Notes: generated from the sequence alone by a model not told the origin. Positions 1-64,000 are shown, numbered from the stretch's first letter. The stretch is DNA of 64,000 nucleotides from a virus (IMGVR_UViG_3300010334_000030:1-64000), one strand, 5' to 3'. Numbers and translations: made by a program.

Positions 1-39
1 AGCCATTATTTGATTTTAAAAGTTCTATGAAAAAATTAA

Positions 40-375
40 CTAAAAGTTCTTCTTGGATGCTCCTTTTACAAAAAAGATAATAACAGATTCTATAATAACA
101 GAGACACCACTTTGTAAGAATGGAAACATTAAATAGCTAAACCAATGAGGGATTGGCTCTTGAAATACGTAGCTCGCATACCCGTTATATAACAGAGGCC
201 AAAATAATGCTGCACCTATCCAGACGCTAAGACACATAACACAAGAGAAAAGTTTTCCGAAGAAAGGGGAAGTAACAATCAGATAGTTTCTGAACTTATC
301 AAAAATAGATCCGTTGACTAAGATGCTGGTAACACACCAGCCAAAAAATAGAAATATTAGATTTATCTGTGTCAT
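40..375 (-). CDS. small membrane protein with CxxC motif
   Basis: A 111-residue, strongly hydrophobic protein with about three predicted membrane segments (residues 4-20, 38-65 and 82-104). A Cys45-x2-Cys48 pair sits at the start of the middle segment, followed by a conserved-looking LSVWIG stretch. I recall small phage and bacterial membrane proteins with a similar CxxCxxxW signature (DUF1360-like), but this link is tentative and no function is known. It is the last complete gene of the minus-strand block before the window edge and starts only 3 nt after dnaJ stops, so it is probably co-transcribed with dnaJ. A further start codon (ATG GCT) lies at the very edge, positions 6-1. Confidence 0.7.
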   Translation of the reverse strand: MTQINLIFLFFGWCVTSILVNGSIFDKFRNYLIVTSPFFGKLFSCVMCLSVWIGAALFWPLLYNGYASYVFQEPIPHWFSYLMFPFLQSGVSVIIESVIIFFVKGASKKNF

Positions 376-378
376 ATA

Positions 379-1398
379 TTAAAAAATTTCTAAAGCTTTC
401 TCTTGCTCTTTTGTTAATTCAGTTGGTATTTTCAAATTGATTTTTACCATAATGTCTCCCTGCCCAAATCCACTAAATTCAGGAATACCCTTTCCTTGCA
501 ATCTGAATATTTTACCTGGACTGGTTCCTGCTGGAACCTTTATTCTGAATGAAGACCCTTTCAAATTATCAAATTCAACTTCTGTTCCAAGGCAAGCCTC
601 TTTAAAGGTTATTTCCTTTTCGCAAATTAAATTCAGTCCATCTCTTTTATATGTAATATGAGCATACTCTTCAACACCAATAACAAGATCACCAGGGTTA
701 CATGGTGCTTTAGTCCAATCACCCTTTCCTGCCATTAAAAAAGATACACCTGAGACGGATCCCTTTGGTATATTTATATCAAGCTCCTCCATTTTTCTCT
801 CAGTCCCAGATCCCTGACAGGCTCCACAAACTTTTTTAGCTGTACTCCCCTGTCCTTGGCAAGGTCTACACGTTTCCTGAGTTACCATTTCTCCAAATGG
901 ATGCATGATCTTTTTGGCTATTCTGCCAGATCCTCCGCAATTCGTACAAGGTAGCATTTCCCCTTTTTCTGCTCCGCTTCCACTACATGGTGTACACGGT
1001 ACTCTCCTCCAGATCCTTATTTTCTTATTAGCCCCAGTCATCATCTCCTCTAAAGTGAGAGTGACCATTGTGTTGATATTCTTTCCCTTATTGATTTGCT
1101 TTCCCTGATTTCTAGCACCACCGAAAAGATCTTGGAATCCTCCAAACGGATCAAATCCACCGAATCCTCCACCAAAAGATCCACCGAACGGATTAGGGTT
1201 ATCGTATTTAGTTTTTTTATCCGGATCTGATAAAGTTTCATAAGCCTCAGATATCTCTTTAAACTTTGCTTCCGCAGAAGGATTGTTTGCGTTTTTGTCT
1301 GGGTGATACTCTTTAGCTAAATTTCTGTAAGCTTTCTTTATTTCTTCAGGGGAAGATCCTTTATTGACCCCTAGTATGGAATAGTAATCTTTCATCAT
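379..1398 (-). CDS. dnaJ: DnaJ-type co-chaperone (Hsp40)
   Basis: A 339-residue type I Hsp40. The J domain (about residues 3-67) contains the essential HPD at 32-34. A Gly/Phe-rich linker follows (71-95), then four CxxCxGxG zinc-binding repeats ([24 protein letters not shown] and CGACQGSG, residues 135-198) and the C-terminal substrate-binding domain. All elements of a full-length DnaJ are present, although it is somewhat shorter than the E. coli protein (376). DnaJ stimulates DnaK ATPase and delivers unfolded clients; a dnaK homologue is also in this window (25931-27805), so the phage carries its own pair. No GrpE was seen. The start is an ATG-ATG doublet and I chose the first. The gene lies 8 nt after the preceding gene. 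Confidence 0.95.
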
Positions 1399-1406
1399 TT
1401 TAATTT

Positions 1407-1742
1407 TTATTCTTTTGTCCTAAAAAGATCTCTTACTCTAATCAGCCCAACAGAGGTTTCTGACATATCCCGGTTTGACCATTTCTCTTTAAACTCCTTG
1501 GAAATTTTTACCACTTCCTGACAAATTTCATATTTCTCTAATTCCTCCCAGTATGATAGGATTCTTTTAATGAATGCGTCTATTTGTTCCTCGGTAGAAA
1601 AAACATAAAGAAGTTCAGGAGACTGTGTTCTTAGGGATTCTAAGAATAGATCCTGAACTGCTCTTTCTATATGGGATTTGAGCAGATTAAACTGTGGATG
1701 TTCTTGACCTCCGTTAGGATGAAAAAAATTATGTCTGTTCAA
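1407..1742 (-). CDS. hypothetical protein upstream of dnaJ
   Basis: A 111-residue, mostly helical, charged protein. The N-terminus is His/Asn-rich ([11 protein letters not shown]) and the rest resembles an amphipathic helical bundle. No motif is recognised. It is 8 nt upstream of dnaJ in the same operon, so a role near the chaperone is conceivable, but nothing in the sequence resembles GrpE. Confidence 0.75.
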
Positions 1743-1771
1743 TTTCGTTTAGTGATTTTTTTAATACTTAC

Positions 1772-2008
1772 TTAGATTGTTGACAGTGTTTCCAATATCA
1801 ATGCGTAGTATTCAGTGTCTCCAAGTTCTAAAAATCCTTTACCGTTATCTCTTAGAACCTCATCAACTCTATCCTTACCATAGGTCTCTTGTAAAAAGTC
1901 ATATCTAACTGCACCTTCTAGATCCCTGTCGATGCTATACTTAATGTCATTGTTGCTACCTTCTGTTAGTAGGGTTTCTTCGAATTGATTTAATGTGATG
2001 TCTTCCAT
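1772..2008 (-). CDS. small acidic protein, possible capsid-targeting N-terminus
   Basis: A 78-residue acidic protein of unknown function, starting 3 nt after the UV-endonuclease gene stops. The first 17 residues (MEDITLNQFEETLLTEG) resemble, more weakly than the other candidates here, a T4-type capsid-targeting sequence: a hydrophobic/Phe pattern ending in LTE|G, a consensus gp21 protease site, after residue 16. If cleaved, about 62 residues would remain, comparable in size to small T4 internal proteins. The call is inference from sequence pattern only. Confidence 0.7.
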   Translation of the reverse strand: MEDITLNQFEETLLTEGSNNDIKYSIDRDLEGAVRYDFLQETYGKDRVDEVLRDNGKGFLELGDTEYYALILETLSTI

Positions 2009-2011
2009 TTG

Positions 2012-2929
2012 TTATATTATTTTTTTAGAATTTATGTATCTTAAAAGTGCTAAATCTTTCTGCTTCACCTCAAATTCTATATCAAAAACCATGCCATAAG
2101 TTTCAGGGGTTTCCCAGATCCAATCTGAGTGTGCAACCTCCTTAACCGATTCATCTTCAAATATTTTTCGGGAGTCTGAGTAGTGTGTTATAGCAGGAAT
2201 CCCGTTTTTCCACGTAGATAAGCAAAGTTTTAAGGCTTGCTCCTCGGTTAAATCCGGATGTGGGTTGCATTTGTTGTGGAGATAATCGAAAGTTAAAGGA
2301 ATTCCTATTTTACTGTGAACTAGATCAAAAAGATCTTGGGCATTATACTGTGACTTTTTGTCATCCACTTCTAAAACAAGTCTAGATTTGGCACTATCTG
2401 AAAGAAGATGAAAATTATCGCAGAATCTTTGAGCAGCTTCCTCCTTGGTTGGCTTTGTTGTGTTGACGTGAATGTTGATTGGGTAGAAGTGGGTTCTATC
2501 CAAGCCCATTAAGTCCATTATTTCACCATGCTGTGATATTTCTTTGATAGCCTTTGTAACAACATCAGGACGATCTGAAGCTAAAACACCATAAGGTGAA
2601 GGGTGGAAAGTGATTCTTTGATCTGTTGATTTAGCTAAATCACCAGCCTCCTTTAGGATTGAGTGGATCTCTGCAAAATCTTTAAGATCTGGTATTTCAT
2701 ATTCAGAGCACCAAGGAAATATATCAGATGACATTCTATACATTCTGATTCCGTTATCTGAATTCCATTGAATTATTCTTTTGAGATCCTTGACATTAAG
2801 CAAGGCAAGATCTGAAACGTAATCGAGTCCTTTTTGATCAAAAGTTTTTCTGACCATTCCACGATTAGTTGACACTTTCTCTTTGGAGAGAGATAAATTT
2901 ATACAGCAGTAACCATATCTTCTATTCAT
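2012..2929 (-). CDS. uvdE: UV damage endonuclease, UvdE/UvsE family
   Basis: A 305-residue TIM-barrel endonuclease of the UVDE family, which nicks DNA immediately 5' of UV photoproducts and starts an excision pathway independent of UvrABC. Family hallmarks visible are the N-terminal GYCCINLSLS strand, IRMYRMSSDIFPW near residue 80, the ITFHPSPYGVL metal-site strand, INIHVN, the LVLEVDDKK segment and PLTFDYLHNKCNPH, supplying the His/Asp/Glu ligands of the metal centre. Length is typical. The ATG is 3 nt downstream of a strong promoter-like element (2933-2954), so the transcript may be nearly leaderless. The start is fixed by the family's conserved N-terminus. Confidence 0.93.
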   Translation of the reverse strand: MNRRYGYCCINLSLSKEKVSTNRGMVRKTFDQKGLDYVSDLALLNVKDLKRIIQWNSDNGIRMYRMSSDIFPWCSEYEIPDLKDFAEIHSILKEAGDLAKSTDQRITFHPSPYGVLASDRPDVVTKAIKEISQHGEIMDLMGLDRTHFYPINIHVNTTKPTKEEAAQRFCDNFHLLSDSAKSRLVLEVDDKKSQYNAQDLFDLVHSKIGIPLTFDYLHNKCNPHPDLTEEQALKLCLSTWKNGIPAITHYSDSRKIFEDESVKEVAHSDWIWETPETYGMVFDIEFEVKQKDLALLRYINSKKII

Positions 2930-2932
2930 AAT

Positions 2933-2954
2933 GTAAATATAAAAGAACCTCTCG
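2933..2954 (-). promoter_or_regulatory. putative promoter, CGAGA-N8-TAnnTTTAC class
   Basis: On the minus strand this reads CGAGA, 8 nt, then TATATTTAC, with a T6 tract a few bases further upstream. The TAnnTTT part matches the Bacteroidetes -7 element. The same arrangement occurs at three other intergenic positions in the window. It lies 3 nt from the UV-endonuclease start codon. Confidence 0.7.
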
Positions 2955-2965
2955 GGATTAAAAAA

Positions 2966-4756
2966 TTAAACCTCTCTATTAAGCCATTTCTTTCTTTCCT
3001 CTGATGATTTACCGAAGGCCATTTCCAAATGGTATTTAGTTTTCTTGTCCTCTATAACTGTTATGATTCTTTTATTCTTCATGACATGATCCCAATCATC
3101 CAGGGATAAAGATCCTAGTCCTTTTAGATACCTAACATTTGTCTTATCTGATTTACCTGCATTCTTTTTAAACTCTTCTAATGAGTAGTAATACTTTTTA
3201 GATTTGTCCCCGGTGGTAACAAGAGGTGTTTCTAAGAATTGAACCCTTCCCTGTTTAACAGTCCAAGGAAACCAAATATAGAAAAGATTAATCAGGAGCG
3301 ATGTAATATGTGCACCATCTGGATCCTGATCTGTTGATATAACAATTCTTTCGAATGGACAAATTAGATCTTGACCCTCTGGATCTAAATTTAGAATTTG
3401 CATAAGTTCTAAGATCTCTTTATTCTCTGCCAGGTCTGACAGAGTTCTAGCATTTTTTATTTTACCTTTCAGAGCATAAACACCGTCCTTCCTAGGATCT
3501 CTTTTTTGTAGGATAGATCCCATAGCACTTAGTCCTTCCACGATAAATAGATTTTCTGCCTTTGAAGAAGTTGGAGGAAAGTATTTGTTGGAGTGTCTAA
3601 TTCTAATTGACTTCTTATCCTTTCTTATTTTTTTAAGTTCTGACTCTTTCTTACGATCGTCTACGAGTTTCTTTATTTTTTTAAAGGTCTCACTTTTAAA
3701 GAACTTTTCCAGAATCGAATCGAAATTTTTTGCAATAGTTGGCTCAACCTCTTCCCTCTTTGAAACAAATTTAGTTTTGTTCTGATCTCCAAATCTGACC
3801 ATACCCGGAGGAAGATTTAGAATAATCAACGTGTCATAAAAATGGTGTCCCAAAGAATCTTCGAGCTTTGCGTTAATTCTATCTAGGATTATCTTTTGAT
3901 GAATTCCGGTACACAGTGCGCTATTAACAAAGGAGAACGAAGAAGAATCACCCTTCTTTTCCCATATCATAATTTCCCCAATTGGTGTGTCAGCAGACCA
4001 ATTTGGTTTTAACTCATCAACAATATATTCCGACTTGCTGTCCCAAACCATCTTCACCTTTAGGTTGCATGTTTTTTTCTCCGTCTCCAAAACTTTCTTT
4101 CTAAGGAGAAGGTAGGTTCTGATTGTTTTGTAATCCCATTGCATGTTATCAAAAACATCAGCTCGAGGAATAAAACTAACCGCAGTTCCTTTGGGTGTTG
4201 ATTTTAATCTTTTAGAAATCTGTGGTGTCGATGCTTTGAACCTATTCCAACATTGATAATAAACCTCAGTCTCATTAGCTGTTGAAATGTCAAATTTCTC
4301 AGAGAGAGCATTCACCAAGCTCACACCCATACCATTAGTACCAACAATAGATTCACTAATATTGTCATTATCGAAATTAGATCCTGCTCTAAGCATAGAT
4401 ACTGCAGTCTCGATATTACTTAATCCACTCTTCTTATTAATAGAAGATCCATTAGTAAATCCGTCACCGGTATCTGATATAGTTACAGTATTTGTCTTGG
4501 TGCTGATCTCAACTACAATTTCCTTCATCGCGGAAGACATTCTTTTAGCTTCGTCTACACAATTTGAAAACACCTCATCAAACAGCTTGTACATTCCAAC
4601 AGAATGTTCTTTCATAAATCCCTTTATCACACCATCCTCAACTATAGGAACCATCTCCTCAGTTTTCTTAACACTACCAACATAGATTGTTGGTCTTTTA
4701 ATAATGTGCTCAAAGTCCGTAAGTACCTCTATTGACTTATTAACCTTATTTGTCAT
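2966..4756 (-). CDS. DNA topoisomerase II ATPase/TOPRIM subunit (T4 gp39-like, GyrB-like)
   Basis: A 596-residue type II topoisomerase large subunit. The GHKL ATPase shows DEVFSNCVDEAKRM (about 60-73), the nucleotide-binding ISDTGDGF (93-100) and the GTNGMGVSLVNALS glycine loop. The transducer domain follows, then TOPRIM with FIVEGLSAMG (catalytic Glu407), ALKGKIKNARTL and STDQDPDGAHI. It is shorter than GyrB, like T4 gp39, which works with separate subunit(s) carrying the breakage-reunion domain; no such partner lies in this window. In gyrases the TOPRIM motif is EGDSA; here the Asp is Leu (codon at 3530-3532). It would relieve supercoiling or support replication-fork initiation. It is followed by its own upstream gap and precedes uvdE. 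Confidence 0.93.
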   Translation of the reverse strand: MTNKVNKSIEVLTDFEHIIKRPTIYVGSVKKTEEMVPIVEDGVIKGFMKEHSVGMYKLFDEVFSNCVDEAKRMSSAMKEIVVEISTKTNTVTISDTGDGFTNGSSINKKSGLSNIETAVSMLRAGSNFDNDNISESIVGTNGMGVSLVNALSEKFDISTANETEVYYQCWNRFKASTPQISKRLKSTPKGTAVSFIPRADVFDNMQWDYKTIRTYLLLRKKVLETEKKTCNLKVKMVWDSKSEYIVDELKPNWSADTPIGEIMIWEKKGDSSSFSFVNSALCTGIHQKIILDRINAKLEDSLGHHFYDTLIILNLPPGMVRFGDQNKTKFVSKREEVEPTIAKNFDSILEKFFKSETFKKIKKLVDDRKKESELKKIRKDKKSIRIRHSNKYFPPTSSKAENLFIVEGLSAMGSILQKRDPRKDGVYALKGKIKNARTLSDLAENKEILELMQILNLDPEGQDLICPFERIVISTDQDPDGAHITSLLINLFYIWFPWTVKQGRVQFLETPLVTTGDKSKKYYYSLEEFKKNAGKSDKTNVRYLKGLGSLSLDDWDHVMKNKRIITVIEDKKTKYHLEMAFGKSSEERKKWLNREV

Positions 4757-4802
4757 CGCTTCTTTTTTATTTTATATCTGAGACACCAAAAAAGATTCCA
4801 AT

Positions 4803-4827
4803 AAAAAATCCGGGGTTACCCGGATTT
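4803..4827 (-). terminator. rho-independent terminator
   Basis: A 9-bp stem (AAATCCGGG / CCCGGATTT) with a 4-nt loop at 4806-4827, followed on the minus strand by T6. It ends transcription of the 4831-6036 gene just past its stop codon. The stem-loop core is almost identical to the terminator behind dnaK. Confidence 0.85.
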
Positions 4828-4830
4828 ATA

Positions 4831-6036
4831 CTATTTCTTTTTGATCTTTTTGGTCTTTCTGTTATTCTTAACCTTCTCTTCTTCCGGATCCTTCGCTATA
4901 AATTTAGCAAGCTTCCAGGCTAGTCCAAACCAAAACTTAGCATTTTCGTAAGATCTTTTAATTCCTTTCCATTTCTCCTTTGTCCTTTCTATGATCCCTT
5001 TATCTAATGGTGTTTTTTGTTCCTGAATAGTGGAGAGATAAGAATCTAGGTCTTTTTTAATCTGATCTGCCCTTTTAACGATTTCTTTCTTGCCTATTTC
5101 ATATTTACTTTTGATCTCACTTAATCCTTTAATTCCTATTTTTTCTATTATAGAACTCTTTATTTCTCCAGTGTTTTTAGGGTCTGGTTTTTTTGCCCAT
5201 TTGAATATCCTATAAACACCATATAAAGGGAAAAGTGCAGACACACCGATTAAAAGCTTTAATTCCAATCCAGATTTAAGGTGATTCCAAAAAAGTGATG
5301 TTATGCACTCTTTTTTTAATTTAATAGATCCTGAATCCTTAACTGAGGTGGCAGTTAACTTTACGAAATTTTTAACGACGTCTATATCATTTTTAACCTT
5401 GGGTGTTTTCCATATGCTTATGCCTTTTGTTGTGATCCATTTCCCAATCTGTGCTACCGCATAAATTGTATTAGGCTCTACTGAAATAGTCGAAGAATTA
5501 GAAGACCCCGAGAATCCACTAATAATAGTTGCTGCTTGAAGCATCATTTTCGCTACCTCTTTCTGAACTACCCAAGCTCCGGATAACGTGTAAACCAAAG
5601 CCTTTCCGTCGGCAGCAGCTGCATGCTCTAAAAAGCTAAATCCACCATTAAGAAGTCCTTCTTTTTTTAGTGCTTCTATTTTTGTTTTTACCCCAGCCTT
5701 AGGAATTAGTACAACATATGGAAAATTTGCGCTGCCTTTTGGTTTTAAGGTAATAACCATTCCGGCTTGAAAGAGATCGTAGAAATTTGGGTTCTCGTAT
5801 ATTTTAGGTTTCGGTAAACCCTGTCCCTTTATAACATCCTCTTTTATCTTACCTGCTCCCAATAGATCAAACACATCGAAAACAGATTTTGGCCCTCCTG
5901 GGATTTTATAAGTGTTGGGATCAACTAATAGATCTTTAGGTTTAGCTACAATTGCCATCTTGCTTCCCTCCAATAGGAATTCTTCAGATTCATAAAGGGG
6001 ATCAAACTCAGAAAAGGATAATAGACGCGTTTCCAT
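4831..6036 (-). CDS. putative capsid-targeted internal protein, unknown function
   Basis: A 401-residue protein with no recognised enzymatic motif. The N-terminus (METRLLSFSEFDPLYES) fits a T4-like capsid-targeting sequence with a possible gp21-type cleavage LYE|S after residue 16 and another, LLE|G, after residue 23. The middle is Gly/Ala-rich with moderately hydrophobic stretches, including SGLELKLLIGVSALFPLYGV, which could be membrane-interacting. The C-terminal 120 residues are Lys-rich and helical, ending in a very basic KNNRKTKKIKKK tail that could bind DNA. A GATATATA box (6056-6063) sits 19 nt upstream and a terminator follows directly, so this is probably a single-gene late unit. Confidence 0.8.
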   Translation of the reverse strand: METRLLSFSEFDPLYESEEFLLEGSKMAIVAKPKDLLVDPNTYKIPGGPKSVFDVFDLLGAGKIKEDVIKGQGLPKPKIYENPNFYDLFQAGMVITLKPKGSANFPYVVLIPKAGVKTKIEALKKEGLLNGGFSFLEHAAAADGKALVYTLSGAWVVQKEVAKMMLQAATIISGFSGSSNSSTISVEPNTIYAVAQIGKWITTKGISIWKTPKVKNDIDVVKNFVKLTATSVKDSGSIKLKKECITSLFWNHLKSGLELKLLIGVSALFPLYGVYRIFKWAKKPDPKNTGEIKSSIIEKIGIKGLSEIKSKYEIGKKEIVKRADQIKKDLDSYLSTIQEQKTPLDKGIIERTKEKWKGIKRSYENAKFWFGLAWKLAKFIAKDPEEEKVKNNRKTKKIKKK

Positions 6037-6049
6037 TTAGTTTTTTAAT

Positions 6050-6424
6050 TTATTCTATATATCTTCTCTCCCTATTTGCGGTGTCTATTAGGCGGTTTAA
6101 ACAAGCTATAGTGGCATCATCATAATTCTTGAATGCACCATGGCTAAAATGCTCTATACGAAGGTCTGGGTACCTTATAACGTAGTCGTAAGTGTCACCG
6201 GCATAGAGCTTTACATATGAGATCATACCACAATTCTCTCTAAACCATCTAAAGGCTTGTTGGTAAATCGGTGCATTAATATTCGGAATATCTTTTGAGC
6301 CATAAACAAAATTATCACCTTTAAAGTAAAACTGACCTAGCACATAAGCAGCCATACAAGGTTCATCAAAGCCGAGTTCTTTAAGTTGTAAGGCTTGTTC
6401 GTAAGAAATGAATTCTTTTTCCAT
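6050..6424 (-). CDS. conserved phage hypothetical, FRWFRE family (copy 1)
   Basis: A 124-residue paralogue of the next gene upstream (6424-6840). The shared frame is M(E/Q)KEFI(S/P)YEQAL(Q/A)LKELGF at the N-terminus, QAFRWFRE in the middle and a C-terminal segment around ACL(N/K)(R/K)LI. I recall this family as recurrent in Bacteroidetes phages and prophages, without known function. Its start codon overlaps the stop of the upstream copy (TAATG), so the two are translationally coupled. Confidence 0.8.
   Translation of the reverse strand: MEKEFISYEQALQLKELGFDEPCMAAYVLGQFYFKGDNFVYGSKDIPNINAPIYQQAFRWFRENCGMISYVKLYAGDTYDYVIRYPDLRIEHFSHGAFKNYDDATIACLNRLIDTANRERRYIE
6056..6063 (-). promoter_or_regulatory. 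putative GATATATA late-type promoter box
   Basis: GATATATA on the minus strand followed by GAATAAATT, 19 nt before the ATG at 6036 and inside the last codons of the preceding gene. The site upstream of 55343 has a nearly identical flank (GATATATAGAATAAA). Confidence 0.5.
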
Positions 6425-6840
6425 TATTGATTTTTTAATATTTCAATAAGTTTCTTTAGACAAGCAAGCTCTGCTTCTTCATAGGTATAGTATAAATCAG
6501 AGTTGTAAACTATATTCTCCCAGCCTTCAAAAAACTGAGTTGACTCATATCTAGATATAGAGTAACAGAACTTTGGCTCCATCGTTTGGTCAGCATTTAT
6601 CGACGAAAATAACAAATAGTGTTCTCTAAACCACCTAAATGCTTGTGAGAATGTTGGTGCAATACATTCTCCTATTTTATCCATGTCTTGTGGGGTATAA
6701 AAAAAATCTTTGTCTTCATAACCAATAATGACATCTGATAACAATTCCACATTTATGTTATACCAGGCAAAACATTGTTCACCAAACCCAAGTTCTTTAA
6801 GAGCTAATGCTTGTTCGTAAGGGATAAATTCTTTTTGCAT
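6424..6840 (-). CDS. conserved phage hypothetical, FRWFRE family (copy 2)
   Basis: A 138-residue paralogue of 6050-6424, sharing the KEFIPYEQALALKELGF opening, the FSQAFRWFREHY core and the TYEEAELACLKKLIEIL tail. It is somewhat longer, with an insertion containing aromatic and acidic residues. The function is unknown. Tandem duplication in a run of small genes suggests an accessory, host-interaction role (inference). Confidence 0.8.
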   Translation of the reverse strand: MQKEFIPYEQALALKELGFGEQCFAWYNINVELLSDVIIGYEDKDFFYTPQDMDKIGECIAPTFSQAFRWFREHYLLFSSINADQTMEPKFCYSISRYESTQFFEGWENIVYNSDLYYTYEEAELACLKKLIEILKNQ

Positions 6841-6845
6841 GCTAA

Positions 6846-7682
6846 TTAGATTTTTCCGAATGATATTTCTTCGTCATTGATAATAAGATATTCCCCACTA
6901 GTGCCTAAGCAGTCTATAAACCAATATCTTCCACCAGTAGCCCCTCCCTTCTTATCAACTCTTTCAACCTGTGTGTGACCAACGATCTGGATAACATCTT
7001 TCCTCAGTGTGTCTCTGTTAGCCTTCATCAAAGATCTAGGCCTAATCCAAATAGGGGATTGCCGTATATCATCTCCGTAAGGATCGGTAATTCTAGTTTG
7101 GTCACAGTAAGCACCAAACGTAAAAGATTTTGGTTTATATCTATGAAGTTCGTTTAGGTCCGTAGCTAAAGTTTCGGTCTTCCATACATCCTTTCCAAAA
7201 GCACTATCCATAAAGTCACTGCTCACCCCTGCGTGTGTGAATAGGAACTGTCCCATCTGGTATGCCATTTGGAGGTGTTTTTTATTTTCACCTATTATGT
7301 AACTTATAGATGGAGCTAATAAGTGTTGGTATCCACTTGTTCCTGTATCGCCAACTTCAGGAAAATAGTGGTGATCGTGATTCCCTATTAAAAGAATGAC
7401 CTCACATATCCCGCTCTCTTTGAATTTAAGTATATCCTGAAAGTTATTAAGCTGATCATTTCCTGATATGTCAAACGAATCAAAATAATCTCCTATGAAT
7501 ATCATTCTATCGGGCTTCTCTAATTCATAGATCAATTTCCAAACTGATCTACCGTGAACATCTCCTATTACTACAGTTTTCATTTTTCTTTTATTTTCTA
7601 GCCAATTACTTAAAGATTCATCGGTTTCTTCAGATAAAGCTTTATCAATTTTTTCTTCTAATTTTTTTAAATCTATTGCCAC
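6846..7682 (-). CDS. calcineurin-like metallophosphoesterase (PPP type)
   Basis: A 278-residue protein with the full binuclear metallophosphatase signature: GDVHGR (about 39-44), GDYFDSF, GNHDHHY, FTHAGVSSDF and IVGHTQVER. These match bacteriophage lambda-type Ser/Thr phosphatases and their relatives, which hydrolyse phosphomonoesters or diadenosine polyphosphates; the substrate cannot be read from sequence. About 35 residues precede the catalytic domain. The start is GTG (7682-7680), and the sequence before it (AAAAAAGATTAACTGTG) is a variant of the junction repeat found before neighbouring genes. Confidence 0.88.
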   Translation of the reverse strand: MAIDLKKLEEKIDKALSEETDESLSNWLENKRKMKTVVIGDVHGRSVWKLIYELEKPDRMIFIGDYFDSFDISGNDQLNNFQDILKFKESGICEVILLIGNHDHHYFPEVGDTGTSGYQHLLAPSISYIIGENKKHLQMAYQMGQFLFTHAGVSSDFMDSAFGKDVWKTETLATDLNELHRYKPKSFTFGAYCDQTRITDPYGDDIRQSPIWIRPRSLMKANRDTLRKDVIQIVGHTQVERVDKKGGATGGRYWFIDCLGTSGEYLIINDEEISFGKI

Positions 7683-7684
7683 AG

Positions 7685-7900
7685 TTAATCTTTTTTAAAT
7701 GTTTCTTTATAGAATTGTTCTCCACAATTTTCTTCATCAACCATTGGAGATTGATTGATATATCCATTATACCAAGTATTAATTATCTCTTGCTTGTGCA
7801 TTTCTTTAGCTTGTTCAACTAATTCATCCATTATAAAAACATCCCCTTTAATTTCAAAGTTTTTATAAAGTTGAGTAACAAACCATTGTATTGATGTCAT
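7685..7900 (-). CDS. small conserved phage hypothetical, HKQEI family (copy 1)
   Basis: About 71 residues from the ATG at 7900. I prefer this start to the one seven codons upstream because it leaves a 7-nt A-rich spacer after the preceding stop codon and aligns with the MTSxxW start of paralogue 8515-8814. The core (AKEMHKQEIINTWYNG ... EQFYKETFKKD) is shared with that paralogue and, more weakly, with 8994-9320. Unknown function; a family I recall from many Bacteroidetes phage genomes. Confidence 0.78.
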   Translation of the reverse strand: MTSIQWFVTQLYKNFEIKGDVFIMDELVEQAKEMHKQEIINTWYNGYINQSPMVDEENCGEQFYKETFKKD

Positions 7901-7907
7901 AACTTTT

Positions 7908-8099
7908 TTATTTTTGATCAAACCAATACCAACCCAATAATATTCTCATAAATTGTCTATGGAACCAATTTGGTTTATATGTTAAATTGAATTGAATATA
8001 TCCAGTGGTTGATTTACCTATTCTATATCCTCCCACATATTCTGGAGGTGATACTAATGTATTTAGTTTGATTGTTTCTCCTTGTAAATTGTAATTCAT
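7908..8099 (-). CDS. small hypothetical protein
   Basis: A 63-residue protein rich in Tyr, Trp and Gly, with a basic C-terminal half (YKPNWFHRQFMRILLGWYWF) that could form an amphipathic or membrane-associated helix. No family is recognised. It sits in the small-gene array, directly downstream of a full copy of the junction repeat (ending in ATG at 8099). Confidence 0.65.
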   Translation of the reverse strand: MNYNLQGETIKLNTLVSPPEYVGGYRIGKSTTGYIQFNLTYKPNWFHRQFMRILLGWYWFDQK

Positions 8100-8101
8100 A
8101 A

Positions 8102-8512
8102 TTAATCTTTTTTAGGTTGTTTAAGTGATTGGATGATTTCTGTTTTTTCAGAAACAAGTAAATAACCATATTTATCTGCCATATTTATTGCATCCCTAAC
8201 TTGTTCCTCTGTATATAGAGTTTCTTGTTGGGGAAGTTCTACCATTTTGCTGATGTCAGAAATATGGCCAGATTTAATTAGTTTGGCATAAATTCCCATC
8301 AACACATTATCATCATCAGATAAAGTATTTTTATTAGAAACTATATTAACTATCTCAAACTCTACATCTTGTGTAAATTTAGAAGTGAAGCAAGTATCCA
8401 TTAGTTCTATAAAGTCAGGGTGTAAGGGAAGTGTTTCCCAATCATTCTTATTAATAGAATAGTTATAGTTTACCACCCATCCCTTTTCTGTTTTAGTTAA
8501 TATTCCTTTCAT
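8102..8512 (-). CDS. MKGxLxKTxxGW family protein (copy 1)
   Basis: A 136-residue member of a three-copy family in this window (with 9433-9990 and 13742-14290). Shared landmarks are an MKGxLxKTxxGWxVxY opening, LPLHPDF near residue 30 and a VEFEI strand at about 50-58. The C-terminal half contains LYTEEQVRDAINMADKYGY, a short helical motif also seen in copy 2. The family looks like a small beta-rich domain. I recall it from Bacteroidetes phages; the function is unknown. Confidence 0.8.
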   Translation of the reverse strand: MKGILTKTEKGWVVNYNYSINKNDWETLPLHPDFIELMDTCFTSKFTQDVEFEIVNIVSNKNTLSDDDNVLMGIYAKLIKSGHISDISKMVELPQQETLYTEEQVRDAINMADKYGYLLVSEKTEIIQSLKQPKKD

Positions 8513-8514
8513 AA

Positions 8515-8814
8515 TTAATCTTTTTTAGTTTTTTGATAAAATCCACTACTGTTTTCCCAATCTTCATTTGTTGTATTTTGTTTAAACAAATCTCTCATTT
8601 TAAGTGTAACTTTCGACCAATCTTTACCATTAGCCAATGTTTCATAATACAATTCTACATCTGAATCACCCAATCCATCAAACCCATCTTCTGCACCTGC
8701 ACTAAAAGCATTTACTATTTCTTGCTTGTGTAATTTATTAGCATATATAATCATTGCTTCTGTAGGATGATGAACCTTTTTAAGTTCTTCTAATAGCCAA
8801 GTTACTGATGTCAT
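8515..8814 (-). CDS. small conserved phage hypothetical, HKQEI family (copy 2)
   Basis: A 99-residue paralogue of 7685-7900: MTSVTWLLEEL start, ANKLHKQEIVNAFSAG core, then an acidic middle and an ExWENSSGFYQKTKKD C-terminus. The gene ends in the KKD-stop that forms part of the repeated inter-gene junction. Function unknown. Confidence 0.78.
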   Translation of the reverse strand: MTSVTWLLEELKKVHHPTEAMIIYANKLHKQEIVNAFSAGAEDGFDGLGDSDVELYYETLANGKDWSKVTLKMRDLFKQNTTNEDWENSSGFYQKTKKD

Positions 8815-8818
8815 AAGT

Positions 8819-8980
8819 TTAGTCTTTTAATTCTTCTTTAGTTAATTTATACATTATATAAGCTATTTGTGTAGCTAATAACATTTTAAGCATTTCTTCT
8901 ATTGTAGCACCTTTCCATACATTAAATGATATAAGAATAGATGCTAACCATACAATTAGGAATAGTCCAAATGTTTTCAT
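8819..8980 (-). CDS. small membrane protein, 53 residues
   Basis: An ORF of 53 codons plus stop, starting at the ATG of a perfect junction repeat (8978-8997). The predicted protein opens with MKTFGLFLIVWLASILISF, a clear transmembrane helix, has a second partly hydrophobic helix (EEMLKMLLATQIAYIMYKL) and ends in the TKEELKD tail. It fills the gap between two neighbours exactly, with its stop 4 nt before the next start. Unknown function. Confidence 0.65.
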   Translation of the reverse strand: MKTFGLFLIVWLASILISFNVWKGATIEEMLKMLLATQIAYIMYKLTKEELKD

Positions 8981-8993
8981 AATTAATCTTTTT

Positions 8994-9320
8994 TTAGCCC
9001 TTATTTTTATTTTTTTTAAATATATTTAATAAATCTATCGTTCTCTCAGCTCCATCATACTTTGATTTAGCATGTAACATATCACCATTTACATTTTTGT
9101 TTTTATCAGGATAAGTAGCTACAAATTCTGCAAACTCACACATTTCTTTTATATGAATTTCTTTTGCACCTTTCTCTATTTCTTCATCTGATATTTCTTG
9201 TTTGGGATATGTAACAAGTTTTTCAAGTTCAGAAATATATCTTAACACACTAATAGGTGTAGTCATATAATCTTCTTCACAATTATTCTTCCAATAGTTT
9301 ATGTCTTTTTTTTGTGTCAT
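8994..9320 (-). CDS. small hypothetical protein, distant HKQEI-like
   Basis: A 108-residue hydrophilic protein. The central EKGAKEIHIKEMCEFAEF segment resembles the AKEMHKQEI core of 7685-7900, suggesting distant paralogy. It ends in NIFKKNKNKG and its stop codon is directly followed by a full copy of the junction repeat. The start codon overlaps the stop of the small membrane ORF upstream (ATGA). Confidence 0.75.
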   Translation of the reverse strand: MTQKKDINYWKNNCEEDYMTTPISVLRYISELEKLVTYPKQEISDEEIEKGAKEIHIKEMCEFAEFVATYPDKNKNVNGDMLHAKSKYDGAERTIDLLNIFKKNKNKG

Positions 9321-9430
9321 AGTTTATCTTTTATTTTTTCTAATGTTTTATTAATTTCTATTAAGTTATAAGATATACTCATAAGACCTATAAATATTAT
9401 TATTCCAATCATTCCTAAAATAACTATCAT
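9317..9430 (-). CDS. very small membrane protein, 37 residues
   Basis: A 37-codon ORF beginning at the ATG of a perfect junction-repeat copy (9428-9447) and ending with an ATGA overlap on the next gene. Sequence: one N-terminal transmembrane helix rich in Ile, Gly and Met, then a short charged helix ending NKTLEKIKDKL. Perfect packing between neighbours and the upstream junction support it as real. Unknown function. Confidence 0.55.
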   Translation of the reverse strand: MIVILGMIGIIIFIGLMSISYNLIEINKTLEKIKDKL

Positions 9431-9432
9431 AA

Positions 9433-9990
9433 TTAATCTTTTTTAGGTTCTGAAATTAATTCTACAATTTCATCATCTGTGTATGCGTGTAGCTTCAATC
9501 CATTTCCCATAACATTTTCCGTATTAGTTACGCGAGATTTTCTGATTGCCAATCTAACTTGCTCTTCTGTGTATAGAGATTTTTTTTCTTCTTCTACTAA
9601 CTTTTCTATTAAATCCCAACATTTAATTCTTTCATCAAAAGGTAATGACCATATTGCACCATCTATTAAGTCCGTTGTTGTTGTAGGATAATCACTATCT
9701 TCTTTTGGAGCATCTTTAGAATCTTCCCCCATTATCTCTGTGAGTATCTGTTTTGTATTGCTTCTAACGAGTTTAGCAACCTCTATTGGTTGCTGCATTT
9801 CATCTGTCCAATAGTATTTTATCTCAAACTCCACTTCACCATCCTCGGCATCTTCATCTAAGAGATAAACCTTTACGTAGTCCGGGTGTATTGGATACGT
9901 TCCACCTACACATGGCATTCCTGTAAAATCATAAAATGGGTCTTCAACTACCACCCATCCTGTTTCTGTTTTATGCAATTTTCCCTTCAT
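9433..9990 (-). CDS. MKGxLxKTxxGW family protein (copy 2)
   Basis: 185 residues from the ATG at 9990. I chose this internal start because it gives the MKGKLHKTETGWVVVE opening shared with paralogues 8102-8512 and 13742-14290; the longer reading frame adds 12 unconserved residues. Landmarks are PIHPDYV, VEFEIKYYW, QPIEVAKLV and a C-terminal SLYTEEQVRLAIRK helix followed by a long EPKKD tail. The start overlaps the 3' end of the upstream gene by 20 nt. Function unknown. Confidence 0.8.
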   Translation of the reverse strand: MKGKLHKTETGWVVVEDPFYDFTGMPCVGGTYPIHPDYVKVYLLDEDAEDGEVEFEIKYYWTDEMQQPIEVAKLVRSNTKQILTEIMGEDSKDAPKEDSDYPTTTTDLIDGAIWSLPFDERIKCWDLIEKLVEEEKKSLYTEEQVRLAIRKSRVTNTENVMGNGLKLHAYTDDEIVELISEPKKD

Positions 9991-10228
9991 CTTCTTGATT
10001 TTTTGATTTGTTGTAAAGATCTTCATGAGAAGATGTTATAATTATATTCCTTACTTCAGACCAGAACTCGTAACCTCTATCTGCACCCATATAACTTAGT
10101 ACATTATCGCAAACGTACTTGCATATAGATTTAGCTGTTAATACATTCTTCTCGTGCGATAGCTCATAGCACCATCTAGTATATGAGTCTCTGTATAATT
10201 CTTGTGCTTTTTCTTTTGCTGTTATCAT
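9971..10228 (-). CDS. conserved phage hypothetical, ITAKEKAQEL family
   Basis: An 85-residue helical protein (MITAKEKAQELYRDSY ... YEFWSEVRNIIITSS) of a family I recall from Bacteroidetes phages, with no assigned function. The start codon overlaps the stop of the P-loop kinase gene upstream (ATGA), indicating translational coupling. Confidence 0.78.
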   Translation of the reverse strand: MITAKEKAQELYRDSYTRWCYELSHEKNVLTAKSICKYVCDNVLSYMGADRGYEFWSEVRNIIITSSHEDLYNKSKNQEDEGKIA

Positions 10229-10608
10229 AACTTTATTTGAAATCTATTTTTCATTTGTTCTATCTTATCGTCTGGACATCCGTGAACATTTACTCCTTCG
10301 TGTCTATTCTCTACTATGATGGAATGTACCCTGAAATTATACTTCCCCCCAAGTTTAATATAGTTTTCCATCTCCCACTCTTGGGTGAATGTATTAGAGA
10401 CAACAATCTTGTCCTCGCCTCTTCTCATCGCAGTTTCGGTGCTGTGTAGACACCATTCGTGAGCGTCTTTTAGCCCAGCAGGATCAAAGTGATAAGTTCC
10501 ATTCTCCATGAAGTACATATCTGCTTCAAGATGTGTGCCTTCTATTGCTTTGGCTAGTGTTGATTTACCTGCACCCGGTAATCCTCTTAATAGTATTAGT
10601 GTTTTCAT
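10225..10608 (-). CDS. P-loop kinase, polynucleotide kinase-like
   Basis: A 127-residue single-domain P-loop kinase. Walker A is LRGLPGAGKSTLAK (about 7-20). An Asp strand (LEADMYFM) follows, then VVSNTFTQEWEMENYIKLG, which aligns with the substrate strand of T4 Pnkp and related AAA_33 kinases, and a C-terminal lid NVHGCPDDKIEQMKNRF. The size equals the kinase half of T4 polynucleotide kinase. The specific substrate is not visible. It is the third gene in a run RNA ligase, phosphoesterase, kinase (12493 to 10225), the three activities needed to heal and seal RNA ends, so an RNA 5'-kinase role is the leading guess. Confidence 0.8.
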   Translation of the reverse strand: MKTLILLRGLPGAGKSTLAKAIEGTHLEADMYFMENGTYHFDPAGLKDAHEWCLHSTETAMRRGEDKIVVSNTFTQEWEMENYIKLGGKYNFRVHSIIVENRHEGVNVHGCPDDKIEQMKNRFQIKL

Positions 10609-10609
10609 T

Positions 10610-11290
10610 TTATTGTTCTCCTTTTAATCTTTCTTCATGATGATCGAATGGTAAAACGTTTGCTTGAACTGGACGCCCAGATAGCATTCTAACCACCTCA
10701 CCTAAAGGATAAGGAGTTAAATTGTTACCATCACATCCAACATCCATTGATCTACCCCCCATCAGTTTCTTATTGGCAGGTAAATGTACGTGACCAAATA
10801 AATGAAATCTGCCTTTGCTCATATCATGCCAGCTAGTAAGAGGATAGTGCATTAATACAAACTCGAATTTCGATTTAGCAGCCATCTTATTTTCAATCTC
10901 AACAGATAATATGGTGTATTGACTTACGCTTGAAAATAAGCTCTGAACATCTCCTCTGTTATTTTCGATATGGTGATCGTGATTTCCGAGAATTAAATGT
11001 ATGTTCTTACAGATAATTCTATCTCTAAATTCTTTGATTGAATCAAATCCACCAAATGACCAATCACCCAAATGAATCAGTATATCATCTTGGCCTACTG
11101 TCTTGTTGATATTATCAACAATAACAGAATTCATATGCTCTAGATTCTGAAAGTCCCTAGTCTGATCGATTGGAATAGAGCCATCCTGACGTCTCCAGTT
11201 AGTTACTCCTCTACATATATTCTTATGATTATAATGAGTATCAGAGGTGAAGAATAACTTTTGTCCAGGCTCCAACTTTATATTTAACAT
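10610..11290 (-). CDS. calcineurin-like metallophosphoesterase
   Basis: A 226-residue binuclear metallophosphoesterase with FTSDTHYNHKN, IHLGDWSFGG, LILGNHDHHI, VLMHYPLTSWH and LFGHVHLP, which supply all expected metal ligands and catalytic His residues. It differs from the PPP-type enzyme at 6846-7682 (no THAG), so the two are not recent copies. The substrate is unknown. Being directly between an RNA ligase and a P-loop kinase, it could remove 2',3'-cyclic or 3' phosphates, as the central domain of bacterial Pnkp does (inference). A promoter of the CGAGA class lies 21 nt upstream. Confidence 0.85.
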   Translation of the reverse strand: MLNIKLEPGQKLFFTSDTHYNHKNICRGVTNWRRQDGSIPIDQTRDFQNLEHMNSVIVDNINKTVGQDDILIHLGDWSFGGFDSIKEFRDRIICKNIHLILGNHDHHIENNRGDVQSLFSSVSQYTILSVEIENKMAAKSKFEFVLMHYPLTSWHDMSKGRFHLFGHVHLPANKKLMGGRSMDVGCDGNNLTPYPLGEVVRMLSGRPVQANVLPFDHHEERLKGEQ

Positions 11291-11311
11291 AAAAACTTCT
11301 TTTTAATCTTT

Positions 11312-11333
11312 GCAAATGTAGGGAGATTTCTCG
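11312..11333 (-). promoter_or_regulatory. putative promoter, CGAGA-N8-TAnnTTTGC class
   Basis: On the minus strand: T7 tract, 4 nt, CGAGA, 8 nt, TACATTTGC. It lies in the gap between the RNA ligase stop and the phosphoesterase start, so it would drive the phosphoesterase, kinase and downstream small genes. Confidence 0.75.
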
Positions 11334-11344
11334 GGGTAAAAAAA

Positions 11345-12493
11345 TTAGTGGGAATCTCCAATATCATGTTTCTCTCCGTAGATTAGATAATCTGGATTGA
11401 TCACCTTGGCAATCTTATTACGTACACCGTGTACATGCTTCACTACAACACCCTCGTGTGGTACTTTTGTCCCATTTATAAAGTTATTAAATACAAACTT
11501 GTCTTGAATCTCTTGTGACCACTTACCAACATAAAGTATATCCGCATGAGATAGTTCCAAATCATTTTCTATAACCATCTTTGCAAGAAGAGTTGATAAA
11601 TATTCTCCGTCCCACATAACATCAAATCCACAAAATTTAATATCATCTAACCCGTAATCATATCCTTTCTGAATTCCTTTACCGTAAATTTCGCCATATA
11701 AAACAACTCCCGAACCTACTTCATCCGACATTTTCTCCTTAACAAACTTCCATAATTTCTCTTTGATCTTGTATTTGTCAGCAATCTCATACCATACATT
11801 CGTATCGTAGAATCCTTGTGAGTCTGATCCCTTCTCAACATTATGCGAACCAACAACAAACTCATATTCAGACCATTTCCAATCAGGCTTTATCTTTCTT
11901 GCAAGTGCTAGCTTTATCTTGTCTAATAGAGACAATTTTGTTTTTCTTACTATACCATATCTTGCGTTTGTACCATGTATCTTTCTAGTAATTTGAACCA
12001 GATCTTCCTCAGTGAACATTCCAGTAACATTCTTCATATTAGGAAACTTGTAATACACAAGGAAATTTGGATTATCTTGATATCTTATTTTTCTACCTGA
12101 ACCAAGGGTTATTTGTTTAACCGGGGGTTCATACTTGAAGATGTTTAACTCCTTCATCATATCTCTACCCTCGTAATATTCGTTAGGGGTTCCTTTATAA
12201 GAAATAAACTTTAAAGGTATTATCAAACACTCACTATACACACCTCTTAACTTTACCGTTTTAACCCTCTGTCCCCTGCGGAGATAGTTGGTTACGTTCA
12301 TATCATCGGATAAATCTTGGGGTATAACCGCATCGGTGGTTGCAACAACAACCAAATCCCCAACATTATATTCCCCCTTCTGTATGATGCAATTCCATCC
12401 ACCGATGCGGGCTTGTTCTATTTTATCTGCACCCGGAATGTTTTCAATTACATCTATTTTTGCTACATAGCAGCAGCTGTTTACATTTTGCAT
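11345..12493 (-). CDS. RNA ligase, DRB0094/Rnl5-like
   Basis: 382 residues from the ATG at 12493. I rejected 25 upstream codons because they overlap the preceding gene and add low-complexity hydrophobic sequence. The N-terminal OB-like domain (residues 8-95: VAKIDVIENIPGADKIE, GGWNCIIQKGEYNVGD) is typical of the Deinococcus DRB0094 RNA ligase family. The nucleotidyltransferase core has motif I KIHGT with adenylated Lys171, motif III VLYGEIYG, motif IV HEGVVVKHV and motif V near IAKVINPDYL. It would seal nicked or broken RNA, for example tRNAs cut by host anticodon nucleases. It heads an operon-like run with the phosphoesterase and kinase. Confidence 0.88.
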   Translation of the reverse strand: MQNVNSCCYVAKIDVIENIPGADKIEQARIGGWNCIIQKGEYNVGDLVVVATTDAVIPQDLSDDMNVTNYLRRGQRVKTVKLRGVYSECLIIPLKFISYKGTPNEYYEGRDMMKELNIFKYEPPVKQITLGSGRKIRYQDNPNFLVYYKFPNMKNVTGMFTEEDLVQITRKIHGTNARYGIVRKTKLSLLDKIKLALARKIKPDWKWSEYEFVVGSHNVEKGSDSQGFYDTNVWYEIADKYKIKEKLWKFVKEKMSDEVGSGVVLYGEIYGKGIQKGYDYGLDDIKFCGFDVMWDGEYLSTLLAKMVIENDLELSHADILYVGKWSQEIQDKFVFNNFINGTKVPHEGVVVKHVHGVRNKIAKVINPDYLIYGEKHDIGDSH

Positions 12494-12503
12494 TTTTAAT
12501 TTT

Positions 12504-13115
12504 TTAAGGCATGTATAAAATAGTAGGATTATCTTTATGGATGTCCACTTTTGCTTTGTTGTCTGCAAGAAACTGGGTCATTCTTTGAATGTTAAACGGT
12601 CTCGTAATTAAATGATAACCATTCTTGGTTGGAATCATTTCCATCATAGGTTCTCTGCCGGTCTCTTCCTGAAGATCCTTTATCCTTTGATGCATAACTC
12701 CTAAAAATGCTTTACGTCCTTCGAAGTCTTTCCAGTCAATGTCAACAATCCACTTCTTATCATCGTCACCATGAAACTCACCTGAGACCGAGCTAAAGGC
12801 AAATCTAACCGCCTTGTAATCTTCAGACATAATAATATCAGTTACTCGCTTTAGCATTTGAAATGCTGTCTTCTTTGCACTTCTTTTGTTTATTCTGAAG
12901 TAAGCTCTTGCATTATTAGTATCACACGTTTGGATAATAGAATCCATTATGGCATCAAAGTGTGCTAGGTTATAAATAAAAAGGTCATCAATAACAACCA
13001 TATCTTTAGCAAGCCCAGGATTATCCTTTCTCCTCTTCAGGATTTCAAGAAAATAATAGGTGTCCGAATCTGAGAAATCCAGGAGTGGTCTAATTAGATC
13101 GAAGTTGTTTATCAT
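12504..13115 (-). CDS. hypothetical protein, possible primase-polymerase (AEP)-like fold
   Basis: A 203-residue protein. Two features recall archaeo-eukaryotic primase-polymerases: an acidic strand WIVDIDWKDF (near residue 110) and IPTKNGYHLITRPF near 165, similar to the 'GxGxH' strand of that superfamily. The residues in between and the overall length would be minimal for such a domain, so this is a weak structural guess, not an assignment. It lies 10 nt upstream of the RNA ligase and could work with it. Otherwise unknown. Confidence 0.75.
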   Translation of the reverse strand: MINNFDLIRPLLDFSDSDTYYFLEILKRRKDNPGLAKDMVVIDDLFIYNLAHFDAIMDSIIQTCDTNNARAYFRINKRSAKKTAFQMLKRVTDIIMSEDYKAVRFAFSSVSGEFHGDDDKKWIVDIDWKDFEGRKAFLGVMHQRIKDLQEETGREPMMEMIPTKNGYHLITRPFNIQRMTQFLADNKAKVDIHKDNPTILYMP

Positions 13116-13118
13116 CTT

Positions 13119-13730
13119 TTATTTTTTAGGTGTTAAATATTTTGGTTTAATCACAAGATTGTAGTAGTCAATGGTCTCTTCACTTTCATCACCACGGTGG
13201 GCAGTCCAAGTTTGAGGAAACTCTTCTCTGCATTGAGCCACTCTTTCTTTTCTTGATTTAGTTTTGTCTGTAGCATATTCATAGTACAACCAGCATTCCC
13301 AATAATGGGGTTCAGGTGCATTAACCGTTACTGCTACTTGCCATTTAAAAAATACAAATGAGATTAAGGGAGACCATTCAAATCTAAAGTCATTATCACT
13401 CCATTTAGTTTTCCATCCTAATCTAACAAAGTCAAATCCCACTTTTTTTGGAACTGCTTTCATAAAGCCTCTAGATTTCTCAATCCATTGATCGAGTGTT
13501 AACTGGGGAACGTTGGGATTAACAGCCACAGCTTTTATTTGCTTGTCTAACATTCCCTGAGCCTTTTCTCTAACCTCATCTTCATTGAGCTTTCTCCATC
13601 TTCTTGGAAAGAAGTAAGGAGTACCAATAGCAATCTTCCCCGCGTAGAATTTTAACCCGAAAGGCTTAAATGGGCTAAATAAAGCCTTGAAAAATTTTAG
13701 ATCGTTTAGTATAAACTTTAATTTTCTCAT
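13119..13730 (-). CDS. conserved Bacteroidetes phage hypothetical, YYEYxTDKTKS family
   Basis: A 203-residue basic, aromatic-rich protein: GLKFYAGKIAIGTPYFFPRRW near residue 25, RFEWSPLISFVFFKWQ near 115, then HYWECWLYYEYATDKTKS and ETIDYYNLVIKPKYL at the end. I recall this family from many Bacteroidetes phages and metagenomic contigs, without a known role. It is 3 nt upstream of the next gene in the operon. Confidence 0.8.
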   Translation of the reverse strand: MRKLKFILNDLKFFKALFSPFKPFGLKFYAGKIAIGTPYFFPRRWRKLNEDEVREKAQGMLDKQIKAVAVNPNVPQLTLDQWIEKSRGFMKAVPKKVGFDFVRLGWKTKWSDNDFRFEWSPLISFVFFKWQVAVTVNAPEPHYWECWLYYEYATDKTKSRKERVAQCREEFPQTWTAHRGDESEETIDYYNLVIKPKYLTPKK

Positions 13731-13741
13731 TTTTTATCATT

Positions 13742-14290
13742 CTATTTTTTAAGGTACTCTTGACACCAATAACATGCTCTGATAAAGCTCGTTTCTGCAA
13801 CCCCTTTATTCATGAAACTAGAAGAATATTCCGAGGCAGCCTTTTTTATATATTCGTCAGGAATCTGTGCATCATAATAATTTAGTCCAGAAACGAATCC
13901 TTTCATCCAGAAGTTCTTATCGCTCTCATCACATCCATCGCATCCTTCCCATAAGCTTTCCGCCAGATCGTATTTCTCTTTTAATTCCCTCTTCTCAATA
14001 ATTTCATTGCAAATTTTTAAAGTTCCATCTATAAGGGGATAACCAGTTTCATCTATTTGAATGTCAGTGTTGGCAACTCTAATGGGCTCTTCCAATCCAG
14101 TTTCCCAAAAATCTTCTATCTCAAATTCTACTTCTTCACCATCCATATCTCTACCGAGTTCATAGTTTGGTTCTAAATAAGGATGTAACGGAATCTCTTT
14201 TGAAACGGTTTGTGGAAATGGGAATACCCTCAGGTAATCCTCATATTGAACTGTCCAGCCGTTTTTAGTTTTATGTAATTTACCTTTCAT
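13742..14290 (-). CDS. MKGxLxKTxxGW family protein (copy 3)
   Basis: A 182-residue third copy of the family at 8102-8512 and 9433-9990. It has the MKGKLHKTKNGWTVQYEDY opening, EIPLHPYLE, a VEFEIEDFW strand and EEPIRVAN. The C-terminal half differs from the other copies, with a Cys/Asp cluster (EGCDGCDESDK), a helical segment and ACYWCQEYLKK. Such variable C-termini on a shared N-terminal domain suggest modular diversification. It is the first gene of its transcription unit, 63 nt downstream of a CGAGA-class promoter. Confidence 0.82.
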   Translation of the reverse strand: MKGKLHKTKNGWTVQYEDYLRVFPFPQTVSKEIPLHPYLEPNYELGRDMDGEEVEFEIEDFWETGLEEPIRVANTDIQIDETGYPLIDGTLKICNEIIEKRELKEKYDLAESLWEGCDGCDESDKNFWMKGFVSGLNYYDAQIPDEYIKKAASEYSSSFMNKGVAETSFIRACYWCQEYLKK

Positions 14291-14353
14291 CTTTATGGTT
14301 TATTAAACACAGGATCAATGACCACATAAATCACTGTGCTTTAGTTATACAAA

Positions 14354-14375
14354 GCAAATGTAAGAAAATTTCTCG
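14354..14375 (-). promoter_or_regulatory. putative promoter, CGAGA-N8-TAnnTTTGC class
   Basis: Minus strand: T6, 3 nt, CGAGA, 8 nt, TACATTTGC. It is intergenic, between a weak terminator (14398-14415) and the gene starting at 14290, as expected for the start of a new transcription unit. Confidence 0.75.
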
Positions 14376-14390
14376 AAGAAAAAATAAAAT

Positions 14391-14415
14391 TAAAGAAAAA
14401 TAGGGATTCCTATTT
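14391..14415 (-). terminator. probable terminator, AT-rich stem
   Basis: A 7-bp stem AAATAGG / CCTATTT with a 4-nt loop (14398-14415), followed on the minus strand by TTTTTCTTTA. It overlaps the stop codon of the 14410-14943 gene. The stem is weak, so termination may be partial. Confidence 0.5.
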
Positions 14416-14943
14416 GGTAGGAACGTAAGTAACCTGTTCTATCTGCTCTGGTAGAATGCAGATAGTGTAATCAGAAGCTAGTTCAGGTTGTCTCTTAGTT
14501 TTAATATAAAATGATCTGGGGATGGCGAAAACGCATTCAGCTCCGTCTTTTTGGCCAACCCCAGTCACTACAAATTCTACGTCGGTGAAAATATTGATAG
14601 CATCCGTATAATCATCTTCTGGTCTGTCGTCTCTTTCTGTTCTGCTTCCATAGATGGCATATTTTCTTTTAGCCATTCTTTCTCTTTCTCTTTCCGCTTC
14701 TCTTTTAATATACTCTGGAGCATTTTTACCTTGACTAGGTAATATAGTCTCAACAACAACCATTTCAATCTCGCCACTAGCCTGAGATCCTAAGAAAATG
14801 TTGATAATTTCGGTTAGATCTTCAGTAGGCACACTCATTTCAGGCTTTGAATCATGGCCTCTGTAATGTGCTTCGTTGTAAACTGGCACTTTGGCTTCGT
14901 TTAAGCTAGATTCATATGATTCAAATTCCAGAAGGTGTTTCAT
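14410..14943 (-). CDS. putative capsid-targeted protein, unknown function
   Basis: A 177-residue protein starting MKHLLEFESYESSLNEA, a close match to T4 internal-protein signals: basic and Leu/Phe/Tyr residues ending LNE|A, an ideal gp21-type cleavage site after residue 16. The remainder is mixed alpha/beta with a very charged middle (REAERERERMAKRK). No enzymatic motif is recognised. Its own GATATATA box lies inside the coding sequence of the upstream glycosyltransferase, 19 nt before the ATG, so it can be expressed separately as a late gene. Confidence 0.82.
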   Translation of the reverse strand: MKHLLEFESYESSLNEAKVPVYNEAHYRGHDSKPEMSVPTEDLTEIINIFLGSQASGEIEMVVVETILPSQGKNAPEYIKREAERERERMAKRKYAIYGSRTERDDRPEDDYTDAINIFTDVEFVVTGVGQKDGAECVFAIPRSFYIKTKRQPELASDYTICILPEQIEQVTYVPTK

Positions 14944-14948
14944 GCTAA

Positions 14949-16208
14949 TTATCTTTTTCCATTATATATCGCTGGATTCTGAGCTTTTTTGGCTTGCTCC
15001 ACTTGTTTAGCTTTCTCTTTAGCTGCAGCTTGATAGAATTCTAGGTTCTTTTTAAGCCTATCCCTTTCAAAATCTGGAATACCGTTGAAAAATTCAGATT
15101 TAACGATGGCAGTAGTTTTTTCTAAAGCAATCTCTGGGTTTCCAATATAATGTGCAGCCAATGAGTACTCATCAAGAAGTCTCCATTGCCAGATCTCAGG
15201 TTCAACGAAAAGAATATCTGATGTTCCTCTAGTTTTAATAGCTACGTCTCCATAGGCAAAAGCGATCAAGAATCTTTTCTGTTCTCTTAACTTTCTCATA
15301 ACGTGGAATGCACACTCCAATCTCGATGGTCTGTATTCCCATGCCTTTGAGTAAAGATTAACAACCTCATCGATTGGATAGTTTAATCTCTCCTTTATTT
15401 TAGCCTCCATGTACATCGAATAGTAGACTTCTTCTTCCCAGCCACCCATCTCAGCTCTTTTAACATAAGCTTCTATCGACTTCTCATATTGCTCAGAATC
15501 TCTATAACTTTGAGCTAGATAGAAAACGTATCTGGCATTATCGGGTTCTTTTTCTAAAGCCTCTTCTAGAATTTTAGCGTCATTAGAGTATTTCTCTTGA
15601 AGACTCGATGCTCTCTTAAGAGGCGAGATGTCCGCAATAACGTGAGAATGCGGAATTGTGCCCTGGATTAGGTTTTGCTTATCTGTATGTAGATATTCAT
15701 GAAGAACCCCTTTATAACACCAATCAACATCAGATCTAACTACCTGAACACGATGGTATTGAAGAGCCCCTAATCTGTACATGATCTGGTAAGCATCTGG
15801 GGTCTTATCCAAACCAGCAAAAGGATTTCTTCCTGGCATTTCTGCAATGAAAGTGTCATCGGCATCTATAATCCATCTGTAATCACATTTACCCTTAGCC
15901 AACTCAAGACTCTCTGTTCTGTTAACTTCGAAATTTACCCATGGACGCTCGTGAAGTTCACCAGGAATTCCAAGTTTTTCCATTGTTGAATTAATAACCT
16001 CTTTGGTCTTATCCTTAGATCCGGTGTCGACAATTACCCAATATGAAATATACGGAGCAACTGCTGAAAGACATTTTTCGATAGTGTCCTCCTCATCCTT
16101 AACTATCATAACCAAGCAAAGCTCAATTGTTTGCTTCAATTCCTGCATCTTTACAATAGGCTTAGGAATACCCATTGGGATAGATTTCTTTTGATTCTTT
16201 TTGCTCAT
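14949..16208 (-). CDS. family 2 glycosyltransferase with TPR-like C-terminus
   Basis: 419 residues. The N-terminal GT-A domain shows LCLVMIVKDEEDTIEKCL (30-47), the DTGSKDKTKE nucleotide-sugar strand (61-70) and DADD (115-118) as the metal-binding DxD. The C-terminal 200 residues are helical repeats (for example EKYSNDAKILEEALEKEPDNARYVFYLAQSYRDSEQYEKS, read in pieces) typical of tetratricopeptide repeats. Enzymes with this architecture transfer sugars to proteins or polymers. In a phage it could glycosylate virion proteins or host targets; the acceptor is unknown. It sits between a capsid-targeted protein and unknown gene 16236-16877. Confidence 0.87.
   Translation of the reverse strand: MSKKNQKKSIPMGIPKPIVKMQELKQTIELCLVMIVKDEEDTIEKCLSAVAPYISYWVIVDTGSKDKTKEVINSTMEKLGIPGELHERPWVNFEVNRTESLELAKGKCDYRWIIDADDTFIAEMPGRNPFAGLDKTPDAYQIMYRLGALQYHRVQVVRSDVDWCYKGVLHEYLHTDKQNLIQGTIPHSHVIADISPLKRASSLQEKYSNDAKILEEALEKEPDNARYVFYLAQSYRDSEQYEKSIEAYVKRAEMGGWEEEVYYSMYMEAKIKERLNYPIDEVVNLYSKAWEYRPSRLECAFHVMRKLREQKRFLIAFAYGDVAIKTRGTSDILFVEPEIWQWRLLDEYSLAAHYIGNPEIALEKTTAIVKSEFFNGIPDFERDRLKKNLEFYQAAAKEKAKQVEQAKKAQNPAIYNGKR
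14963..14970 (-). promoter_or_regulatory. putative GATATATA late-type promoter box
   Basis: GATATATA on the minus strand, 19 nt before the ATG at 14943 and inside the last codons of the glycosyltransferase. This is the same position relative to the start as at 6056 and 55365. Confidence 0.5.
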
Positions 16209-16235
16209 TTTATATTACTTTTAAGTGTTATACAG

Positions 16236-16877
16236 CTATTGTTTGTTTTTCTTTCTCTTTTTTTTATTTAATTCAAAAAAAATCATTTCCCCTATATCGT
16301 TAAGATGAACATGGATCTGGTATTTCCCATCCTCCGTGTCAATATTCTGTTTTTTCTTGTTACGATCCTTTCCCCTTAGTGAAATTTTATAGGCATCAAA
16401 TTCATCATCAAAAACCCAGAATGAGAATTCGTGATAGCTTTTATCTAATAAATAGTACTTAATAGGTGATTCTAGCGTGGAGATCCTAAGTTTATAAAGA
16501 TTGTCCTTCTTTGAATAAACGTCGATGAAAAAAATATTATGTGGGTTTCCTGAACTAACCAATCTGTTTTCAAGATCTACCCAAACCGCAAATTTGCTTT
16601 CTGTTAATTCTTTTGACTTGTATTTTATCTCATTAAGGGATAAACAATTCTTTATTGATTCGTGGGGATTGTTAGAACATAATACATCTAGCAAGAAGCA
16701 AAAATCTCTACTCTCAAATTGGCTAATTGATCTCAGATTTAAATCTGTATTTTTAAAAACTGAAACTAGATAATCAACGCAATCTTTAAGGATATTCTTT
16801 TTAAACTCCTCATGAATTTTGGAATCTAAAATTTTACTCTTCAAACTATTTACAAAATCGTCAGCCGCACTATTCAT
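16236..16877 (-). CDS. hypothetical protein
   Basis: A 213-residue protein with a helical N-terminal half, a beta-rich C-terminal half (KLRISTLESPIKYYLL, YQIHVHLNDIGEMIFF) and a strongly basic tail KKKRKKNKQ. No family is recognised. It starts 4 nt after the adenylate kinase stop codon, so it is probably in the same operon. Confidence 0.75.
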   Translation of the reverse strand: MNSAADDFVNSLKSKILDSKIHEEFKKNILKDCVDYLVSVFKNTDLNLRSISQFESRDFCFLLDVLCSNNPHESIKNCLSLNEIKYKSKELTESKFAVWVDLENRLVSSGNPHNIFFIDVYSKKDNLYKLRISTLESPIKYYLLDKSYHEFSFWVFDDEFDAYKISLRGKDRNKKKQNIDTEDGKYQIHVHLNDIGEMIFFELNKKKRKKNKQ

Positions 16878-16881
16878 TCTA

Positions 16882-17496
16882 TTAAGATTTCTTTAATCCA
16901 AGTTTTTTAACAACAGCAGCTAGAACTTCATCTTTACCGCTCTCTGCCTCTACCTTAACCAACTTTCTGCACTTTTCATAGAAGTCAACTAGAGGTAAAG
17001 TTTTCTCCTCATATTCTTTGAATCTTTGATTTACTATCTCGTCACTAGAATCATCTTTTCTGTTCTCCTCTTTAGCTCTAGCCTTAATTCTATCCTTTGC
17101 TATCTCATTTGGCAGATCCAGATAAAAAGCATGATTCAGACCCAATCCCATTCTGCCTAACATTGTGTCTAATCTTCTAGCTTGTTTAATTGTTCTTGGA
17201 AATCCGTCGAGAATAATTCCTTTAGAAACGTCTAGAGATTTAAGTTCTTTTCTAAGTATTTTAACCATCATATCGTCAGGAATTAAATTCCCACCTTCGA
17301 TAATTTTCTTTAATTCCGGATCGTCGGAGTTTCTGATAATATCACCCGTTGAGATGTGTGAAAATCCGTAGGTCTTTTTTAATTCTTTCGATAAAGTTCC
17401 CTTACCTGAACCAGGAGCTCCAAGGACGATCATTATTTCACCCTGATCCGAAGATTCGTTAATTTCAAATTCTGAAAGCTTTTTAATCTTTGCCAT
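16882..17496 (-). CDS. adk: adenylate kinase with capsid-targeting-like N-terminus
   Basis: A 204-residue adenylate kinase (ATP + AMP to 2 ADP). P-loop VLGAPGSGKGTLSKEL (about 23-38), AMP-binding HISTGDIIR, DGFPRT and the lid/C-terminal R..DDSSDEIVNQRFKEYEEKTLPLVDFY are all present. The lid is the short form without zinc cysteines. Unusually, the protein has an extra N-terminal peptide (MAKIKKLSEFEINES) matching the capsid-targeting pattern of other proteins here, with INE|S after residue 14, just before the catalytic core. It is next to nrdA and would help nucleotide supply, either in the cell or, if packaged, on injection. Confidence 0.93.
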   Translation of the reverse strand: MAKIKKLSEFEINESSDQGEIMIVLGAPGSGKGTLSKELKKTYGFSHISTGDIIRNSDDPELKKIIEGGNLIPDDMMVKILRKELKSLDVSKGIILDGFPRTIKQARRLDTMLGRMGLGLNHAFYLDLPNEIAKDRIKARAKEENRKDDSSDEIVNQRFKEYEEKTLPLVDFYEKCRKLVKVEAESGKDEVLAAVVKKLGLKKS

Positions 17497-17510
17497 TTTT
17501 AGTATTTTAT

Positions 17511-20000
17511 TTATGAGCTACATAGTACACAATCATCTGGATTATCTAGACTACACATTATGCCTGAAGCAACCTCTTCCGCAGCTTTACTTAACTCCTC
17601 ACTGGTCATTCCTTCCAATTCTACCTTTGCCTCACTTACTGGTGTAATTTCTTTCTTTTCCTCAGAAAGTCTAAGTGCCTTTTTTGTTTTCTCCATATCT
17701 ATCCCTAGACCTGCCATAGCATCTACAGCAGATTTAGTTCTCAAGTAGTACATGCCTGTTTTAAGTCCAAGCTCCCATGCATAGAAGTGCGCAGATGTCA
17801 ATTTAGCTGAATTCACTCCCTCAATGAATAAATTTAGTGATTGCGATTGGCAAATAAATTTACCTCTATCGGCTGACATTTCAATTATATCCTTCTGTTT
17901 AATCTCCCAAACTGTTTTGTAGACTTCTCTGATATTTTCTGGAATTTGTGGAATCTTTTGAACTGATCCTTTATGAAGTATAATTAAATTCTTAATATCC
18001 TCATTCCAAAGACCCAGAGAGATAAGATCAGCAACCAAGTGTTTGTTTATCAATATAAATTCCCCACTAAGTGTTCTTCTTGTGTAGAGATTTGAAGTAA
18101 ATGGTTCAAAAGCCTCATTGTTGCCCATGATCTGAGCTGTTGATGCTGTTGGCATTGGAGCAAGAAGTAGTGAATTTCTAACACCGTTCTTCATAACATC
18201 TTTTCTTAATTTATCCCAGTCCCATCTTCCTGATAATTGATTATCTTCAAATCCCCAAAGGTTGAATTGGAATTGACCTTGACTTAAAGGTGATCCAGGG
18301 AAGGTTTCATATGCTCCATCCCTTTTAGCTAAATCCATTGAAGCAGTCATAGATGCAAAGTAGATGGTTTCGAAAACATCCTCGTTAACCTTTCTTGCTT
18401 CCGGAGAAGTGAATGGAAGACGCATCATTGCAAACAGATCTGCTAAACCTTGAATCCCTATTCCAATTGGTCTGTGTCTAAAGTTTGATTTTTTAGTTTC
18501 TGGTGTTGGATAGTAGTTTACGTCAATTACACGATTTAGATTTATTGCTGTTTGATAAGCAACATCATAAAGAGACTTATGATCAACTTCACATTTTCCT
18601 CTAATTATTTTGGAAGTTCTTGCATCAGTAGATTTCAAAAATTTATTAACAGGAATAGAGGCTAGATTACATACTGCTTGCTCATCTTTATCTGTGTACT
18701 CTAAAATCTCAGTGCACAGATTTGAACTTTTAATTGTTCCTAAATTCTTCTGATTTGATTTTCTATTAGCAGCATCTTTGTAAAGCATATAAGGAGTTCC
18801 AGTTTCAACCTGTGATTCCAAAATCTTGCTCCAAAGATCTCTTGCTTTTATAACTTTTCTAGCTTTCCCTGAAGCTTCAAATCCTTCGTATGCTTTCTCG
18901 AATTCTTCGCCATACTTTTCCCAAAGACCTTCTGCATCAGACGGTGAGAATAAAGACCAATCAGAATCTTCCTTAACTCTTTTCATAAATAAATCAGGAA
19001 CCCATAAAGCCAAGAAAAGATCTCTGGCTCTTAATTCCTCTTTACCTGTATTCTTTCTTAAATCTAGGTAATCTTCTATATCAGAATGCCAAGGTTCAAG
19101 GTAGATTGCAAAAGATCCTTTTCTCTTTCCCCCGCCTTGATCAACGTATCTTGCAGTTTCATTGAAGACTTTTAACATAGGAACTATTCCATTAGATGTT
19201 CCATTTGTTCCTTTTATATAAGATCCGGTACTTCTAACATTATGAATAGCTAAACCTATACCCCCAGCATTCTGTGAAATGGTAGCAACATCAGATAAAG
19301 TTTTATAAATTCCTGAAATTGAATCATCAGACATCATTAACAAGAAACAAGAAGATAATTGGGGTTTTTTAGTTCCAGCGTTGAATAATGTGGGTGTTGC
19401 ATGAGTCATCTGATGATTAGATAAAAGCTCATAAGTTTTAATAGCATTTTTTACATCATCACCCCAAATTCCCACAGCCACTCTCATATACATGTGTTGT
19501 GGGTTCTCCGCTGGTTTACCATTCATTTTTAGAAGATAACTCTTCTCTAATGTTTTGAACCCAAAGTATTCAAAATTAAAATCTCTCTCATGAATAATAG
19601 CACCATCAAATTTTTGCTTGTGCTTTATTACTGAATTATAGGTCTCGTCATTAATCAAACCTGCTGGTTGATTAGTCTCTGGATCGATATACTCATAAAG
19701 ATCTTTAATGGTTTCCGAAAATTTCTTCTTATTTGTTTTGTGAAGTCTAGAAACTGCTATCCTTGAAGCCAGAATGGAATGACCAGGATGTTTAGGAATC
19801 AGCGAAGCCGCTGTCTCAGCTGCTAGATTGTCTAGCTCCTCTGTAGTAATCCCATCATATATTCCAGCAATAACTTTCTGTGCTATTTCAGTCGAATCAA
19901 TATAATCTGTATTCAGATCATATGTCATTCTTCTAATCCTATTGGAAATTTTTTCAAACTTAACGGGCTCTCTAGAGCCATCTCTCTTTACTACTTGCAT
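17511..20000 (-). CDS. nrdA: ribonucleoside-diphosphate reductase alpha subunit, class Ia
   Basis: 829 residues. An N-terminal ATP-cone (VVKRDGSREPVKFEKISNRI, 3-22) implies dATP/ATP activity control. Catalytic core motifs seen are THATPTLFNAGTKKPQLSSCF (first redox Cys), SSNLCTEILEY (radical site Cys), AVCNLASIPV (second redox Cys) and the PMPTASTAQIMGNNEAFEP signature. The C-terminal tail has CVLCSS, the thioredoxin/glutaredoxin-interacting Cys pair. It makes dNDPs for phage DNA synthesis together with nrdB immediately upstream. Length is typical. No intron or insertion was seen. Confidence 0.97.
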   Translation of the reverse strand: MQVVKRDGSREPVKFEKISNRIRRMTYDLNTDYIDSTEIAQKVIAGIYDGITTEELDNLAAETAASLIPKHPGHSILASRIAVSRLHKTNKKKFSETIKDLYEYIDPETNQPAGLINDETYNSVIKHKQKFDGAIIHERDFNFEYFGFKTLEKSYLLKMNGKPAENPQHMYMRVAVGIWGDDVKNAIKTYELLSNHQMTHATPTLFNAGTKKPQLSSCFLLMMSDDSISGIYKTLSDVATISQNAGGIGLAIHNVRSTGSYIKGTNGTSNGIVPMLKVFNETARYVDQGGGKRKGSFAIYLEPWHSDIEDYLDLRKNTGKEELRARDLFLALWVPDLFMKRVKEDSDWSLFSPSDAEGLWEKYGEEFEKAYEGFEASGKARKVIKARDLWSKILESQVETGTPYMLYKDAANRKSNQKNLGTIKSSNLCTEILEYTDKDEQAVCNLASIPVNKFLKSTDARTSKIIRGKCEVDHKSLYDVAYQTAINLNRVIDVNYYPTPETKKSNFRHRPIGIGIQGLADLFAMMRLPFTSPEARKVNEDVFETIYFASMTASMDLAKRDGAYETFPGSPLSQGQFQFNLWGFEDNQLSGRWDWDKLRKDVMKNGVRNSLLLAPMPTASTAQIMGNNEAFEPFTSNLYTRRTLSGEFILINKHLVADLISLGLWNEDIKNLIILHKGSVQKIPQIPENIREVYKTVWEIKQKDIIEMSADRGKFICQSQSLNLFIEGVNSAKLTSAHFYAWELGLKTGMYYLRTKSAVDAMAGLGIDMEKTKKALRLSEEKKEITPVSEAKVELEGMTSEELSKAAEEVASGIMCSLDNPDDCVLCSS

Positions 20001-20038
20001 TTTACCTTATGGTTATTTTTAAAATTTATTTTTGATTC

Positions 20039-21028
20039 TTAGAAATCCTCATCCATTACGAACCCGTCATTATGATTCGAGTTCATAACTCCAGATTTCT
20101 GGTAGTCTGGGTTTCTTTTTTCGAAGAAATTAACTTTTCCTTGTAGAGCAATATTGACCATGAAGTCAAAAGGATTTTCTGAATTGTAAACCTTAGAGCA
20201 TCCCAAATCAACTAGAAGTCTATCGGCAACAAATTCGAGATATTGTTTCATTAGATCTGAATTCATACCTATCAATTTAACAGGAAGAGACTCTGTAATA
20301 AACTCTTTCTCTATTTCTAAGGCACTCATGATAATCTCCTTGATCTTGTGTTCAGGAACTCTGTTAGCCAAGTGGTTGTTATGTAGCATTACAGCAAAAT
20401 CGCAGTGCATTCCTTCGTCTCTTGAGATCAGCTCATTAGAGAAAGTTAAACCCGGCATAAGTCCTCTTTTCTTCAGCCAAAAGATTGAACAGAAAGATCC
20501 ACTAAAGAATATACCTTCAACTGCAGCAAATGCAATTAGTCTTTCTTGGAAATTTGGGGAATCTATCCACTTTAATGCCCATTCTGCTTTTTTCTTAACC
20601 GCATCGATGGTTTCAATAGCTCTGAAAAGTCTGTCCTTCTCTGCAGGATCCTGAATATATGTGTCAATTAGAAGTGAATATGTTTCCGAGTGAATATTCT
20701 CCATCATGATCTGAAATCCATAGAAAAATTTAGCTTCTGTGTACTGTACTTCAGATACAAAATTCTCTGCTAGATTCTCATTTACAATTCCATCTGAAGC
20801 AGCAAAGAAAGCTAGAACATTCTTAACGAAATGTCTTTCGTCGTCATTAAGCTTGTTTCTCCAGTCATTTAGATCTTGAGCTAGGTCAATCTCTTCTGCT
20901 GTCCAAATACAAGCTTCTTGCTGTTTGTACATTTTCCAAATGTCGTGATGCTCTATAGGAAATATAACAAAACGATTTGGGTTATCTTTTAAAATTGGTT
21001 CTGGTAGTGGGTATAAATTTTCTGACAT
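20039..21028 (-). CDS. nrdB: ribonucleoside-diphosphate reductase beta subunit, class Ia
   Basis: A 329-residue ferritin-like radical subunit. Di-iron ligands and radical residue are visible in [20 protein letters not shown], where ENIH gives Glu and His and the Tyr three residues after the His matches the radical Tyr122 of E. coli. The second half of the site is in FAAVEGIFF and [11 protein letters not shown]. The tail ([10 protein letters not shown]) is acidic and ends in Phe, as needed to dock on NrdA. It precedes nrdA by 38 nt in one operon with the dUTPase-like gene. Confidence 0.97.
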
Positions 21029-21043
21029 TTCGATTTAAAAATT

Positions 21044-21538
21044 TTAGTAGTTATTTTTTTGACGGTTTCTATTTTCTTCATTCTTGCTCATGTACATATT
21101 ATACATTTCCTGTGAGGTCATTCCAATTGATGCTGCATAGTTCATAAAGAAATGCAACATATCAACAATTTCAAATTTACACTCAATCTTATCAGTCTCA
21201 GAAAGATCCGAGAATTTCAAAGAATCGTAGCTGGAGTATGCAGATTTCCATTTCTTCCAGATAGCATTTCCGTTACCATCTTTGATGCCTCCCAGTGCAT
21301 CAGTAGCCTCATAGATTTCATCTATTAAAGCGTGCTCGTTCATGTGCCAGAAGTTCATAACTTCTCTAAGACTCATGTTCTCGAAGTCGTAACCGTAAAC
21401 GTTCTTCTGAGTTTCTGCTTGTAGATTAAGAATATCCCCTAGGGTATCAATCTTTTCACCTAAAGTCGAAGCTTCTGTAGCATCAGACCAAAGGTCTTCA
21501 ATCAATAGATTTGCGCAAGAATTGTCTTTGTTTGCCAT
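21044..21538 (-). CDS. all-alpha NTP pyrophosphatase, dUTPase/dCTPase-like (MazG superfamily)
   Basis: A 164-residue helical protein. MNEHALIDEIYEATDALGG (about 70-88) gives the E-x2-E/D metal-binding pair on one helix, KW appears in the next segment, and KFEIVDMLHFFMNYAASIGMTSQEMYNMYMSKNEENRNRQ, quoted here only by its EIVDMLHF and KNEENRNRQ parts, gives the second metal pair and the C-terminal signature of dimeric dUTPases. T4 makes an analogous dCTP/dUTP pyrophosphatase (gp56). It would keep dUTP low and supply dUMP. First gene of the dUTPase-nrdB-nrdA operon; a GATATATA box is 27 nt upstream. Confidence 0.85.
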   Translation of the reverse strand: MANKDNSCANLLIEDLWSDATEASTLGEKIDTLGDILNLQAETQKNVYGYDFENMSLREVMNFWHMNEHALIDEIYEATDALGGIKDGNGNAIWKKWKSAYSSYDSLKFSDLSETDKIECKFEIVDMLHFFMNYAASIGMTSQEMYNMYMSKNEENRNRQKNNY

Positions 21539-21565
21539 ATTTGTTGTTTTTTAGTGGGCTCTTTT

Positions 21566-21573
21566 TATATATC
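21566..21573 (-). promoter_or_regulatory. putative GATATATA promoter box
   Basis: GATATATAAAAAGAGCC on the minus strand, 27 nt before the ATG at 21538, in a 64-nt intergenic gap. Nucleotide-metabolism genes are usually early or middle, so if this box is active it may not be strictly late. Confidence 0.4.
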
Positions 21574-21602
21574 AAAAGCATTTGGAGGGCCCTATTTATT
21601 AA

Positions 21603-23003
21603 TTATTTATTTTCTATACTTCTTTGTAACTGATCTATTTCGATCTGAAGGGCAAGCATTCGATCTTTTGTTTTTCTCCTTTTCGAGTAGAGATCCTTGA
21701 TTATTGTTCTGATAATAGGATTTTCCTCGTCTGATCCAAAATAAGCACCCGAGGCTGTTCGTGTCCATTCCTCTTTAGGGTTAACCGGATCCTTACCTTT
21801 ATATGACTCTGGAGAAATGCCCCATTGAACCATGGTATTGGGATAGAGCGAAGCAAAGTCATAACAAGCAATCCATTCATGAAGTCCGGTTATTGGCTCT
21901 TTTACATATCCACCTGCAAATTTAACATGAACCTCATCCTTTTTTTCTTGAACGAAAATCTGCTTTCGTTCTAAGAATTTTCTCAACATCATGATCTCTG
22001 TTGACCAAACTGGAGAAAGGGATCTATTTATCTCCACACCTGCGATTTGAGCTATCTTGAAGAAGGTCTGCATGGTTTTGAGCTTTTGATCGATATAGTG
22101 AACAAGAGCACAGTCAACTGCGTTATAGTAAATGAAATCTTCAAAATTGGATTGGTAAAGATCTCTAAGTGTTCCGTTGTATTCTATTTTTTTAAGACCT
22201 ATAGCTTTATTTGCAACATAATCTAATCGGTTACTTTCTTTGATTTTAATAACTCTGTCCCATTTTTTATAGATCTCCAGGTAATCGACCATTAGTAGAT
22301 GCGCGGGTAGCTGTTCCTTTCCTAGAAGATATCCTCCGGGTGAAATGATTTTTGGATCTATGCCTAATTTTTTAGCTCTGTTTAGCAAATAAGGCCAGTC
22401 ATATCCTAACCAGTTCCATCCAGTAATTAAAGGCATTTTAGGACCCAGATCTTTAAAAAACGTGTAAACTAGATCATACTCAGTTTCGAATTGTTTATAT
22501 TTAAATGACCACTCATCACCAGTTTTTTCGAAGTATGTGTTGAGCTTCTTGTAGATGCTTGCTTGCTGTTCAGGGGTCAAAGGGTCTAGTCCTAAAAGGA
22601 TAAGCTTGCATTTATCTGTTGCAATACCTATAGATAGGATCCTATTCTTTGCATTAGCAGTATCCAAAGCTGCTGCCATCTCCTCTGTAATCTCAACCTC
22701 AATATCGACAAAATATTTTTTAGGTGTTTGGAATTCCCAAAGTGGAGCGGTTAGTTCTTTTGGGGCTTCCTCTAAAATCTGAGCTATTCTATATTTGTCA
22801 TATCTTTCAGTTTTCACTTTCTTCACAGGTTCACCCGTCCAAGTTTTCCACTCTCTATCTTTAGACGAATTACTGGGGGTGCACTTCTCCCAAACAAATC
22901 TTTCTGATTCTGGGATAGGTACTGTTATGAATGCTAGATCTCCGTCTTTGGTGAAATGTGAAACTTTTAAAGATTTGCCTTGATTCTCTATGTCTACGAT
23001 CAT
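21603..23003 (-). CDS. DNA polymerase family B, N-terminal half (split gp43-like)
   Basis: 466 residues. The 3'-5' exonuclease domain is complete: ExoI FVDIEVEI (about 109-116), ExoII TGWNWLGYDWPYLL and ExoIII YNAVDCALVHYI. Polymerase motif A follows at about residue 381 (YDFASLYPNTM). The frame then stops 80 residues later, before motif B (KxxxNSxYG) and motif C (DTD), at SIENK. T4 gp43 is about 900 residues, so roughly the C-terminal half is absent. No continuation is found in any frame downstream to 21538. Split gene 43 (43A/43B) is known in some T4 relatives, so the second part is expected elsewhere. The start is ATG at 23003, divergent from the plus-strand island. Confidence 0.92.
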   Translation of the reverse strand: MIVDIENQGKSLKVSHFTKDGDLAFITVPIPESERFVWEKCTPSNSSKDREWKTWTGEPVKKVKTERYDKYRIAQILEEAPKELTAPLWEFQTPKKYFVDIEVEITEEMAAALDTANAKNRILSIGIATDKCKLILLGLDPLTPEQQASIYKKLNTYFEKTGDEWSFKYKQFETEYDLVYTFFKDLGPKMPLITGWNWLGYDWPYLLNRAKKLGIDPKIISPGGYLLGKEQLPAHLLMVDYLEIYKKWDRVIKIKESNRLDYVANKAIGLKKIEYNGTLRDLYQSNFEDFIYYNAVDCALVHYIDQKLKTMQTFFKIAQIAGVEINRSLSPVWSTEIMMLRKFLERKQIFVQEKKDEVHVKFAGGYVKEPITGLHEWIACYDFASLYPNTMVQWGISPESYKGKDPVNPKEEWTRTASGAYFGSDEENPIIRTIIKDLYSKRRKTKDRMLALQIEIDQLQRSIENK

Positions 23004-23056
23004 TCTAAGGATGTTTGATTGTTATAATGGTTATCACGGGTTAAGTTCCGGGATTA

Positions 23057-23064
23057 GATATATA
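23057..23064 (+). promoter_or_regulatory. putative GATATATA promoter box, plus strand
   Basis: GATATATAACCTATAAG, 23 nt before the ATG at 23088. It is the only plus-strand site I noted, and it fits the only plus-strand operon in the window. Confidence 0.5.
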
Positions 23065-23087
23065 ACCTATAAGATTTTTATTAGAAT

Positions 23088-23387
23088 ATGGCAAAAAATT
23101 TCACAGACTTCTTAAATGAATGGTTAGACTCTCCAGGAAGCGTTGATGTTCCGGCACAAAGTACTGAAGTAAGGGTAAATTCTAGGAATTACACCCCAGC
23201 AAACCCAAGTATGCCAGAAATTGTTGATGCAATGTATGAGGCAAATTATTTCCACGATTTTTTGGATAAAGAGGGTAAGTCAGAGGAATTCAATAAATTC
23301 TTAAAAGGCAAAAAAAGATCTGGATCTGATATTACAAGATACCTTAAAGATTCATTCCAAACAAAATCTTCTAAAAAAGAAAAGTAA
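23088..23387 (+). CDS. hypothetical protein, first gene of plus-strand island
   Basis: A 99-residue charged protein. The start MAKNFTDFLNEW recalls the capsid-targeting pattern up to LNE, but the next residue is Trp, so cleavage is unlikely. The middle is polar and the C-terminal half helical and Lys-rich (SFQTKSSKKEK). Its stop codon overlaps the start of the peptidase gene (TAATG), so the two are translationally coupled. No family is recognised. Confidence 0.75.
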   Translation: MAKNFTDFLNEWLDSPGSVDVPAQSTEVRVNSRNYTPANPSMPEIVDAMYEANYFHDFLDKEGKSEEFNKFLKGKKRSGSDITRYLKDSFQTKSSKKEK

Positions 23388-24394
23388 TGTACCATAAAAT
23401 ATACGAATTCTGTAAAGTTAAAAATAAAGGGGTCTGCTACAAAAATGGGGTTGATCCTACCCCCAGAGTTCAATATATTCTTGATTTATGTAAAGAAATG
23501 GGGCTTAGTGCAGAATTGGACATTTGGGGAACTGATGAGGAAGTTTTTGATTATTTAATTATGGACGCACCTGAAATTCTTAGAACAAAAACGGATCTTG
23601 ATCCAGAGAAGGTTAAAGCGGTTAGAAGTCTATATTTTGAATTTAGCAAAGAAGCCGAAGATTTTCTAAGTGACAAGGGGGTAGACGAGGATCCAAAATT
23701 CATAGAGCCTGATATGATGGACATGCTTGGTGATGAGTACGGTGACATTGTTGACAAATATACAGAGGAATTAAAAGATATAGTGGGACAGGTGGTTAAG
23801 GAGAGAAATAATTTCTTTAACATTATGCTTACCGGAAGCTCTGATAAATTTGTGGTTGCTCACCACGATATAGTGAATCCAAACTCTGATAACGCTAACG
23901 ATAATTCTTGCTCAGTTATAAACGCTCTAGCTATTAAGAAAAAAAGACCCAACGTGAATGTGGTTATTTTAGATGGCGAAGAGGTTGGTGGAATAGGTTC
24001 AGATAGATTGTCTCAAAGAATAAAGGGAGGAGAATTCAAATGTAAATGGATTCTAAACCTAGAACTGACAGGCAGAGGAGGTACAAACTTCTTTGTTGGA
24101 GCAATGGGAACTAATCTTACCCAATGGATAGCAAACAGATTTGAATGCCCTATAGTTAAAGTTCCATTCAATGACTCTGTTATCTTTAAAAAGTATGGTA
24201 TAGATTCAACAGTAATAAATCCACTACCAATAACAAATAAAGAAACACCGATAATCAATAAAGACGGGGATTATCTTGACTATAGCATGTTATTTAATTG
24301 TCACAAAATGACAGATTCTGTAGATACGATTGATGTGATAGACATGAAAGAATTTGTTGAGGACGTATGCTTAAAAATAATTGACGAAGCGTGA
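23387..24394 (+). CDS. zinc metallopeptidase, M28/M20-like
   Basis: 335 residues. The C-terminal two thirds look like a co-catalytic zinc aminopeptidase: VVAHHDIVNP (first His/Asp), NANDNSCSVINAL (bridging Asp), VVILDGEEVGGIGS (catalytic Glu and metal ligand), ILNLELTGRGG (metal acid) and NCHKMTDSVDTID (last His), in the order seen in M28 enzymes. The N-terminal 130 residues are helical and unassigned. There is no signal peptide, so it acts in the cytoplasm or in the virion. Phage roles could include degrading host peptides or processing virion proteins; this cannot be settled here. It is coupled to genes on both sides by overlapping stop/start codons. Confidence 0.8.
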   Translation: MYHKIYEFCKVKNKGVCYKNGVDPTPRVQYILDLCKEMGLSAELDIWGTDEEVFDYLIMDAPEILRTKTDLDPEKVKAVRSLYFEFSKEAEDFLSDKGVDEDPKFIEPDMMDMLGDEYGDIVDKYTEELKDIVGQVVKERNNFFNIMLTGSSDKFVVAHHDIVNPNSDNANDNSCSVINALAIKKKRPNVNVVILDGEEVGGIGSDRLSQRIKGGEFKCKWILNLELTGRGGTNFFVGAMGTNLTQWIANRFECPIVKVPFNDSVIFKKYGIDSTVINPLPITNKETPIINKDGDYLDYSMLFNCHKMTDSVDTIDVIDMKEFVEDVCLKIIDEA

Positions 24395-24501
24395 GAAGAA
24401 TAAAACTATTTGAAGAATTTGTACAGTTAATCGCACCTAAGAAGAAGGTGAAAGATGTTAACAAAAGAGTGGTTGTAATCCCAAGCTGGAATATATACTA
24501 A
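24391..24501 (+). CDS. 36-residue ORF with GTG start, capsid-signal-like
   Basis: A short frame starting with GTG that overlaps the peptidase stop codon (GTGA) and ending at TAA 24499-24501. The peptide begins (M)RRIKLFEEFVQLIAP, close to the basic/Leu/Phe pattern of the capsid-targeting peptides elsewhere in the window, but has no Glu cleavage site. It continues with a Lys-rich stretch and ends RVVVIPSWNIY. The coupling and the peptide pattern suggest a real gene, possibly a shrunken internal-protein gene; support is modest. Confidence 0.45.
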   Translation: MRRIKLFEEFVQLIAPKKKVKDVNKRVVVIPSWNIY

Positions 24502-24594
24502 AATCATAAAAATAGAGATGTATAGCAAATCACAAAATCGAACGCACAAGAAAGCAATAAATAGAACATTTCTATTTCCTATATTATTTTAATT

Positions 24595-24621
24595 TCCCTT
24601 CTTTTAGAAGGGATTTTTTTT
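24595..24621 (+). terminator. rho-independent terminator, plus strand
   Basis: A perfect 8-bp stem TCCCTTCT / AGAAGGGA with a 3-nt loop (24595-24613), followed by T8. It closes the 23088-24501 transcription unit. A weaker 7-bp hairpin (AATAGAA / TTCTATT) lies just before it at 24560-24576. Confidence 0.88.
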
Positions 24622-24660
24622 GAGGTTTAAATCCAACTTAAAATAAAAAAAAAACAAAAA

Positions 24661-25482
24661 ATGAAAAACACAGAAATCTACAACGAACTAGTGCAGAAAA
24701 TGAGGGAGTTCTTTCTAGCAAAAGGTTACAAAGAAGTACCAACGCAATCACGTTTATCAATCCTGGCGGCATGCGAGAATCCACATTCTATAGCTACCTT
24801 CAACTATCAAGGTGAGGTTTGGCCTTTACCCCAAACTGGACAAATGTGGCTAGAGTATGAGCTTCTAAAGAATCCGGAATGGCCTGGTGTATTTTGTTTA
24901 ACAACTTCATACAGACAGGAAAAAAATCCAATTCAAGGAAGACATGACCTAATCTTTCCTATGTTTGAATTTGAAAGTAAGGGTAATATAATTGATCTGG
25001 ATAACTTAGAGAGGGAGCTATTAGTTCACTTAGGATTTGATAAACCAAATGCTGTTGACTATGAAAGGTTATGCCAGGAGTATGATACGTCTATTCTTGA
25101 GGCTGAGCACGAAACTAAAATGTGGAATGAAATTGGATCTGTTGTATCACTACAGAATTTTCCAATTAGAACAAATCCATTTTGGAATATGAAACACCTA
25201 GCAAATGGGGTATTCAACAAAATAGACGTTATCCTATATGGACAGGAAACCATAGGAAGTGCAGAACGTAGCTGTGACGTTAATAAAATGAGGGAAATGT
25301 TCTACACTATAGAGAATGGAAATTATTGTGCTAAGCTATTCGAATTATTTGGGAAAGAGAGAGTTGAAAAGGAATTAGAGGAATTTTTATCATTTGAATT
25401 CTTCCCTAGATTTGGAGCTGGAATAGGAATGACTAGATTGGAGAGAGCTTATCTACTTAAAAAAGCTGAGGTAAGCAAATAG
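24661..25482 (+). CDS. stand-alone class II aminoacyl-tRNA synthetase-like catalytic domain (Asp/Asn type)
   Basis: 273 residues that form a class II aminoacyl-tRNA synthetase core of the AspRS/AsnRS kind. Motif 2 is CLTTSYRQEKNPIQGRHDL with its invariant Arg, followed by FPMFEFES. Motif 3 is FGAGIGMTRLERAYLL with the terminal Arg. The N-terminal OB-fold anticodon-binding domain of AspRS/AsnRS is missing, so it is unlikely to be an ordinary tRNA synthetase. Relatives of this kind include asparagine synthetase A, YbbB/PoxA-type modifiers and uncharacterised 'amino acid-tRNA ligase-related' proteins; the true substrate is unknown. It is on the plus strand with a long A-rich leader (A10 then ACAAAAA) and overlaps the convergent glycosylase gene by 30 nt. 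Confidence 0.85.
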   Translation: MKNTEIYNELVQKMREFFLAKGYKEVPTQSRLSILAACENPHSIATFNYQGEVWPLPQTGQMWLEYELLKNPEWPGVFCLTTSYRQEKNPIQGRHDLIFPMFEFESKGNIIDLDNLERELLVHLGFDKPNAVDYERLCQEYDTSILEAEHETKMWNEIGSVVSLQNFPIRTNPFWNMKHLANGVFNKIDVILYGQETIGSAERSCDVNKMREMFYTIENGNYCAKLFELFGKERVEKELEEFLSFEFFPRFGAGIGMTRLERAYLLKKAEVSK

Positions 25483-25839
25483 CTTCTTGTCGCGAGTTTG
25501 AATTGATAAATCCTTATTAATAAAGATCTCCCAAGAATCCTTCCCATACTGTCCAATTCCTGGGAGATCCTTTATATCATCAAATCCTTCTAGCCATTTC
25601 CGGCTAAGGTTAATTATCCGGGAGGCTTTTACATTTTGAAATCCGGTTGTTTTTATGACCGCTGCCAAGCTTTCTGGGTTACACGTTATAGCTGATTCGG
25701 GATTTGGAATAAGTCTAAATACGGAGCTTAAAATCGGCCTTACCTGTTTGTTATTTGTTTGATTCAGAAGGACACAACAAACCAGCATTTTCCAAGGATC
25801 GTCTAAATACTCCTCTTGTATAAGAATTTCTCTTTTCAA
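25453..25839 (-). CDS. HhH-GPD DNA glycosylase, MBD4-like
   Basis: A 128-residue protein from a TTG start (25839-25837), shorter than most members of this superfamily. It has DPWKMLVCCVLLNQTNNKQV near the start (pattern of MBD4/EndoIII helices), the helix-hairpin-helix DLPGIGQYGKDSWEIF and the catalytic-Asp segment IQTRDKKLFAYL. The LPGIGxYGxDS hairpin and D-K-L arrangement are those of MBD4-type mismatch glycosylases, which remove T or U from G:T and G:U pairs. It would protect AT-rich phage DNA from deamination damage. A CGAGA-class promoter is 16 nt upstream. Its last 30 nt overlap the convergent aaRS-like gene. Confidence 0.8.
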   Translation of the reverse strand: MKREILIQEEYLDDPWKMLVCCVLLNQTNNKQVRPILSSVFRLIPNPESAITCNPESLAAVIKTTGFQNVKASRIINLSRKWLEGFDDIKDLPGIGQYGKDSWEIFINKDLSIQTRDKKLFAYLSFFK

Positions 25840-25855
25840 TTTTTCAATTTAGGCG

Positions 25856-25877
25856 GTAAAGATATGGTAAAATCTCG
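25856..25877 (-). promoter_or_regulatory. putative promoter, CGAGA-N8-TAnnTTTAC class
   Basis: Minus strand: T7, 4 nt, CGAGA, 8 nt, TATCTTTAC. It lies directly after the dnaK terminator, so transcription stops and restarts within about 50 nt. Confidence 0.7.
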
Positions 25878-25881
25878 GAAC

Positions 25882-25907
25882 AAAAAAAGCCGGGGTTACC
25901 CGGCTTT
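25882..25907 (-). terminator. rho-independent terminator of dnaK
   Basis: A 9-bp stem AAAGCCGGG / CCCGGCTTT with loop GTTA (plus-strand reading), followed on the minus strand by T7. The stem core and loop (CCGGGGTTACCCGG) are identical to those of the terminator at 4806-4827. The T run also serves as the T tract of the next promoter. Confidence 0.9.
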
Positions 25908-25930
25908 ATTGTAAATTTAGAATTTGGTTC

Positions 25931-27805
25931 TTATTTAGACTCAGATTCTTCGAAAACGACATCTTCAACATTAGTATCTGCTGAAGGTTGTTCTGGGGTT
26001 TCCTGAGCTTGGCTGTAAATTCTGCTTGAGATTTCAGAAAGTTTCTGAGCCACTTCATTCATTTTAGCTTCAATGGCTTCTACATCCCCTTCTTCCTTTA
26101 CTTTTTTAAGCTCTTCAATCTGAGTAGAGATTTCTGTCTTCTCCTCATCAGTTAGCTTCTCGTCAAGATCCTTAGCCATTTTCTCTGCCTGGAAGATCAT
26201 AGAATCAGAATCGTTTGTAATTTTAACTTTCTTCAATCTATCCTGATCTGTCTTTTCGTTGTTTTTAGCCTCGTCTTTCATTTTTTGGATTTCATCGTCA
26301 CTAAGTTTAGATCCAGATTCAATTTTGATCTTTTGTTGTTTTCCTGTTCCTTGATCCTTAGCTGACACGTTAATGATACCATTAGCATCAATATCAAAGG
26401 TTACTTCGATTTTAGGAACCCCTCTTGGTGCTGGTGGGATATCAGTAAGCTGGAATTTACCAAGGGTTCTATTATCTGCTGCCATTGGTCTTTCCCCCTG
26501 AAGAACGTGAATGTCTACGGCTGGCTGACCATCTGAAGCTGTGCTAAAAACTTCGCTCTTGGTTAAAGGGATAGTTGAGTTGGATTCGATCAACTTGGTG
26601 AATACCCCACCCATAGTTTCGATACCAAGTGAAAGTGGGGTCACATCTAATAGCAAGACATCTTTAATGTCTCCGGCTAAAACCGCTCCCTGAATAGCAG
26701 CGCCCATTGCCACTACCTCGTCGGGATTAACATTCTTGGATGGCTTTTTGCCAAATAGCTTCTCCACTTCCTCTTGGACTTTGGGGATTCTTGTTGAACC
26801 ACCAACTAGGATAACTTCGTCAATATCAGATGCTTTTAATTTAGCATCAGCTAAAGCTTTAGTACAAGGTTTCAATGTTTTCTGAATTAAATCATCGCAC
26901 ATTGACTCGAACTGAGCTCTGGTAATTTTCTTTACAAAGTGTTTTGGACCTTCTGCACCAGCACTTAAGTATGGAAGGTTTATTTCAGTTTCAGCAGAAG
27001 CTGATAACTCAACTTTAGCTTTCTCTGCAGCTTCTCTGATTCTTTGGTAAGCCATAGAATCTTTAGAGGCATCAATTCCACTTTCCTCTTTGAAAGCTTC
27101 AACTATCCAATCGATAATTTTCTCATCAAAATTATCTCCACCTAAGTGGGTATCACCATTGGTTGAAAGCACTTCAAATACCCCATTACCAATTTCAAGA
27201 ATAGAGATATCAAAAGTACCACCACCTAAATCGTATACAGCCACTTTTAAGTCCTTTTCTCCTTTATCAAGACCATAAGCTAGGGCTGCTGCTGTAGGCT
27301 CGTTAATGATCCTTAAAACCTCCAATCCGGCAATTTCTCCAGCTTCCTTGGTGGCTTGTCTTTGACTGTCATTGAAATAAGCTGGAACGGTGATAACAGC
27401 TTGTTTAACTTCTTCACCTAAATACTCTTCTGCAGTCTTTTTAAGGTTCTGCAAAACCATAGCGGAGATCTCTTGTGGGATATAAGATCTTCCATTGGTG
27501 TCAACCACCACCTTTTCACCATCAGAAGACTTCCTCACTTTGTAAGGCATCTTTTTGGCCTCGTTTTTAACCTCGCTGTACTTAGATCCGATAAATCTCT
27601 TAACAGATGAGATTGTGTTCTCTGGATTGGTTACCGCCTGTCTTTTGGCTGGATCTCCAATTTTAATTTCCCCGTTTTTGAAACTCACAATACTTGGGGT
27701 TGTTCTTTTTCCTTCTTGGTTCACAATAACTACTGGTGCGTTTGCTTCCATTGTGGAAACGCAAGAGTTGGTTGTGCCAAGATCAATTCCGATTACTTTT
27801 GCCAT
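25931..27805 (-). CDS. dnaK: DnaK-type molecular chaperone (Hsp70)
   Basis: A 624-residue, full-length bacterial Hsp70. ATPase domain: [13 protein letters not shown] (5-17), [41 protein letters not shown] and [11 protein letters not shown]. The interdomain linker is [16 protein letters not shown], then the substrate-binding domain and helical lid. The tail is acidic ([13 protein letters not shown]). It refolds proteins with DnaJ and GrpE; dnaJ is phage-encoded at 379-1398, GrpE was not seen. Full-length dnaK in phage genomes is uncommon. It may help fold capsid or the very large fibre proteins here. It is a single-gene unit between terminators, with two inverted repeats in its 150-nt upstream region. 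Confidence 0.97.
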
Positions 27806-27862
27806 TGTTTTTAAAATTTATTTTTTAGTTTTATTGAATTACCTTGAAAAGATTTCTTTTCT

Positions 27863-27936
27863 TTGGCAAATAGATAGTTCAAATTCTTTGCCAATGGGGA
27901 TTTATAGACAAAATAGCATATTATGATCGACATAAT
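27863..27936. promoter_or_regulatory. two inverted repeats upstream of dnaK
   Basis: The first is a perfect 8-bp inverted repeat TTGGCAAA (27863-27870) / TTTGCCAA (27887-27894) with 16-nt spacing. The second is ATTATG (27920-27925) / CATAAT (27931-27936) with 5-nt spacing. They occupy the intergenic region between the dnaK start and the terminator upstream. They are not the CIRCE heat-shock operator sequence. They could be operator sites or RNA structure in a long leader. No clear -7 element was found here. Confidence 0.45.
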
Positions 27937-27956
27937 GGCGAAACGAGAGCAACAAA

Positions 27957-27979
27957 AAAGCCCGTATGTCACGGGCTTT
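27957..27979 (-). terminator. rho-independent terminator
   Basis: A 9-bp stem AAAGCCCGT / ACGGGCTTT with a 5-nt loop, followed on the minus strand by T6. It ends the virion-gene transcript that finishes with 28002-28472. Confidence 0.9.
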
Positions 27980-28001
27980 GTTTTTATAGGGATTGGATTA
28001 T

Positions 28002-28472
28002 TTATTTTCTTCTCTTTCTCTTCATAAAATCAAGGTAGTTCTTAACTATCTTAGATTTAGTCTGTTTAGATCTAGCTGATGGCGTTCCTGCAGAGAGACT
28101 TGGAAATTTATCACCAGATCCATTAAGAGAGTTATTATAAAATCCGGCATTAGTTCCTCCATTCATAGGAGCTTGCACGTTACCCATACCTGGGGTATTT
28201 CCTAGAGTTGCAAGTCCAGGAGCTGGTGATCCAGCTGCTGCCCCCCCTGCCATATCTTCATTAACAAGATCCTCGTCAAGTCCTTTCTCTTTAAGGTACT
28301 CTTTAAGCTGCCAAGATTCTGCGCAACACTCTGTTTCGTCAAGCCATTCTCTAATGCACTCTAGCATGCAATCCTCGTTACAGTCTTCTGTTACTGCATC
28401 TATTTCTGGTCTTGAATCATCTAGACAGATAACTAATTTTCCGTTTGGAACTTTTCCTGATGGGTAAAACAT
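28002..28472 (-). CDS. cysteine-rich, low-complexity hypothetical protein
   Basis: 156 residues in three parts: an acidic N-terminal third with six Cys (CNEDCMLECIREW ... ECCAES), an Ala/Gly/Pro/Asn-rich disordered centre (GGAAAGSPAPGLATL ...) and a very basic C-terminus (SKIVKNYLDFMKRKRRK). This could be a virion-associated or DNA-binding linker protein, but no family is recognised. It is the last gene of its operon, followed by a strong terminator. Confidence 0.75.
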   Translation of the reverse strand: MFYPSGKVPNGKLVICLDDSRPEIDAVTEDCNEDCMLECIREWLDETECCAESWQLKEYLKEKGLDEDLVNEDMAGGAAAGSPAPGLATLGNTPGMGNVQAPMNGGTNAGFYNNSLNGSGDKFPSLSAGTPSARSKQTKSKIVKNYLDFMKRKRRK

Positions 28473-28474
28473 AT

Positions 28475-28702
28475 TTAATCTAATATTTGTTTAACATTCT
28501 TTCTGAATATCCTGATTGTGTTTCCACTTTCGTTCTTAGCCACATAGCCAATAATGTCTCCGTATATATCATGGATCGGAGAGTTAACCAGAAGTTTTCG
28601 ATTTTGATTGTCAAGAATCCACTTATTATCTATCTGGCTCACCTCCTTCTTGTAGTGGTCAAGATAAACAATATCACTTTTTCTTTCATTACAGTCACAC
28701 AT
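28475..28702 (-). CDS. small hypothetical protein
   Basis: 75 residues from the ATG at 28702, one base after the upstream stop codon. A longer frame reaches 28840, but that would overlap the preceding gene by 137 nt. Sequence MCDCNERKSDIVYLDHY, then mixed beta strands (DIYGDIIGYVAKNESGNTIRIF) and RKNVKQILD. No family is recognised. Confidence 0.65.
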   Translation of the reverse strand: MCDCNERKSDIVYLDHYKKEVSQIDNKWILDNQNRKLLVNSPIHDIYGDIIGYVAKNESGNTIRIFRKNVKQILD

Positions 28703-28703
28703 G

Positions 28704-29183
28704 CTATCTAAAATCTCCTTTTTGTTGTTTTCTAATAAGGTACTCGTAAAGGTATCTAAGACCTTTTCTGTAATCGTTAGCGGTTTTAAAAGGTTTAAAT
28801 TTCTTAATATCATTTCCGTTTCCTTCTGGAGTTTCTTCACTTCTTATAGGATTATATCTCCTAACTGTTCCCGATGGATGAACGGTGTAAAAAACATCAT
28901 CATGTCCTCTCTCCTTTTGCTTCTTTGTTGTTCTTACGAATTTAATGGTATTATTAAGTTCCTGCTGATGTGAAGTGTCATCTTTGAATCCAAGTCTTAT
29001 AATCTTCATGTATTCTGGGGTGTTTCTGATAGCATCAAGATTTAACTCCCTACGGGTCTCGACTTTATATTCACCCTCTGGATTGTAATTTTTAAAGCTT
29101 AAAAGATTCTTCACAGTGTATATATCTCTGCTCAGATCCGTATGATCCATTAAATTACAAACCCTCATGATTTTCAAGAGCAT
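28704..29183 (-). CDS. hypothetical protein in virion operon
   Basis: Up to 159 residues; ATG codons at 29183, 29168 and 29150 are all possible and I keep the longest. The protein is basic and hydrophilic (KKQKERGHDDVFYTVHPSGTVRRYN; NDIKKFKPFKTANDYRKGLRYL, both read in part). It follows the large fibre gene by 28 nt. Unknown function. Confidence 0.7.
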   Translation of the reverse strand: MLLKIMRVCNLMDHTDLSRDIYTVKNLLSFKNYNPEGEYKVETRRELNLDAIRNTPEYMKIIRLGFKDDTSHQQELNNTIKFVRTTKKQKERGHDDVFYTVHPSGTVRRYNPIRSEETPEGNGNDIKKFKPFKTANDYRKGLRYLYEYLIRKQQKGDFR

Positions 29184-29211
29184 TAGCTAATTATGGAGAT
29201 CACCTTCGAAA

Positions 29212-31275
29212 TTAGTAGGTAATGTTTACGTTTCTTAATGTTACAGTATCTGTTGCATCGGATAATTGGAAAGATATAAACAAATAATTAGTTATCGCTG
29301 TATTAAAAGATATTGATAATATTGCTGCTTGGGATGCACCAGTACCAGTTGCGCTATTTGTGGTTTGCGGATATCCTATCAATAAACCTGATTGGAGGGA
29401 ATATGACCTTGAAATCTGAGCAAATAAATTACCACCTGCACCAAAAGAATAATTTGAGATTTGTGTTGCACTTCCAAATACATTTGTAGTTCCTGTCCAT
29501 ATTTTTACTTGTACTCCAGCTAATGTTGTACCTGATTGTTCAAACATTATACTACGTACGTTTAAATAATCTGTTAAGGAATTTGCTGGTATTGTTATTG
29601 TTAATAAATTAACTGTTGCTGTTGTTCCAGTTGATGTAATACTTCCTGAAAAATTATACCCATATGCTACACTAAGTTTACCAGTATTATCAGTTGCCAC
29701 TACTCTTGTTCCAGTTCCTCCAAGATCCGTTAAAGTGTTTGTCCCTGTTGTTTTAAATGTGCCAGTAACTTGTAGATTCTGGCCAGTGTCGGTAGTTGTT
29801 CCTATAAGTACATTTCCGCGAAGTATTGTTTTTATAGTACCTGTACTTCCTATAGTGGTTGTGAAGGATCCATATCCTGTTGCGCCATAGCCTATAACTA
29901 TTTGACCCGTTTGACCCACAGCTTCTGGATAAACATTAGTTCCTATCAGTATACTGTTGTCTGCACTTGTAAGAGTGGTTATTCCGTTACTAGCGTAGCG
30001 GCCAGTATTAGTTCCGATTGCAATATTTGATCCTCCGCTTGTTAGATTACTAAAAGTTGCATAGCCTAGACCAAAATTACCATTCCCTGTTGTATTAGAA
30101 CCTAAAGAAGCAAACCCAAGAGCCATATTACCAAAACCATAGGTGTTAGAATTTAATGCGCTTTGACCTATAGCAGTATTTAATGTTCCGAGAGTGTTGC
30201 TGTTTAATGCTTGATACCCTATACCAAGATTACCGTCTGTTGAAATTGTGTTAGCCCCAGCTTGGTATCCTATAAAAGTGTTATAAGTTCCATTGACAAG
30301 CCTTTGCCCGGCATAAAGGCCCATTGCAAAATTGGTATTAGATCCAGATGCACCTCCAAAAGCCCTTATTTCATTAGATGATGTTCCCCCGCTATCAATC
30401 ATTGTAACGGTAGCGGTTCCTGCGGTTACCCGCTTTATGGAGAGCGAAACGGTTCCATCAAAACTGTTTGTTGGAGTTACTGTCAATGCAGTACTTGTGG
30501 TTGCTCTAAATCCTGAATATAGAGTTTTGGTGATATCACCCTGGTTAATATCAACACCACCGAAAACTACCCTGATACTTCCAGCAGTTCTGTTAGTAAT
30601 CGTACAGACAACTTGATAATAGTTACCACTTGTTGCTGATACCGTGTTTGACAGTACGCTGGTATTACCTGTATTATGGGTAAATGTTGGATATACAGGT
30701 GTCCATCCTGTTGAAGTCCAGCCTGCTGAAGATAGAAGCTCGTTTCCTAACTGGCCACCGTCCATAGCGGAGGTGTTAGTTATCTGAAGTCTTCCTGCTG
30801 AGCTAGCGGTAGCACCTATAGCGACACTTCCATTCTTTCCAACATTAAATAATTCAGAGCTTCCGTTTTTAATTTGGAGAGAATATGATGCATTTATAGC
30901 ATTATCACTGTCCTGATTGGTGGTTATTAATAGTGATCCAGTACTTGGATAGAAGACAAAATTTGCATATCTATTAACATCACCTAAATATATTGAGCTA
31001 TTCGGCTCGCTATAAATGTTTGTGTATGTCTGTGCAAGACTCATTTTATATCTGTCCCCAGCTCCATATAAAAAGTTATTGCTTTTTAAAGATGTGAATG
31101 TTCCAGTTCCATTTACGATCAAATCATTAGTAGTGGTATTACCCACGTCCGTTACATATTGCAGAGAGAGATTTGTAGTAGAGCTCCAGGCATACCCATT
31201 ATACGTCCATGTTACACCATTATAAGTGTAGGTTTGGCCTGCCGTGGCGGGATATGGGAAATTTATATTTGGCAT
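29212..31275 (-). CDS. large tail fibre/adhesin with head-like repeats
   Basis: A 687-residue Gly/Asn/Thr/Ser-rich protein. The N-terminus (NINFPYPATAGQTYTYNGVTWTYNGYAW) is the kind of short attachment domain seen on phage fibre proteins. Residues of about 330-450 carry tandem 14-16-residue units of the form G-x-x-N-x-x-(I/L)-G-x-x-(A/T)-(L/F), for example FIGYQAGANTIS and LGIGYQALNSNT, as in YadA/Hep_Hag head repeats that build trimeric beta rolls. The C-terminal 130 residues look like a beta-sandwich tip (SGSITSTGTTATVNLLTI ... NVNITY). Probable receptor-binding fibre. Confidence 0.8.
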   Translation of the reverse strand: MPNINFPYPATAGQTYTYNGVTWTYNGYAWSSTTNLSLQYVTDVGNTTTNDLIVNGTGTFTSLKSNNFLYGAGDRYKMSLAQTYTNIYSEPNSSIYLGDVNRYANFVFYPSTGSLLITTNQDSDNAINASYSLQIKNGSSELFNVGKNGSVAIGATASSAGRLQITNTSAMDGGQLGNELLSSAGWTSTGWTPVYPTFTHNTGNTSVLSNTVSATSGNYYQVVCTITNRTAGSIRVVFGGVDINQGDITKTLYSGFRATTSTALTVTPTNSFDGTVSLSIKRVTAGTATVTMIDSGGTSSNEIRAFGGASGSNTNFAMGLYAGQRLVNGTYNTFIGYQAGANTISTDGNLGIGYQALNSNTLGTLNTAIGQSALNSNTYGFGNMALGFASLGSNTTGNGNFGLGYATFSNLTSGGSNIAIGTNTGRYASNGITTLTSADNSILIGTNVYPEAVGQTGQIVIGYGATGYGSFTTTIGSTGTIKTILRGNVLIGTTTDTGQNLQVTGTFKTTGTNTLTDLGGTGTRVVATDNTGKLSVAYGYNFSGSITSTGTTATVNLLTITIPANSLTDYLNVRSIMFEQSGTTLAGVQVKIWTGTTNVFGSATQISNYSFGAGGNLFAQISRSYSLQSGLLIGYPQTTNSATGTGASQAAILSISFNTAITNYLFISFQLSDATDTVTLRNVNITY

Positions 31276-31299
31276 TATCTCTTATTTATCACTATCTTT

Positions 31300-31653
31300 T
31301 TATGGATTATTAGGATCTGATATTGGCTCTGGATCTGGAGTTGGATCCGGAACTGGATCAGACGTTGGGGTCGGATCTGGAGTTGGCATTGGCGGAACAT
31401 AGTCACCTGTAATTGTTAAATTAAGTTGTGCAGCAACCCAATCCCATGCGTAGTCATTAGTTCCGTAATCGACATATGCTTGGCCTTCCATGTTTAGATT
31501 ACCGTCAACTAGTGAGGATAATTCCATAGTTAATAACTGATAATAAAATGACGCAGATGTTTTTAGATTGTCATTTATGACAACAGCGTTTAGAACCTCT
31601 GCATTTTTAATTTCCCCATTTTTCCAGACCGGTACTGCTTGAATTGTTTTCAT
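31300..31653 (-). CDS. small virion-associated protein with Pro-Asp tail
   Basis: 117 residues. The N-terminal 85 form a compact domain (MKTIQAVPVWKNGEIKNAEV ... TNDYAWDWVAAQLNLTITGDY). The tail is a Pro-Asp-Pro-Thr repeat (PTPDPTPTSDPVPDPTPDP), likely an extended linker. A related domain without the tail is at 37490-37741 (both share a short 'QL(N)LT' C-terminal motif), which is suggestive only. It lies between two fibre genes, so it is probably a virion or fibre-assembly component. Confidence 0.72.
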   Translation of the reverse strand: MKTIQAVPVWKNGEIKNAEVLNAVVINDNLKTSASFYYQLLTMELSSLVDGNLNMEGQAYVDYGTNDYAWDWVAAQLNLTITGDYVPPMPTPDPTPTSDPVPDPTPDPEPISDPNNP

Positions 31654-31697
31654 ATCATATTTGTTTTATTGTAAGTGATTTTATTTCAATTATCAAA

Positions 31698-33944
31698 TTA
31701 AGTGTTTTTAGTTATCAAAAAAGAACTCAAACAAGCTAGATCTGGGTTATAAGTTGTAATTTGAACCGTTATATAAAATTGAGTTGCTGGTATTGAGACA
31801 GAGCTTATCCTGTTTGAAGTATTTTGACTATTTGCAGTGGAAGTTGTAAAATCTCTACCATAAAGTAAGCCCCCAACTATCCAGTAAACCCTATTCATAG
31901 GGTAATAGGCATTCCCAAAGTTTCCCCCATATTTAGCTATCTGGGTTCCACCGGCGGTCGCTCCAGGTATTGAATTGATAAAATACAGAGTTTCAACACC
32001 TTGTGTATTTGATGAAACTGTTGTTGTTGTAACCAAAGTCTGTATGTTTAGGGTGTCACCTGCTGAAAAAGCAGCTGAAGATATAGCCGATGAAGAATAC
32101 ACAACTATACCTGAAGAAGATTGATAAGTGTTAGAACTAAATTTATAAAATGTGCTTAATGCCGCTGATATATCCGATAACAAATAGGTGTGAACTATCC
32201 CACTTGAGCCAATTGTTAATATTTTAGCATCTGAGGTTGCACCAGTAAGACCAGTTATTTTAATAGGGTCTGAGGTATCTGAAACAGATAATTTACCGTT
32301 TACATTTAATTTATAGCCAGAATCAGTTGTTGTTCCTATAAGTACATTTCCAGATGGGTTTATTCTTAGTCTCTCTGTGCCGTTAGTGTTTACCACAAAA
32401 GTTCCATCAATACCAGCGTCACCTATCCAGCCATCAGTATCAGTGTTCCAATAAAGGGAATTGGCTCTAAGTGATCCACCAAAAGTACCCCCCGCAAGAG
32501 TGTTAAATCCACCTAGTCCATCTATCTGAAATCTTATTTCATTTAATTGATTATTTACACCCCTTATAAAGGTTCCGCCTACTCCGCCATTCTGATTTAC
32601 CAGTAATAAAACTCCCTCATTATTGCCAGTATCTCTAGTGTTTTGTATTTTAGAAACAAACCCTTTATATGCAGTAGGACCAGCATATCCAGGGTTAAGA
32701 TAAGTCCCAGTAGTTCCTGTACCCCCTATAACATCAAAGAAGCTGGAAGGTCCAGTAGTTCCTATAGCAGCTTGAATTCCATTATCATAGATTACGGAGT
32801 TATCTAAATCTACCGAGGATTTCCATCTAGCTAAGTATCCAGTTGCTCCAGATCCGCCTACGGTTCCAGAGGCACCTTTTGGTCCGGTGGCTCCAATTGC
32901 CCCTGTAGATCCAATTGGTCCAACTGGACCAGCACTTACTGGATTAACCCATTGAGAACTGTTCCCGTCATCTATCCAAACATATTCTACGCCGCTTGAA
33001 AGATCATACCATCTTTCACCAGAGGTTGAACCAGTTGGCGCAGAGGAAGCTCCTTGAACATAGTACTTTCCTGAACCTGCAGGACCAGTTGATCCGGTAG
33101 AGCCAGTAGCACCTGTTGATCCAGTTGCTCCCGATGATCCAGTTGCTCCCGTAGCCCCGGTAGAACCTGCTGTTCCGGTTGATCCTGTAGAGCCATTAGA
33201 TCCAGTAGGACCTGTAGATCCAGTAGCTCCAGTAGCTCCTGTCCCAGTTGGTCCAATCTGAATGTACATAACCTGTTGAACTGTTAATATAATAGACGGA
33301 ATAGCCGGAATTGCTGGTGGACCTGTCTGTGGTACTTTTGCTAATATCCTCATATTGGCATCATCGCTGTGCCAATATAATTCTAGATATTCGTTAGGTC
33401 CAGTGGAGCTATAGAAAAAATTCCATGCGGGTATGGCTTTAGCGTCATTTCCAGATAGTGTTATCTGACTATTTGTATAAGGAACATTTTGTCCATTTGC
33501 GGAAAGCCAGATATCTGCAACATCATCACCGGAATCAGTTTTATCGAATTGTGCGGAGAATTGTATATTATATGTTCCCGGATTGGCTAGGGTTATTCTG
33601 GAAGCTGTGGCCCCTGTACCCCCTGTAGCTGTTAGAACGGAAACCCCATTCGCCCCCGCAGTGGTGTTAAAGGTCATCACATTCGCTCCAGTAGAACCTT
33701 TTACATTTGTTTGTGTGGTGGTGTCATAAAAAGATCCATAGTAGCCAATAGACCCAACACCAGGGGATCCGGTAGGACCAGTTGCACCGGCTGAGCCAGT
33801 TGCACCGATTGGTCCAGTTGCACCGCCTCCACCACTACCAGCAGTAAAATCCCACTGATAACCATTCCAAACCCAGATAACATCTTGTCCGGTTTCACGG
33901 TTTATAAAAACTTGTCCAACACGGGGATTTTGAGGATATATCAT
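31698..33944 (-). CDS. collagen-like tail fibre protein
   Basis: 748 residues. The N-terminal domain [29 protein letters not shown] (read in part) is a likely attachment module. Collagen-like Gly-x-y blocks occur at about 40-62, 235-285 and 335-360 ([20 protein letters not shown]). The C-terminal half is beta-rich and ends in a globular tip. Similar segments [20 protein letters not shown] and [20 protein letters not shown] appear here and in 29212-31275, so the two fibres share modules. Gly-x-y tracts would form trimeric stalks. The start is immediately downstream of a GATATATA box. Confidence 0.85.
33070..33250 (-). repeat. collagen-like coding repeat
   Basis: Tandem 9/18-nt repeats coding Gly-(Ala/Ser/Pro)-Thr-Gly units within the fibre gene 31698-33944. 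Shorter blocks of the same type are at about 32865-32930 and 33755-33835. Confidence 0.85.
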
Positions 33945-33950
33945 CGATTT

Positions 33951-33958
33951 TATATATC
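33951..33958 (-). promoter_or_regulatory. putative GATATATA box
   Basis: GATATATAAAATCGATG on the minus strand; the box ends only 6 nt before the start codon at 33944, closer than the other sites. A functional promoter here would make a nearly leaderless mRNA, so it may be coincidental. Confidence 0.35.
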
Positions 33959-33961
33959 GAA

Positions 33962-34408
33962 TTATTCAAAAGGAGATGATTTAACATCAACACTAACTTT
34001 GATGTTCTTTTTAGCTATTCCAGACGGTCTAGAAAGATCAACAGCAATCTCGTCCCTATTCTGTCTGAGAGGTTTCATCTCTATATTAACATTGATTCCA
34101 AACTGATTTAATGTGCTCTTGATATGGTGAGCAGTAACCTTTATTTCTTTGTTGACCTCTTTTGTTTTCTCTAGATCGTTAACTCTAATAACGATTTTCC
34201 TGAACTGGTCAACAACTTTGCGATCTACCTTGTTTTCTAACCACTTCCAAGGCTCCTCGTCAGGGATAAATCCACCAGCACCTCCTACCGCATTACCAAT
34301 CTCAACGAGAATATAAACTTCGCTCCAAACGAAGTCTATAGTTCCTGGTGGTCCCCCGCTCCAGTAAACTCTAGGATCACTCCATGGTAGGTATATCTTT
34401 TCTGACAT
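33962..34408 (-). CDS. hypothetical virion-region protein
   Basis: A 148-residue protein. The N-terminal half is hydrophobic/aromatic ([40 protein letters not shown]); the C-terminal half is alternating charged strands and helices ([38 protein letters not shown]). It sits between fibre genes. Function unknown; possible baseplate or fibre-connector protein. Confidence 0.72.
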
Positions 34409-34421
34409 CTATTAAAAAATT

Positions 34422-37400
34422 TTATCCAACACCACCTGCTCCCAAAAGAGATTGTGAACTAGGTGCAGCTGTAGCTATAAATCCTGTGCTTGATCCTATT
34501 GAACTATTAGCTCCTATATACCAGGTGTTTGTTGCAGGACTTGGTGTTAAAACACCTAAAGTGATATAATCACAATAACAAACTATTCCTTTTCCAATTT
34601 TTGCTAATATTGGAGTTGGTGCAGCTGGTCTATTCATAGTTATTAAATTTCCAGCACTTCCTCTAACATTAAATTTATAAAAACTTTGTGTACTTGAAGA
34701 TGCAAAAGTTATTGTATGAGCTGCTGTAGATGTATTATCTATAAAGTTTGCAAATGTATTATTACCGGATATAGTTGTTGCAGCTGTGGAAGATCCTTTT
34801 GCAAGTTCTACTGTATAATAGGTTAATCCACCTCCTGCAAATGTGCAAGCTGTGACTGAGGTGTTAGTCATTACTATTCTACTTTGCTGAGCATTGAAAG
34901 TAAGACTTGTTGCTAAAACATTCCAAATTGTACCTGTACCTGTAAGTGTCCATGTTCCCCATCCCATATTAATAGTTCTCGTATTAGCAACTGATGATGC
35001 AAACGATCCGCATGTTATATTAGCCCCGTTATTAACATTAATTGTTCCTGCTGTAAGTGTAAATGCACTTGATGAGCCTATAGATAAATTAGCATTTACA
35101 CTTAAAGTTCCCAATGTTACAGTTAAAGTTCCTGTTATAGTTAATGTCCCTGAATTTTGAACAGTCGTGGTAGCAGAATTTATAATGATACCTGTGCCAA
35201 GAGTTATAGTTAACCCGTTAGATGTTATTGTTTGCGTAACGGATGTTCCTAAAAAAGTTAATAATCCTCCTGATACTGATGTTGCTGTTGAAGATAGGGT
35301 AAGATCCCCATAAAAAGAAGCACTACTTAAACTAATAATTCCTGAAAATCCTGTGAAGTTTACTGTTTTATAGTTTGCAGTAGATATGGCTACAGTATCA
35401 GAACCGTTAGTTACATTAACATTTATGGCATTAGCTTCTGCTACAAGACCACTAGATATCGTTCTAGTTGCTGCACTTCCTGAGTAAGTAAGGTTAATAG
35501 TAGGATTTGTGCCCGATATAGTTAATCCTGTTGTTGTCCCGGTGTTCCAAATTGTTTGCCCACTCCCCGTAATATTAACTGTCGATGTTCCAAAATTTAT
35601 TGTTCTAGCACTAGAAGTACTAGAACTAAATACAAATATATTATGAGTATAGCTACCAAAATTCAATGTTCCTGCTGTTAAGATAAGTTGGGATGCATTA
35701 ATTGTAGAGTTTGCATTAAAATTAGTCGACCCACAACTGGTTATTGTTACCGTAGCATTAGTGGTAAACACATCAACAAAAGTGAAAGTTCCAGTAAGAG
35801 CACCAGATGAACTTAGTGTGTCATTTAATGTAACTGTTCCTGTAACAAGACTTTTGCCTGCAAGGGTTATCCTTGAGTTACTTGCTAATGCATATCCTGA
35901 TCCTCTAAATGTAAATGAAGGCGTAGCTATTGGGGTTGCCATTGTAGAGACAAAAGTAAGATCGCCATCTATAGTTAAAGTATTACCAGCTGCATTATTT
36001 AAAACTACATTTGTTCCTCCACTGAATATGAGTTCAGCCATATTACCGGTAGTGAAAGAAACTGTAGCTCCCCCTGTATTTGTTACATAAACTCTAGGAT
36101 CCCCGGTAGTAGCCACAGCAAGTGTTATTGCTCCCGCTCCAGTTCCCCCAAGTTCACAATATCCGCTTCCTGGATAAACCACAGTATTGAATGTCAGGGT
36201 TCTAGATGCTACTTGTCCGCCCCAGACGTATATCGAAGCTATACCCCAGTTTAAATTTGTAGTTGTTGTTGCTGTTATTAGTGTACCAGATCCAGTTAAA
36301 TATAGATCAGAGCCATTTCCAAATGTTCTAACTGCTGTGCCTGACGTCGACACGTTACCTATAAAGGATGTGGTTTGAGGAGAAAAATATCCAGCAGTTA
36401 AAGTTAAGGTTCCTGATAAATAAAAAGTGTCATTCACAATAAGTCCAAAACTGGGCGTGCCAGGTTGGCTTATTGTTATATTTCCTGTTAGGGTTTTACC
36501 GTTAAACGTAAAATAAACATAACCAGCTGTTCCCGGATTAGATATGGTTATAGGAGGGGATGCTGTTATGGTCATAGCTGTGCTGAGAGTTAAAGCCCCG
36601 GCATCGGTGCTAAAGGTGACAGCATTTGCAGCACTATTTAGATTAACATTGGAATTTACTACACCCGGTCCTGGATATACATCAGTAAAAAGTAAATAAT
36701 AAAAATTACTAACACCAAAACTAACACTAGCTCCACCCGTGTTTAAAATGGAAAAATAGTAGAGGTTACCTGTTATTGTATAAGATCCAGTTCCGCTTCC
36801 TGTTATGTACATACCATTTTGGGGAATTGATGCTACAGCTAGGGTTTGTGTTATGGTCTTAGCTGACGATGTTGCATCATTAAACTCATAGTATGTGAAA
36901 TTAGTTAATGAACAGTTAGTACCAGTAACATTCCAGATTGTACCAATTCCGGTAATGGAAAATGTTTGTCCATTTCCAAATAAACTCCTAACAAGAGATC
37001 CGGTTGATACAAATAAACCAACAGAAAATCCATAGTATGGCTGAAGGTTTCCTTGGGTTAGGGTTAATGTTGAAGTCGATAGGGTTATAAAATCATCATT
37101 GGTGTACCAGTTAGATCCTGATCCGCTAAAGGTAACGTTCCCTTGAATAATCTTTCCGCTAGTGTAGATATTCCCCGTTACACTGGTTCCTGCAAAAGTG
37201 ATTGTACCATTATAGGTAAGAGTCATCCCTGGGGAAAACACCAAAGACTGAAGGCTTACATCGGCCCCATTAATCGCTAATGTAAAAGTGGTTCCGGATA
37301 GAGTTCCGGTATACCCTGTCATTACAAGGCTTTTACATGTAGCATTAACTGATATAGTGCAGTTACCATTATATGTGTTATTGAATATAACATCATCAGC

Positions 37401-37490
37401 AGCAAGAGGCACAGCAGCAGGAGACCAGTTTGCAGCTGTTCCCCAGTTAGCTCCTGTAGCACCTGCGTATATCCAAGTCTTAGTTGCCAT
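34422..37490 (-). CDS. very large beta-helix adhesin/tail fibre
   Basis: A 1022-residue protein, the longest in the window, composed mainly of Thr, Gly, Ser, Asn and Ile in alternating strand patterns (TLTITGTLTVTLGTLSVN, FLGTSVTQTITSNGLTITL), typical of right-handed parallel beta-helix phage fibres and autotransporter passengers. The N-terminus ATKTWIYAGATGANWGTAANW resembles autotransporter-like 'GNWxxAANWS' modules. The C-terminus has a Gly-rich cap (SLLGAGGVG). The start codon overlaps the upstream stop codon (TAATG). Likely host-surface binding. Confidence 0.8.
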   Translation of the reverse strand: MATKTWIYAGATGANWGTAANWSPAAVPLAADDVIFNNTYNGNCTISVNATCKSLVMTGYTGTLSGTTFTLAINGADVSLQSLVFSPGMTLTYNGTITFAGTSVTGNIYTSGKIIQGNVTFSGSGSNWYTNDDFITLSTSTLTLTQGNLQPYYGFSVGLFVSTGSLVRSLFGNGQTFSITGIGTIWNVTGTNCSLTNFTYYEFNDATSSAKTITQTLAVASIPQNGMYITGSGTGSYTITGNLYYFSILNTGGASVSFGVSNFYYLLFTDVYPGPGVVNSNVNLNSAANAVTFSTDAGALTLSTAMTITASPPITISNPGTAGYVYFTFNGKTLTGNITISQPGTPSFGLIVNDTFYLSGTLTLTAGYFSPQTTSFIGNVSTSGTAVRTFGNGSDLYLTGSGTLITATTTTNLNWGIASIYVWGGQVASRTLTFNTVVYPGSGYCELGGTGAGAITLAVATTGDPRVYVTNTGGATVSFTTGNMAELIFSGGTNVVLNNAAGNTLTIDGDLTFVSTMATPIATPSFTFRGSGYALASNSRITLAGKSLVTGTVTLNDTLSSSGALTGTFTFVDVFTTNATVTITSCGSTNFNANSTINASQLILTAGTLNFGSYTHNIFVFSSSTSSARTINFGTSTVNITGSGQTIWNTGTTTGLTISGTNPTINLTYSGSAATRTISSGLVAEANAINVNVTNGSDTVAISTANYKTVNFTGFSGIISLSSASFYGDLTLSSTATSVSGGLLTFLGTSVTQTITSNGLTITLGTGIIINSATTTVQNSGTLTITGTLTVTLGTLSVNANLSIGSSSAFTLTAGTINVNNGANITCGSFASSVANTRTINMGWGTWTLTGTGTIWNVLATSLTFNAQQSRIVMTNTSVTACTFAGGGLTYYTVELAKGSSTAATTISGNNTFANFIDNTSTAAHTITFASSSTQSFYKFNVRGSAGNLITMNRPAAPTPILAKIGKGIVCYCDYITLGVLTPSPATNTWYIGANSSIGSSTGFIATAAPSSQSLLGAGGVG

Positions 37491-37741
37491 TATACTATAG
37501 CTTCAGTAAGATTTAATTGTTGAAGCACATAGTCTTTCACAACGGTATCATCTACCCCCCATTGATCGATAACCGATTGGGGCAAGACCATGGTTCCCTC
37601 TTTAGAAATGCCATTACCACTCACTGTCCAAAGAATCGTAATTTCAGTAGGAAATAGTGAAAATGGATTTACTATTATTTCTAATTGATCAACTAATTGT
37701 GTTAAAGGAAGTTGAACATAACTTGTAGGTGTAATTTGCAT
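37490..37741 (-). CDS. small virion-associated protein
   Basis: 83 residues from the ATG at 37741. I chose it over an upstream start that would add a hydrophobic, non-conserved extension overlapping the preceding gene; a TATAAATA element lies 11 nt upstream of this ATG. Sequence MQITPTSYVQLPLTQLVDQL ... VVKDYVLQQLNLTEAIV. It resembles small proteins between fibre genes in other Bacteroidetes phages. Function unknown. Confidence 0.7.
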   Translation of the reverse strand: MQITPTSYVQLPLTQLVDQLEIIVNPFSLFPTEITILWTVSGNGISKEGTMVLPQSVIDQWGVDDTVVKDYVLQQLNLTEAIV

Positions 37742-37751
37742 ATTGATTGAT

Positions 37752-38465
37752 TTATTTATAATAAATGTTAATAATAAGATCATTAATACCAACTGATGTA
37801 GTACCAGTATCTGTCAAATCAGTAACTGTGGAGATTCCTATTCCGTTACTAAAGTCTATACCATTAGGAAAACTTACGTTAGTTGCAGCAAGACCTGGAA
37901 TAACTATAGCTGAATGCAATGCTGTTGTATTTAATACCGGTGGATTTGCAGCAGAATTGTAGAAGTTTACTTTTCTAGATGAAGCATTAGAATTGTATAT
38001 GTACCATCCTGTTACTTTTCTTTGCCCTGATACTATAAGTTGAGCATTAGTTCCAGTTGCAGAGACGAAGTGAAATGTACTATCTCCACCAGTAGCCGAA
38101 GAAGCTAATGCTACATATAAAGGATTAGTGGAACCTACTGCTGTACCGCCTTGATAATTCTCAGCCTGCGTTTTAAGGTTTGTAGCAGTACTTTGAACCA
38201 CTGTGGCATTCAAGTTGGCTGCTGTGGCTTGGGATGCTATAAAAGAAGTGTTTGTAATAGATCCAATAGCATTTGTTCCAGCGCTCAGACCAACAGTCCA
38301 GGAGCCAGATTGAGTAGAGGCAAAGGATGTATTACTTATTGATCCTGATATATTGGCAGACACAGTTCCTGTAACTGTGATAGCTGATTGATCGTTAGCT
38401 ATGACTACCGGTGCTGAATTTGCACTAGATGTTTGACCGTTGGGATTATTTGGATTGTATGCCAT
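37752..38465 (-). CDS. beta-rich virion protein
   Basis: A 237-residue Ser/Thr/Ala/Asn-rich protein. N-terminal repeats (ISNTSFASTQSGSWTVGLSA and ITNTSFIASQATAANLNA) suggest a short fibrous stalk. The C-terminal 120 residues form a globular beta-domain (RKVTGWYIYNSNASSRKVNFYN). I recall proteins of this kind as decoration or fibre-associated components in phages of Bacteroidetes and Proteobacteria. The stop codon falls within the TATAAATA element of the next gene. Confidence 0.75.
   Translation of the reverse strand: MAYNPNNPNGQTSSANSAPVVIANDQSAITVTGTVSANISGSISNTSFASTQSGSWTVGLSAGTNAIGSITNTSFIASQATAANLNATVVQSTATNLKTQAENYQGGTAVGSTNPLYVALASSATGGDSTFHFVSATGTNAQLIVSGQRKVTGWYIYNSNASSRKVNFYNSAANPPVLNTTALHSAIVIPGLAATNVSFPNGIDFSNGIGISTVTDLTDTGTTSVGINDLIINIYYK
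37753..37760 (-). promoter_or_regulatory. TATAAATA element, T4 late promoter consensus
   Basis: TATAAATA on the minus strand, exactly the T4 late -10 consensus, 11 nt upstream of the ATG at 37741. It may be chance in AT-rich DNA, but the position is suitable. Confidence 0.35.
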
Positions 38466-38480
38466 GATTTATATATTTGA

Positions 38481-40154
<1,674 letters not shown>

Positions 40155-40198
40155 TTATGAGTTTCTTTTTTCACTGTCCAAAAGAGAACCTTTGCCCT

Positions 40199-41545
40199 TT
40201 ATATATTAAAGTTTGCTGCTATTCTAATACCATACTGACTATTTTTCGATTCTAAGCTTGGCACCATATCGTCGTAGTGGTAATAAACTCTCCATGCTCC
40301 ATTAGGGTTAGGTTCTTCCCCTCCATTTGTTTCGCTTGAAGTCCAGTAATAATAATATGGATTATACGCATCACCAATTGCATCTAGCCTTTTATTAAAA
40401 AAATCTTTATGGTCACTTATATAAGTGTGATAAGAAAGAGTTGGCAAAAATGCATCCGGATATCCTGCAAGGTTTCCATAAGCTCTAGCAGCCCATGCAG
40501 CAGTTGCTTCATAGTTAGGATATCCTGATGAGTATGCAATAATAGTATCGGTATTACTCTTACCTGCTGTTATGTCATTAGATGTACCCAATTCTATCAA
40601 AGGAGCTTCTGGCTGTGTCCAGTCCATATTACCAGCATCGGAAGACCAGCCTAAATCAACTATTCCATCGGCATGACCATTTTGGAGATTATTTATCGTT
40701 ATGATAGTACCGCCACCGTAAGACTGTCCAACAAATAGAGGATTATTTTTTTTATATCTCACAGCAAACTTACTGTACATGTAGGCTACTTCTTGCGCTG
40801 ACAATACTCTGTTATACATCATTGCTATAGACATCATTCCGTACATGTAGTTGTGATTTTCAAAAACCTCTAGAAAATCACCTATTTTAACTATTTGATC
40901 ATTTTCAGTGCCGTATAGAGGGGTGGTATCATCATAATTAGATGCCTCTAAAATACCATCTATATAAAGACTCCATCCAGCATCTACAGACCAGGTAACG
41001 CAAACAAAATACCACGTGCCAGGAAGTATTGGATGATTTTTATCTCTATCTGTTTTAACACCTCCTCCTCCGTTATTATTTGCCCATATGTTTGCGCCAT
41101 CATACCATAGCCTATGTGGGGATCCTGCATTTGTAATAGTACCACTAAGAATGTCTTGTATGAAAGATTGGCCATAGTTAGGTCCTGAGTTATAACCTAT
41201 ACTATTAAAATTAACCCAAACACATTTGCTATAACTTGTGTTTGGAAACTCGACGCCAGTAATAGGGGCTGGCCGATCTCCTTCAAATGTTAAAGCCCCA
41301 ATACTTTTCTTTCCATTGTCCGCGTAACCCCAAGTGTCCATCCCAGCTGAAACGTTAAAAGCAGTGTTTCTTCCCCGTCCGCTTAAATCATACCACTCAT
41401 GTGTGGTAATAGAAGAATCAGTCCATGAATAGGGGTTTCCTGCATCAAGGTATAAGATTAGCCCATCCGTTATAGGATCTATTTGGTTAGCCCCAACGGT
41501 AACTCTGCCAGTAAGATTAGCGCTGCCTGCAATGTTTACACTCAT
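40199..41545 (-). CDS. LamG-domain virion protein with DUF1566-like C-terminus
   Basis: 448 residues from the ATG at 41545, which overlaps the upstream stop codon (ATGA); a longer frame would overlap that gene. The LamG/concanavalin-like domain spans about 30-240: [45 protein letters not shown] and [17 protein letters not shown] are classic. The C-terminal domain has [31 protein letters not shown] and a final [11 protein letters not shown], similar to DUF1566/Lcl domains (C-type-lectin fold). Both are carbohydrate or ligand binding, so this is a good candidate receptor-binding protein. Confidence 0.82.
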
Positions 41546-42693
41546 ATAAGTCTTGCTCCAATTTTTATTATCCAATCACTGGTACCTGTTACATTCGAAT
41601 ATAATGAAATGCCAGTGCCACCGTTATTTACCACAGTAAAAGAAACTTCAGACGTTCCTGTTGTTCCTGCTGCATCCGGCGTGGATGTGTCAGTCCACCT
41701 TACGTCTCCTGCCGCATTCCAAGCAGCCATCACTGTTCCTGCTCTAAAACTTGACATTTCATCATCTATATGATAGTCAAAATAAGCCGCATGATAATTT
41801 CCAGAAGATATATCAAAACCTATTAGTAGAGACGGGGAAATAGCAGTATTAACAAGTGATGTAATAGTATTAATATAATATGTCCCATTAGAATTAACTG
41901 CAAATGCAGGATTGCCTTGTATTTGGCCAACAGAGAGGATATTCCCATTAGTCCCTGTATCTCCAGTTAATGTAAACACAGTTCCAGAAGCTCCAATCAC
42001 ATTGACTATATCCCCCGATGTTCCGCCAGCAGCACCAATCTCCAGAAGAGTGCCGTCAAATGTCATATTGGCCTCTGCATTGGCAGCATTAGTAGTCCCA
42101 TCGGATGTTAAAATCCGGGTTGCACCTGGATTAGAGATTGTATCAAATCCAGGACCTTGTGGTCCTGTCTCCCCTGTTGATCCAGTAGCTCCAGTTGATC
42201 CTGCAGTTCCGGTAGCTCCTGTAGCTCCTGTAGCTCCAGTTGATCCAGTTGATCCAGTTGATCCAGTAGCTCCAGTTGATCCAGTTGATCCAGTTGATCC
42301 TGTAGCTCCAGTTGATCCAGTTGATCCAGTTGATCCAGTAGCTCCAGTTGATCCTGCAGTTCCGGTAGCTCCTGTTGATCCTGCAGTTCCGGTAGCTCCT
42401 GTAGCTCCAGTTGATCCAGTTGATCCGGTAGAACCTGTTGATCCTGTTGATCCTGTTGATCCAGTTGATCCAGTTGATCCAGTAGCTCCTGTAGGACCTA
42501 TAGGACCTCCTGCAGGGCCAGTTGGACCTATTGGTCCAGTAGGACCCGTGCCACCTCCACCTCCGCCGGAAATCGTTATCTCATCGCCCAGACCATTGTA
42601 AAAATTACCAAATCCATCAGTCTGTAAAACGTTCTGAAATGTGAATGAGATCTTTTGGTCGGTGAGGTTATAATTTGGATTATTACCTGACAT
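41542..42693 (-). CDS. collagen-like tail fibre protein
   Basis: 383 residues. The N-terminal 45 residues form a small attachment domain ([20 protein letters not shown]), followed by a Gly6 linker and a long collagen-like block (about 50-175, [10 protein letters not shown]). The C-terminal 205 residues form a globular beta-domain ([20 protein letters not shown] ... [12 protein letters not shown]). The same organisation occurs at 31698-33944 and 38481-40154, so three collagen-stalk fibres are encoded close together. Confidence 0.86.
42165..42550 (-). repeat. collagen-like coding repeat
   Basis: Near-perfect tandem repeats of 9 nt units such as gttgatcca/gtagctcca (plus-strand reading), coding (Gly-Ser/Ala-Thr)n. 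This is the most uniform of the blocks, with an 18-27 nt higher-order period, suggesting recent expansion. Confidence 0.9.
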
Positions 42694-42694
42694 C

Positions 42695-43522
42695 TTATCT
42701 TCTGCTTAAAGATGGTGATTGAATTGAAACCCTTTTGTAAGTACCGACTCTGAATGGACTTTCCCAGGGGATAAAAACAACATCATCTACTATTATTTCT
42801 AAAAAAGCTGTTCCTGTTGTTCCTTCTGGAAGCACAGTTAATTTCTTTAATGGAACTTGACAAGTTCCATCTTTTCTTATAGAACCATCAAATGTTAAGT
42901 TCCAAACATCTGTCTTTAAAAATAATCTAGCTTTGTTGCTTTCCTGACTTCCCCCTTCGATGTTAACTTTACATTCAAATGTTTCATCAGAATCTCTATG
43001 AAAAATATACTCTTTTCTTCTTATAATTGGGCCTAAAGATTCAGGCTCATCATATCTTGTTGTATTGCGAACTGGTTCGCTTTCTTCATATCTTGGAGTT
43101 TCCCTGGGTCCTTCATTAACTGAAGATTTAGCGGGGATTGAAGAAAATTCAGATTCACTTTCCATAAGAAGAGCTTCCTGGAAAGGACTAAGTTTTCTAG
43201 TCTCGCTAATAGGTTTCTTTTTCTTGATTGGAGGAGCCTGTGGTTTTTTCTTTTGAGGGATCCTCTCAGAAATGTCTTGAGACTTCGTTTCTTTTAGAAC
43301 CTCATTTATATTTTCTAAAGTAGAATCTATAGAAGGGTGAACAGGGATTTCCCGTTTTTCCTGTATTGGTTCTGGTGCAGGTGCTGGGATTTGCTTAGGT
43401 GCCGAATTTTCGATGAAACGGGATCCAAGTGTGGATCTAATAAGTCCCTCTACAGAATTGTGACTTTGCACGTTTCTGTTGCCCATTCCTAAATTTTTGA
43501 TATATCCTCCTATTACGCTCAT
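42695..43522 (-). CDS. hypothetical structural protein with disordered N-terminus
   Basis: 275 residues. The first 165 are disordered and charged, with Pro/Glu/Lys runs ([31 protein letters not shown]). The last 105 form a beta domain ([40 protein letters not shown]). It overlaps nothing and lies 1 nt from the collagen-like fibre gene downstream, consistent with a virion assembly role. No family is recognised. Confidence 0.75.
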
Positions 43523-43524
43523 AA

Positions 43525-43893
43525 TTATCTATTGGAAGACCAGTCTCTGTAGTCTTTTAAATTTTGAAGATTCTTCTTTCCCTTTCTTCTTTGCTTAGAA
43601 TCCGGGTCTAAAAATGGAACTATTTTTCCAGGACCATGGGGTTTAAAAATAGGCATGGTCTTTGATGGAATTGGTTCCAAGCTCATTGGCAAATCTTTGA
43701 TCTGTTTTTCATCAACCAATCCCTTATGCTTTGTAGAAGCAAAATCCTTCAGCTGCTTCTTTGTCATCTTTTTAGACAAAGCAACGATCTCATCCCTATA
43801 TTTTGGATTAAGATCAGATGGTTGAATATCCCCGGTTTTTATACCGTAGGCAAGTCCCATTAGTCTCTGTTGTGATTTTGTAACTGCTGGCAT
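43525..43893 (-). CDS. DUF3008-like small phage protein
   Basis: 122 residues from the ATG at 43893. The start MPAVTKSQQRLMGLAYGIKT is the hallmark of a small phage family I know as DUF3008 (typically MPAxSxAQxRLMG), with SKKMTKKQLKDFASTKHKGL also matching. A frame extending 8 codons further upstream would start inside the GATATATA box, so the shorter start is preferred. Function unknown; the family is common in T4-like phages. Confidence 0.78.
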   Translation of the reverse strand: MPAVTKSQQRLMGLAYGIKTGDIQPSDLNPKYRDEIVALSKKMTKKQLKDFASTKHKGLVDEKQIKDLPMSLEPIPSKTMPIFKPHGPGKIVPFLDPDSKQRRKGKKNLQNLKDYRDWSSNR

Positions 43894-43907
43894 AGTTTTC
43901 TTTCTTG

Positions 43908-43915
43908 TATATATC
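43908..43915 (-). promoter_or_regulatory. putative GATATATA late-type promoter box
   Basis: GATATATACAAGAAAGAAAAC on the minus strand, 14 nt before the ATG at 43893 and directly downstream of a terminator, the arrangement expected at a transcription-unit boundary. Confidence 0.55.
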
Positions 43916-43918
43916 ATA

Positions 43919-43948
43919 AAAAAAGACCTAAAGATATAGGTCTTTTTT
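43919..43948. terminator. bidirectional-looking terminator
   Basis: An 11-bp stem AAAAAAGACCT / AGGTCTTTTTT with an 8-nt loop. It overlaps the stop codon of the 43928-44170 gene and has T-runs on both strands. It separates that gene from the DUF3008-like gene. Confidence 0.8.
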
Positions 43949-44170
43949 CTTTTTTTTCCATTCAGAATCGCTAATAGGTTTAGAAGAAAGACCCCAGTTT
44001 TTATCGGGATCTATAATTTTCTTCTTATTTTTATGCCAATCATTGAAAGTCCAGACGAATCTATTGTAGGCTTTTCCTACTGTTTTAAATCCGGTATCCC
44101 CTGGTTGGATAGCAATTGGGGATTGTGGTGGTGCATATGATCCAATTTCTGCACTTTTAGTTTTGGACAT
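43928..44170 (-). CDS. small hypothetical protein
   Basis: An 80-residue basic protein (SAEIGSYAPPQSPIAIQPGD ... FVWTFNDWHKNKKKI ... EWKKKKKDLYL). Its start overlaps the end of the DUF4494-like gene by 14 nt. No family is recognised. Confidence 0.65.
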   Translation of the reverse strand: MSKTKSAEIGSYAPPQSPIAIQPGDTGFKTVGKAYNRFVWTFNDWHKNKKKIIDPDKNWGLSSKPISDSEWKKKKKDLYL

Positions 44171-44381
44171 CTTCGTTGCTGATGACAGCCTCTATTTTTG
44201 TTTTTGAGATGTTAGTGGTCTCAAATCCACCCACTGTACCATCAAGATACTTGGCCACTTTGGTTTCCACCTCTATGACAGATTCTCCCGATACAAGGAA
44301 TTCGATCTTTTTGAAAACCGGATCTCCGTTTTGTTTAACATCACCAGTCTCGAAATTTACTTTTACTAAGTAGTAACTCAT
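44157..44381 (-). CDS. DUF4494-like small protein
   Basis: 74 residues: MSYYLVKVNFETGDVKQNGD, then KKIEFLVSGESVIEVETKV, GGFETTNISKTKIEAVI. The pattern (a strand, then a Val-x-x-Ala/Glu-Glu helix, then FE(V/T)T-xI-x-K-x-K-I) resembles DUF4494, a small Bacteroidetes protein family of unknown role. This is one of the host-range hints in the window. Confidence 0.72.
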   Translation of the reverse strand: MSYYLVKVNFETGDVKQNGDPVFKKIEFLVSGESVIEVETKVAKYLDGTVGGFETTNISKTKIEAVISNEDVQN

Positions 44382-44404
44382 TTAATTTAGGTTTTAAAGG
44401 TTTA

Positions 44405-44584
44405 TTAATTTACTTTCTTTTTAGCATCTTGAACTTCAACTCTTAAATCTTGAGCCATTTTCTTAAGATCTTGCATGGCTTGTCTAACCCTGGTTCCTGC
44501 TGAAGAATTACCTTTTTCAAAAACCTTAGTGATGTCTGGTTTTAAGCTCTCCAGCAGAGCCTGCATTTTTTCAAACGTTTCCAT
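44405..44584 (-). CDS. histone H1-like protein (Bacteroidetes Hc1-like)
   Basis: 59 residues from the ATG at 44584 to TAA 44405-44407. A Lys-rich single-helix-pair protein: METFEKMQALLESLKPDI, FEKGNSSAGTRVRQAMQDL, KKMAQDLRVEVQDAKKKVN. The E-KGN-x2-AGTR-x-R-x-A-M-x-(D/E)-L core is, as I recall it, that of short histone H1-like proteins (Hc1 family) encoded by Bacteroidetes chromosomes. It may bind phage or host DNA, for example during packaging. It was probably acquired from a host; this needs a search. Confidence 0.75.
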   Translation of the reverse strand: METFEKMQALLESLKPDITKVFEKGNSSAGTRVRQAMQDLKKMAQDLRVEVQDAKKKVN

Positions 44585-44637
44585 AATTAATTGTTTTTTT
44601 TAATCTATATTATATGTGTCAAAAAACCCTTTGTTTC

Positions 44638-45177
44638 CTATCTGCTAATTAACACCGAATTTTTTGTAGATCCCTCTTGAACTCTCCAATTTTCACCTAG
44701 ATATGAAATAACTATAGATTTCATATATTCAATATAGGTTCCTTTACCTTGGAAAGAAAGATTTTGTTGGATTTCATCGTAGATTCTACTCACCTTTGGA
44801 TTCAATTCCAAATAATTCAAAATACATTTAGAACAAATTTCCATAAGTCTAGAAACTTCACCGCCTGAAGCTTCGAATTTTTCATCATGCTGATCAGGAA
44901 TCTCCTCTTTGTCAATTGCAAGATCCTCTATAATTTCCGGAGAGATTTGATTTAGAGCTAAAACGCAATATGAATTTTTAGCACCTGTGATCATTTCTTT
45001 ATCTGAATATTTTCCTATGGTTAAATGATATCCCATATGGCCTTTCTCATCTTCGCTCTCTATATTAAAGAAGTAGTGGTAAACATCACTAACTTTTTTT
45101 AGTAAAAATGGCGAAGTTCCAAATCCATCAGATTCATAAAGACCTGAATTGAATTCATTAAATCTTAATATTTTCAT
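44638..45177 (-). CDS. putative capsid-targeted protein, unknown function
   Basis: A 179-residue protein starting MKILRFNEFNSGLYESDGFG, a good capsid-targeting pattern with cleavage LYE|S after residue 15. The rest is a mixed alpha/beta domain (DVYHYFFNIESEDEKGHMGY; YCVLALNQISPEIIEDLAI). No motif is recognised. It is the last gene of an operon whose first two genes also have such signals, and it overlaps the ligase-nucleotidyltransferase gene by 20 nt. Confidence 0.8.
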   Translation of the reverse strand: MKILRFNEFNSGLYESDGFGTSPFLLKKVSDVYHYFFNIESEDEKGHMGYHLTIGKYSDKEMITGAKNSYCVLALNQISPEIIEDLAIDKEEIPDQHDEKFEASGGEVSRLMEICSKCILNYLELNPKVSRIYDEIQQNLSFQGKGTYIEYMKSIVISYLGENWRVQEGSTKNSVLISR

Positions 45178-47242
45178 CCTCTTGTTTATTATTTTTAGAT
45201 TTTTTTAGTGCTCTTCTTTTTGGTTTTTCCCCTTCTGTTAGACTTTCAGCGCTTGGTTTTTTTAATTCATCAGATTCTTTAAGTTCAACATCATTTAATG
45301 CAGTAACGAAAGACTGATAGAAAGATGCAACAGAAGCAGGAACCATTTTTTTAAATCCCAGAAAATCCTCATTTTTCAACTTCTCTCTCACGTCAGTAGA
45401 GGATGCAGATCTTGGAGTTTCTATGATTTTTATTTCTTGTGGGAAATCACTTCCGTGCTTTTTGAGATACTCTTCTTGTTTTTTATAGTCATCAACTCTA
45501 TCATCGCCTGCACCTATAGCTTTTATAATAAATCCATGTTCTTTAGCTGCACCATAAGCAATTCCTAATAATCCTCTGTTTACTATATAAAAACCTTTTA
45601 TTAAACTCTCTTTCTCTCTGACTAAACTCTCCATATATTTTCTAACTAAATCCAAACTAAATGGAGATTTTTTAGACTTACTGTGCCCTGGGTGAACTAC
45701 TGCTATTATACAAGGGAGATTGTTTTTCTCCTTCATAAAGGTAGCCATTTTTAAATGACCATTATGGAAAGGCTGAAATCTTCCAAGAATAACATTTACC
45801 GGTTCAAGCTCTTTCTTTTCCTCTTTATCTTCCTTCTTCTCATCCTTCTTAGAATCTTCAGTGAGTTTAGGTTTTCTTGATGTGTCTATTTTTTCAATAG
45901 CTGAAATAAATTCATTATATGAATAGAATTCTCCATCTTCCTCGTTTTCGACCTCACTAACATCTTCACTCTCGACAGTTAAATAATCTATCTTTCTTCT
46001 TCCCAGACTCTTTTTAAAGTCTAAAAATGAAGGTAAAGAAACAGACTCTGAAACATTCTTCTCTTTCTTTCCTGATATTCTTTTCTCCAACTGAGAAACT
46101 AGAGAATTGAATTGATCCATAATCGATTGTGTGATTATTCCACCTGGTCTCTTTTTTATCTTTCTGAAAGAATTAAGAATCAGCTTAAATAGGGATTCAA
46201 ATGATTCATCAAGATCAACATACTTTAAAACACGTTTGTCTTTGATCATTCCCTTGTTTAACCTAAAGTCATCTCTCTTAAGATACTCCGGTTCTTGGAA
46301 ATCTGCATTTTTATATTTAGAAGAATACTCGTCAAGAAATTTAGAAAAAACATCAGACATAAAAGAAACATATCTTTCGTCTTCAGTTTCACCGTCCATT
46401 GAGAATGAATCTACACCATTCTCTAAGATGAAATTCATAACGTCTAATATAGCTATACCTAAGAAATCACTCGGCTTATCCTCTCTTTTCTTCTTGGCCT
46501 TAGATTTAGCTAGCTCAGTGAAAACCGGATTTACCATCTTAGATAAAACTGGTTCGCCTTCTTCAACATCCTTACCAAATCTAAATACTATACCTTCGAT
46601 AGGTTTTTCTAAATCGTGGTTTAAAGCAGTAGTTTTAAGCTCAGGATTAAGAACCCCAATTATGAATGCAACAAAGCTTCTAGTTTTATATTCATTCACA
46701 AGGTCTTCAAATGGGGTTTGAAGAAAATTCATAATCTGAGATTTTTGATTTTCATCAAGTTCTCCCTGGAAAATTATCGGAGGTCTTTCAACACCAATAA
46801 GATCTGCCCAAGTATCAAGCTTCTCTTTATCTTGTATAGTACCCTGTGCATTTCCACTTAAATCTTTTCTGTGAACATAGGAAAGGATAAGATTGTTTTT
46901 AGGAACCCTATCGTAAACAATTTCAACTGGATTATTACTTGAAAAATACTCTAAGCCAAATCTCCATCCTCTAGGGATCTTTTGAATTACGTGAGGAGGA
47001 AGAGACTCGATATAGTTTATAGGCTTCTCGTAATATTTCATAAGAGTTCTATCAACGAGTGTAATTGGATTTCTTTGATCCCTTTTGTAAAAAAGAAATT
47101 TACCAGTTTCAATATCTCTTTCAAAAATAAATGCAGAACCATCCATCTTCTCATTCACAGTCACGTATGAGTTCAAAAGCTTATCTACGAATTCCTTGCC
47201 CTTCTTGTTATAGAGATCATATAAATGAACGATTCCTGACAT
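45158..47242 (-). CDS. fusion of ligase-like nucleotidyltransferase and HxGH cytidylyl/adenylyltransferase
   Basis: 694 residues. N-terminal domain: VTVNEKMDGSAFIF (motif I K-x-D-G, Lys32), RFGLEYFSS (motif III-like) and PIEGIVFRFG (motif IV-like), the pattern of ATP-dependent DNA/RNA ligases and other covalent nucleotidyltransferases. A 200-residue helical, charged linker follows. The C-terminal domain (from about residue 480) has NVILGRFQPFHNGHLKM, the HxGH signature, KSKKSPFSLDLV and SASSTDVREKL, as in nicotinamide-nucleotide adenylyltransferases and phosphopantetheine adenylyltransferases. A nucleic-acid-modifying or RNA-repair enzyme coupled to NAD+ metabolism is one reading. It lacks a capsid-targeting start although its neighbours have one. 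Substrates are unknown. Confidence 0.82.
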   Translation of the reverse strand: MSGIVHLYDLYNKKGKEFVDKLLNSYVTVNEKMDGSAFIFERDIETGKFLFYKRDQRNPITLVDRTLMKYYEKPINYIESLPPHVIQKIPRGWRFGLEYFSSNNPVEIVYDRVPKNNLILSYVHRKDLSGNAQGTIQDKEKLDTWADLIGVERPPIIFQGELDENQKSQIMNFLQTPFEDLVNEYKTRSFVAFIIGVLNPELKTTALNHDLEKPIEGIVFRFGKDVEEGEPVLSKMVNPVFTELAKSKAKKKREDKPSDFLGIAILDVMNFILENGVDSFSMDGETEDERYVSFMSDVFSKFLDEYSSKYKNADFQEPEYLKRDDFRLNKGMIKDKRVLKYVDLDESFESLFKLILNSFRKIKKRPGGIITQSIMDQFNSLVSQLEKRISGKKEKNVSESVSLPSFLDFKKSLGRRKIDYLTVESEDVSEVENEEDGEFYSYNEFISAIEKIDTSRKPKLTEDSKKDEKKEDKEEKKELEPVNVILGRFQPFHNGHLKMATFMKEKNNLPCIIAVVHPGHSKSKKSPFSLDLVRKYMESLVREKESLIKGFYIVNRGLLGIAYGAAKEHGFIIKAIGAGDDRVDDYKKQEEYLKKHGSDFPQEIKIIETPRSASSTDVREKLKNEDFLGFKKMVPASVASFYQSFVTALNDVELKESDELKKPSAESLTEGEKPKRRALKKSKNNKQEDENIKI

Positions 47243-47267
47243 AATTTTATTTTAAAACTTTATTACT

Positions 47268-48197
47268 TTATATTGTATTTATTTCACTCGGAACTGGTAA
47301 TCCAACTCTAGTTAGATATTCCAAAAATTTAGTTTTGATGTGAGGAAGCTGATCTCTCAATTCAAAATTAGGCGATGTGATAATCTTAAACACATCCTCA
47401 AATGTTTTAACGTCATTCTGAGAGTATCCCTGACCTAATGCGAAATCTATAAACTCCTGGGGATTATTAGTTACGAATCTTTCACTACCCGGAATTTTAG
47501 CTGCATTTTTAAGTCTTGCTTTAATCTTTCCTCTGTATGATTTAGTGTGCCAGAATAGTCCATCACTTAAAATCAGTACTGGTGTTTCGTAATCCATAAC
47601 CTGACCTTCATCATCTGTGTTTATAACTTCGGCTCTAGCTGATAATATAGCTGCTAATAACCAGTTACGGTGAGCAGATTTATATTTGCTTTCACCCTTT
47701 TTGTAATCAGGAGAATAGTAGATAAACTTAGACCATGTCATATCTGATAAAGGAATAAGATCTAACTGAACCTCACCTTTACCTGGATCTCCTTCTATTG
47801 GCCAGCCTAAACTAACTATATTAAGTCCTGACATTAATCTGATCTCCGGTTTAAATCCAAGAGATTCCTCTAGCTCAGCATCGAGTATATCAAAAACTCT
47901 CTTAGCACATTCCTTATATCCAATCCCCTCTTTTTGGGAAAACCAATTTCCATTATACCCAATATCAAGGTCACCAGACGTATCGTCTGGATTTTCTTTC
48001 TTCCCTATACTTCCAATAACAACATAATTGGTTCCTTCTGAATTTGGATCTATCTCTAATAGAGGGAATAATATATTTTTAATGTTTTCCATTGTTAAAG
48101 AAAATTCAGCCTCTCTAATTCTTCTTGAGCTTTTTATAGCAGCACCGCCCTCGAAGATTTTAGAGAATCCAGAAAAATTTAAAATCTTACTTTTCAT
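47268..48197 (-). CDS. polymerase-beta-fold nucleotidyltransferase with capsid-targeting N-terminus
   Basis: 309 residues. The nucleotidyltransferase core has VVIGSIGKKENPDDTSGDLD (G-S at 62-63; Asp76 and Asp78 as the DxD) and a third acid in VQLDLIPL (Asp146). The C-terminal part is helical. The fold covers tRNA/antibiotic nucleotidyltransferases, MNT toxins and others, so the target is unknown. The N-terminus MKSKILNFSGFSKIFEGG fits the capsid-targeting pattern, with IFE|G after residue 16. If packaged, it would be injected with DNA and could modify host molecules, as T4 Alt does by a different chemistry. It overlaps its upstream gene by 11 nt. Confidence 0.78.
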   Translation of the reverse strand: MKSKILNFSGFSKIFEGGAAIKSSRRIREAEFSLTMENIKNILFPLLEIDPNSEGTNYVVIGSIGKKENPDDTSGDLDIGYNGNWFSQKEGIGYKECAKRVFDILDAELEESLGFKPEIRLMSGLNIVSLGWPIEGDPGKGEVQLDLIPLSDMTWSKFIYYSPDYKKGESKYKSAHRNWLLAAILSARAEVINTDDEGQVMDYETPVLILSDGLFWHTKSYRGKIKARLKNAAKIPGSERFVTNNPQEFIDFALGQGYSQNDVKTFEDVFKIITSPNFELRDQLPHIKTKFLEYLTRVGLPVPSEINTI

Positions 48198-48756
48198 AGG
48201 GCCTTAATCTGTCATAATATCTTTCCATAGCTCCACTTAAATAGTCGCTGTAAACTCTTTCGTCTCCATTCTTAGGATTTTCCGGGTCGTATCCCTTGCC
48301 AAAATAACCTTTCCCTTTTAAAACACCAGAGGTGTAGAAATCTTGGGCATCCTTTTGGGTTACATTTTTTCCTTTAATGTTTTTAGCTTCCCAGCTATCT
48401 AAAACATCATCTTTCTTCTGCTCCACTCTATCTTTAGACATCTTAGCAAATGTGTCTTTATTATCCCCAGTTGAGAAGAAATCAGCTACGGCAGCACCAG
48501 CACTGAATATCAATCTACCAAATAAAGAAAAAACATTTTTTGCTATGTTAACAGGATCTTCCCCACTATTTTGATAAGAATCTCCCTTTCTATATTCAAT
48601 GTCACTTCTAAGACCAGATGACATTCCCCTCATCCATCTGCTAAATTTGGTTTTTCCTTTATCAGATGGTGCATATTCTGAAGATCTCCCTCTTGAATAA
48701 TACCTGCTAGATTCACTAATGGATTCAGAAAAAGCCTCGAATTTTTTAATTCTCAT
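48187..48756 (-). CDS. putative capsid-targeted protein, first gene of payload operon
   Basis: A 189-residue protein beginning MRIKKFEAFSESISESSRYY, with cleavage ISE|S after residue 15. The remainder is basic and Tyr/Ser/Gly-rich, with a moderately hydrophobic helix (FSLFGRLIFSAGAAVADFF) in the middle that may contact membranes. No enzymatic motif is seen. A GATATATA box is 20 nt upstream. Confidence 0.8.
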   Translation of the reverse strand: MRIKKFEAFSESISESSRYYSRGRSSEYAPSDKGKTKFSRWMRGMSSGLRSDIEYRKGDSYQNSGEDPVNIAKNVFSLFGRLIFSAGAAVADFFSTGDNKDTFAKMSKDRVEQKKDDVLDSWEAKNIKGKNVTQKDAQDFYTSGVLKGKGYFGKGYDPENPKNGDERVYSDYLSGAMERYYDRLRPYEK

Positions 48757-48776
48757 TGGGAACTTCTATTTTTCTA

Positions 48777-48784
48777 TATATATC
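48777..48784 (-). promoter_or_regulatory. putative GATATATA late-type promoter box
   Basis: GATATATATAGAAAAATAG on the minus strand, 20 nt before the ATG at 48756. It would drive the four-gene operon down to 44638. Confidence 0.5.
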
Positions 48785-48790
48785 CCCTGG

Positions 48791-50314
48791 CTAGAGTTTA
48801 ACTTTAAAAATTTTATACTCAAACCCCTCTTTTTTGTAAATCTGGAGTCTGACCTCCCCATGTTTAACTAAATAGTTTTGATATTTGCTACTACTGAAGT
48901 CATCTACAAAGTCTATTACGTTAACTTTCTCCTTACCCTCCATCTTTCTCATCCCTCTTCCTAGGCTCTGCTTAATTAGGACCTCGCTCTTATATGATTC
49001 AACCAGAAATATATTATGAATATTGTTAATTGATATACCAGTAGCAAATGTGCCGTATGTGGCTATTAGGATCTTATTACCGCCCGCTGCCATTCGACCC
49101 TTATATTCTTCTCTTAAACTCTCGTCGGTGTCGCCATCCACGTAAAACACCTCTTTATCGCTAGTTTTTTCCCTTATAAGATTCCAGATCTGCTTTCCGT
49201 ACTCATCCTTTACTGATTGGAAGAGAACCAAAGAGTTCTTGGAAGTTTTTGTGATAAAATCAACAACATAATTAAGTCTCTTCTTGCTTTCAATAACAAG
49301 CTTTCTCTCTATGTTGTAAACATCATTCCCCTCAAGGTTGTTGTGATTCGTCTTCAGTTCTGCTAATTTATCTTTGTACTCCTGATCCAACCAATCTAGC
49401 ATCACTATTTTAATTGAAACTGGGGTAGCATAATTATTATCAAAAAGAAAGCTTGGCGGGATCTCGACCATTAAAGGACCTAGAAATTGCTGAATTGTTA
49501 GATAATCGGCGGTTCCCCTTTTTGTTAGGGTTCCAGTAAGTCCATATCTCCACCTAGAGTGCATACAATTAGACATGATCTTCTTAATTGACATTGAATT
49601 GGTGTGATGGGCTTCATCCACAAAAACTGCATCAACCTCTTCAAAAAACTCTGGATCCTGTTTTACTAAAGATTGGAAGGTTCCTATAATTAGGTCACAT
49701 CCTTGTCTAAGCTTATTTCCCCCACCTATCTGTTGGATCTTAACCCCAAGCTTTTCCAACCCATAATCATCAAAGTCTTCCGTTCCCTGAATAACTAGAT
49801 TGTTATTAGGGGCAACCATCATAAACTTACGTATAAGTCCTTTACTTTTAAGATAAGCAAAGATCATAAAGGAGATTAGGGTTTTTCCTGACGATGTAGC
49901 AACTTCAGAAACAGAGTATCTATATTTGATCAATTTCCAGGCTGTCTCTATCTGATAATCACGTGGCTCCATTTTAGAGTCAGAAAAAAATTCATTTACC
50001 CATAGGGTAAAGTCATCAAGGGTTAAATCTTTCAGAATAAGATCATCTAAACCTTCTATCTCTATCTTTATTTTGTAGTCTTCTCCAATTTGCATTAGCT
50101 CTCTCCAAAGACCAATAGGGACTCTCATAAAAGGTCCCTTTTTATCAACAAAGCAAACACTTCCATCCCAAATTTTCTTTTTGACTAGAGGGTGGAAATA
50201 GAAGTTGTGGATCTTCTTCGTCAGCGATATTTCTATTTGTTTCTTCTCGATCTCATCTGGAGATTCTATAAGAACCATCCACTGTTGATCTTCTGAAACT
50301 TGAAATTTAAGCAT
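48791..50314 (-). CDS. uvsW: UvsW-type DNA helicase (SF2)
   Basis: 507 residues, close to the T4 UvsW length (about 503). A UvsW-like N-terminal domain (1-110) precedes the SF2 motor: Q-motif region MEPRDYQIETAWK (115-127), Walker A ATSSGKT (139-145), FVDEAHH, YGLTGTL (motif III) and ATYGTFATGISINNIHNIF, then QSLGRGMRK (motif VI). In T4 this helicase unwinds R-loops and branched DNA, switching replication from origin- to recombination-dependent. It is followed by the capsid-payload operon and preceded by a homing endonuclease gene. Confidence 0.93.
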   Translation of the reverse strand: MLKFQVSEDQQWMVLIESPDEIEKKQIEISLTKKIHNFYFHPLVKKKIWDGSVCFVDKKGPFMRVPIGLWRELMQIGEDYKIKIEIEGLDDLILKDLTLDDFTLWVNEFFSDSKMEPRDYQIETAWKLIKYRYSVSEVATSSGKTLISFMIFAYLKSKGLIRKFMMVAPNNNLVIQGTEDFDDYGLEKLGVKIQQIGGGNKLRQGCDLIIGTFQSLVKQDPEFFEEVDAVFVDEAHHTNSMSIKKIMSNCMHSRWRYGLTGTLTKRGTADYLTIQQFLGPLMVEIPPSFLFDNNYATPVSIKIVMLDWLDQEYKDKLAELKTNHNNLEGNDVYNIERKLVIESKKRLNYVVDFITKTSKNSLVLFQSVKDEYGKQIWNLIREKTSDKEVFYVDGDTDESLREEYKGRMAAGGNKILIATYGTFATGISINNIHNIFLVESYKSEVLIKQSLGRGMRKMEGKEKVNVIDFVDDFSSSKYQNYLVKHGEVRLQIYKKEGFEYKIFKVKL

Positions 50315-50317
50315 TAA

Positions 50318-51007
50318 TTATTCTTTATTTTTATAAGACCATAAAAATCCACCTGCACTTTTACCCCTTCCGTTTAAAATTTTAGAAATAGAGCAAACCC
50401 CAGTTTTTTCTTGTGCCTCTTTAATTGATTCAAACTCATTAATAAAAGCTCCGGACATATCCATTTGAATAACAGGCTTACTTCTAGATTTTATCATTTT
50501 ATTTATACTATCTTGAGAAAATTTGAATCCAAGGGTTCTTTTGTTACCCTTCATTGATTCATGAATTTTTTTTAAATGTTTTGATTGGTTTTCAGTAAGA
50601 ATACCTTTTTTGGAAAGCCCCAGATTTTTTCTATGCTCCTCCGTAAAGAATCTATTTCCATTTCCCTCCCCACCATTACTAAGATTTCTTAAAGGTCCAT
50701 TTTTTAAATCAAATCTACCTATTGTCACTATCATTTCATTCTCTATGGAAAATGAATCTTTCTCATTAAGATTCTCACTATATTTAATTATTACCGGCTC
50801 CAATCCGCAATCCAGTATTTTTTTAATTATATGATACTTAGGAAGATTCGAATATTTCCCGCGTTTAACTTTCTGTAAATGTATTCTGCTTCTAAAATTC
50901 CTACCCTTCCCTACATAAAAAGGCTCATATTCAAAGATATACTTCCCGTAAGCCCAATTTCCAGGTTTTCTTGGATCTAAATAAACATAAACATAATAAT
51001 TATCCAC
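50318..51007 (-). CDS. GIY-YIG homing endonuclease with NUMOD domains
   Basis: 229 residues from a GTG start. The GIY-YIG domain (about 1-100) has YVYVYLDPR and FYVGKGRNFRSR with catalytic Tyr/Arg, and ENEMI with the metal Glu. Two NUMOD3-type repeats (RFFTEEHRKNLGLSKKG; RTLGFKFSQDSINKMI) are followed by a C-terminal NUMOD1 DNA-recognition module (KPVIQMDMSGAFINEF ... KILNGRGKSAGGFLWSY). It is a free-standing, mobile endonuclease inserted between uvsW and the uvsY-like gene, which are neighbours in T4. No intron boundary was visible. Confidence 0.95.
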   Translation of the reverse strand: MDNYYVYVYLDPRKPGNWAYGKYIFEYEPFYVGKGRNFRSRIHLQKVKRGKYSNLPKYHIIKKILDCGLEPVIIKYSENLNEKDSFSIENEMIVTIGRFDLKNGPLRNLSNGGEGNGNRFFTEEHRKNLGLSKKGILTENQSKHLKKIHESMKGNKRTLGFKFSQDSINKMIKSRSKPVIQMDMSGAFINEFESIKEAQEKTGVCSISKILNGRGKSAGGFLWSYKNKE

Positions 51008-51025
51008 TGTATATAATTTTTATAT

Positions 51026-51033
51026 TATATATC
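51026..51033 (-). promoter_or_regulatory. putative GATATATA box before homing endonuclease
   Basis: GATATATAATATAAAAATTAT on the minus strand, 18 nt before the GTG at 51007. T4-like homing endonuclease genes often carry their own late promoter, which would fit. Confidence 0.45.
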
Positions 51034-51056
51034 TTTTATATGGAATAAAAGTCCGT

Positions 51057-51500
51057 CTATTTAATAGATCCACCTCTTAGATATTCCTCTAATGATATTC
51101 TTTGGCGTATACCATATAGCATATGATCAACCGTCTGCACGGTTTGATCTATGAATTTTCTATGATTCTCAACAAGATCTATTTTTTCAGAAATCTCGGT
51201 TAGATCCCCTTCGATTAAAAGCATCTTTTCGTTCGATCCGTATCTGACATCGCTTTTTTCAGAGTACTCCTTCATCTTCTTTGCCTTGTCAGCATTATAT
51301 TTTGAATTGAGCTTTGCAATTATAGAAGCTAGCTTGTAGCTATATTCTAAAAGAATTTGTCTTTGACTGAAAAGATCTATCTGGGCTTTAGCAACTGTTT
51401 GAATGCTCTTCAGATTTAATGCGATACCTTGGATCTTTTCTTTCCATTCAAGCCTTTCGTCTTCAAATATTTTATTAAAGTCTTTTTTTTCTTCCGACAT
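51057..51500 (-). CDS. UvsY-like recombination mediator (tentative)
   Basis: A 147-residue all-helical, charged protein. Similarity to T4 UvsY (137 residues) is suggested by size, helical content, the segment NADKAKKMKEYSEKSDVRYG followed by EKMLLIEGDLTEI, and position next to uvsW as in T4, separated only by the endonuclease. UvsY loads the UvsX recombinase onto gp32-coated DNA. Sequence similarity is weak by eye, so this stays tentative; uvsX itself is not in the window. Confidence 0.6.
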   Translation of the reverse strand: MSEEKKDFNKIFEDERLEWKEKIQGIALNLKSIQTVAKAQIDLFSQRQILLEYSYKLASIIAKLNSKYNADKAKKMKEYSEKSDVRYGSNEKMLLIEGDLTEISEKIDLVENHRKFIDQTVQTVDHMLYGIRQRISLEEYLRGGSIK

Positions 51501-51763
51501 TAGAATAGTTTTGATTTGTTATCTCTTTTCTTCTTACCTATTTCTACCACTTTTGGTTTCTTTTCGATTTCGCCTTTCTTTTTAACTGGATTTGAAACAT
51601 TGGGATCATCAAAAGAAACATCAACACTTCCAAATGATTCCTCTCTGATCTTTACTGGGAATTTAAGTTTAGGACCAGATCTATGATCTAGCTGGGATTC
51701 CCATTCCCCAGTTCTATCCATTCCTGAATTTGGATCGTCAATTAATAAAATATCTAAGGTCAA
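51500..51763 (-). CDS. small hypothetical protein
   Basis: An 87-residue charged protein with acidic N-terminal and Lys-rich C-terminal halves (KPKVVEIGKKKRDNKSKLF). It overlaps the primase stop by 26 nt and the UvsY-like start by one base, so it is tightly packed in the replication operon. No family is recognised. Confidence 0.68.
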   Translation of the reverse strand: MTLDILLIDDPNSGMDRTGEWESQLDHRSGPKLKFPVKIREESFGSVDVSFDDPNVSNPVKKKGEIEKKPKVVEIGKKKRDNKSKLF

Positions 51764-52802
51764 GTATCTCGTTTGTAAAATAGTTATCGAATCTTTTTAT
51801 CTTTTTGCCAGTAAATCTCAAATGAATTACCAGGTCATTTAAATCCCATTTTCTGTTTTTAGTTATATCATTCTCTTCTAAAAATTTTCCCCAATTAAAA
51901 ACAGTCTCACCCTTTGAAAGAAGATCCATTGATTTTTGGATTCCTGCTTTGTCCCAATCGTACCAATATCTTTTATTGTCTAGGTCAAATGGAAATCTGT
52001 TCTCAAGAGAGCAGAGTCCAGTTGAATTGCCCCACAACCAAGAATCCATAGGGCCTTCAAATATAGTAATAATGCTATTGAAATCTAAAAATCCTATTCC
52101 AAAAACATTTGAGATAGGATCGACCTCTCTAGCTTTCTCTAAAATTTCAGGATTTGTTTGTCTAAGTATTTTCTCATATATTCCACTGAGTTTGTATGTT
52201 AAATATTTAGATCCCCCCTTAACCGATTCCATGTTTCTAACTTGAAGACCAAGAATTTTATTGTCTGGGGTTAGATTAAAAAGGTATAGCTTCTCCCTTT
52301 TAGAATCCCAGGCAAATCTTGAATCTAGAGGCTGACATCTTCTTTGGATATAGTTGGAAATCTTTGAATCCTTTACATCTTGAAGTCCCAAAGTCTTCAT
52401 AAAGAAATCCCTAGGTATAACAATTTCATTTATATCATTCTCAAAGAAAACCCCAATATCAATTTTTCCGTAGATTGGTTTTCTCCTTGCGTGATTTTCC
52501 TCTATTATTTTTCTAATCTCCTCACGCTCCTCTCCACTTAATTTATTTTGGACGTGAAAATCTTTAAAGAAGTTAAGTGAATCTTTGAATATACCACATC
52601 CGCCATTATAACATTTATAAGATAGGGTATCTAAATAAAAGTTCCCCCTTTTCTTCTTAGGATCTTTTACAGAATCCCCACAGTAAGGACAGCAAAAATT
52701 CAGTCTATTACCTCCTTTGTAAACCCTTTGCCTAGCAGGATCTCCAGGGAATTCCTTAGAAAGGACTGAATTAACTAACTCTTCTATTCTAGATAAATCC
52801 AT
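51738..52802 (-). CDS. DNA primase, T4 gp61-like
   Basis: 354 residues (T4 gp61 about 342). The N-terminal zinc-binding domain shows FCCPYCGDS (Cys38-x2-Cys41) and KCYNGGC (Cys64-x4-Cys69). The TOPRIM catalytic core has ITIFEGPMDSWLWG with its Glu/Asp and WYDWDKAGIQKS with the DxD. It makes RNA primers for the lagging strand with a gp41-type helicase, not seen here. It lies downstream of gene 32, with a terminator between them. Confidence 0.9.
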   Translation of the reverse strand: MDLSRIEELVNSVLSKEFPGDPARQRVYKGGNRLNFCCPYCGDSVKDPKKKRGNFYLDTLSYKCYNGGCGIFKDSLNFFKDFHVQNKLSGEEREEIRKIIEENHARRKPIYGKIDIGVFFENDINEIVIPRDFFMKTLGLQDVKDSKISNYIQRRCQPLDSRFAWDSKREKLYLFNLTPDNKILGLQVRNMESVKGGSKYLTYKLSGIYEKILRQTNPEILEKAREVDPISNVFGIGFLDFNSIITIFEGPMDSWLWGNSTGLCSLENRFPFDLDNKRYWYDWDKAGIQKSMDLLSKGETVFNWGKFLEENDITKNRKWDLNDLVIHLRFTGKKIKRFDNYFTNEILDLRYFIN

Positions 52803-52810
52803 AAAAAATT

Positions 52811-52839
52811 AAAAAAGGGACAGTCCTTGGAACTGTCCC
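52811..52839 (-). terminator. rho-independent terminator of gene 32
   Basis: An 8-bp stem GGGACAGT / ACTGTCCC with a 7-nt loop (52817-52839), followed on the minus strand by T6. It separates gene 32 from primase, allowing separate and abundant gp32 synthesis. Confidence 0.9.
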
Positions 52840-52855
52840 ATTAGGTGTTTGTTTA

Positions 52856-53809
52856 TTAAAGATCGCTGTAAAGATCTTCTAATGAAGATAATGAAGAGCC
52901 TTTTGTAGATTCCTCTTTTTTCGGAGCTGATGGTGCTTTAGTGTTGCTTACCACGTCTGAATAAATTTCAGAACTTGGCGAGCTTTCTCTTTTAGCAGGC
53001 TCGCTGTATGAGCTAGAAGAATTTGAAACTGATCCAACTATTTCGTTAACGATTCTAGCTTCTGGAACTGTGTTTCTAATAACACTCATAACCTTTTCGG
53101 TTAATTCATCATCCCAATCTTTATAATCAAAAGATGATAAGTTTTGGGGAGCAGATTTAAGATACTCCAAAATTGTGTTCATGTCATCTTGGGATTTCTT
53201 CATCTGAGTACCGCTGATTTTAATCGGGGTTCTTTCTCCGACGAAAGAGCAAAGATCGTAGTTGTTCCACTCGCCTACTTTTCTAGTATGAACTGCAAAT
53301 TCTCTTCCTTCAAAAAGATCGAAAGGATTACACTTTTCTCCATACTCTGGTTGAAGTTGTGCTTCAATAAGATCGTTCAACTTTTTACCAAATTTGAAGA
53401 TCATAATCTTTCCTTCTAGTTCTGGCTTGTTTTTGTCCTGAACGATTTGAACCAATGAATAGTAATCCTCTTTCCTAGAAAACTGCTTAGCAAGCTCCTG
53501 ATCAGCTGCAGAATGAGAATTCTTAAGCTTCCAGAAAAGATCTTTTAAAATTGACTTCTTACCAACTGTTGAAGGACAGTCAGCAGAAAAACTGTTTCCA
53601 GAAACTGGATCCTTTAAGTAAACGTAGTACTTGTGGATTTTTGATTTAGCCGGATTGATTGGATTTGGAATAAATCTAATTAAAGATTTGTAAACTCCGT
53701 CCTTTCCGTCTTCTGGATAAGGTTTGTAAAATTCTAAATCTCCTGATTTGTTTGATGCGCTCTTAGTTACTAAAGAGTCTGCGTCGAGGTTGAAAATGTC
53801 TAAACTCAT
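52856..53809 (-). CDS. single-stranded DNA-binding protein, T4 gp32-like
   Basis: 317 residues from the ATG at 53809 (MSLDIFNLDADSLV). I chose it over an upstream ATG whose extra 27 residues are a Lys/Asn-rich translation of the A-rich leader. The OB-fold core contains KSLIRFIPNPIN, SKIHKYYVYLKDPVSGN, CPSTVGKKS and the aromatic/charged strands of gp32, with a zinc-type loop (C-NPFDLF, near FEGREFAVH) less clearly conserved. The C-terminal tail is acidic (SSLSSLEDLYSDL), as in gp32, for contacts with other replisome proteins. Slightly longer than T4 gp32 (301). Confidence 0.88.
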   Translation of the reverse strand: MSLDIFNLDADSLVTKSASNKSGDLEFYKPYPEDGKDGVYKSLIRFIPNPINPAKSKIHKYYVYLKDPVSGNSFSADCPSTVGKKSILKDLFWKLKNSHSAADQELAKQFSRKEDYYSLVQIVQDKNKPELEGKIMIFKFGKKLNDLIEAQLQPEYGEKCNPFDLFEGREFAVHTRKVGEWNNYDLCSFVGERTPIKISGTQMKKSQDDMNTILEYLKSAPQNLSSFDYKDWDDELTEKVMSVIRNTVPEARIVNEIVGSVSNSSSSYSEPAKRESSPSSEIYSDVVSNTKAPSAPKKEESTKGSSLSSLEDLYSDL

Positions 53810-53813
53810 AAAA

Positions 53814-53850
53814 TTTACTTTTGTTTTTTTACTTTTTGTTTTACTTTTGT
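53814..53850 (-). promoter_or_regulatory. A-rich repeated leader, possible gp32 autoregulatory operator
   Basis: Immediately upstream of the gp32 start the mRNA carries three copies of ACAAAAGTAAA (one has an extra A), an unstructured, A-rich single-stranded tract. In T4, gp32 represses its own translation by binding such a tract at its start site. The repeat here is visible in sequence; the regulation is inferred. Confidence 0.5.
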
Positions 53851-53882
53851 TTCCTTTATTATTTACTAAGTTATATTTTTGT

Positions 53883-54086
53883 TCAATCAATGTGTTCTAA
53901 ACTCTTGGACATAGCACAGGAATTGCAACTTACCCTTTTGGATATTTCTTTTTTGCAAAAAGACGTTGAGAATACTGATGATTCGATTTCCTCCGTAGAT
54001 CTGGGATGATCTTGATTGTTAGTGCGGGATTGGGTAGAGGAGGTGTTAGTTGAGAATTGGTTCAAGTTTTGCTTCAAGTTTTCCAT
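53883..54086 (-). CDS. possible small Cys-containing protein
   Basis: A 67-residue frame whose start overlaps the RuvC-like gene by 41 nt (MENLKQNLNQFSTNTSSTQS ... FCKKEISKRVSCNSCAMSKS). It has an A-rich leader (AAAGAAATTAATG) and uses the gap before gene 32. The composition is unusual and no family is recognised, so it may be non-coding; the overlapping plus-strand frame is less convincing still. Confidence 0.4.
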   Translation of the reverse strand: MENLKQNLNQFSTNTSSTQSRTNNQDHPRSTEEIESSVFSTSFCKKEISKRVSCNSCAMSKSLEHID

Positions 54087-54762
54087 TAATTTCTTTTAAT
54101 TGATTTTTTAAATACAAGTTTATCCAGGTTGCGTCCACAATGTCGTCAATAGGTTTATTTATAGCCTTAGCTGGTGTTATCCACTCAGATTTATTGACTT
54201 CTAATATACTAGTAAATTTCTCTAAATTTGTTTCAGTGTCTTTTAAATTGCAAAGAGTCTCATAAAGTTCATCTTTCTTTGCATTCCCCTTAAGGGCATA
54301 TTTTTTAATAGCGGTGGGAGAAAAAACATAAAAATTTTCAACGCCTACCCTATTAATTATCTTTTCTCTTAGAAGAGCAGTAGCCATCGAAATGTCGATT
54401 AAAGAATTTCCGTTTGATGAAAAGCTAAGTCCTTCCATTGCCACTGAAAATTCACAGTCTCCCATAACTTCTAATATGCTGCTCCAGAAGGATTCTACTA
54501 TATCTAAGAAATAAACTATCTTAATTCTTTCCCTTCCTGTGTAGTCTTCAGGAAGTTCTTTTTTATCAAGAAAATAAATATTAAAATCATCTTCAGAATC
54601 AAGAACAGAAAAAGGCTTCTTTGAATTTTTTAAATGTGACTCTGCAGATCTATCAGATCTTGTTAAAGATCCCCAAATGTATTTTCCATCCTTAAAACAG
54701 CAAAAAGCCGGAGAATTTATGGAGAAATCTATGCCTACTGTATTTTGATAAGTGCTTAACAT
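54046..54762 (-). CDS. RuvC-like RNase H-fold nuclease (Holliday-junction resolvase candidate)
   Basis: 238 residues. Catalytic acids of the RuvC/RNase H fold are visible: NTVGIDFSINSPAF (Asp on the first strand), VAMEGLSFSSNG (Glu after the fourth strand), and DDIVDATWINLYL (two Asp in the last helix). The segment PTAIKKYALKGNAKKDEL matches the 'xxVKK...G...K' connection seen in RuvC. It could resolve recombination intermediates and branched DNA before packaging, a role T4 gives to a different enzyme, gp49. It is upstream of gene 32. Confidence 0.8.
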   Translation of the reverse strand: MLSTYQNTVGIDFSINSPAFCCFKDGKYIWGSLTRSDRSAESHLKNSKKPFSVLDSEDDFNIYFLDKKELPEDYTGRERIKIVYFLDIVESFWSSILEVMGDCEFSVAMEGLSFSSNGNSLIDISMATALLREKIINRVGVENFYVFSPTAIKKYALKGNAKKDELYETLCNLKDTETNLEKFTSILEVNKSEWITPAKAINKPIDDIVDATWINLYLKNQLKEINGKLEAKLEPILN

Positions 54763-55113
54763 TTAAAGGGGTTTACTCAGTATAAATCTGATTGTAAAAG
54801 GATCGTCATGGCCAAATCTCCAAGATAACATTGGGTCACCTATAAGAGATTTCATTCTTTCTGTTATGGCATCTACAAGATAAGAAATTCTGGATGGCAT
54901 CTCCTCATGGGGTGGGCTATAGCTAACAATAAACATGAGATCAGTCTGAGCCTCAATATCATCTATATTAAGACCTTCCCCTATATGACTAAATGTCGAA
55001 GCTATTCTACTATAATTATTTCTTATAAAAAGCCCGAGCTTATTTTCGTCAGGTGATTGCTGTTTACCCATAGAAAAAAAATCAAATTCCCTGAGATGTT
55101 CCATTTTATTCAT
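54763..55113 (-). CDS. hypothetical protein
   Basis: A 116-residue alpha/beta protein (MNKMEHLREFDFFSMGKQQS ... GLNIDDIEAQTDLMFIVSYS ... RFGHDDPFTIRFILSKPL). Its start overlaps the stop of the upstream gene by one base (TAATG). No family is recognised. The pattern of a short conserved domain next to virion genes may indicate a baseplate protein. Confidence 0.7.
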   Translation of the reverse strand: MNKMEHLREFDFFSMGKQQSPDENKLGLFIRNNYSRIASTFSHIGEGLNIDDIEAQTDLMFIVSYSPPHEEMPSRISYLVDAITERMKSLIGDPMLSWRFGHDDPFTIRFILSKPL

Positions 55114-55343
55114 TACATTGAGGGATTTACTATTTGGCCATATTCGCCAACGTATCCGTAAGTTTTAGAAAGTTTTTCGAAACACTTTTTCATTTGCTCT
55201 TCCGTCATGCACTCCACTATATCATTCAAAACTCTTTGGTCATTACCTGCTGCAGCAACCAAAAGATTTTTCATCTGTACTTTTTGATCCCCAAAAGGCT
55301 GGGAGTACTTCATTTCGTTTATTTTTTCGCTAAAAGTTCTCAT
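55113..55343 (-). CDS. small hypothetical protein
   Basis: A 76-residue helical protein (MRTFSEKINEMKYSQPFGDQ ... CMTEEQMKKCFEKLSKTYG). The N-terminus slightly resembles the capsid-targeting pattern, but INE is followed by Met. A GATATATA box is 21 nt upstream. No family is recognised. Confidence 0.7.
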   Translation of the reverse strand: MRTFSEKINEMKYSQPFGDQKVQMKNLLVAAAGNDQRVLNDIVECMTEEQMKKCFEKLSKTYGYVGEYGQIVNPSM

Positions 55344-55364
55344 GTTTTTAGTTTTTATTTATTC

Positions 55365-55372
55365 TATATATC
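55365..55372 (-). promoter_or_regulatory. putative GATATATA late-type promoter box
   Basis: GATATATAGAATAAATAAAAAC on the minus strand (flank almost identical to the site at 6056), immediately after the stop codon of the upstream gene and 21 nt before the ATG at 55343. Confidence 0.55.
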
Positions 55373-55921
55373 TTATTTGGATTCAAGAACTATGTCTATA
55401 TAGTTACATTTAAACCCAACACTAAAGGATTGAGGTGTGGCATTATTATTAGAATAATTTAGATCCATATTAGAAAAGCTTGAGAAGATAACCTCTAAAA
55501 AGGTCACTGAAACTACTACATTACCCTCATTGTCCATTATTCTAAGCGGAAGAGCTGGGATTCTGACCTGTGGATTTTCAAAGTTCAAAAAGTCCAACAC
55601 GGTATCTAGCATTATGAAATAATTGATAAAACCATCAGTGTTTTTAAAATTTATGGTGAAATCCTTTGAGAAAAGATCCTGTATAGGTGTTGAGCTTTTG
55701 TAGCTAATTCTCTTCCCAAATTGTCTTATCTGCTCAACTGAATCTATAGCCATCCCAGGGACACCTATTGACTGTATAGTGCTGTTTACGTATTGCTGAA
55801 CGCTATCAAATGGAATAGGTTGTTTTTTAATATATTTCTCATATTTGGAAACAACTCTTTCACTAAAGAATCCTTTAGGAAAATTGAAATAAAAACTATT
55901 TAATCTGGGATTTAGTATCAT
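55373..55921 (-). CDS. structural protein, possibly tail-tube/baseplate related
   Basis: 182 residues. The sequence is beta-rich with a pattern of strands (KDFTINFKNTDGFINYFIML, LRIMDNEGNVVVSVTFLEVI, FSVGFKCNYIDIVLES) that resembles tail-tube-like domains such as T4 gp19/gp54, but I cannot claim homology by eye. It lies 3 nt downstream of the large structural gene 55925-58168. Confidence 0.65.
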   Translation of the reverse strand: MILNPRLNSFYFNFPKGFFSERVVSKYEKYIKKQPIPFDSVQQYVNSTIQSIGVPGMAIDSVEQIRQFGKRISYKSSTPIQDLFSKDFTINFKNTDGFINYFIMLDTVLDFLNFENPQVRIPALPLRIMDNEGNVVVSVTFLEVIFSSFSNMDLNYSNNNATPQSFSVGFKCNYIDIVLESK

Positions 55922-55924
55922 CTA

Positions 55925-58168
55925 TTAAACTTCTTCATTTGGTATAGCAGTTACACTTCCACCTTTGGTGTATGCTGTTACTGTGGGAGGAACGTATGCT
56001 GGTTTTATTGTTTGTATAATGGGTTTAGGGGGTTTAACCACTATCGGTTCAATCATTCCTGCCGAATTAACTCCAGTTCCAATTTTTTCGTAAATAACTA
56101 TAGGATCAGGAGCCTTCCCTGTTTGGGTCTGTGTTGCAGATTGTTTAATCGTTATTGTTGATCCCGCGCTATTTGAAACCTCCGTAAAATCGGTTGGATT
56201 TTCACTTAGGTACATTATATCTCCGGAGCTTCCTGTCTGTGAGGATCCAGTTGCTCCTTTATTAGAACTAGTTCCTGTCTGTTTAATAGTTATTAATTGT
56301 GGATTGGCTAAAGAGTTAGCTTCTTTAATAGCGTTAGTTGTTACCTCAGGATCTGAATCCCCGTGCTCTTTCCAGTAACCCCAATACATTACGCTGGCGC
56401 TCGAACTCTGCGCTACCGCGGACGATACGCTCGCTCCTGTCGCACCCGCAACTCCCATTAGATTTGTTCCTGCAGTTGCTCCTGTTGAATTTCCTCCTCC
56501 GCTGGTAATAAAAAATCTATCATCTGAAAATTGAATAATTTTAGCAGAATTAGATTCATCAACTTTAAAAGCCAGCTCCCCCATAGAAGGAACTGCTATA
56601 GTGGTATCTGAAAGTGATGGTATATAGCTCTTTTTCCCACTATCATCTATAAAAGAAATATAATAAGGGGAACTACTTAAATCCATTGCAACTGCATCTC
56701 CATCTGTTCCACCCTTAAGAAATTTAAATTTGTAATAATTATCAAAAGGTGAAATGGATATAGTCAATTTTCCATTCCCTAAAGCTAGATTCTGAGAAGA
56801 ACTTGAATCTTCGGTGAGAACACCATCCTGAAGAGCTAGATTACTCATAGAGGCAGTAACGTAGTATTGCTGGATGAAAACATTGGTAAATTTATAAACC
56901 TCTTTACTTTGCGGTGTATTAGATCCGCCAAGTTTTATCTGAGGTTGACTGAATATTCTATTGTAAATTTTTTGGATCTGAGGATATTTACTTAACTGTA
57001 TAGGTGTTATTGTCATCCCCCATTTTGCAGGATCGTCGGAGGTGTAGGTTGCAACTCTAACTGTTCTGGTTTGATCCTTGCTATTAACTAAAGACATTGT
57101 GTACCTTAGAACAAAAGCAGATGAATAGGCAGCATTTCTAACTATTGGTCTATAATAGCTAGGACTATCATAGGCTGTGGTTTGAACCGAATCAAATTTA
57201 GATGTCTCTATAAGAGCTGCTCCTATTTGTTCTAAAACTTCTATCTGATGATTTATATAGTAGCTGTTTCCTATTGAATTCTGGAAGAGTATAAAATCCT
57301 CTATAAAGCCATCGCTATCTGTAGCAAAGTACTCGAAGAATTGACCTTTATCAGACTCTTGTATAACAGCACCAATATTCCCAAATGGATCTTGCTCCTC
57401 GAGGGATAAAAGAGCAGCACGAGCACAGTTGTATCTAGCATATCCATCATAACTATCCGTGCTCTGTACCTGCCAAACAGATATTCTCATTGGAGCTCCA
57501 TAATAAAAACCATTACCGCTGCCACTTAATAAAGCTCCAAGTGATTGTGGTTGAAAAGCTGGAGCAGTTGACAGATAAGTGTCATTCATGCTCTTAAGAG
57601 ATGGTATTTTTATTTCAAAATACTTGTCATAAATATCAGCTCCAATTGTAACTGGATTCGGATTGAGCACATAATCTTGCTCAGTTCCCTTCTTTAAAAG
57701 GATCTGAGACATCGTAACATAGTCTGTATTAGCATCTTGATACTCAACACCTAGTATGATACCATCTATATTTTGAAGCACATATCCAGCTCTTAAATGG
57801 TATCTAATGCTATCATAAACAACACTAAGATTGTACTGGAAATTAACCGGCAGATTATCCGATTTAGTTAAATTTTCAGAGTAATCATTAAACGGAATAA
57901 TTAAATTCGAATCAAGGGTAACGAAAGAATTTTCAGATATCTTAACCACACTATTCTGTGGTGAATTCTGAGTTATAGAAAAGTTTGTTTTAGGGTTAAA
58001 TATCTGGATAGAATTTCCTCTAAATCCATTCACCAATTTATCATACCCAACTACATCTGTTCCGGTATTGGTGAAGTGAGCCTCTGGCGTGGGTGTAGAA
58101 GCATACATGTACTCCATAAGTAAATACGGAGTAAGTTGAACAAATTTAGAGGTTGTGCTATAAGACAT
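55925..58168 (-). CDS. large virion structural protein
   Basis: A 747-residue beta-rich protein, starting SYSTTSKFVQLTPYLLMEYM and with long soluble regions (GYVLQNIDGIILGVEY, KGQFFEYFATDSDGFIEDFI) and a Ser/Thr/Gly-rich portion from about residue 560 (GGGNSTGATAGTNLMGVAGA). The C-terminus is Pro-rich. No enzymatic motif or family is recognised. Size and context point to a baseplate or tail-associated protein. Confidence 0.7.
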   Translation of the reverse strand: MSYSTTSKFVQLTPYLLMEYMYASTPTPEAHFTNTGTDVVGYDKLVNGFRGNSIQIFNPKTNFSITQNSPQNSVVKISENSFVTLDSNLIIPFNDYSENLTKSDNLPVNFQYNLSVVYDSIRYHLRAGYVLQNIDGIILGVEYQDANTDYVTMSQILLKKGTEQDYVLNPNPVTIGADIYDKYFEIKIPSLKSMNDTYLSTAPAFQPQSLGALLSGSGNGFYYGAPMRISVWQVQSTDSYDGYARYNCARAALLSLEEQDPFGNIGAVIQESDKGQFFEYFATDSDGFIEDFILFQNSIGNSYYINHQIEVLEQIGAALIETSKFDSVQTTAYDSPSYYRPIVRNAAYSSAFVLRYTMSLVNSKDQTRTVRVATYTSDDPAKWGMTITPIQLSKYPQIQKIYNRIFSQPQIKLGGSNTPQSKEVYKFTNVFIQQYYVTASMSNLALQDGVLTEDSSSSQNLALGNGKLTISISPFDNYYKFKFLKGGTDGDAVAMDLSSSPYYISFIDDSGKKSYIPSLSDTTIAVPSMGELAFKVDESNSAKIIQFSDDRFFITSGGGNSTGATAGTNLMGVAGATGASVSSAVAQSSSASVMYWGYWKEHGDSDPEVTTNAIKEANSLANPQLITIKQTGTSSNKGATGSSQTGSSGDIMYLSENPTDFTEVSNSAGSTITIKQSATQTQTGKAPDPIVIYEKIGTGVNSAGMIEPIVVKPPKPIIQTIKPAYVPPTVTAYTKGGSVTAIPNEEV

Positions 58169-58184
58169 TCAGTTTTAATTATTT

Positions 58185-59018
58185 TCAGAATTGAAGCCAC
58201 TTTGGCGTATAATGAAGACCAATACCGAGTATAAGTCCTGTTTTTATTCCTGTTGAAGAACCTGCTATTCCATATCCAATGGTAAATCCTACGCCCCATT
58301 CTTTTCTAGCTTTCTTCATAATATCTCTGGTATCTGGATTATCGGTTATATCAAAAGAGTTTATGCTACTGAAAGTCATATTAGGATATGTTGTACTAAC
58401 ACGAGTCATAAGTCTTTTTGATTTAGGATCCCTATAAATTCCAGTTACTAGATCAATATTCTGCGACATGGACACCTCGGTATTTCCTGGATTAAGTTTA
58501 GCAAAAACTTCTGCAGTGTCCTTTTGATTTCTTGTAAATTCTATAACATAAGGGGTTTTACCAGTAAGAGAGAATTTATTATTACCCGGCAATTTTGGTT
58601 CGTATTTAAAGGTCAAAGATGTCCCTCCGCTAGTATCCTCGACTACACTACTTGCAATATTTCTAAAAGTGTCAACATATTGGGTAACCGTTTGAATAAC
58701 AGTTTTTGGTGTTGTTCCCTTTCCATTAGATTTAAGTTCAAGCTGATGTATTAGATCCTTTTCTTTCTGTGTTAATTCAGAAACCTTTCTTTCAAATGCG
58801 GATTTTTCGTATACAACTTTATCTTTACTTTTTGAAATTAATCTAACGCTATCCATTTCGGCTAAATAGTTGTTATGCTCCCTTTTTGCTTCAGCTTCTG
58901 CCGATGATGTTGCTTTACACTGTCTTAGCAGCAGCATAATTAAAATCGCTATAGCAATTATTAAGAAGAGCCTGCTAGATAGAAATTTAATGGTTCCTTC
59001 TTCGTTTTTATAAGTCAT
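58185..59018 (-). CDS. membrane-anchored envelope protein, spanin-like candidate
   Basis: 277 residues. There is one transmembrane helix near the N-terminus (SSRLFLIIAIAILIMLLL, about 14-31), then a coiled coil (EAEAKREHNNYLAEMDSVRL ... FERKVSELTQKEKDLIHQLE), a beta-rich periplasmic region, and a C-terminal end (GVGFTIGYGIAG ... GLILGIGLHYTPKWLQF) ending in aromatic Phe, like the beta-signal of outer-membrane proteins. This arrangement could link inner and outer membranes, as spanins do during lysis. Otherwise it is unknown. Its start overlaps the coiled-coil gene upstream by 11 nt. Confidence 0.7.
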   Translation of the reverse strand: MTYKNEEGTIKFLSSRLFLIIAIAILIMLLLRQCKATSSAEAEAKREHNNYLAEMDSVRLISKSKDKVVYEKSAFERKVSELTQKEKDLIHQLELKSNGKGTTPKTVIQTVTQYVDTFRNIASSVVEDTSGGTSLTFKYEPKLPGNNKFSLTGKTPYVIEFTRNQKDTAEVFAKLNPGNTEVSMSQNIDLVTGIYRDPKSKRLMTRVSTTYPNMTFSSINSFDITDNPDTRDIMKKARKEWGVGFTIGYGIAGSSTGIKTGLILGIGLHYTPKWLQF

Positions 59019-59271
59019 TTTGTATCAATTTTTTTTGGCTCCAACACAAACTCATCGGATCTATTTGGCCTTCACCATATTTTTTATTTAGTGCTTCCAT
59101 GAATCTTGACTCCTCTTCTCTGCAAGCTTCGAGATCTTGGATAAGCTCAGATGATCTTTCTTCTAGGTTTTTTATTTCACTTTCTACCTTCACTATTTCA
59201 TTGTGAAGATTTATATAATTACTAGAAAATCTGAGGATCTCTTTCTTTTCTTTTTTTGTTAGATTTATCAT
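59008..59271 (-). CDS. small coiled-coil protein
   Basis: An 87-residue protein predicted almost entirely as a coiled coil (HNEIVKVESEIKNLEERSSE LIQDLEACREEE, read in parts), ending GQIDPMSLCWSQKKLIQND. It is coupled to the membrane-anchored gene, suggesting they act together. Function unknown. Confidence 0.7.
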   Translation of the reverse strand: MINLTKKEKKEILRFSSNYINLHNEIVKVESEIKNLEERSSELIQDLEACREEESRFMEALNKKYGEGQIDPMSLCWSQKKLIQNDL

Positions 59272-59317
59272 ATTTATCTCTTTTTTGTTTATTGTCTATT
59301 TTTTATTCTTATTCCCA

Positions 59318-61105
59318 TTATTCTACAAAAAGCTGATTGCCCAATATTGCAAAACCAGCAGATCCGGTAGATAATTTATAAAGAACTCTTTTTCCCTGGC
59401 TTAATCCTGGAATGTCCACATAAGTAATATCAACATAATGAGCACCATAAGAACCTGCTACACCTATACGAGAAGGAAAAGATAAACGATATATCCCAGC
59501 GGAAGATTGCCACATAAGTCCTCTAAATCTTCCGATCGAATATGTATTTCTTTGAGTATTATAGTAAGTGTAATAAGGGTTGTTAGCGTCAAATATAATA
59601 CGATAAGTTTTATTCGATTCGAATCCACCGTAAGAGAATATCTCAGACCCTGGTATTTTTATATAGGGGTTTGAAACCGCACCAAATACCAAACGCTGAC
59701 TAAGTACTATAATATCATTACCGAGCCAATAATTTGGATTGGAAAGGTCAAGTCCATAATATACATATTGGGCAGTTGCTTTGCTATAATAATCAATGGT
59801 TCCCAGATAGCTAAGGGGAGAAAATTGATAAACCCTTGAAACCTTTTTAACATGATAAAAATAAGGTCCGCCGGTTCCCCCGGTAGCACTGGGGTTTATA
59901 GCACCAAATTTCGTTTGGGAAACAAAAGGCTTGTTTATGATCTCTGCATTTGAATAGACCTCATATTTTCTGGGGCTAGAAGAAAAAATAGTATAAGCGG
60001 TAGCCCCACCTGTAAATTTCTGTGAGACATTTAGTGCATAATTATTTTTACTAGCATCAATTAAAACAGTTGGATATGTTCCTGAAGTAACTGTAGAGCT
60101 AGGTAAACTTGTTGTTGGGGTTTTAGAAATATTCATAATATAAGACCCAACCCCTGGGGTACCCCCCGTGCTGCTTATATCTACCCAAGAGGATTCTGCG
60201 GATGAAGCAGAAAGACTGAAATATGAGGAGCTGATTGAAATCAAATTGGAATTCACTACAAAATTTGAACCTGATCCAACTGTGGTGTTTGAATATAAAG
60301 AAAAATCTCCAGTCCCGCTAAAATAAATTCCCCCGGTAGGGCTTAACTGAGAAAATGACATAGAATTTCCAGAAAAGCTTAGGGATGGACTGGCTAAAAG
60401 ACTCGGACTCCCAGTAGGACCTAGAGCAAATAAATTAGCTGAAAAGAGAGAGTTTATTGAAAGGTCTGAATCTGTTTTAAAAGTTAAAGAGTAAGATCCT
60501 GGGGAGGTCCAATAAAAAGAAGGTCCACCTGACACCACTCTATTCGACTTAATAAAAGATAATATAGGTTTACTAGATTGATCTAAAGTTGAAATGACTA
60601 ATTTGCTTCTGTTTGGATTAGAGTCTAATAAAGAAACATCTTTGTCACTAAAAACCAAACTTGTCTCGCTCTCTATTAATTTACCAGAATTGCTTAAACC
60701 TATAGCATATTTATCAAAAAAACGACCAGGTCCAAGTACACCATCGTACGTTTTAAAATAAGGAGAAAATAAAACAGAGTATCCAGTAGGATTCCAGGCT
60801 CCGGTAGCACTTAAAGAATTAACCGCTCCATATAAAGTTGAGGTGTCTATCCATAGATCCCCAGGATTTATTAAATTGGAATCCGGTTGTAAATTTTGTC
60901 TAAACCAAAGAGATCCTCTTGGACCGGAAATTCCGGCCGCCCCTTTCTTACCGGAAGGCCCAATTTGTCCGGTTGATCCTTTGGGTCCAAAATGTCCGTC
61001 CACACCACAAGCAAAAGATATAATCTGACCAAAATTATAATTGGTCTTTCTGACAATCTCATCCTCTGAATCCCCCTGAAAAATATATTTTGTATTAAAG
61101 TGCAT
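59318..61105 (-). CDS. tail protein with NYNF N-terminal domain (copy 1)
   Basis: 595 residues. The N-terminal domain IFQGDSEDEIVRKTNYNFGQ, then IISFACGVDGHFG, followed by a short collagen-like segment (GPKGSTGQIGPSGKKGAAG) and RGSLWFRQNL, is shared with 61113-62882. The body is rich in Ser, Gly and aromatic residues in beta patterns. The C-terminal region ends in a globular domain (SAGFAILGNQLFVE). It is probably a tail fibre or baseplate-associated protein. Confidence 0.82.
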   Translation of the reverse strand: MHFNTKYIFQGDSEDEIVRKTNYNFGQIISFACGVDGHFGPKGSTGQIGPSGKKGAAGISGPRGSLWFRQNLQPDSNLINPGDLWIDTSTLYGAVNSLSATGAWNPTGYSVLFSPYFKTYDGVLGPGRFFDKYAIGLSNSGKLIESETSLVFSDKDVSLLDSNPNRSKLVISTLDQSSKPILSFIKSNRVVSGGPSFYWTSPGSYSLTFKTDSDLSINSLFSANLFALGPTGSPSLLASPSLSFSGNSMSFSQLSPTGGIYFSGTGDFSLYSNTTVGSGSNFVVNSNLISISSSYFSLSASSAESSWVDISSTGGTPGVGSYIMNISKTPTTSLPSSTVTSGTYPTVLIDASKNNYALNVSQKFTGGATAYTIFSSSPRKYEVYSNAEIINKPFVSQTKFGAINPSATGGTGGPYFYHVKKVSRVYQFSPLSYLGTIDYYSKATAQYVYYGLDLSNPNYWLGNDIIVLSQRLVFGAVSNPYIKIPGSEIFSYGGFESNKTYRIIFDANNPYYTYYNTQRNTYSIGRFRGLMWQSSAGIYRLSFPSRIGVAGSYGAHYVDITYVDIPGLSQGKRVLYKLSTGSAGFAILGNQLFVE

Positions 61106-61112
61106 ATCTATT

Positions 61113-62882
61113 TTAAATATAAGTTATTGTTCCATTCTTACACAAAACACCCGAAACGCTATATTCTGAACTTCCAGTAGCCGAAGAAAGACCACCGTAA
61201 GCTGAATAGTAGACTTTAAACCATCTATCAGTTTGCGATCTAGCAACTCCATTTGATAAATTAAGTATTGTGAATTCTATATTTGTTGCACCAGGAGCTC
61301 CTGTTGCAGAAAGCATATGAACTTGATAATTTCCATATGTATCAGCAGGACCAGTAGGTCCAGCTCCATCAGGCGCTCCGGTTAATCCAGTATTTGTATT
61401 TAACCCAACGAATCTAAAATATCTTCCTGGAGTTTTCATTCTAACGGTAAAAGTTATCGATTCCAGATCATTTAAAAGATTAAGCCATCCTCCATTTGAT
61501 ACAGAGTCCATAGAATTTGAAGAATATGCTGGTGTCCATAAAGATATCCCAAGATTGACATTAGGTCCATAGTTAGCAGGATCCACTATAAAATCAGTAC
61601 CAGAGCTACAGAAAAGACAGCTTTCAAAAGGTCCAGTTCCTCCACTAGCTACCGAAGGAACAACATTAAGCCAATATACAGTACTTTTTGGCAGACTCGG
61701 ACTCCCACCAGTTCCAGGTAACTCCACTGAGGATGTTCCCCCGTTATTAACCCATACTGGATTTTGGATTGCATTAAATTTTCTTAAAGCGTAAAGATCA
61801 CCATTTGAATATAATTTTAAAACGTCATTTCCGTAATAGGTGTCCCTTATATGGAGAAGAGTAGAATTTCTGCTTGGAGCCAGAGAATTATTAACTATTA
61901 AATTTGAAGTGTTTCCTGAACTACTTATTCTAAAAGCTTTAGAGTCTCTAGAGTTATCGTATAAATTATTATAAAGAAATGCTCCTGAATAGTTTAATAT
62001 ATTAGATGATGATGCGTATAGATTAGAAGATGATAATTTTAAAACTCCACCAGAAAGCGAAAGGCTAAAATAAGATCCAGAATTAAACACAATAGGTGAA
62101 TTTGAAGACGTGTTTATAGAGATTCCATTTGAATACGAATAAAAATTGGAAGAGGAATTTATGTTAAATGATTTTTTACTATTAACTAGAAATCCTTCAG
62201 GAGAATTTAAGATCAATCCATAATTTCCACTAGTAGCAGGGGTTCCAGTTTCCCATGTTTCCTTACCTGTTGTTGGTCCAACCACCCAATAAAAAGATGG
62301 TGATTTAGAAAATGCTAATGAGTCGGAATCTGATTTAGAGAATTCTAAAATTTTTCTTTGAGCTATCAGACTATTCGTAGAGATAACAACCTTACTGGAC
62401 TGCGGGTTAAAAGCATTTAGACTGTTTCCAGCAAGAGAAAAAGAGGAGTCCGATAATACAAGAGTATAGTTTAATGGATTTACTGAAGAATTGAAATACC
62501 CAGAATTAGAAAATCCGGATACTATCGGAGTATAGATTCTAAAAACATCTTGTGCTCTTAGATTTAGATCGTATAAATTCCAGGAAGAACTCTCATATTT
62601 ATAGACAGTATTATAATTTCCTGTATTTAACCACAGATCCCCCTGGATTGGACTGGTAGGATTGTTGGCTCCAACAAACCAGGTTTGACCTCTTACACCC
62701 GGATCTCCATAAGACCCAGTTGGTCCAATACCACCTTGATCCCCCTGAGTCCCCGCTTTTCCAGTTTTTCCATAAGGTCCTCCTCCAAAAGAAACGATAC
62801 TAGAAAAATTATAATTTACCTTATCTATTAGAGTTTTTTGAGAATCGCCTCTATCTATTTTTAATATCTTTAGATCTGACAT
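61113..62882 (-). CDS. tail protein with NYNF N-terminal domain (copy 2)
   Basis: 589 residues. The N-terminal segment KIDRGDSQKTLIDKVNYNFS, IVSFGGGPYGKTGKAGTQGD and RGQTWFVGANNP is clearly paralogous to 59318-61105, followed by a Ser/Asn-rich beta-domain of different sequence. The C-terminal domain (VHMLSATGAPGATNIEFTIL ... SVSGVLCKNGTITYI) ends in a short tip. The two genes are 7 nt apart. Confidence 0.84.
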   Translation of the reverse strand: MSDLKILKIDRGDSQKTLIDKVNYNFSSIVSFGGGPYGKTGKAGTQGDQGGIGPTGSYGDPGVRGQTWFVGANNPTSPIQGDLWLNTGNYNTVYKYESSSWNLYDLNLRAQDVFRIYTPIVSGFSNSGYFNSSVNPLNYTLVLSDSSFSLAGNSLNAFNPQSSKVVISTNSLIAQRKILEFSKSDSDSLAFSKSPSFYWVVGPTTGKETWETGTPATSGNYGLILNSPEGFLVNSKKSFNINSSSNFYSYSNGISINTSSNSPIVFNSGSYFSLSLSGGVLKLSSSNLYASSSNILNYSGAFLYNNLYDNSRDSKAFRISSSGNTSNLIVNNSLAPSRNSTLLHIRDTYYGNDVLKLYSNGDLYALRKFNAIQNPVWVNNGGTSSVELPGTGGSPSLPKSTVYWLNVVPSVASGGTGPFESCLFCSSGTDFIVDPANYGPNVNLGISLWTPAYSSNSMDSVSNGGWLNLLNDLESITFTVRMKTPGRYFRFVGLNTNTGLTGAPDGAGPTGPADTYGNYQVHMLSATGAPGATNIEFTILNLSNGVARSQTDRWFKVYYSAYGGLSSATGSSEYSVSGVLCKNGTITYI

Positions 62883-62903
62883 TTAGGTTTAATGGTTTAC
62901 TGT

Positions 62904-64000
62904 TTAATATATATCAGGTATAGTAAAAAAGCCTCCTGATCCTCCTGTATTTACTGTGCTAGTTGTTCCTGGGGTTATTCCAGTACTATAAGCTCTCCAA
63001 TAAACACCAATTCCCCCTGTAAATCCCCCTCCCGTAGCTGGCCTATAAATGGTAAAATCCATTGCTTGAGCTTTGAATGGGAGATTAACTACTCTATTGA
63101 CAGTTCCTGATGTCCCTCCATATCCGATATAGCCAAACCCATTATAGTTTGAAGTGTCAGAAAAGCTGGAAGGGCTGGAAGGGTAGCCATACCCTGAATA
63201 AGTATCAGATACACAATATGCAGTAAAGCTAACAGATTCCCCGGAGAGAAGGAAATTTCTGCTAGCAGTAGGCCCTGTTGACGAATATGTGTCATTCCAT
63301 CCTCCTGATCCTGAATAAAATCCAATCCCAACATAAGATCCTTTAGCTCCTCCTAAATTTGGAAAATTCGGAGTAAAAACTAAAGTATTCCCGCTAGTAA
63401 CCGGAACTACACCTAGAATCCCATTCTGCTGTGTGATTGTGAGTGTTTCCGTATATGGCTGAGATAATAAATACCACGAAACAACTTCATTTGTTCCCGT
63501 TGGACCACTGGCAGATGCTGTTATTCCTGAGAGATTTCCTGGAAAAATTATAGGCGAATATGAAGCACCAGTCAAAAGTTTGCCTCTAGAATCAAGATAT
63601 GATTTGTTTACATTTTGAGATTTGAAAGAAAAAGCATAGTTCTGGAGGGAAGATGCTGACAATGAATCATTTTCTCTCTCTACAGAAAGAAGTGATCCAG
63701 GTAATCCATTTATTCTTAGTACAGGAATTTCAGAAACAGAATTAGGGTAATTGAGATTAAAAGAATTCCTAATTTGAAGTGAGCTTCCATAATTAGGTCC
63801 ACTGTAGTATCCCTTATTGTAAGTCAAAAATTTAGAATCGATGACGAAGTTAGACGAATTTATCTGTATACCTCCAGTGGCATAGATCCCATTAAATCCG
63901 GAAGTTCCAGTAACCCCGACTCCATAATTAATAAACATGCTTCTTCCTGAGGATAAAGTAGAGGAATCAAAAGAGAAAGAAATTCCACCAGAAGCTCCAA
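62904..64000 (-). CDS. tail protein (copy 3), 5' end beyond the window
   Basis: At least 365 codons, open without a stop up to the window edge; the true start lies outside. The first ATG at 63938 is internal because the same frame continues upstream (GASGGISFSFDSSTLSSGRS). Body sequences (SNFVIDSKFLTYNKGYYSGP; ESVSFTAYCVSDTYSGYGYP) resemble the beta-rich bodies of the two neighbours. It ends GGFFTIPDIY. Probably a third member of the fibre family, but the NYNF domain cannot be seen. Confidence 0.78.
   Translation of the reverse strand, partial: GASGGISFSFDSSTLSSGRSMFINYGVGVTGTSGFNGIYATGGIQINSSNFVIDSKFLTYNKGYYSGPNYGSSLQIRNSFNLNYPNSVSEIPVLRINGLPGSLLSVERENDSLSASSLQNYAFSFKSQNVNKSYLDSRGKLLTGASYSPIIFPGNLSGITASASGPTGTNEVVSWYLLSQPYTETLTITQQNGILGVVPVTSGNTLVFTPNFPNLGGAKGSYVGIGFYSGSGGWNDTYSSTGPTASRNFLLSGESVSFTAYCVSDTYSGYGYPSSPSSFSDTSNYNGFGYIGYGGTSGTVNRVVNLPFKAQAMDFTIYRPATGGGFTGGIGVYWRAYSTGITPGTTSTVNTGGSGGFFTIPDIY
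62908..62915 (-). promoter_or_regulatory. putative GATATATA late-type promoter box
   Basis: GATATATATTAAACAG on the minus strand, 25 nt before the ATG at 62882, lying within the last codons of the upstream gene. Confidence 0.45.

Follow-up and report, generated by a model that had tools for sequence, protein, structure and literature searches.

The gene examined here belongs to a T4-like jumbo phage and encodes, in a single 694-residue protein, an N-terminal part modelled as an Rnl2-like RNA ligase and a C-terminal part modelled as an NMNAT/PPAT-like HxGH domain, next to the gene of a pol-beta-type nucleotidyltransferase. Each component is already known in kind, while their combination appears to be new. 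We give about even chances to the reading in which the fusion is packaged in the phage head, probably processed by a protease, and forms together with its pol-beta partner an RNA-end-repair module. In what follows, the window is the whole stretch of DNA that was analysed (64,000 nucleotides), (-) denotes the minus strand, and a slash at the end of a leader or within a site marks the predicted cut.

The fusion gene occupies positions 45158..47242 (-) including the stop codon; these are the exact ORF bounds, and the fusion is conserved among relatives. The sequence-only reading of this DNA had proposed one protein with ligase-type covalent nucleotidyltransferase motifs near its N terminus, in agreement with the ORF, the EKMDG motif, the AlphaFold2 fold and Foldseek; structure prediction, which had been named beforehand as the refuting test, returned a ligase-type fold for the N-terminal region. 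In the AlphaFold2 model, built from 33 homologues, residues 1-395 and 480-650 are confident and pLDDT is below 50 for most of residues 394-476. The first 395 residues (46058..47242, (-)) are assigned by AlphaFold2, Foldseek and PF09414 to an Rnl2-like RNA ligase with a helical C-terminal part. The best Foldseek match of this part in the PDB is full-length T4 Rnl2 (2hvq, E 2e-8), accompanied by T4 Rnl2 1s68 (TMt 0.57), the Rnl2 N-terminal domain and tRNA-ligase adenylyltransferase domains. Motif I, E31-K32-M-D-G35 (47138..47152, (-)), aligns with E34-K35-I-H-G of T4 Rnl2 and contains the presumed lysyl-AMP site K32; it is followed by YKRDQ at 52-56 (motif Ia), FGLEYF at 95-100 (IIIa) and IEGIVF at 215-220 (IV). 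The motif I lysine, the Ia arginine, the IIIa glutamate and the EG of motif IV are intact across the main clade, and K235 is aligned with motif V, where a single lysine (SKMV) stands in place of the KxK of Rnl2. The window copy misses the cut-off of the Pfam RNA_ligase profile (residues 26-225, E 0.0012, 19.5 vs 27 bits), which is matched at E<=0.01 by 22 of the 33 homologues (best E 1.6e-7). Weak Pfam matches to Peptidase_U32 and a POT1-type family lay under the cut-off and were set aside.

The claim that the protein ends in an NMNAT/PPAT-like HxGH domain was likewise borne out by Pfam, AlphaFold2 and Foldseek. The domain spans residues 480-655 (45278..45805, (-)) and carries the motif GRFQPFHNGH from G487 to H496 (45755..45784, (-)). 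CTP_transf_like (PF01467) is matched at residues 485-621 with 32.4 bits, above a cut-off of 21 (E 1.2e-7), as it is in 30 of the 33 homologues, and TIGR00125 (cyt_tran_rel) scores 33.1 bits against a cut-off of 27.7. The Foldseek matches comprised NadM (E 3e-5), archaeal NMNAT and PPAT, with E values from 3e-5 to 3e-4 for this group, besides further HxGH enzymes. The domain thus shares its fold and the GRFQPFHxGH, PF and SGTEVR-type motifs with NadM/archaeal NMN adenylyltransferase, PPAT, FAD synthetase and TmcAL; however, it lies far under the NMNAT and PPAT equivalog cut-offs, and it is fused to a ligase in place of a Nudix or kinase domain. Between the two parts, the charged linker that had been put at 200 residues is indeed present, acidic and of low confidence, but measures about 85 residues (394-479; 45806..46063, (-), as delimited by pLDDT and alignment); residues 239-390 upstream of it are helical, confidently modelled and part of the ligase region.

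A search for the same fusion found relatives encoded on 78 IMG/VR contigs, and all full-length copies contain both domains. Chance and an artefact of frame joining or assembly are ruled out, these contigs being independent of one another. More distant fusions were recovered by profile search down to about 22-35% identity; no relative of the fusion was found in the bacterial and archaeal genome contigs searched, and the DNA-level search for the closest isolate phage returned none.

The genome position points to a known gene of T4. The window carries, in order, a uvsY-like gene (51057), a GIY-YIG gene (50318), a uvsW-type helicase gene (48791), a gene for a small protein (48187), the pol-beta gene (47268) and the fusion (45158). 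The T4 gene rnlB is flanked by gene 24 on one side and hoc/inh/uvsW/uvsY on the other, and there too a GIY-YIG gene adjoins uvsW. The N-termini of T4 Rnl2 and of the window ligase are similar (SLENHYNSKFIEKL and HLYDLYNKKGKEFVDKL, respectively), with motif I reading EKIHGTNF in the former and EKMDGSAF in the latter, an alignment that, at a profile P of 0.03, is no more than supportive. The product of rnlB (RNA ligase 2, gp24.1) and the window ligase have in common the fold, the motif I lysine, the motif Ia arginine, the FG.E motif, the motif IV EG, the helical C-terminal part and a position near uvsW/uvsY, and are thus probably relatives at the same locus. Unlike the fusion, T4 Rnl2 is a stand-alone protein with KxK in motif V and with neither an HxGH domain nor linker signals.

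The sequence-only reading had overlooked the pol-beta neighbour, the synteny with T4 rnlB and the stretches that resemble capsid-targeting signals. The neighbour is a 309-residue protein (47268..48197, (-)) with the catalytic pattern G62-S63...D76xD78...D146, which is invariant in 33 homologues, and it is modelled with a pLDDT of 89. It has no Pfam match at E<=1, hence none to the RlaP profile, so that it represents a family separate from RlaP or very distant to it. RNA ligases accompanied by the pol-beta protein RlaP in phages have been interpreted as a means of repairing tRNAs attacked by anticodon nucleases (PMC7824862). RlaP and the window protein share the pol-beta catalytic residues, the adjoining RNA ligase and a presumed role in rebuilding 3' ends, but the window protein differs in its lack of a Pfam match and in its predicted capsid-targeting leader. 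At nearly all main-clade loci the pol-beta gene comes directly before the fusion, or with one small gene between them. It is missing in three clades, in each of which the fusion motifs are broken: in L025, R54 is changed and the GxDR motif is lost; in the L051 group, HxGH is lost; in the L055 group, K32 is replaced by N, E217 is lost and SGTEVR is altered. At loci with the pol-beta gene all the fusion motifs are intact (L058, cut off upstream, was left out of the count). This parallel decay suggests a joint function, on a sample of three clades that is not large.

Elsewhere, similar parts occur as separate genes or in other fusions. In the lineage made up of L163, L165, L166, L167, L180 and L181, the HxGH, pol-beta and ligase proteins each have a gene of their own; the three genes are neighbours, and their order differs. 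In Stenotrophomonas phage Moby and Xanthomonas phage X1, a ligase-like and an HxGH protein are encoded by adjoining, unfused genes, and the second gene upstream of the ligase-like one specifies a pol-beta-like protein (GS...DxD). Campylobacter phage CP220 (CPT_0026, 503 aa) and Vibrio phage Va1 (Va1_166, 484 aa) encode a ligase-like part followed by an HxGH-like domain, as in the window, with KxDG-type motifs (EKYDG and EHKTDG) resembling EKMDG; unlike the window fusion, these proteins have a short linker and a partly degenerate HxGH motif, and they are annotated just as hypothetical or nucleotidylyl transferase. Their HxGH parts are clearly homologous to that of the window, whereas their ligase parts show the same order of motifs and weak profile similarity. 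T4-like cyanophages possess a comparable cassette of a DUF6267 (PF19782) ligase-like protein with a K(Y/W/I)DG motif and an HxGH enzyme named 'cytitidyltransferase'; the two are close together in S-RIM50, S-RIM32 and Methylophilales phage Melnitz-1, but not in the P-SSM5 and S-N03 stretches examined, and relatives of DUF6267 occur in 470 phage records. The cassette differs from the window in that its genes are separate, no pol-beta was recognised and the homology of the ligase is by motifs only. The profile of the window ligase resembles Rnl2 and the ligase parts of CP220/Va1 only weakly (P about 0.02-0.03), and comparison of the ligase groups (the window's own, CP220/Va1, DUF6267, Moby/X1) is too weak by itself to prove homology; their kinship consequently rests on the motifs and on a Foldseek match of A0A410T6C5, a 484-aa viral protein equated with Va1_166 by equal length only.

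The linker of the fusion is variable except for three conserved islands. Island 1 (residues 397-400, 46043..46054, (-)) reads V-S-E399/S400 and is predicted to be a site of the prohead-protease type; its pattern [V/I/T]xE/S lies right behind the ligase in most homologues, and E399 is invariant in A1. A protease site at E399/S400 is probable. Islands 2 and 3 were delimited by alignment and are capsid-targeting-like. The former, PSFLDFKK...DYLTVES (residues 404-425, 45968..46033, (-)), has the consensus PSFLDFKK...Y(L/V/I)TxE(S/D/E/N) and is similar to the N-terminus of a scaffold-like protein, MKNIPSFNEFKKYDSLLES, and to the tail of the stand-alone ligases (LLTFSQFL). The latter, YSYNEFISAIE (residues 440-450, 45893..45925, (-)), has the consensus (Y/F)S(Y/F)NEFISxLE and resembles a leader of stand-alone HxGH proteins, KLFEQFINE/A. 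The strict ending of a hydrophobic residue, any residue and E before S, G or A is not always present in these two islands. The linker may represent the join between two capsid-targeted proteins.

In T4, an N-terminal targeting sequence of roughly 10 residues directs internal proteins into the prohead, where gp21 cuts after Glu (PMC9026906, PMC5694885); in IPIII, residues 4 and 7 are important for targeting, whereas processing involves residues 8 and 10 (PMC9026906). A predicted leader of this kind begins the pol-beta protein (MKSKILNFSGFSKIFE/GGAAIK, 48150..48197, (-)), whose residues 1-17 are disordered in the model and whose E16, G17 and G18 are invariant among homologues; the motif is found in 46 of 47 of them. 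Capsid-targeting-like N-termini are also seen in the two flanking small proteins, one of 189 residues (MRIKKFEAFSESISE/S; 48187..48756, (-); motif in 25/41 homologues) and one of 179 residues (MKILRFNEFNSGLYE/S; 44638..45177, (-); 38/50), the gene of the second overlapping the fusion gene by 20 bases, while eight flanking control families, UvsW and UvsY among them, showed no leader motif. With a regular expression for FxxF...xE followed by S, G or A, picked after examples had been seen, 14 of the contig's 133 ORFs scored as leader-bearing, compared with 2.3 +/- 1.5 when N-termini were shuffled. The corresponding counts were 6 vs 0.95 in the huge phages, 4 vs 0.6 in the divergent clades and 1 vs 0.4 in Moby/X1/CP220/Va1, with no hit in the cyanophages. 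For the stand-alone HxGH homologues, which start with MKHIKLFEQFINE/A and similar sequences, the expression was loosened because the gap that it demands is absent from T4-like FxxFLTE leaders, and 14 of 15 carried a leader (vs 2.5 +/- 1.4); the HxGH enzyme of S-RIM50 begins MKKFSAFLTE/A. In the pol-beta proteins of L166, L180 and L181 the leader is present twice, the two copies being separated by an extra segment, so that internal copies occur naturally and provide a precedent for internal signals. The contig also encodes a gp21-type protease (PF03420 above cut-off, G000 123781-124122) and a gp23-type capsid protein with a candidate site, ...HSLNE/SAGA; a gene near the latter begins MKNIPSFNEFKKYDSLLE/S. 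T4 gp23 contains the sequence FGSFLTEAEIGG and is cut right after its E. T4 IPI-III and Alt (PMC9026906, PMC3012670) resemble the window pol-beta protein in the short N-terminal leader with aromatic residues, in cleavage after Glu, which for the window protein is predicted, and in the gp21-type protease, and differ from the window set in that the cargo here is made of RNA-repair-like enzymes and the fusion would hold its signals internally.

In the packaged-repair reading, the pol-beta protein would be drawn into a T4-type prohead scaffold core by its N-terminal leader, and the fusion by the leader-like islands of its linker. The gp21-type protease, cutting after glutamate, would then free the pol-beta enzyme of its leader and would probably also cut the linker near E399/S400, leaving the ligase and the HxGH enzyme separated or loosely tethered. 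Injected along with the DNA, the pol-beta enzyme would rebuild RNA 3' ends in the host and the ligase would seal them, for example in tRNAs cut by host defence nucleases, with RNA suggested as the substrate of both by fold similarity; the HxGH enzyme may aid the same process by adenylylating, or cytidylylating, a small molecule, for which NMN or a related phosphate is the likeliest candidate. No tRNA or tmRNA that could be a local repair substrate was found on the contig, either inside the window or outside it, and the shortness of the motif on which leader similarity is based counts against this reading. Its fuller form, in which the T4-type heads of a broad group of jumbo phages bring in the pol-beta enzyme and a gp21-cut ligase/HxGH polyprotein with internal targeting signals, and T4 rnlB is a relic of this arrangement, we hold to be slightly less than an even bet.

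The same enzymes could instead form an intracellular RNA-repair module that is made after infection and never packaged, with the linker as a flexible tether. The ligase of the fusion begins with no N-terminal leader, T4 Rnl2 is likewise leaderless, and T4 itself produces its tRNA-repair enzymes after infection. We nevertheless consider an unpackaged module rather unlikely, given the leaders on the pol-beta and stand-alone HxGH proteins, the conserved islands in the variable linker and the presence of gp21 and gp23 types on the contig. In addition, a cytidylyltransferase was detected in virions of the cyanophage S-CREM2, with carry-over as the authors' caveat (PMC10665884).

An improbable alternative is an NAD+ module, in which the HxGH domain counters NAD+-depleting defences by making NAD+ from NMN, and the ligase domain serves for targeting or regulation. 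The closest sequence relatives of the domain are archaeal and NadM-type NMNATs, and phages do encode NAD+ salvage (PMC9503650); yet the NMNAT equivalog and subfamily cut-offs are missed by far (28.6 vs 127 bits for NF002243, 22.1 vs 181.2 for TIGR01527), no NadV partner is seen adjoining the fusion, the constant partners are the ligase and the pol-beta enzyme, and the L051 clade retains EKMDG after loss of HxGH. The related suggestion that NAD+ regeneration is coupled to ligation finds no support since the ligase part has the ATP-type Rnl2 fold. Moreover, just 31 residues precede the motif I lysine, too few to accommodate the NMN-binding domain Ia of NAD+-dependent ligases; together with the fold match, this rules out an enzyme of that type.

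Repair of DNA ends at entry, with the packaged pol-beta enzyme filling gaps and the ligase sealing nicks in the injected DNA, is very improbable. Pol-beta and ligase do make up a gap-repair pair, the neighbours uvsW and uvsY act on DNA, and the weaker Foldseek matches of the pol-beta model include DNA polymerases beta and mu; however, its chief matches are the RNA 3'-end enzymes CutA, Cid1 and TUT4/7 (E 6e-3 and weaker), just as the top match of the fusion partner is an RNA ligase.

Loss of catalytic residues is seen in several lineages. The ENLDG clade keeps a ligase domain devoid of the catalytic lysine, as does the fusion of a 462-kb metagenomic phage; phages of 635-735 kb encode the ligase-like part only, again lacking the lysine, and the stand-alone ligases of the separate-gene lineage mostly have KVQA instead of KxDG, so catalysis is not always the selected feature. 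A mainly structural role, as a ligase-fold/HxGH-fold head scaffold or nucleic-acid binder whose enzymatic activity is secondary and repeatedly lost, would account for these dead domains but is scarcely credible, since in about 29 of 35 non-redundant homologues neither domain has lost its catalytic motifs.

As the sequence-only reading had supposed, the combination has no prior description in the papers searched, which also contained no account of the pol-beta partner in its present form or of packaging signals on either protein; the 2016 survey of RNA repair, which reportedly gave RlaP its name, lies beyond that scope, and an earlier mention is thus possible. As far as we know, what T4 RNA ligase 2 does in vivo is not settled. 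At the locus described here its likely relatives have two constant partners, and the virion at injection is a possible site of their action. Testable candidates are offered by phages that can be grown, namely Moby, X1, Va1, the cyanophages and Melnitz-1. If the packaged-repair reading is true, these phages would employ a polyprotein strategy based on internal capsid-targeting signals, and would enter the host pre-equipped to undo the RNA damage inflicted by its defences, without waiting for gene expression.

In the phages of 635-735 kb (L081-L084), a ligase-like domain is kept, in which the motif lysine is substituted (EDIQG, EDVQG, ENIQG); these proteins are without the HxGH domain, and their terminal segment, LLDFGDFF, resembles a capsid-targeting leader. 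At L004:6420-8987, the fusion runs in frame into the downstream gene, a homologue of window 44638-45177, to give 855 aa, which represents either a real fusion or a sequence error. A second ligase-like family (L080:4704-5969, L174:994-2307, L179:9-1190) lies close to ligase/HxGH cassettes and carries EKLDG in L080 and EKTDG in L179; the leader of its L080 and L174 members reads GG(S/A)YGHL(N/A)HPFED after the Glu of the predicted cut.

Capsid-targeting-like leaders are also present elsewhere in the window. The adenylate kinase at 16882-17496 (-) (PF00406, E 1.3e-38) starts with such a sequence, MAKIKKLSEFEINE, with the predicted cut before SS, and is possibly a virion-packaged enzyme. Two proteins of unknown function have such leaders, LLSFSEFDPLYE before S (4831-6036, -) and MKHLLEFESYESSLNE before A (14410-14943, -). 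The phage also encodes a DnaK-like protein (25931-27805, -; phrog_22485) and a DnaJ-like protein (379-1398, -). Between uvsY and uvsW lies a GIY-YIG/NUMOD homing-endonuclease gene (50318-51007, -), missing from most relatives and found in L060 and L072; likewise, segE adjoins uvsW in T4.

Proteins adjoining ligase/HxGH genes in Moby (L085:3276-4220), S-RIM50 (L095:2951-3781), Melnitz-1 (L117:2378-3463) and Va1 (L093:5465-6259) display, by eye only, a D...(S/E)xK pattern, and are possibly PD-(D/E)XK-like. In T4-like cyanophages, the ligase-like motifs KxDG, EG(F/Y)V and KLV(D/N)R are present in DUF6267 (PF19782) proteins (L095:3851-4750, L117:3456-4703, L118:3480-4679), and an HxGH enzyme is encoded near the DUF6267 gene in three of the five loci read. 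DUF6267 may represent a so far unrecognised nucleotidyltransferase/ligase family.
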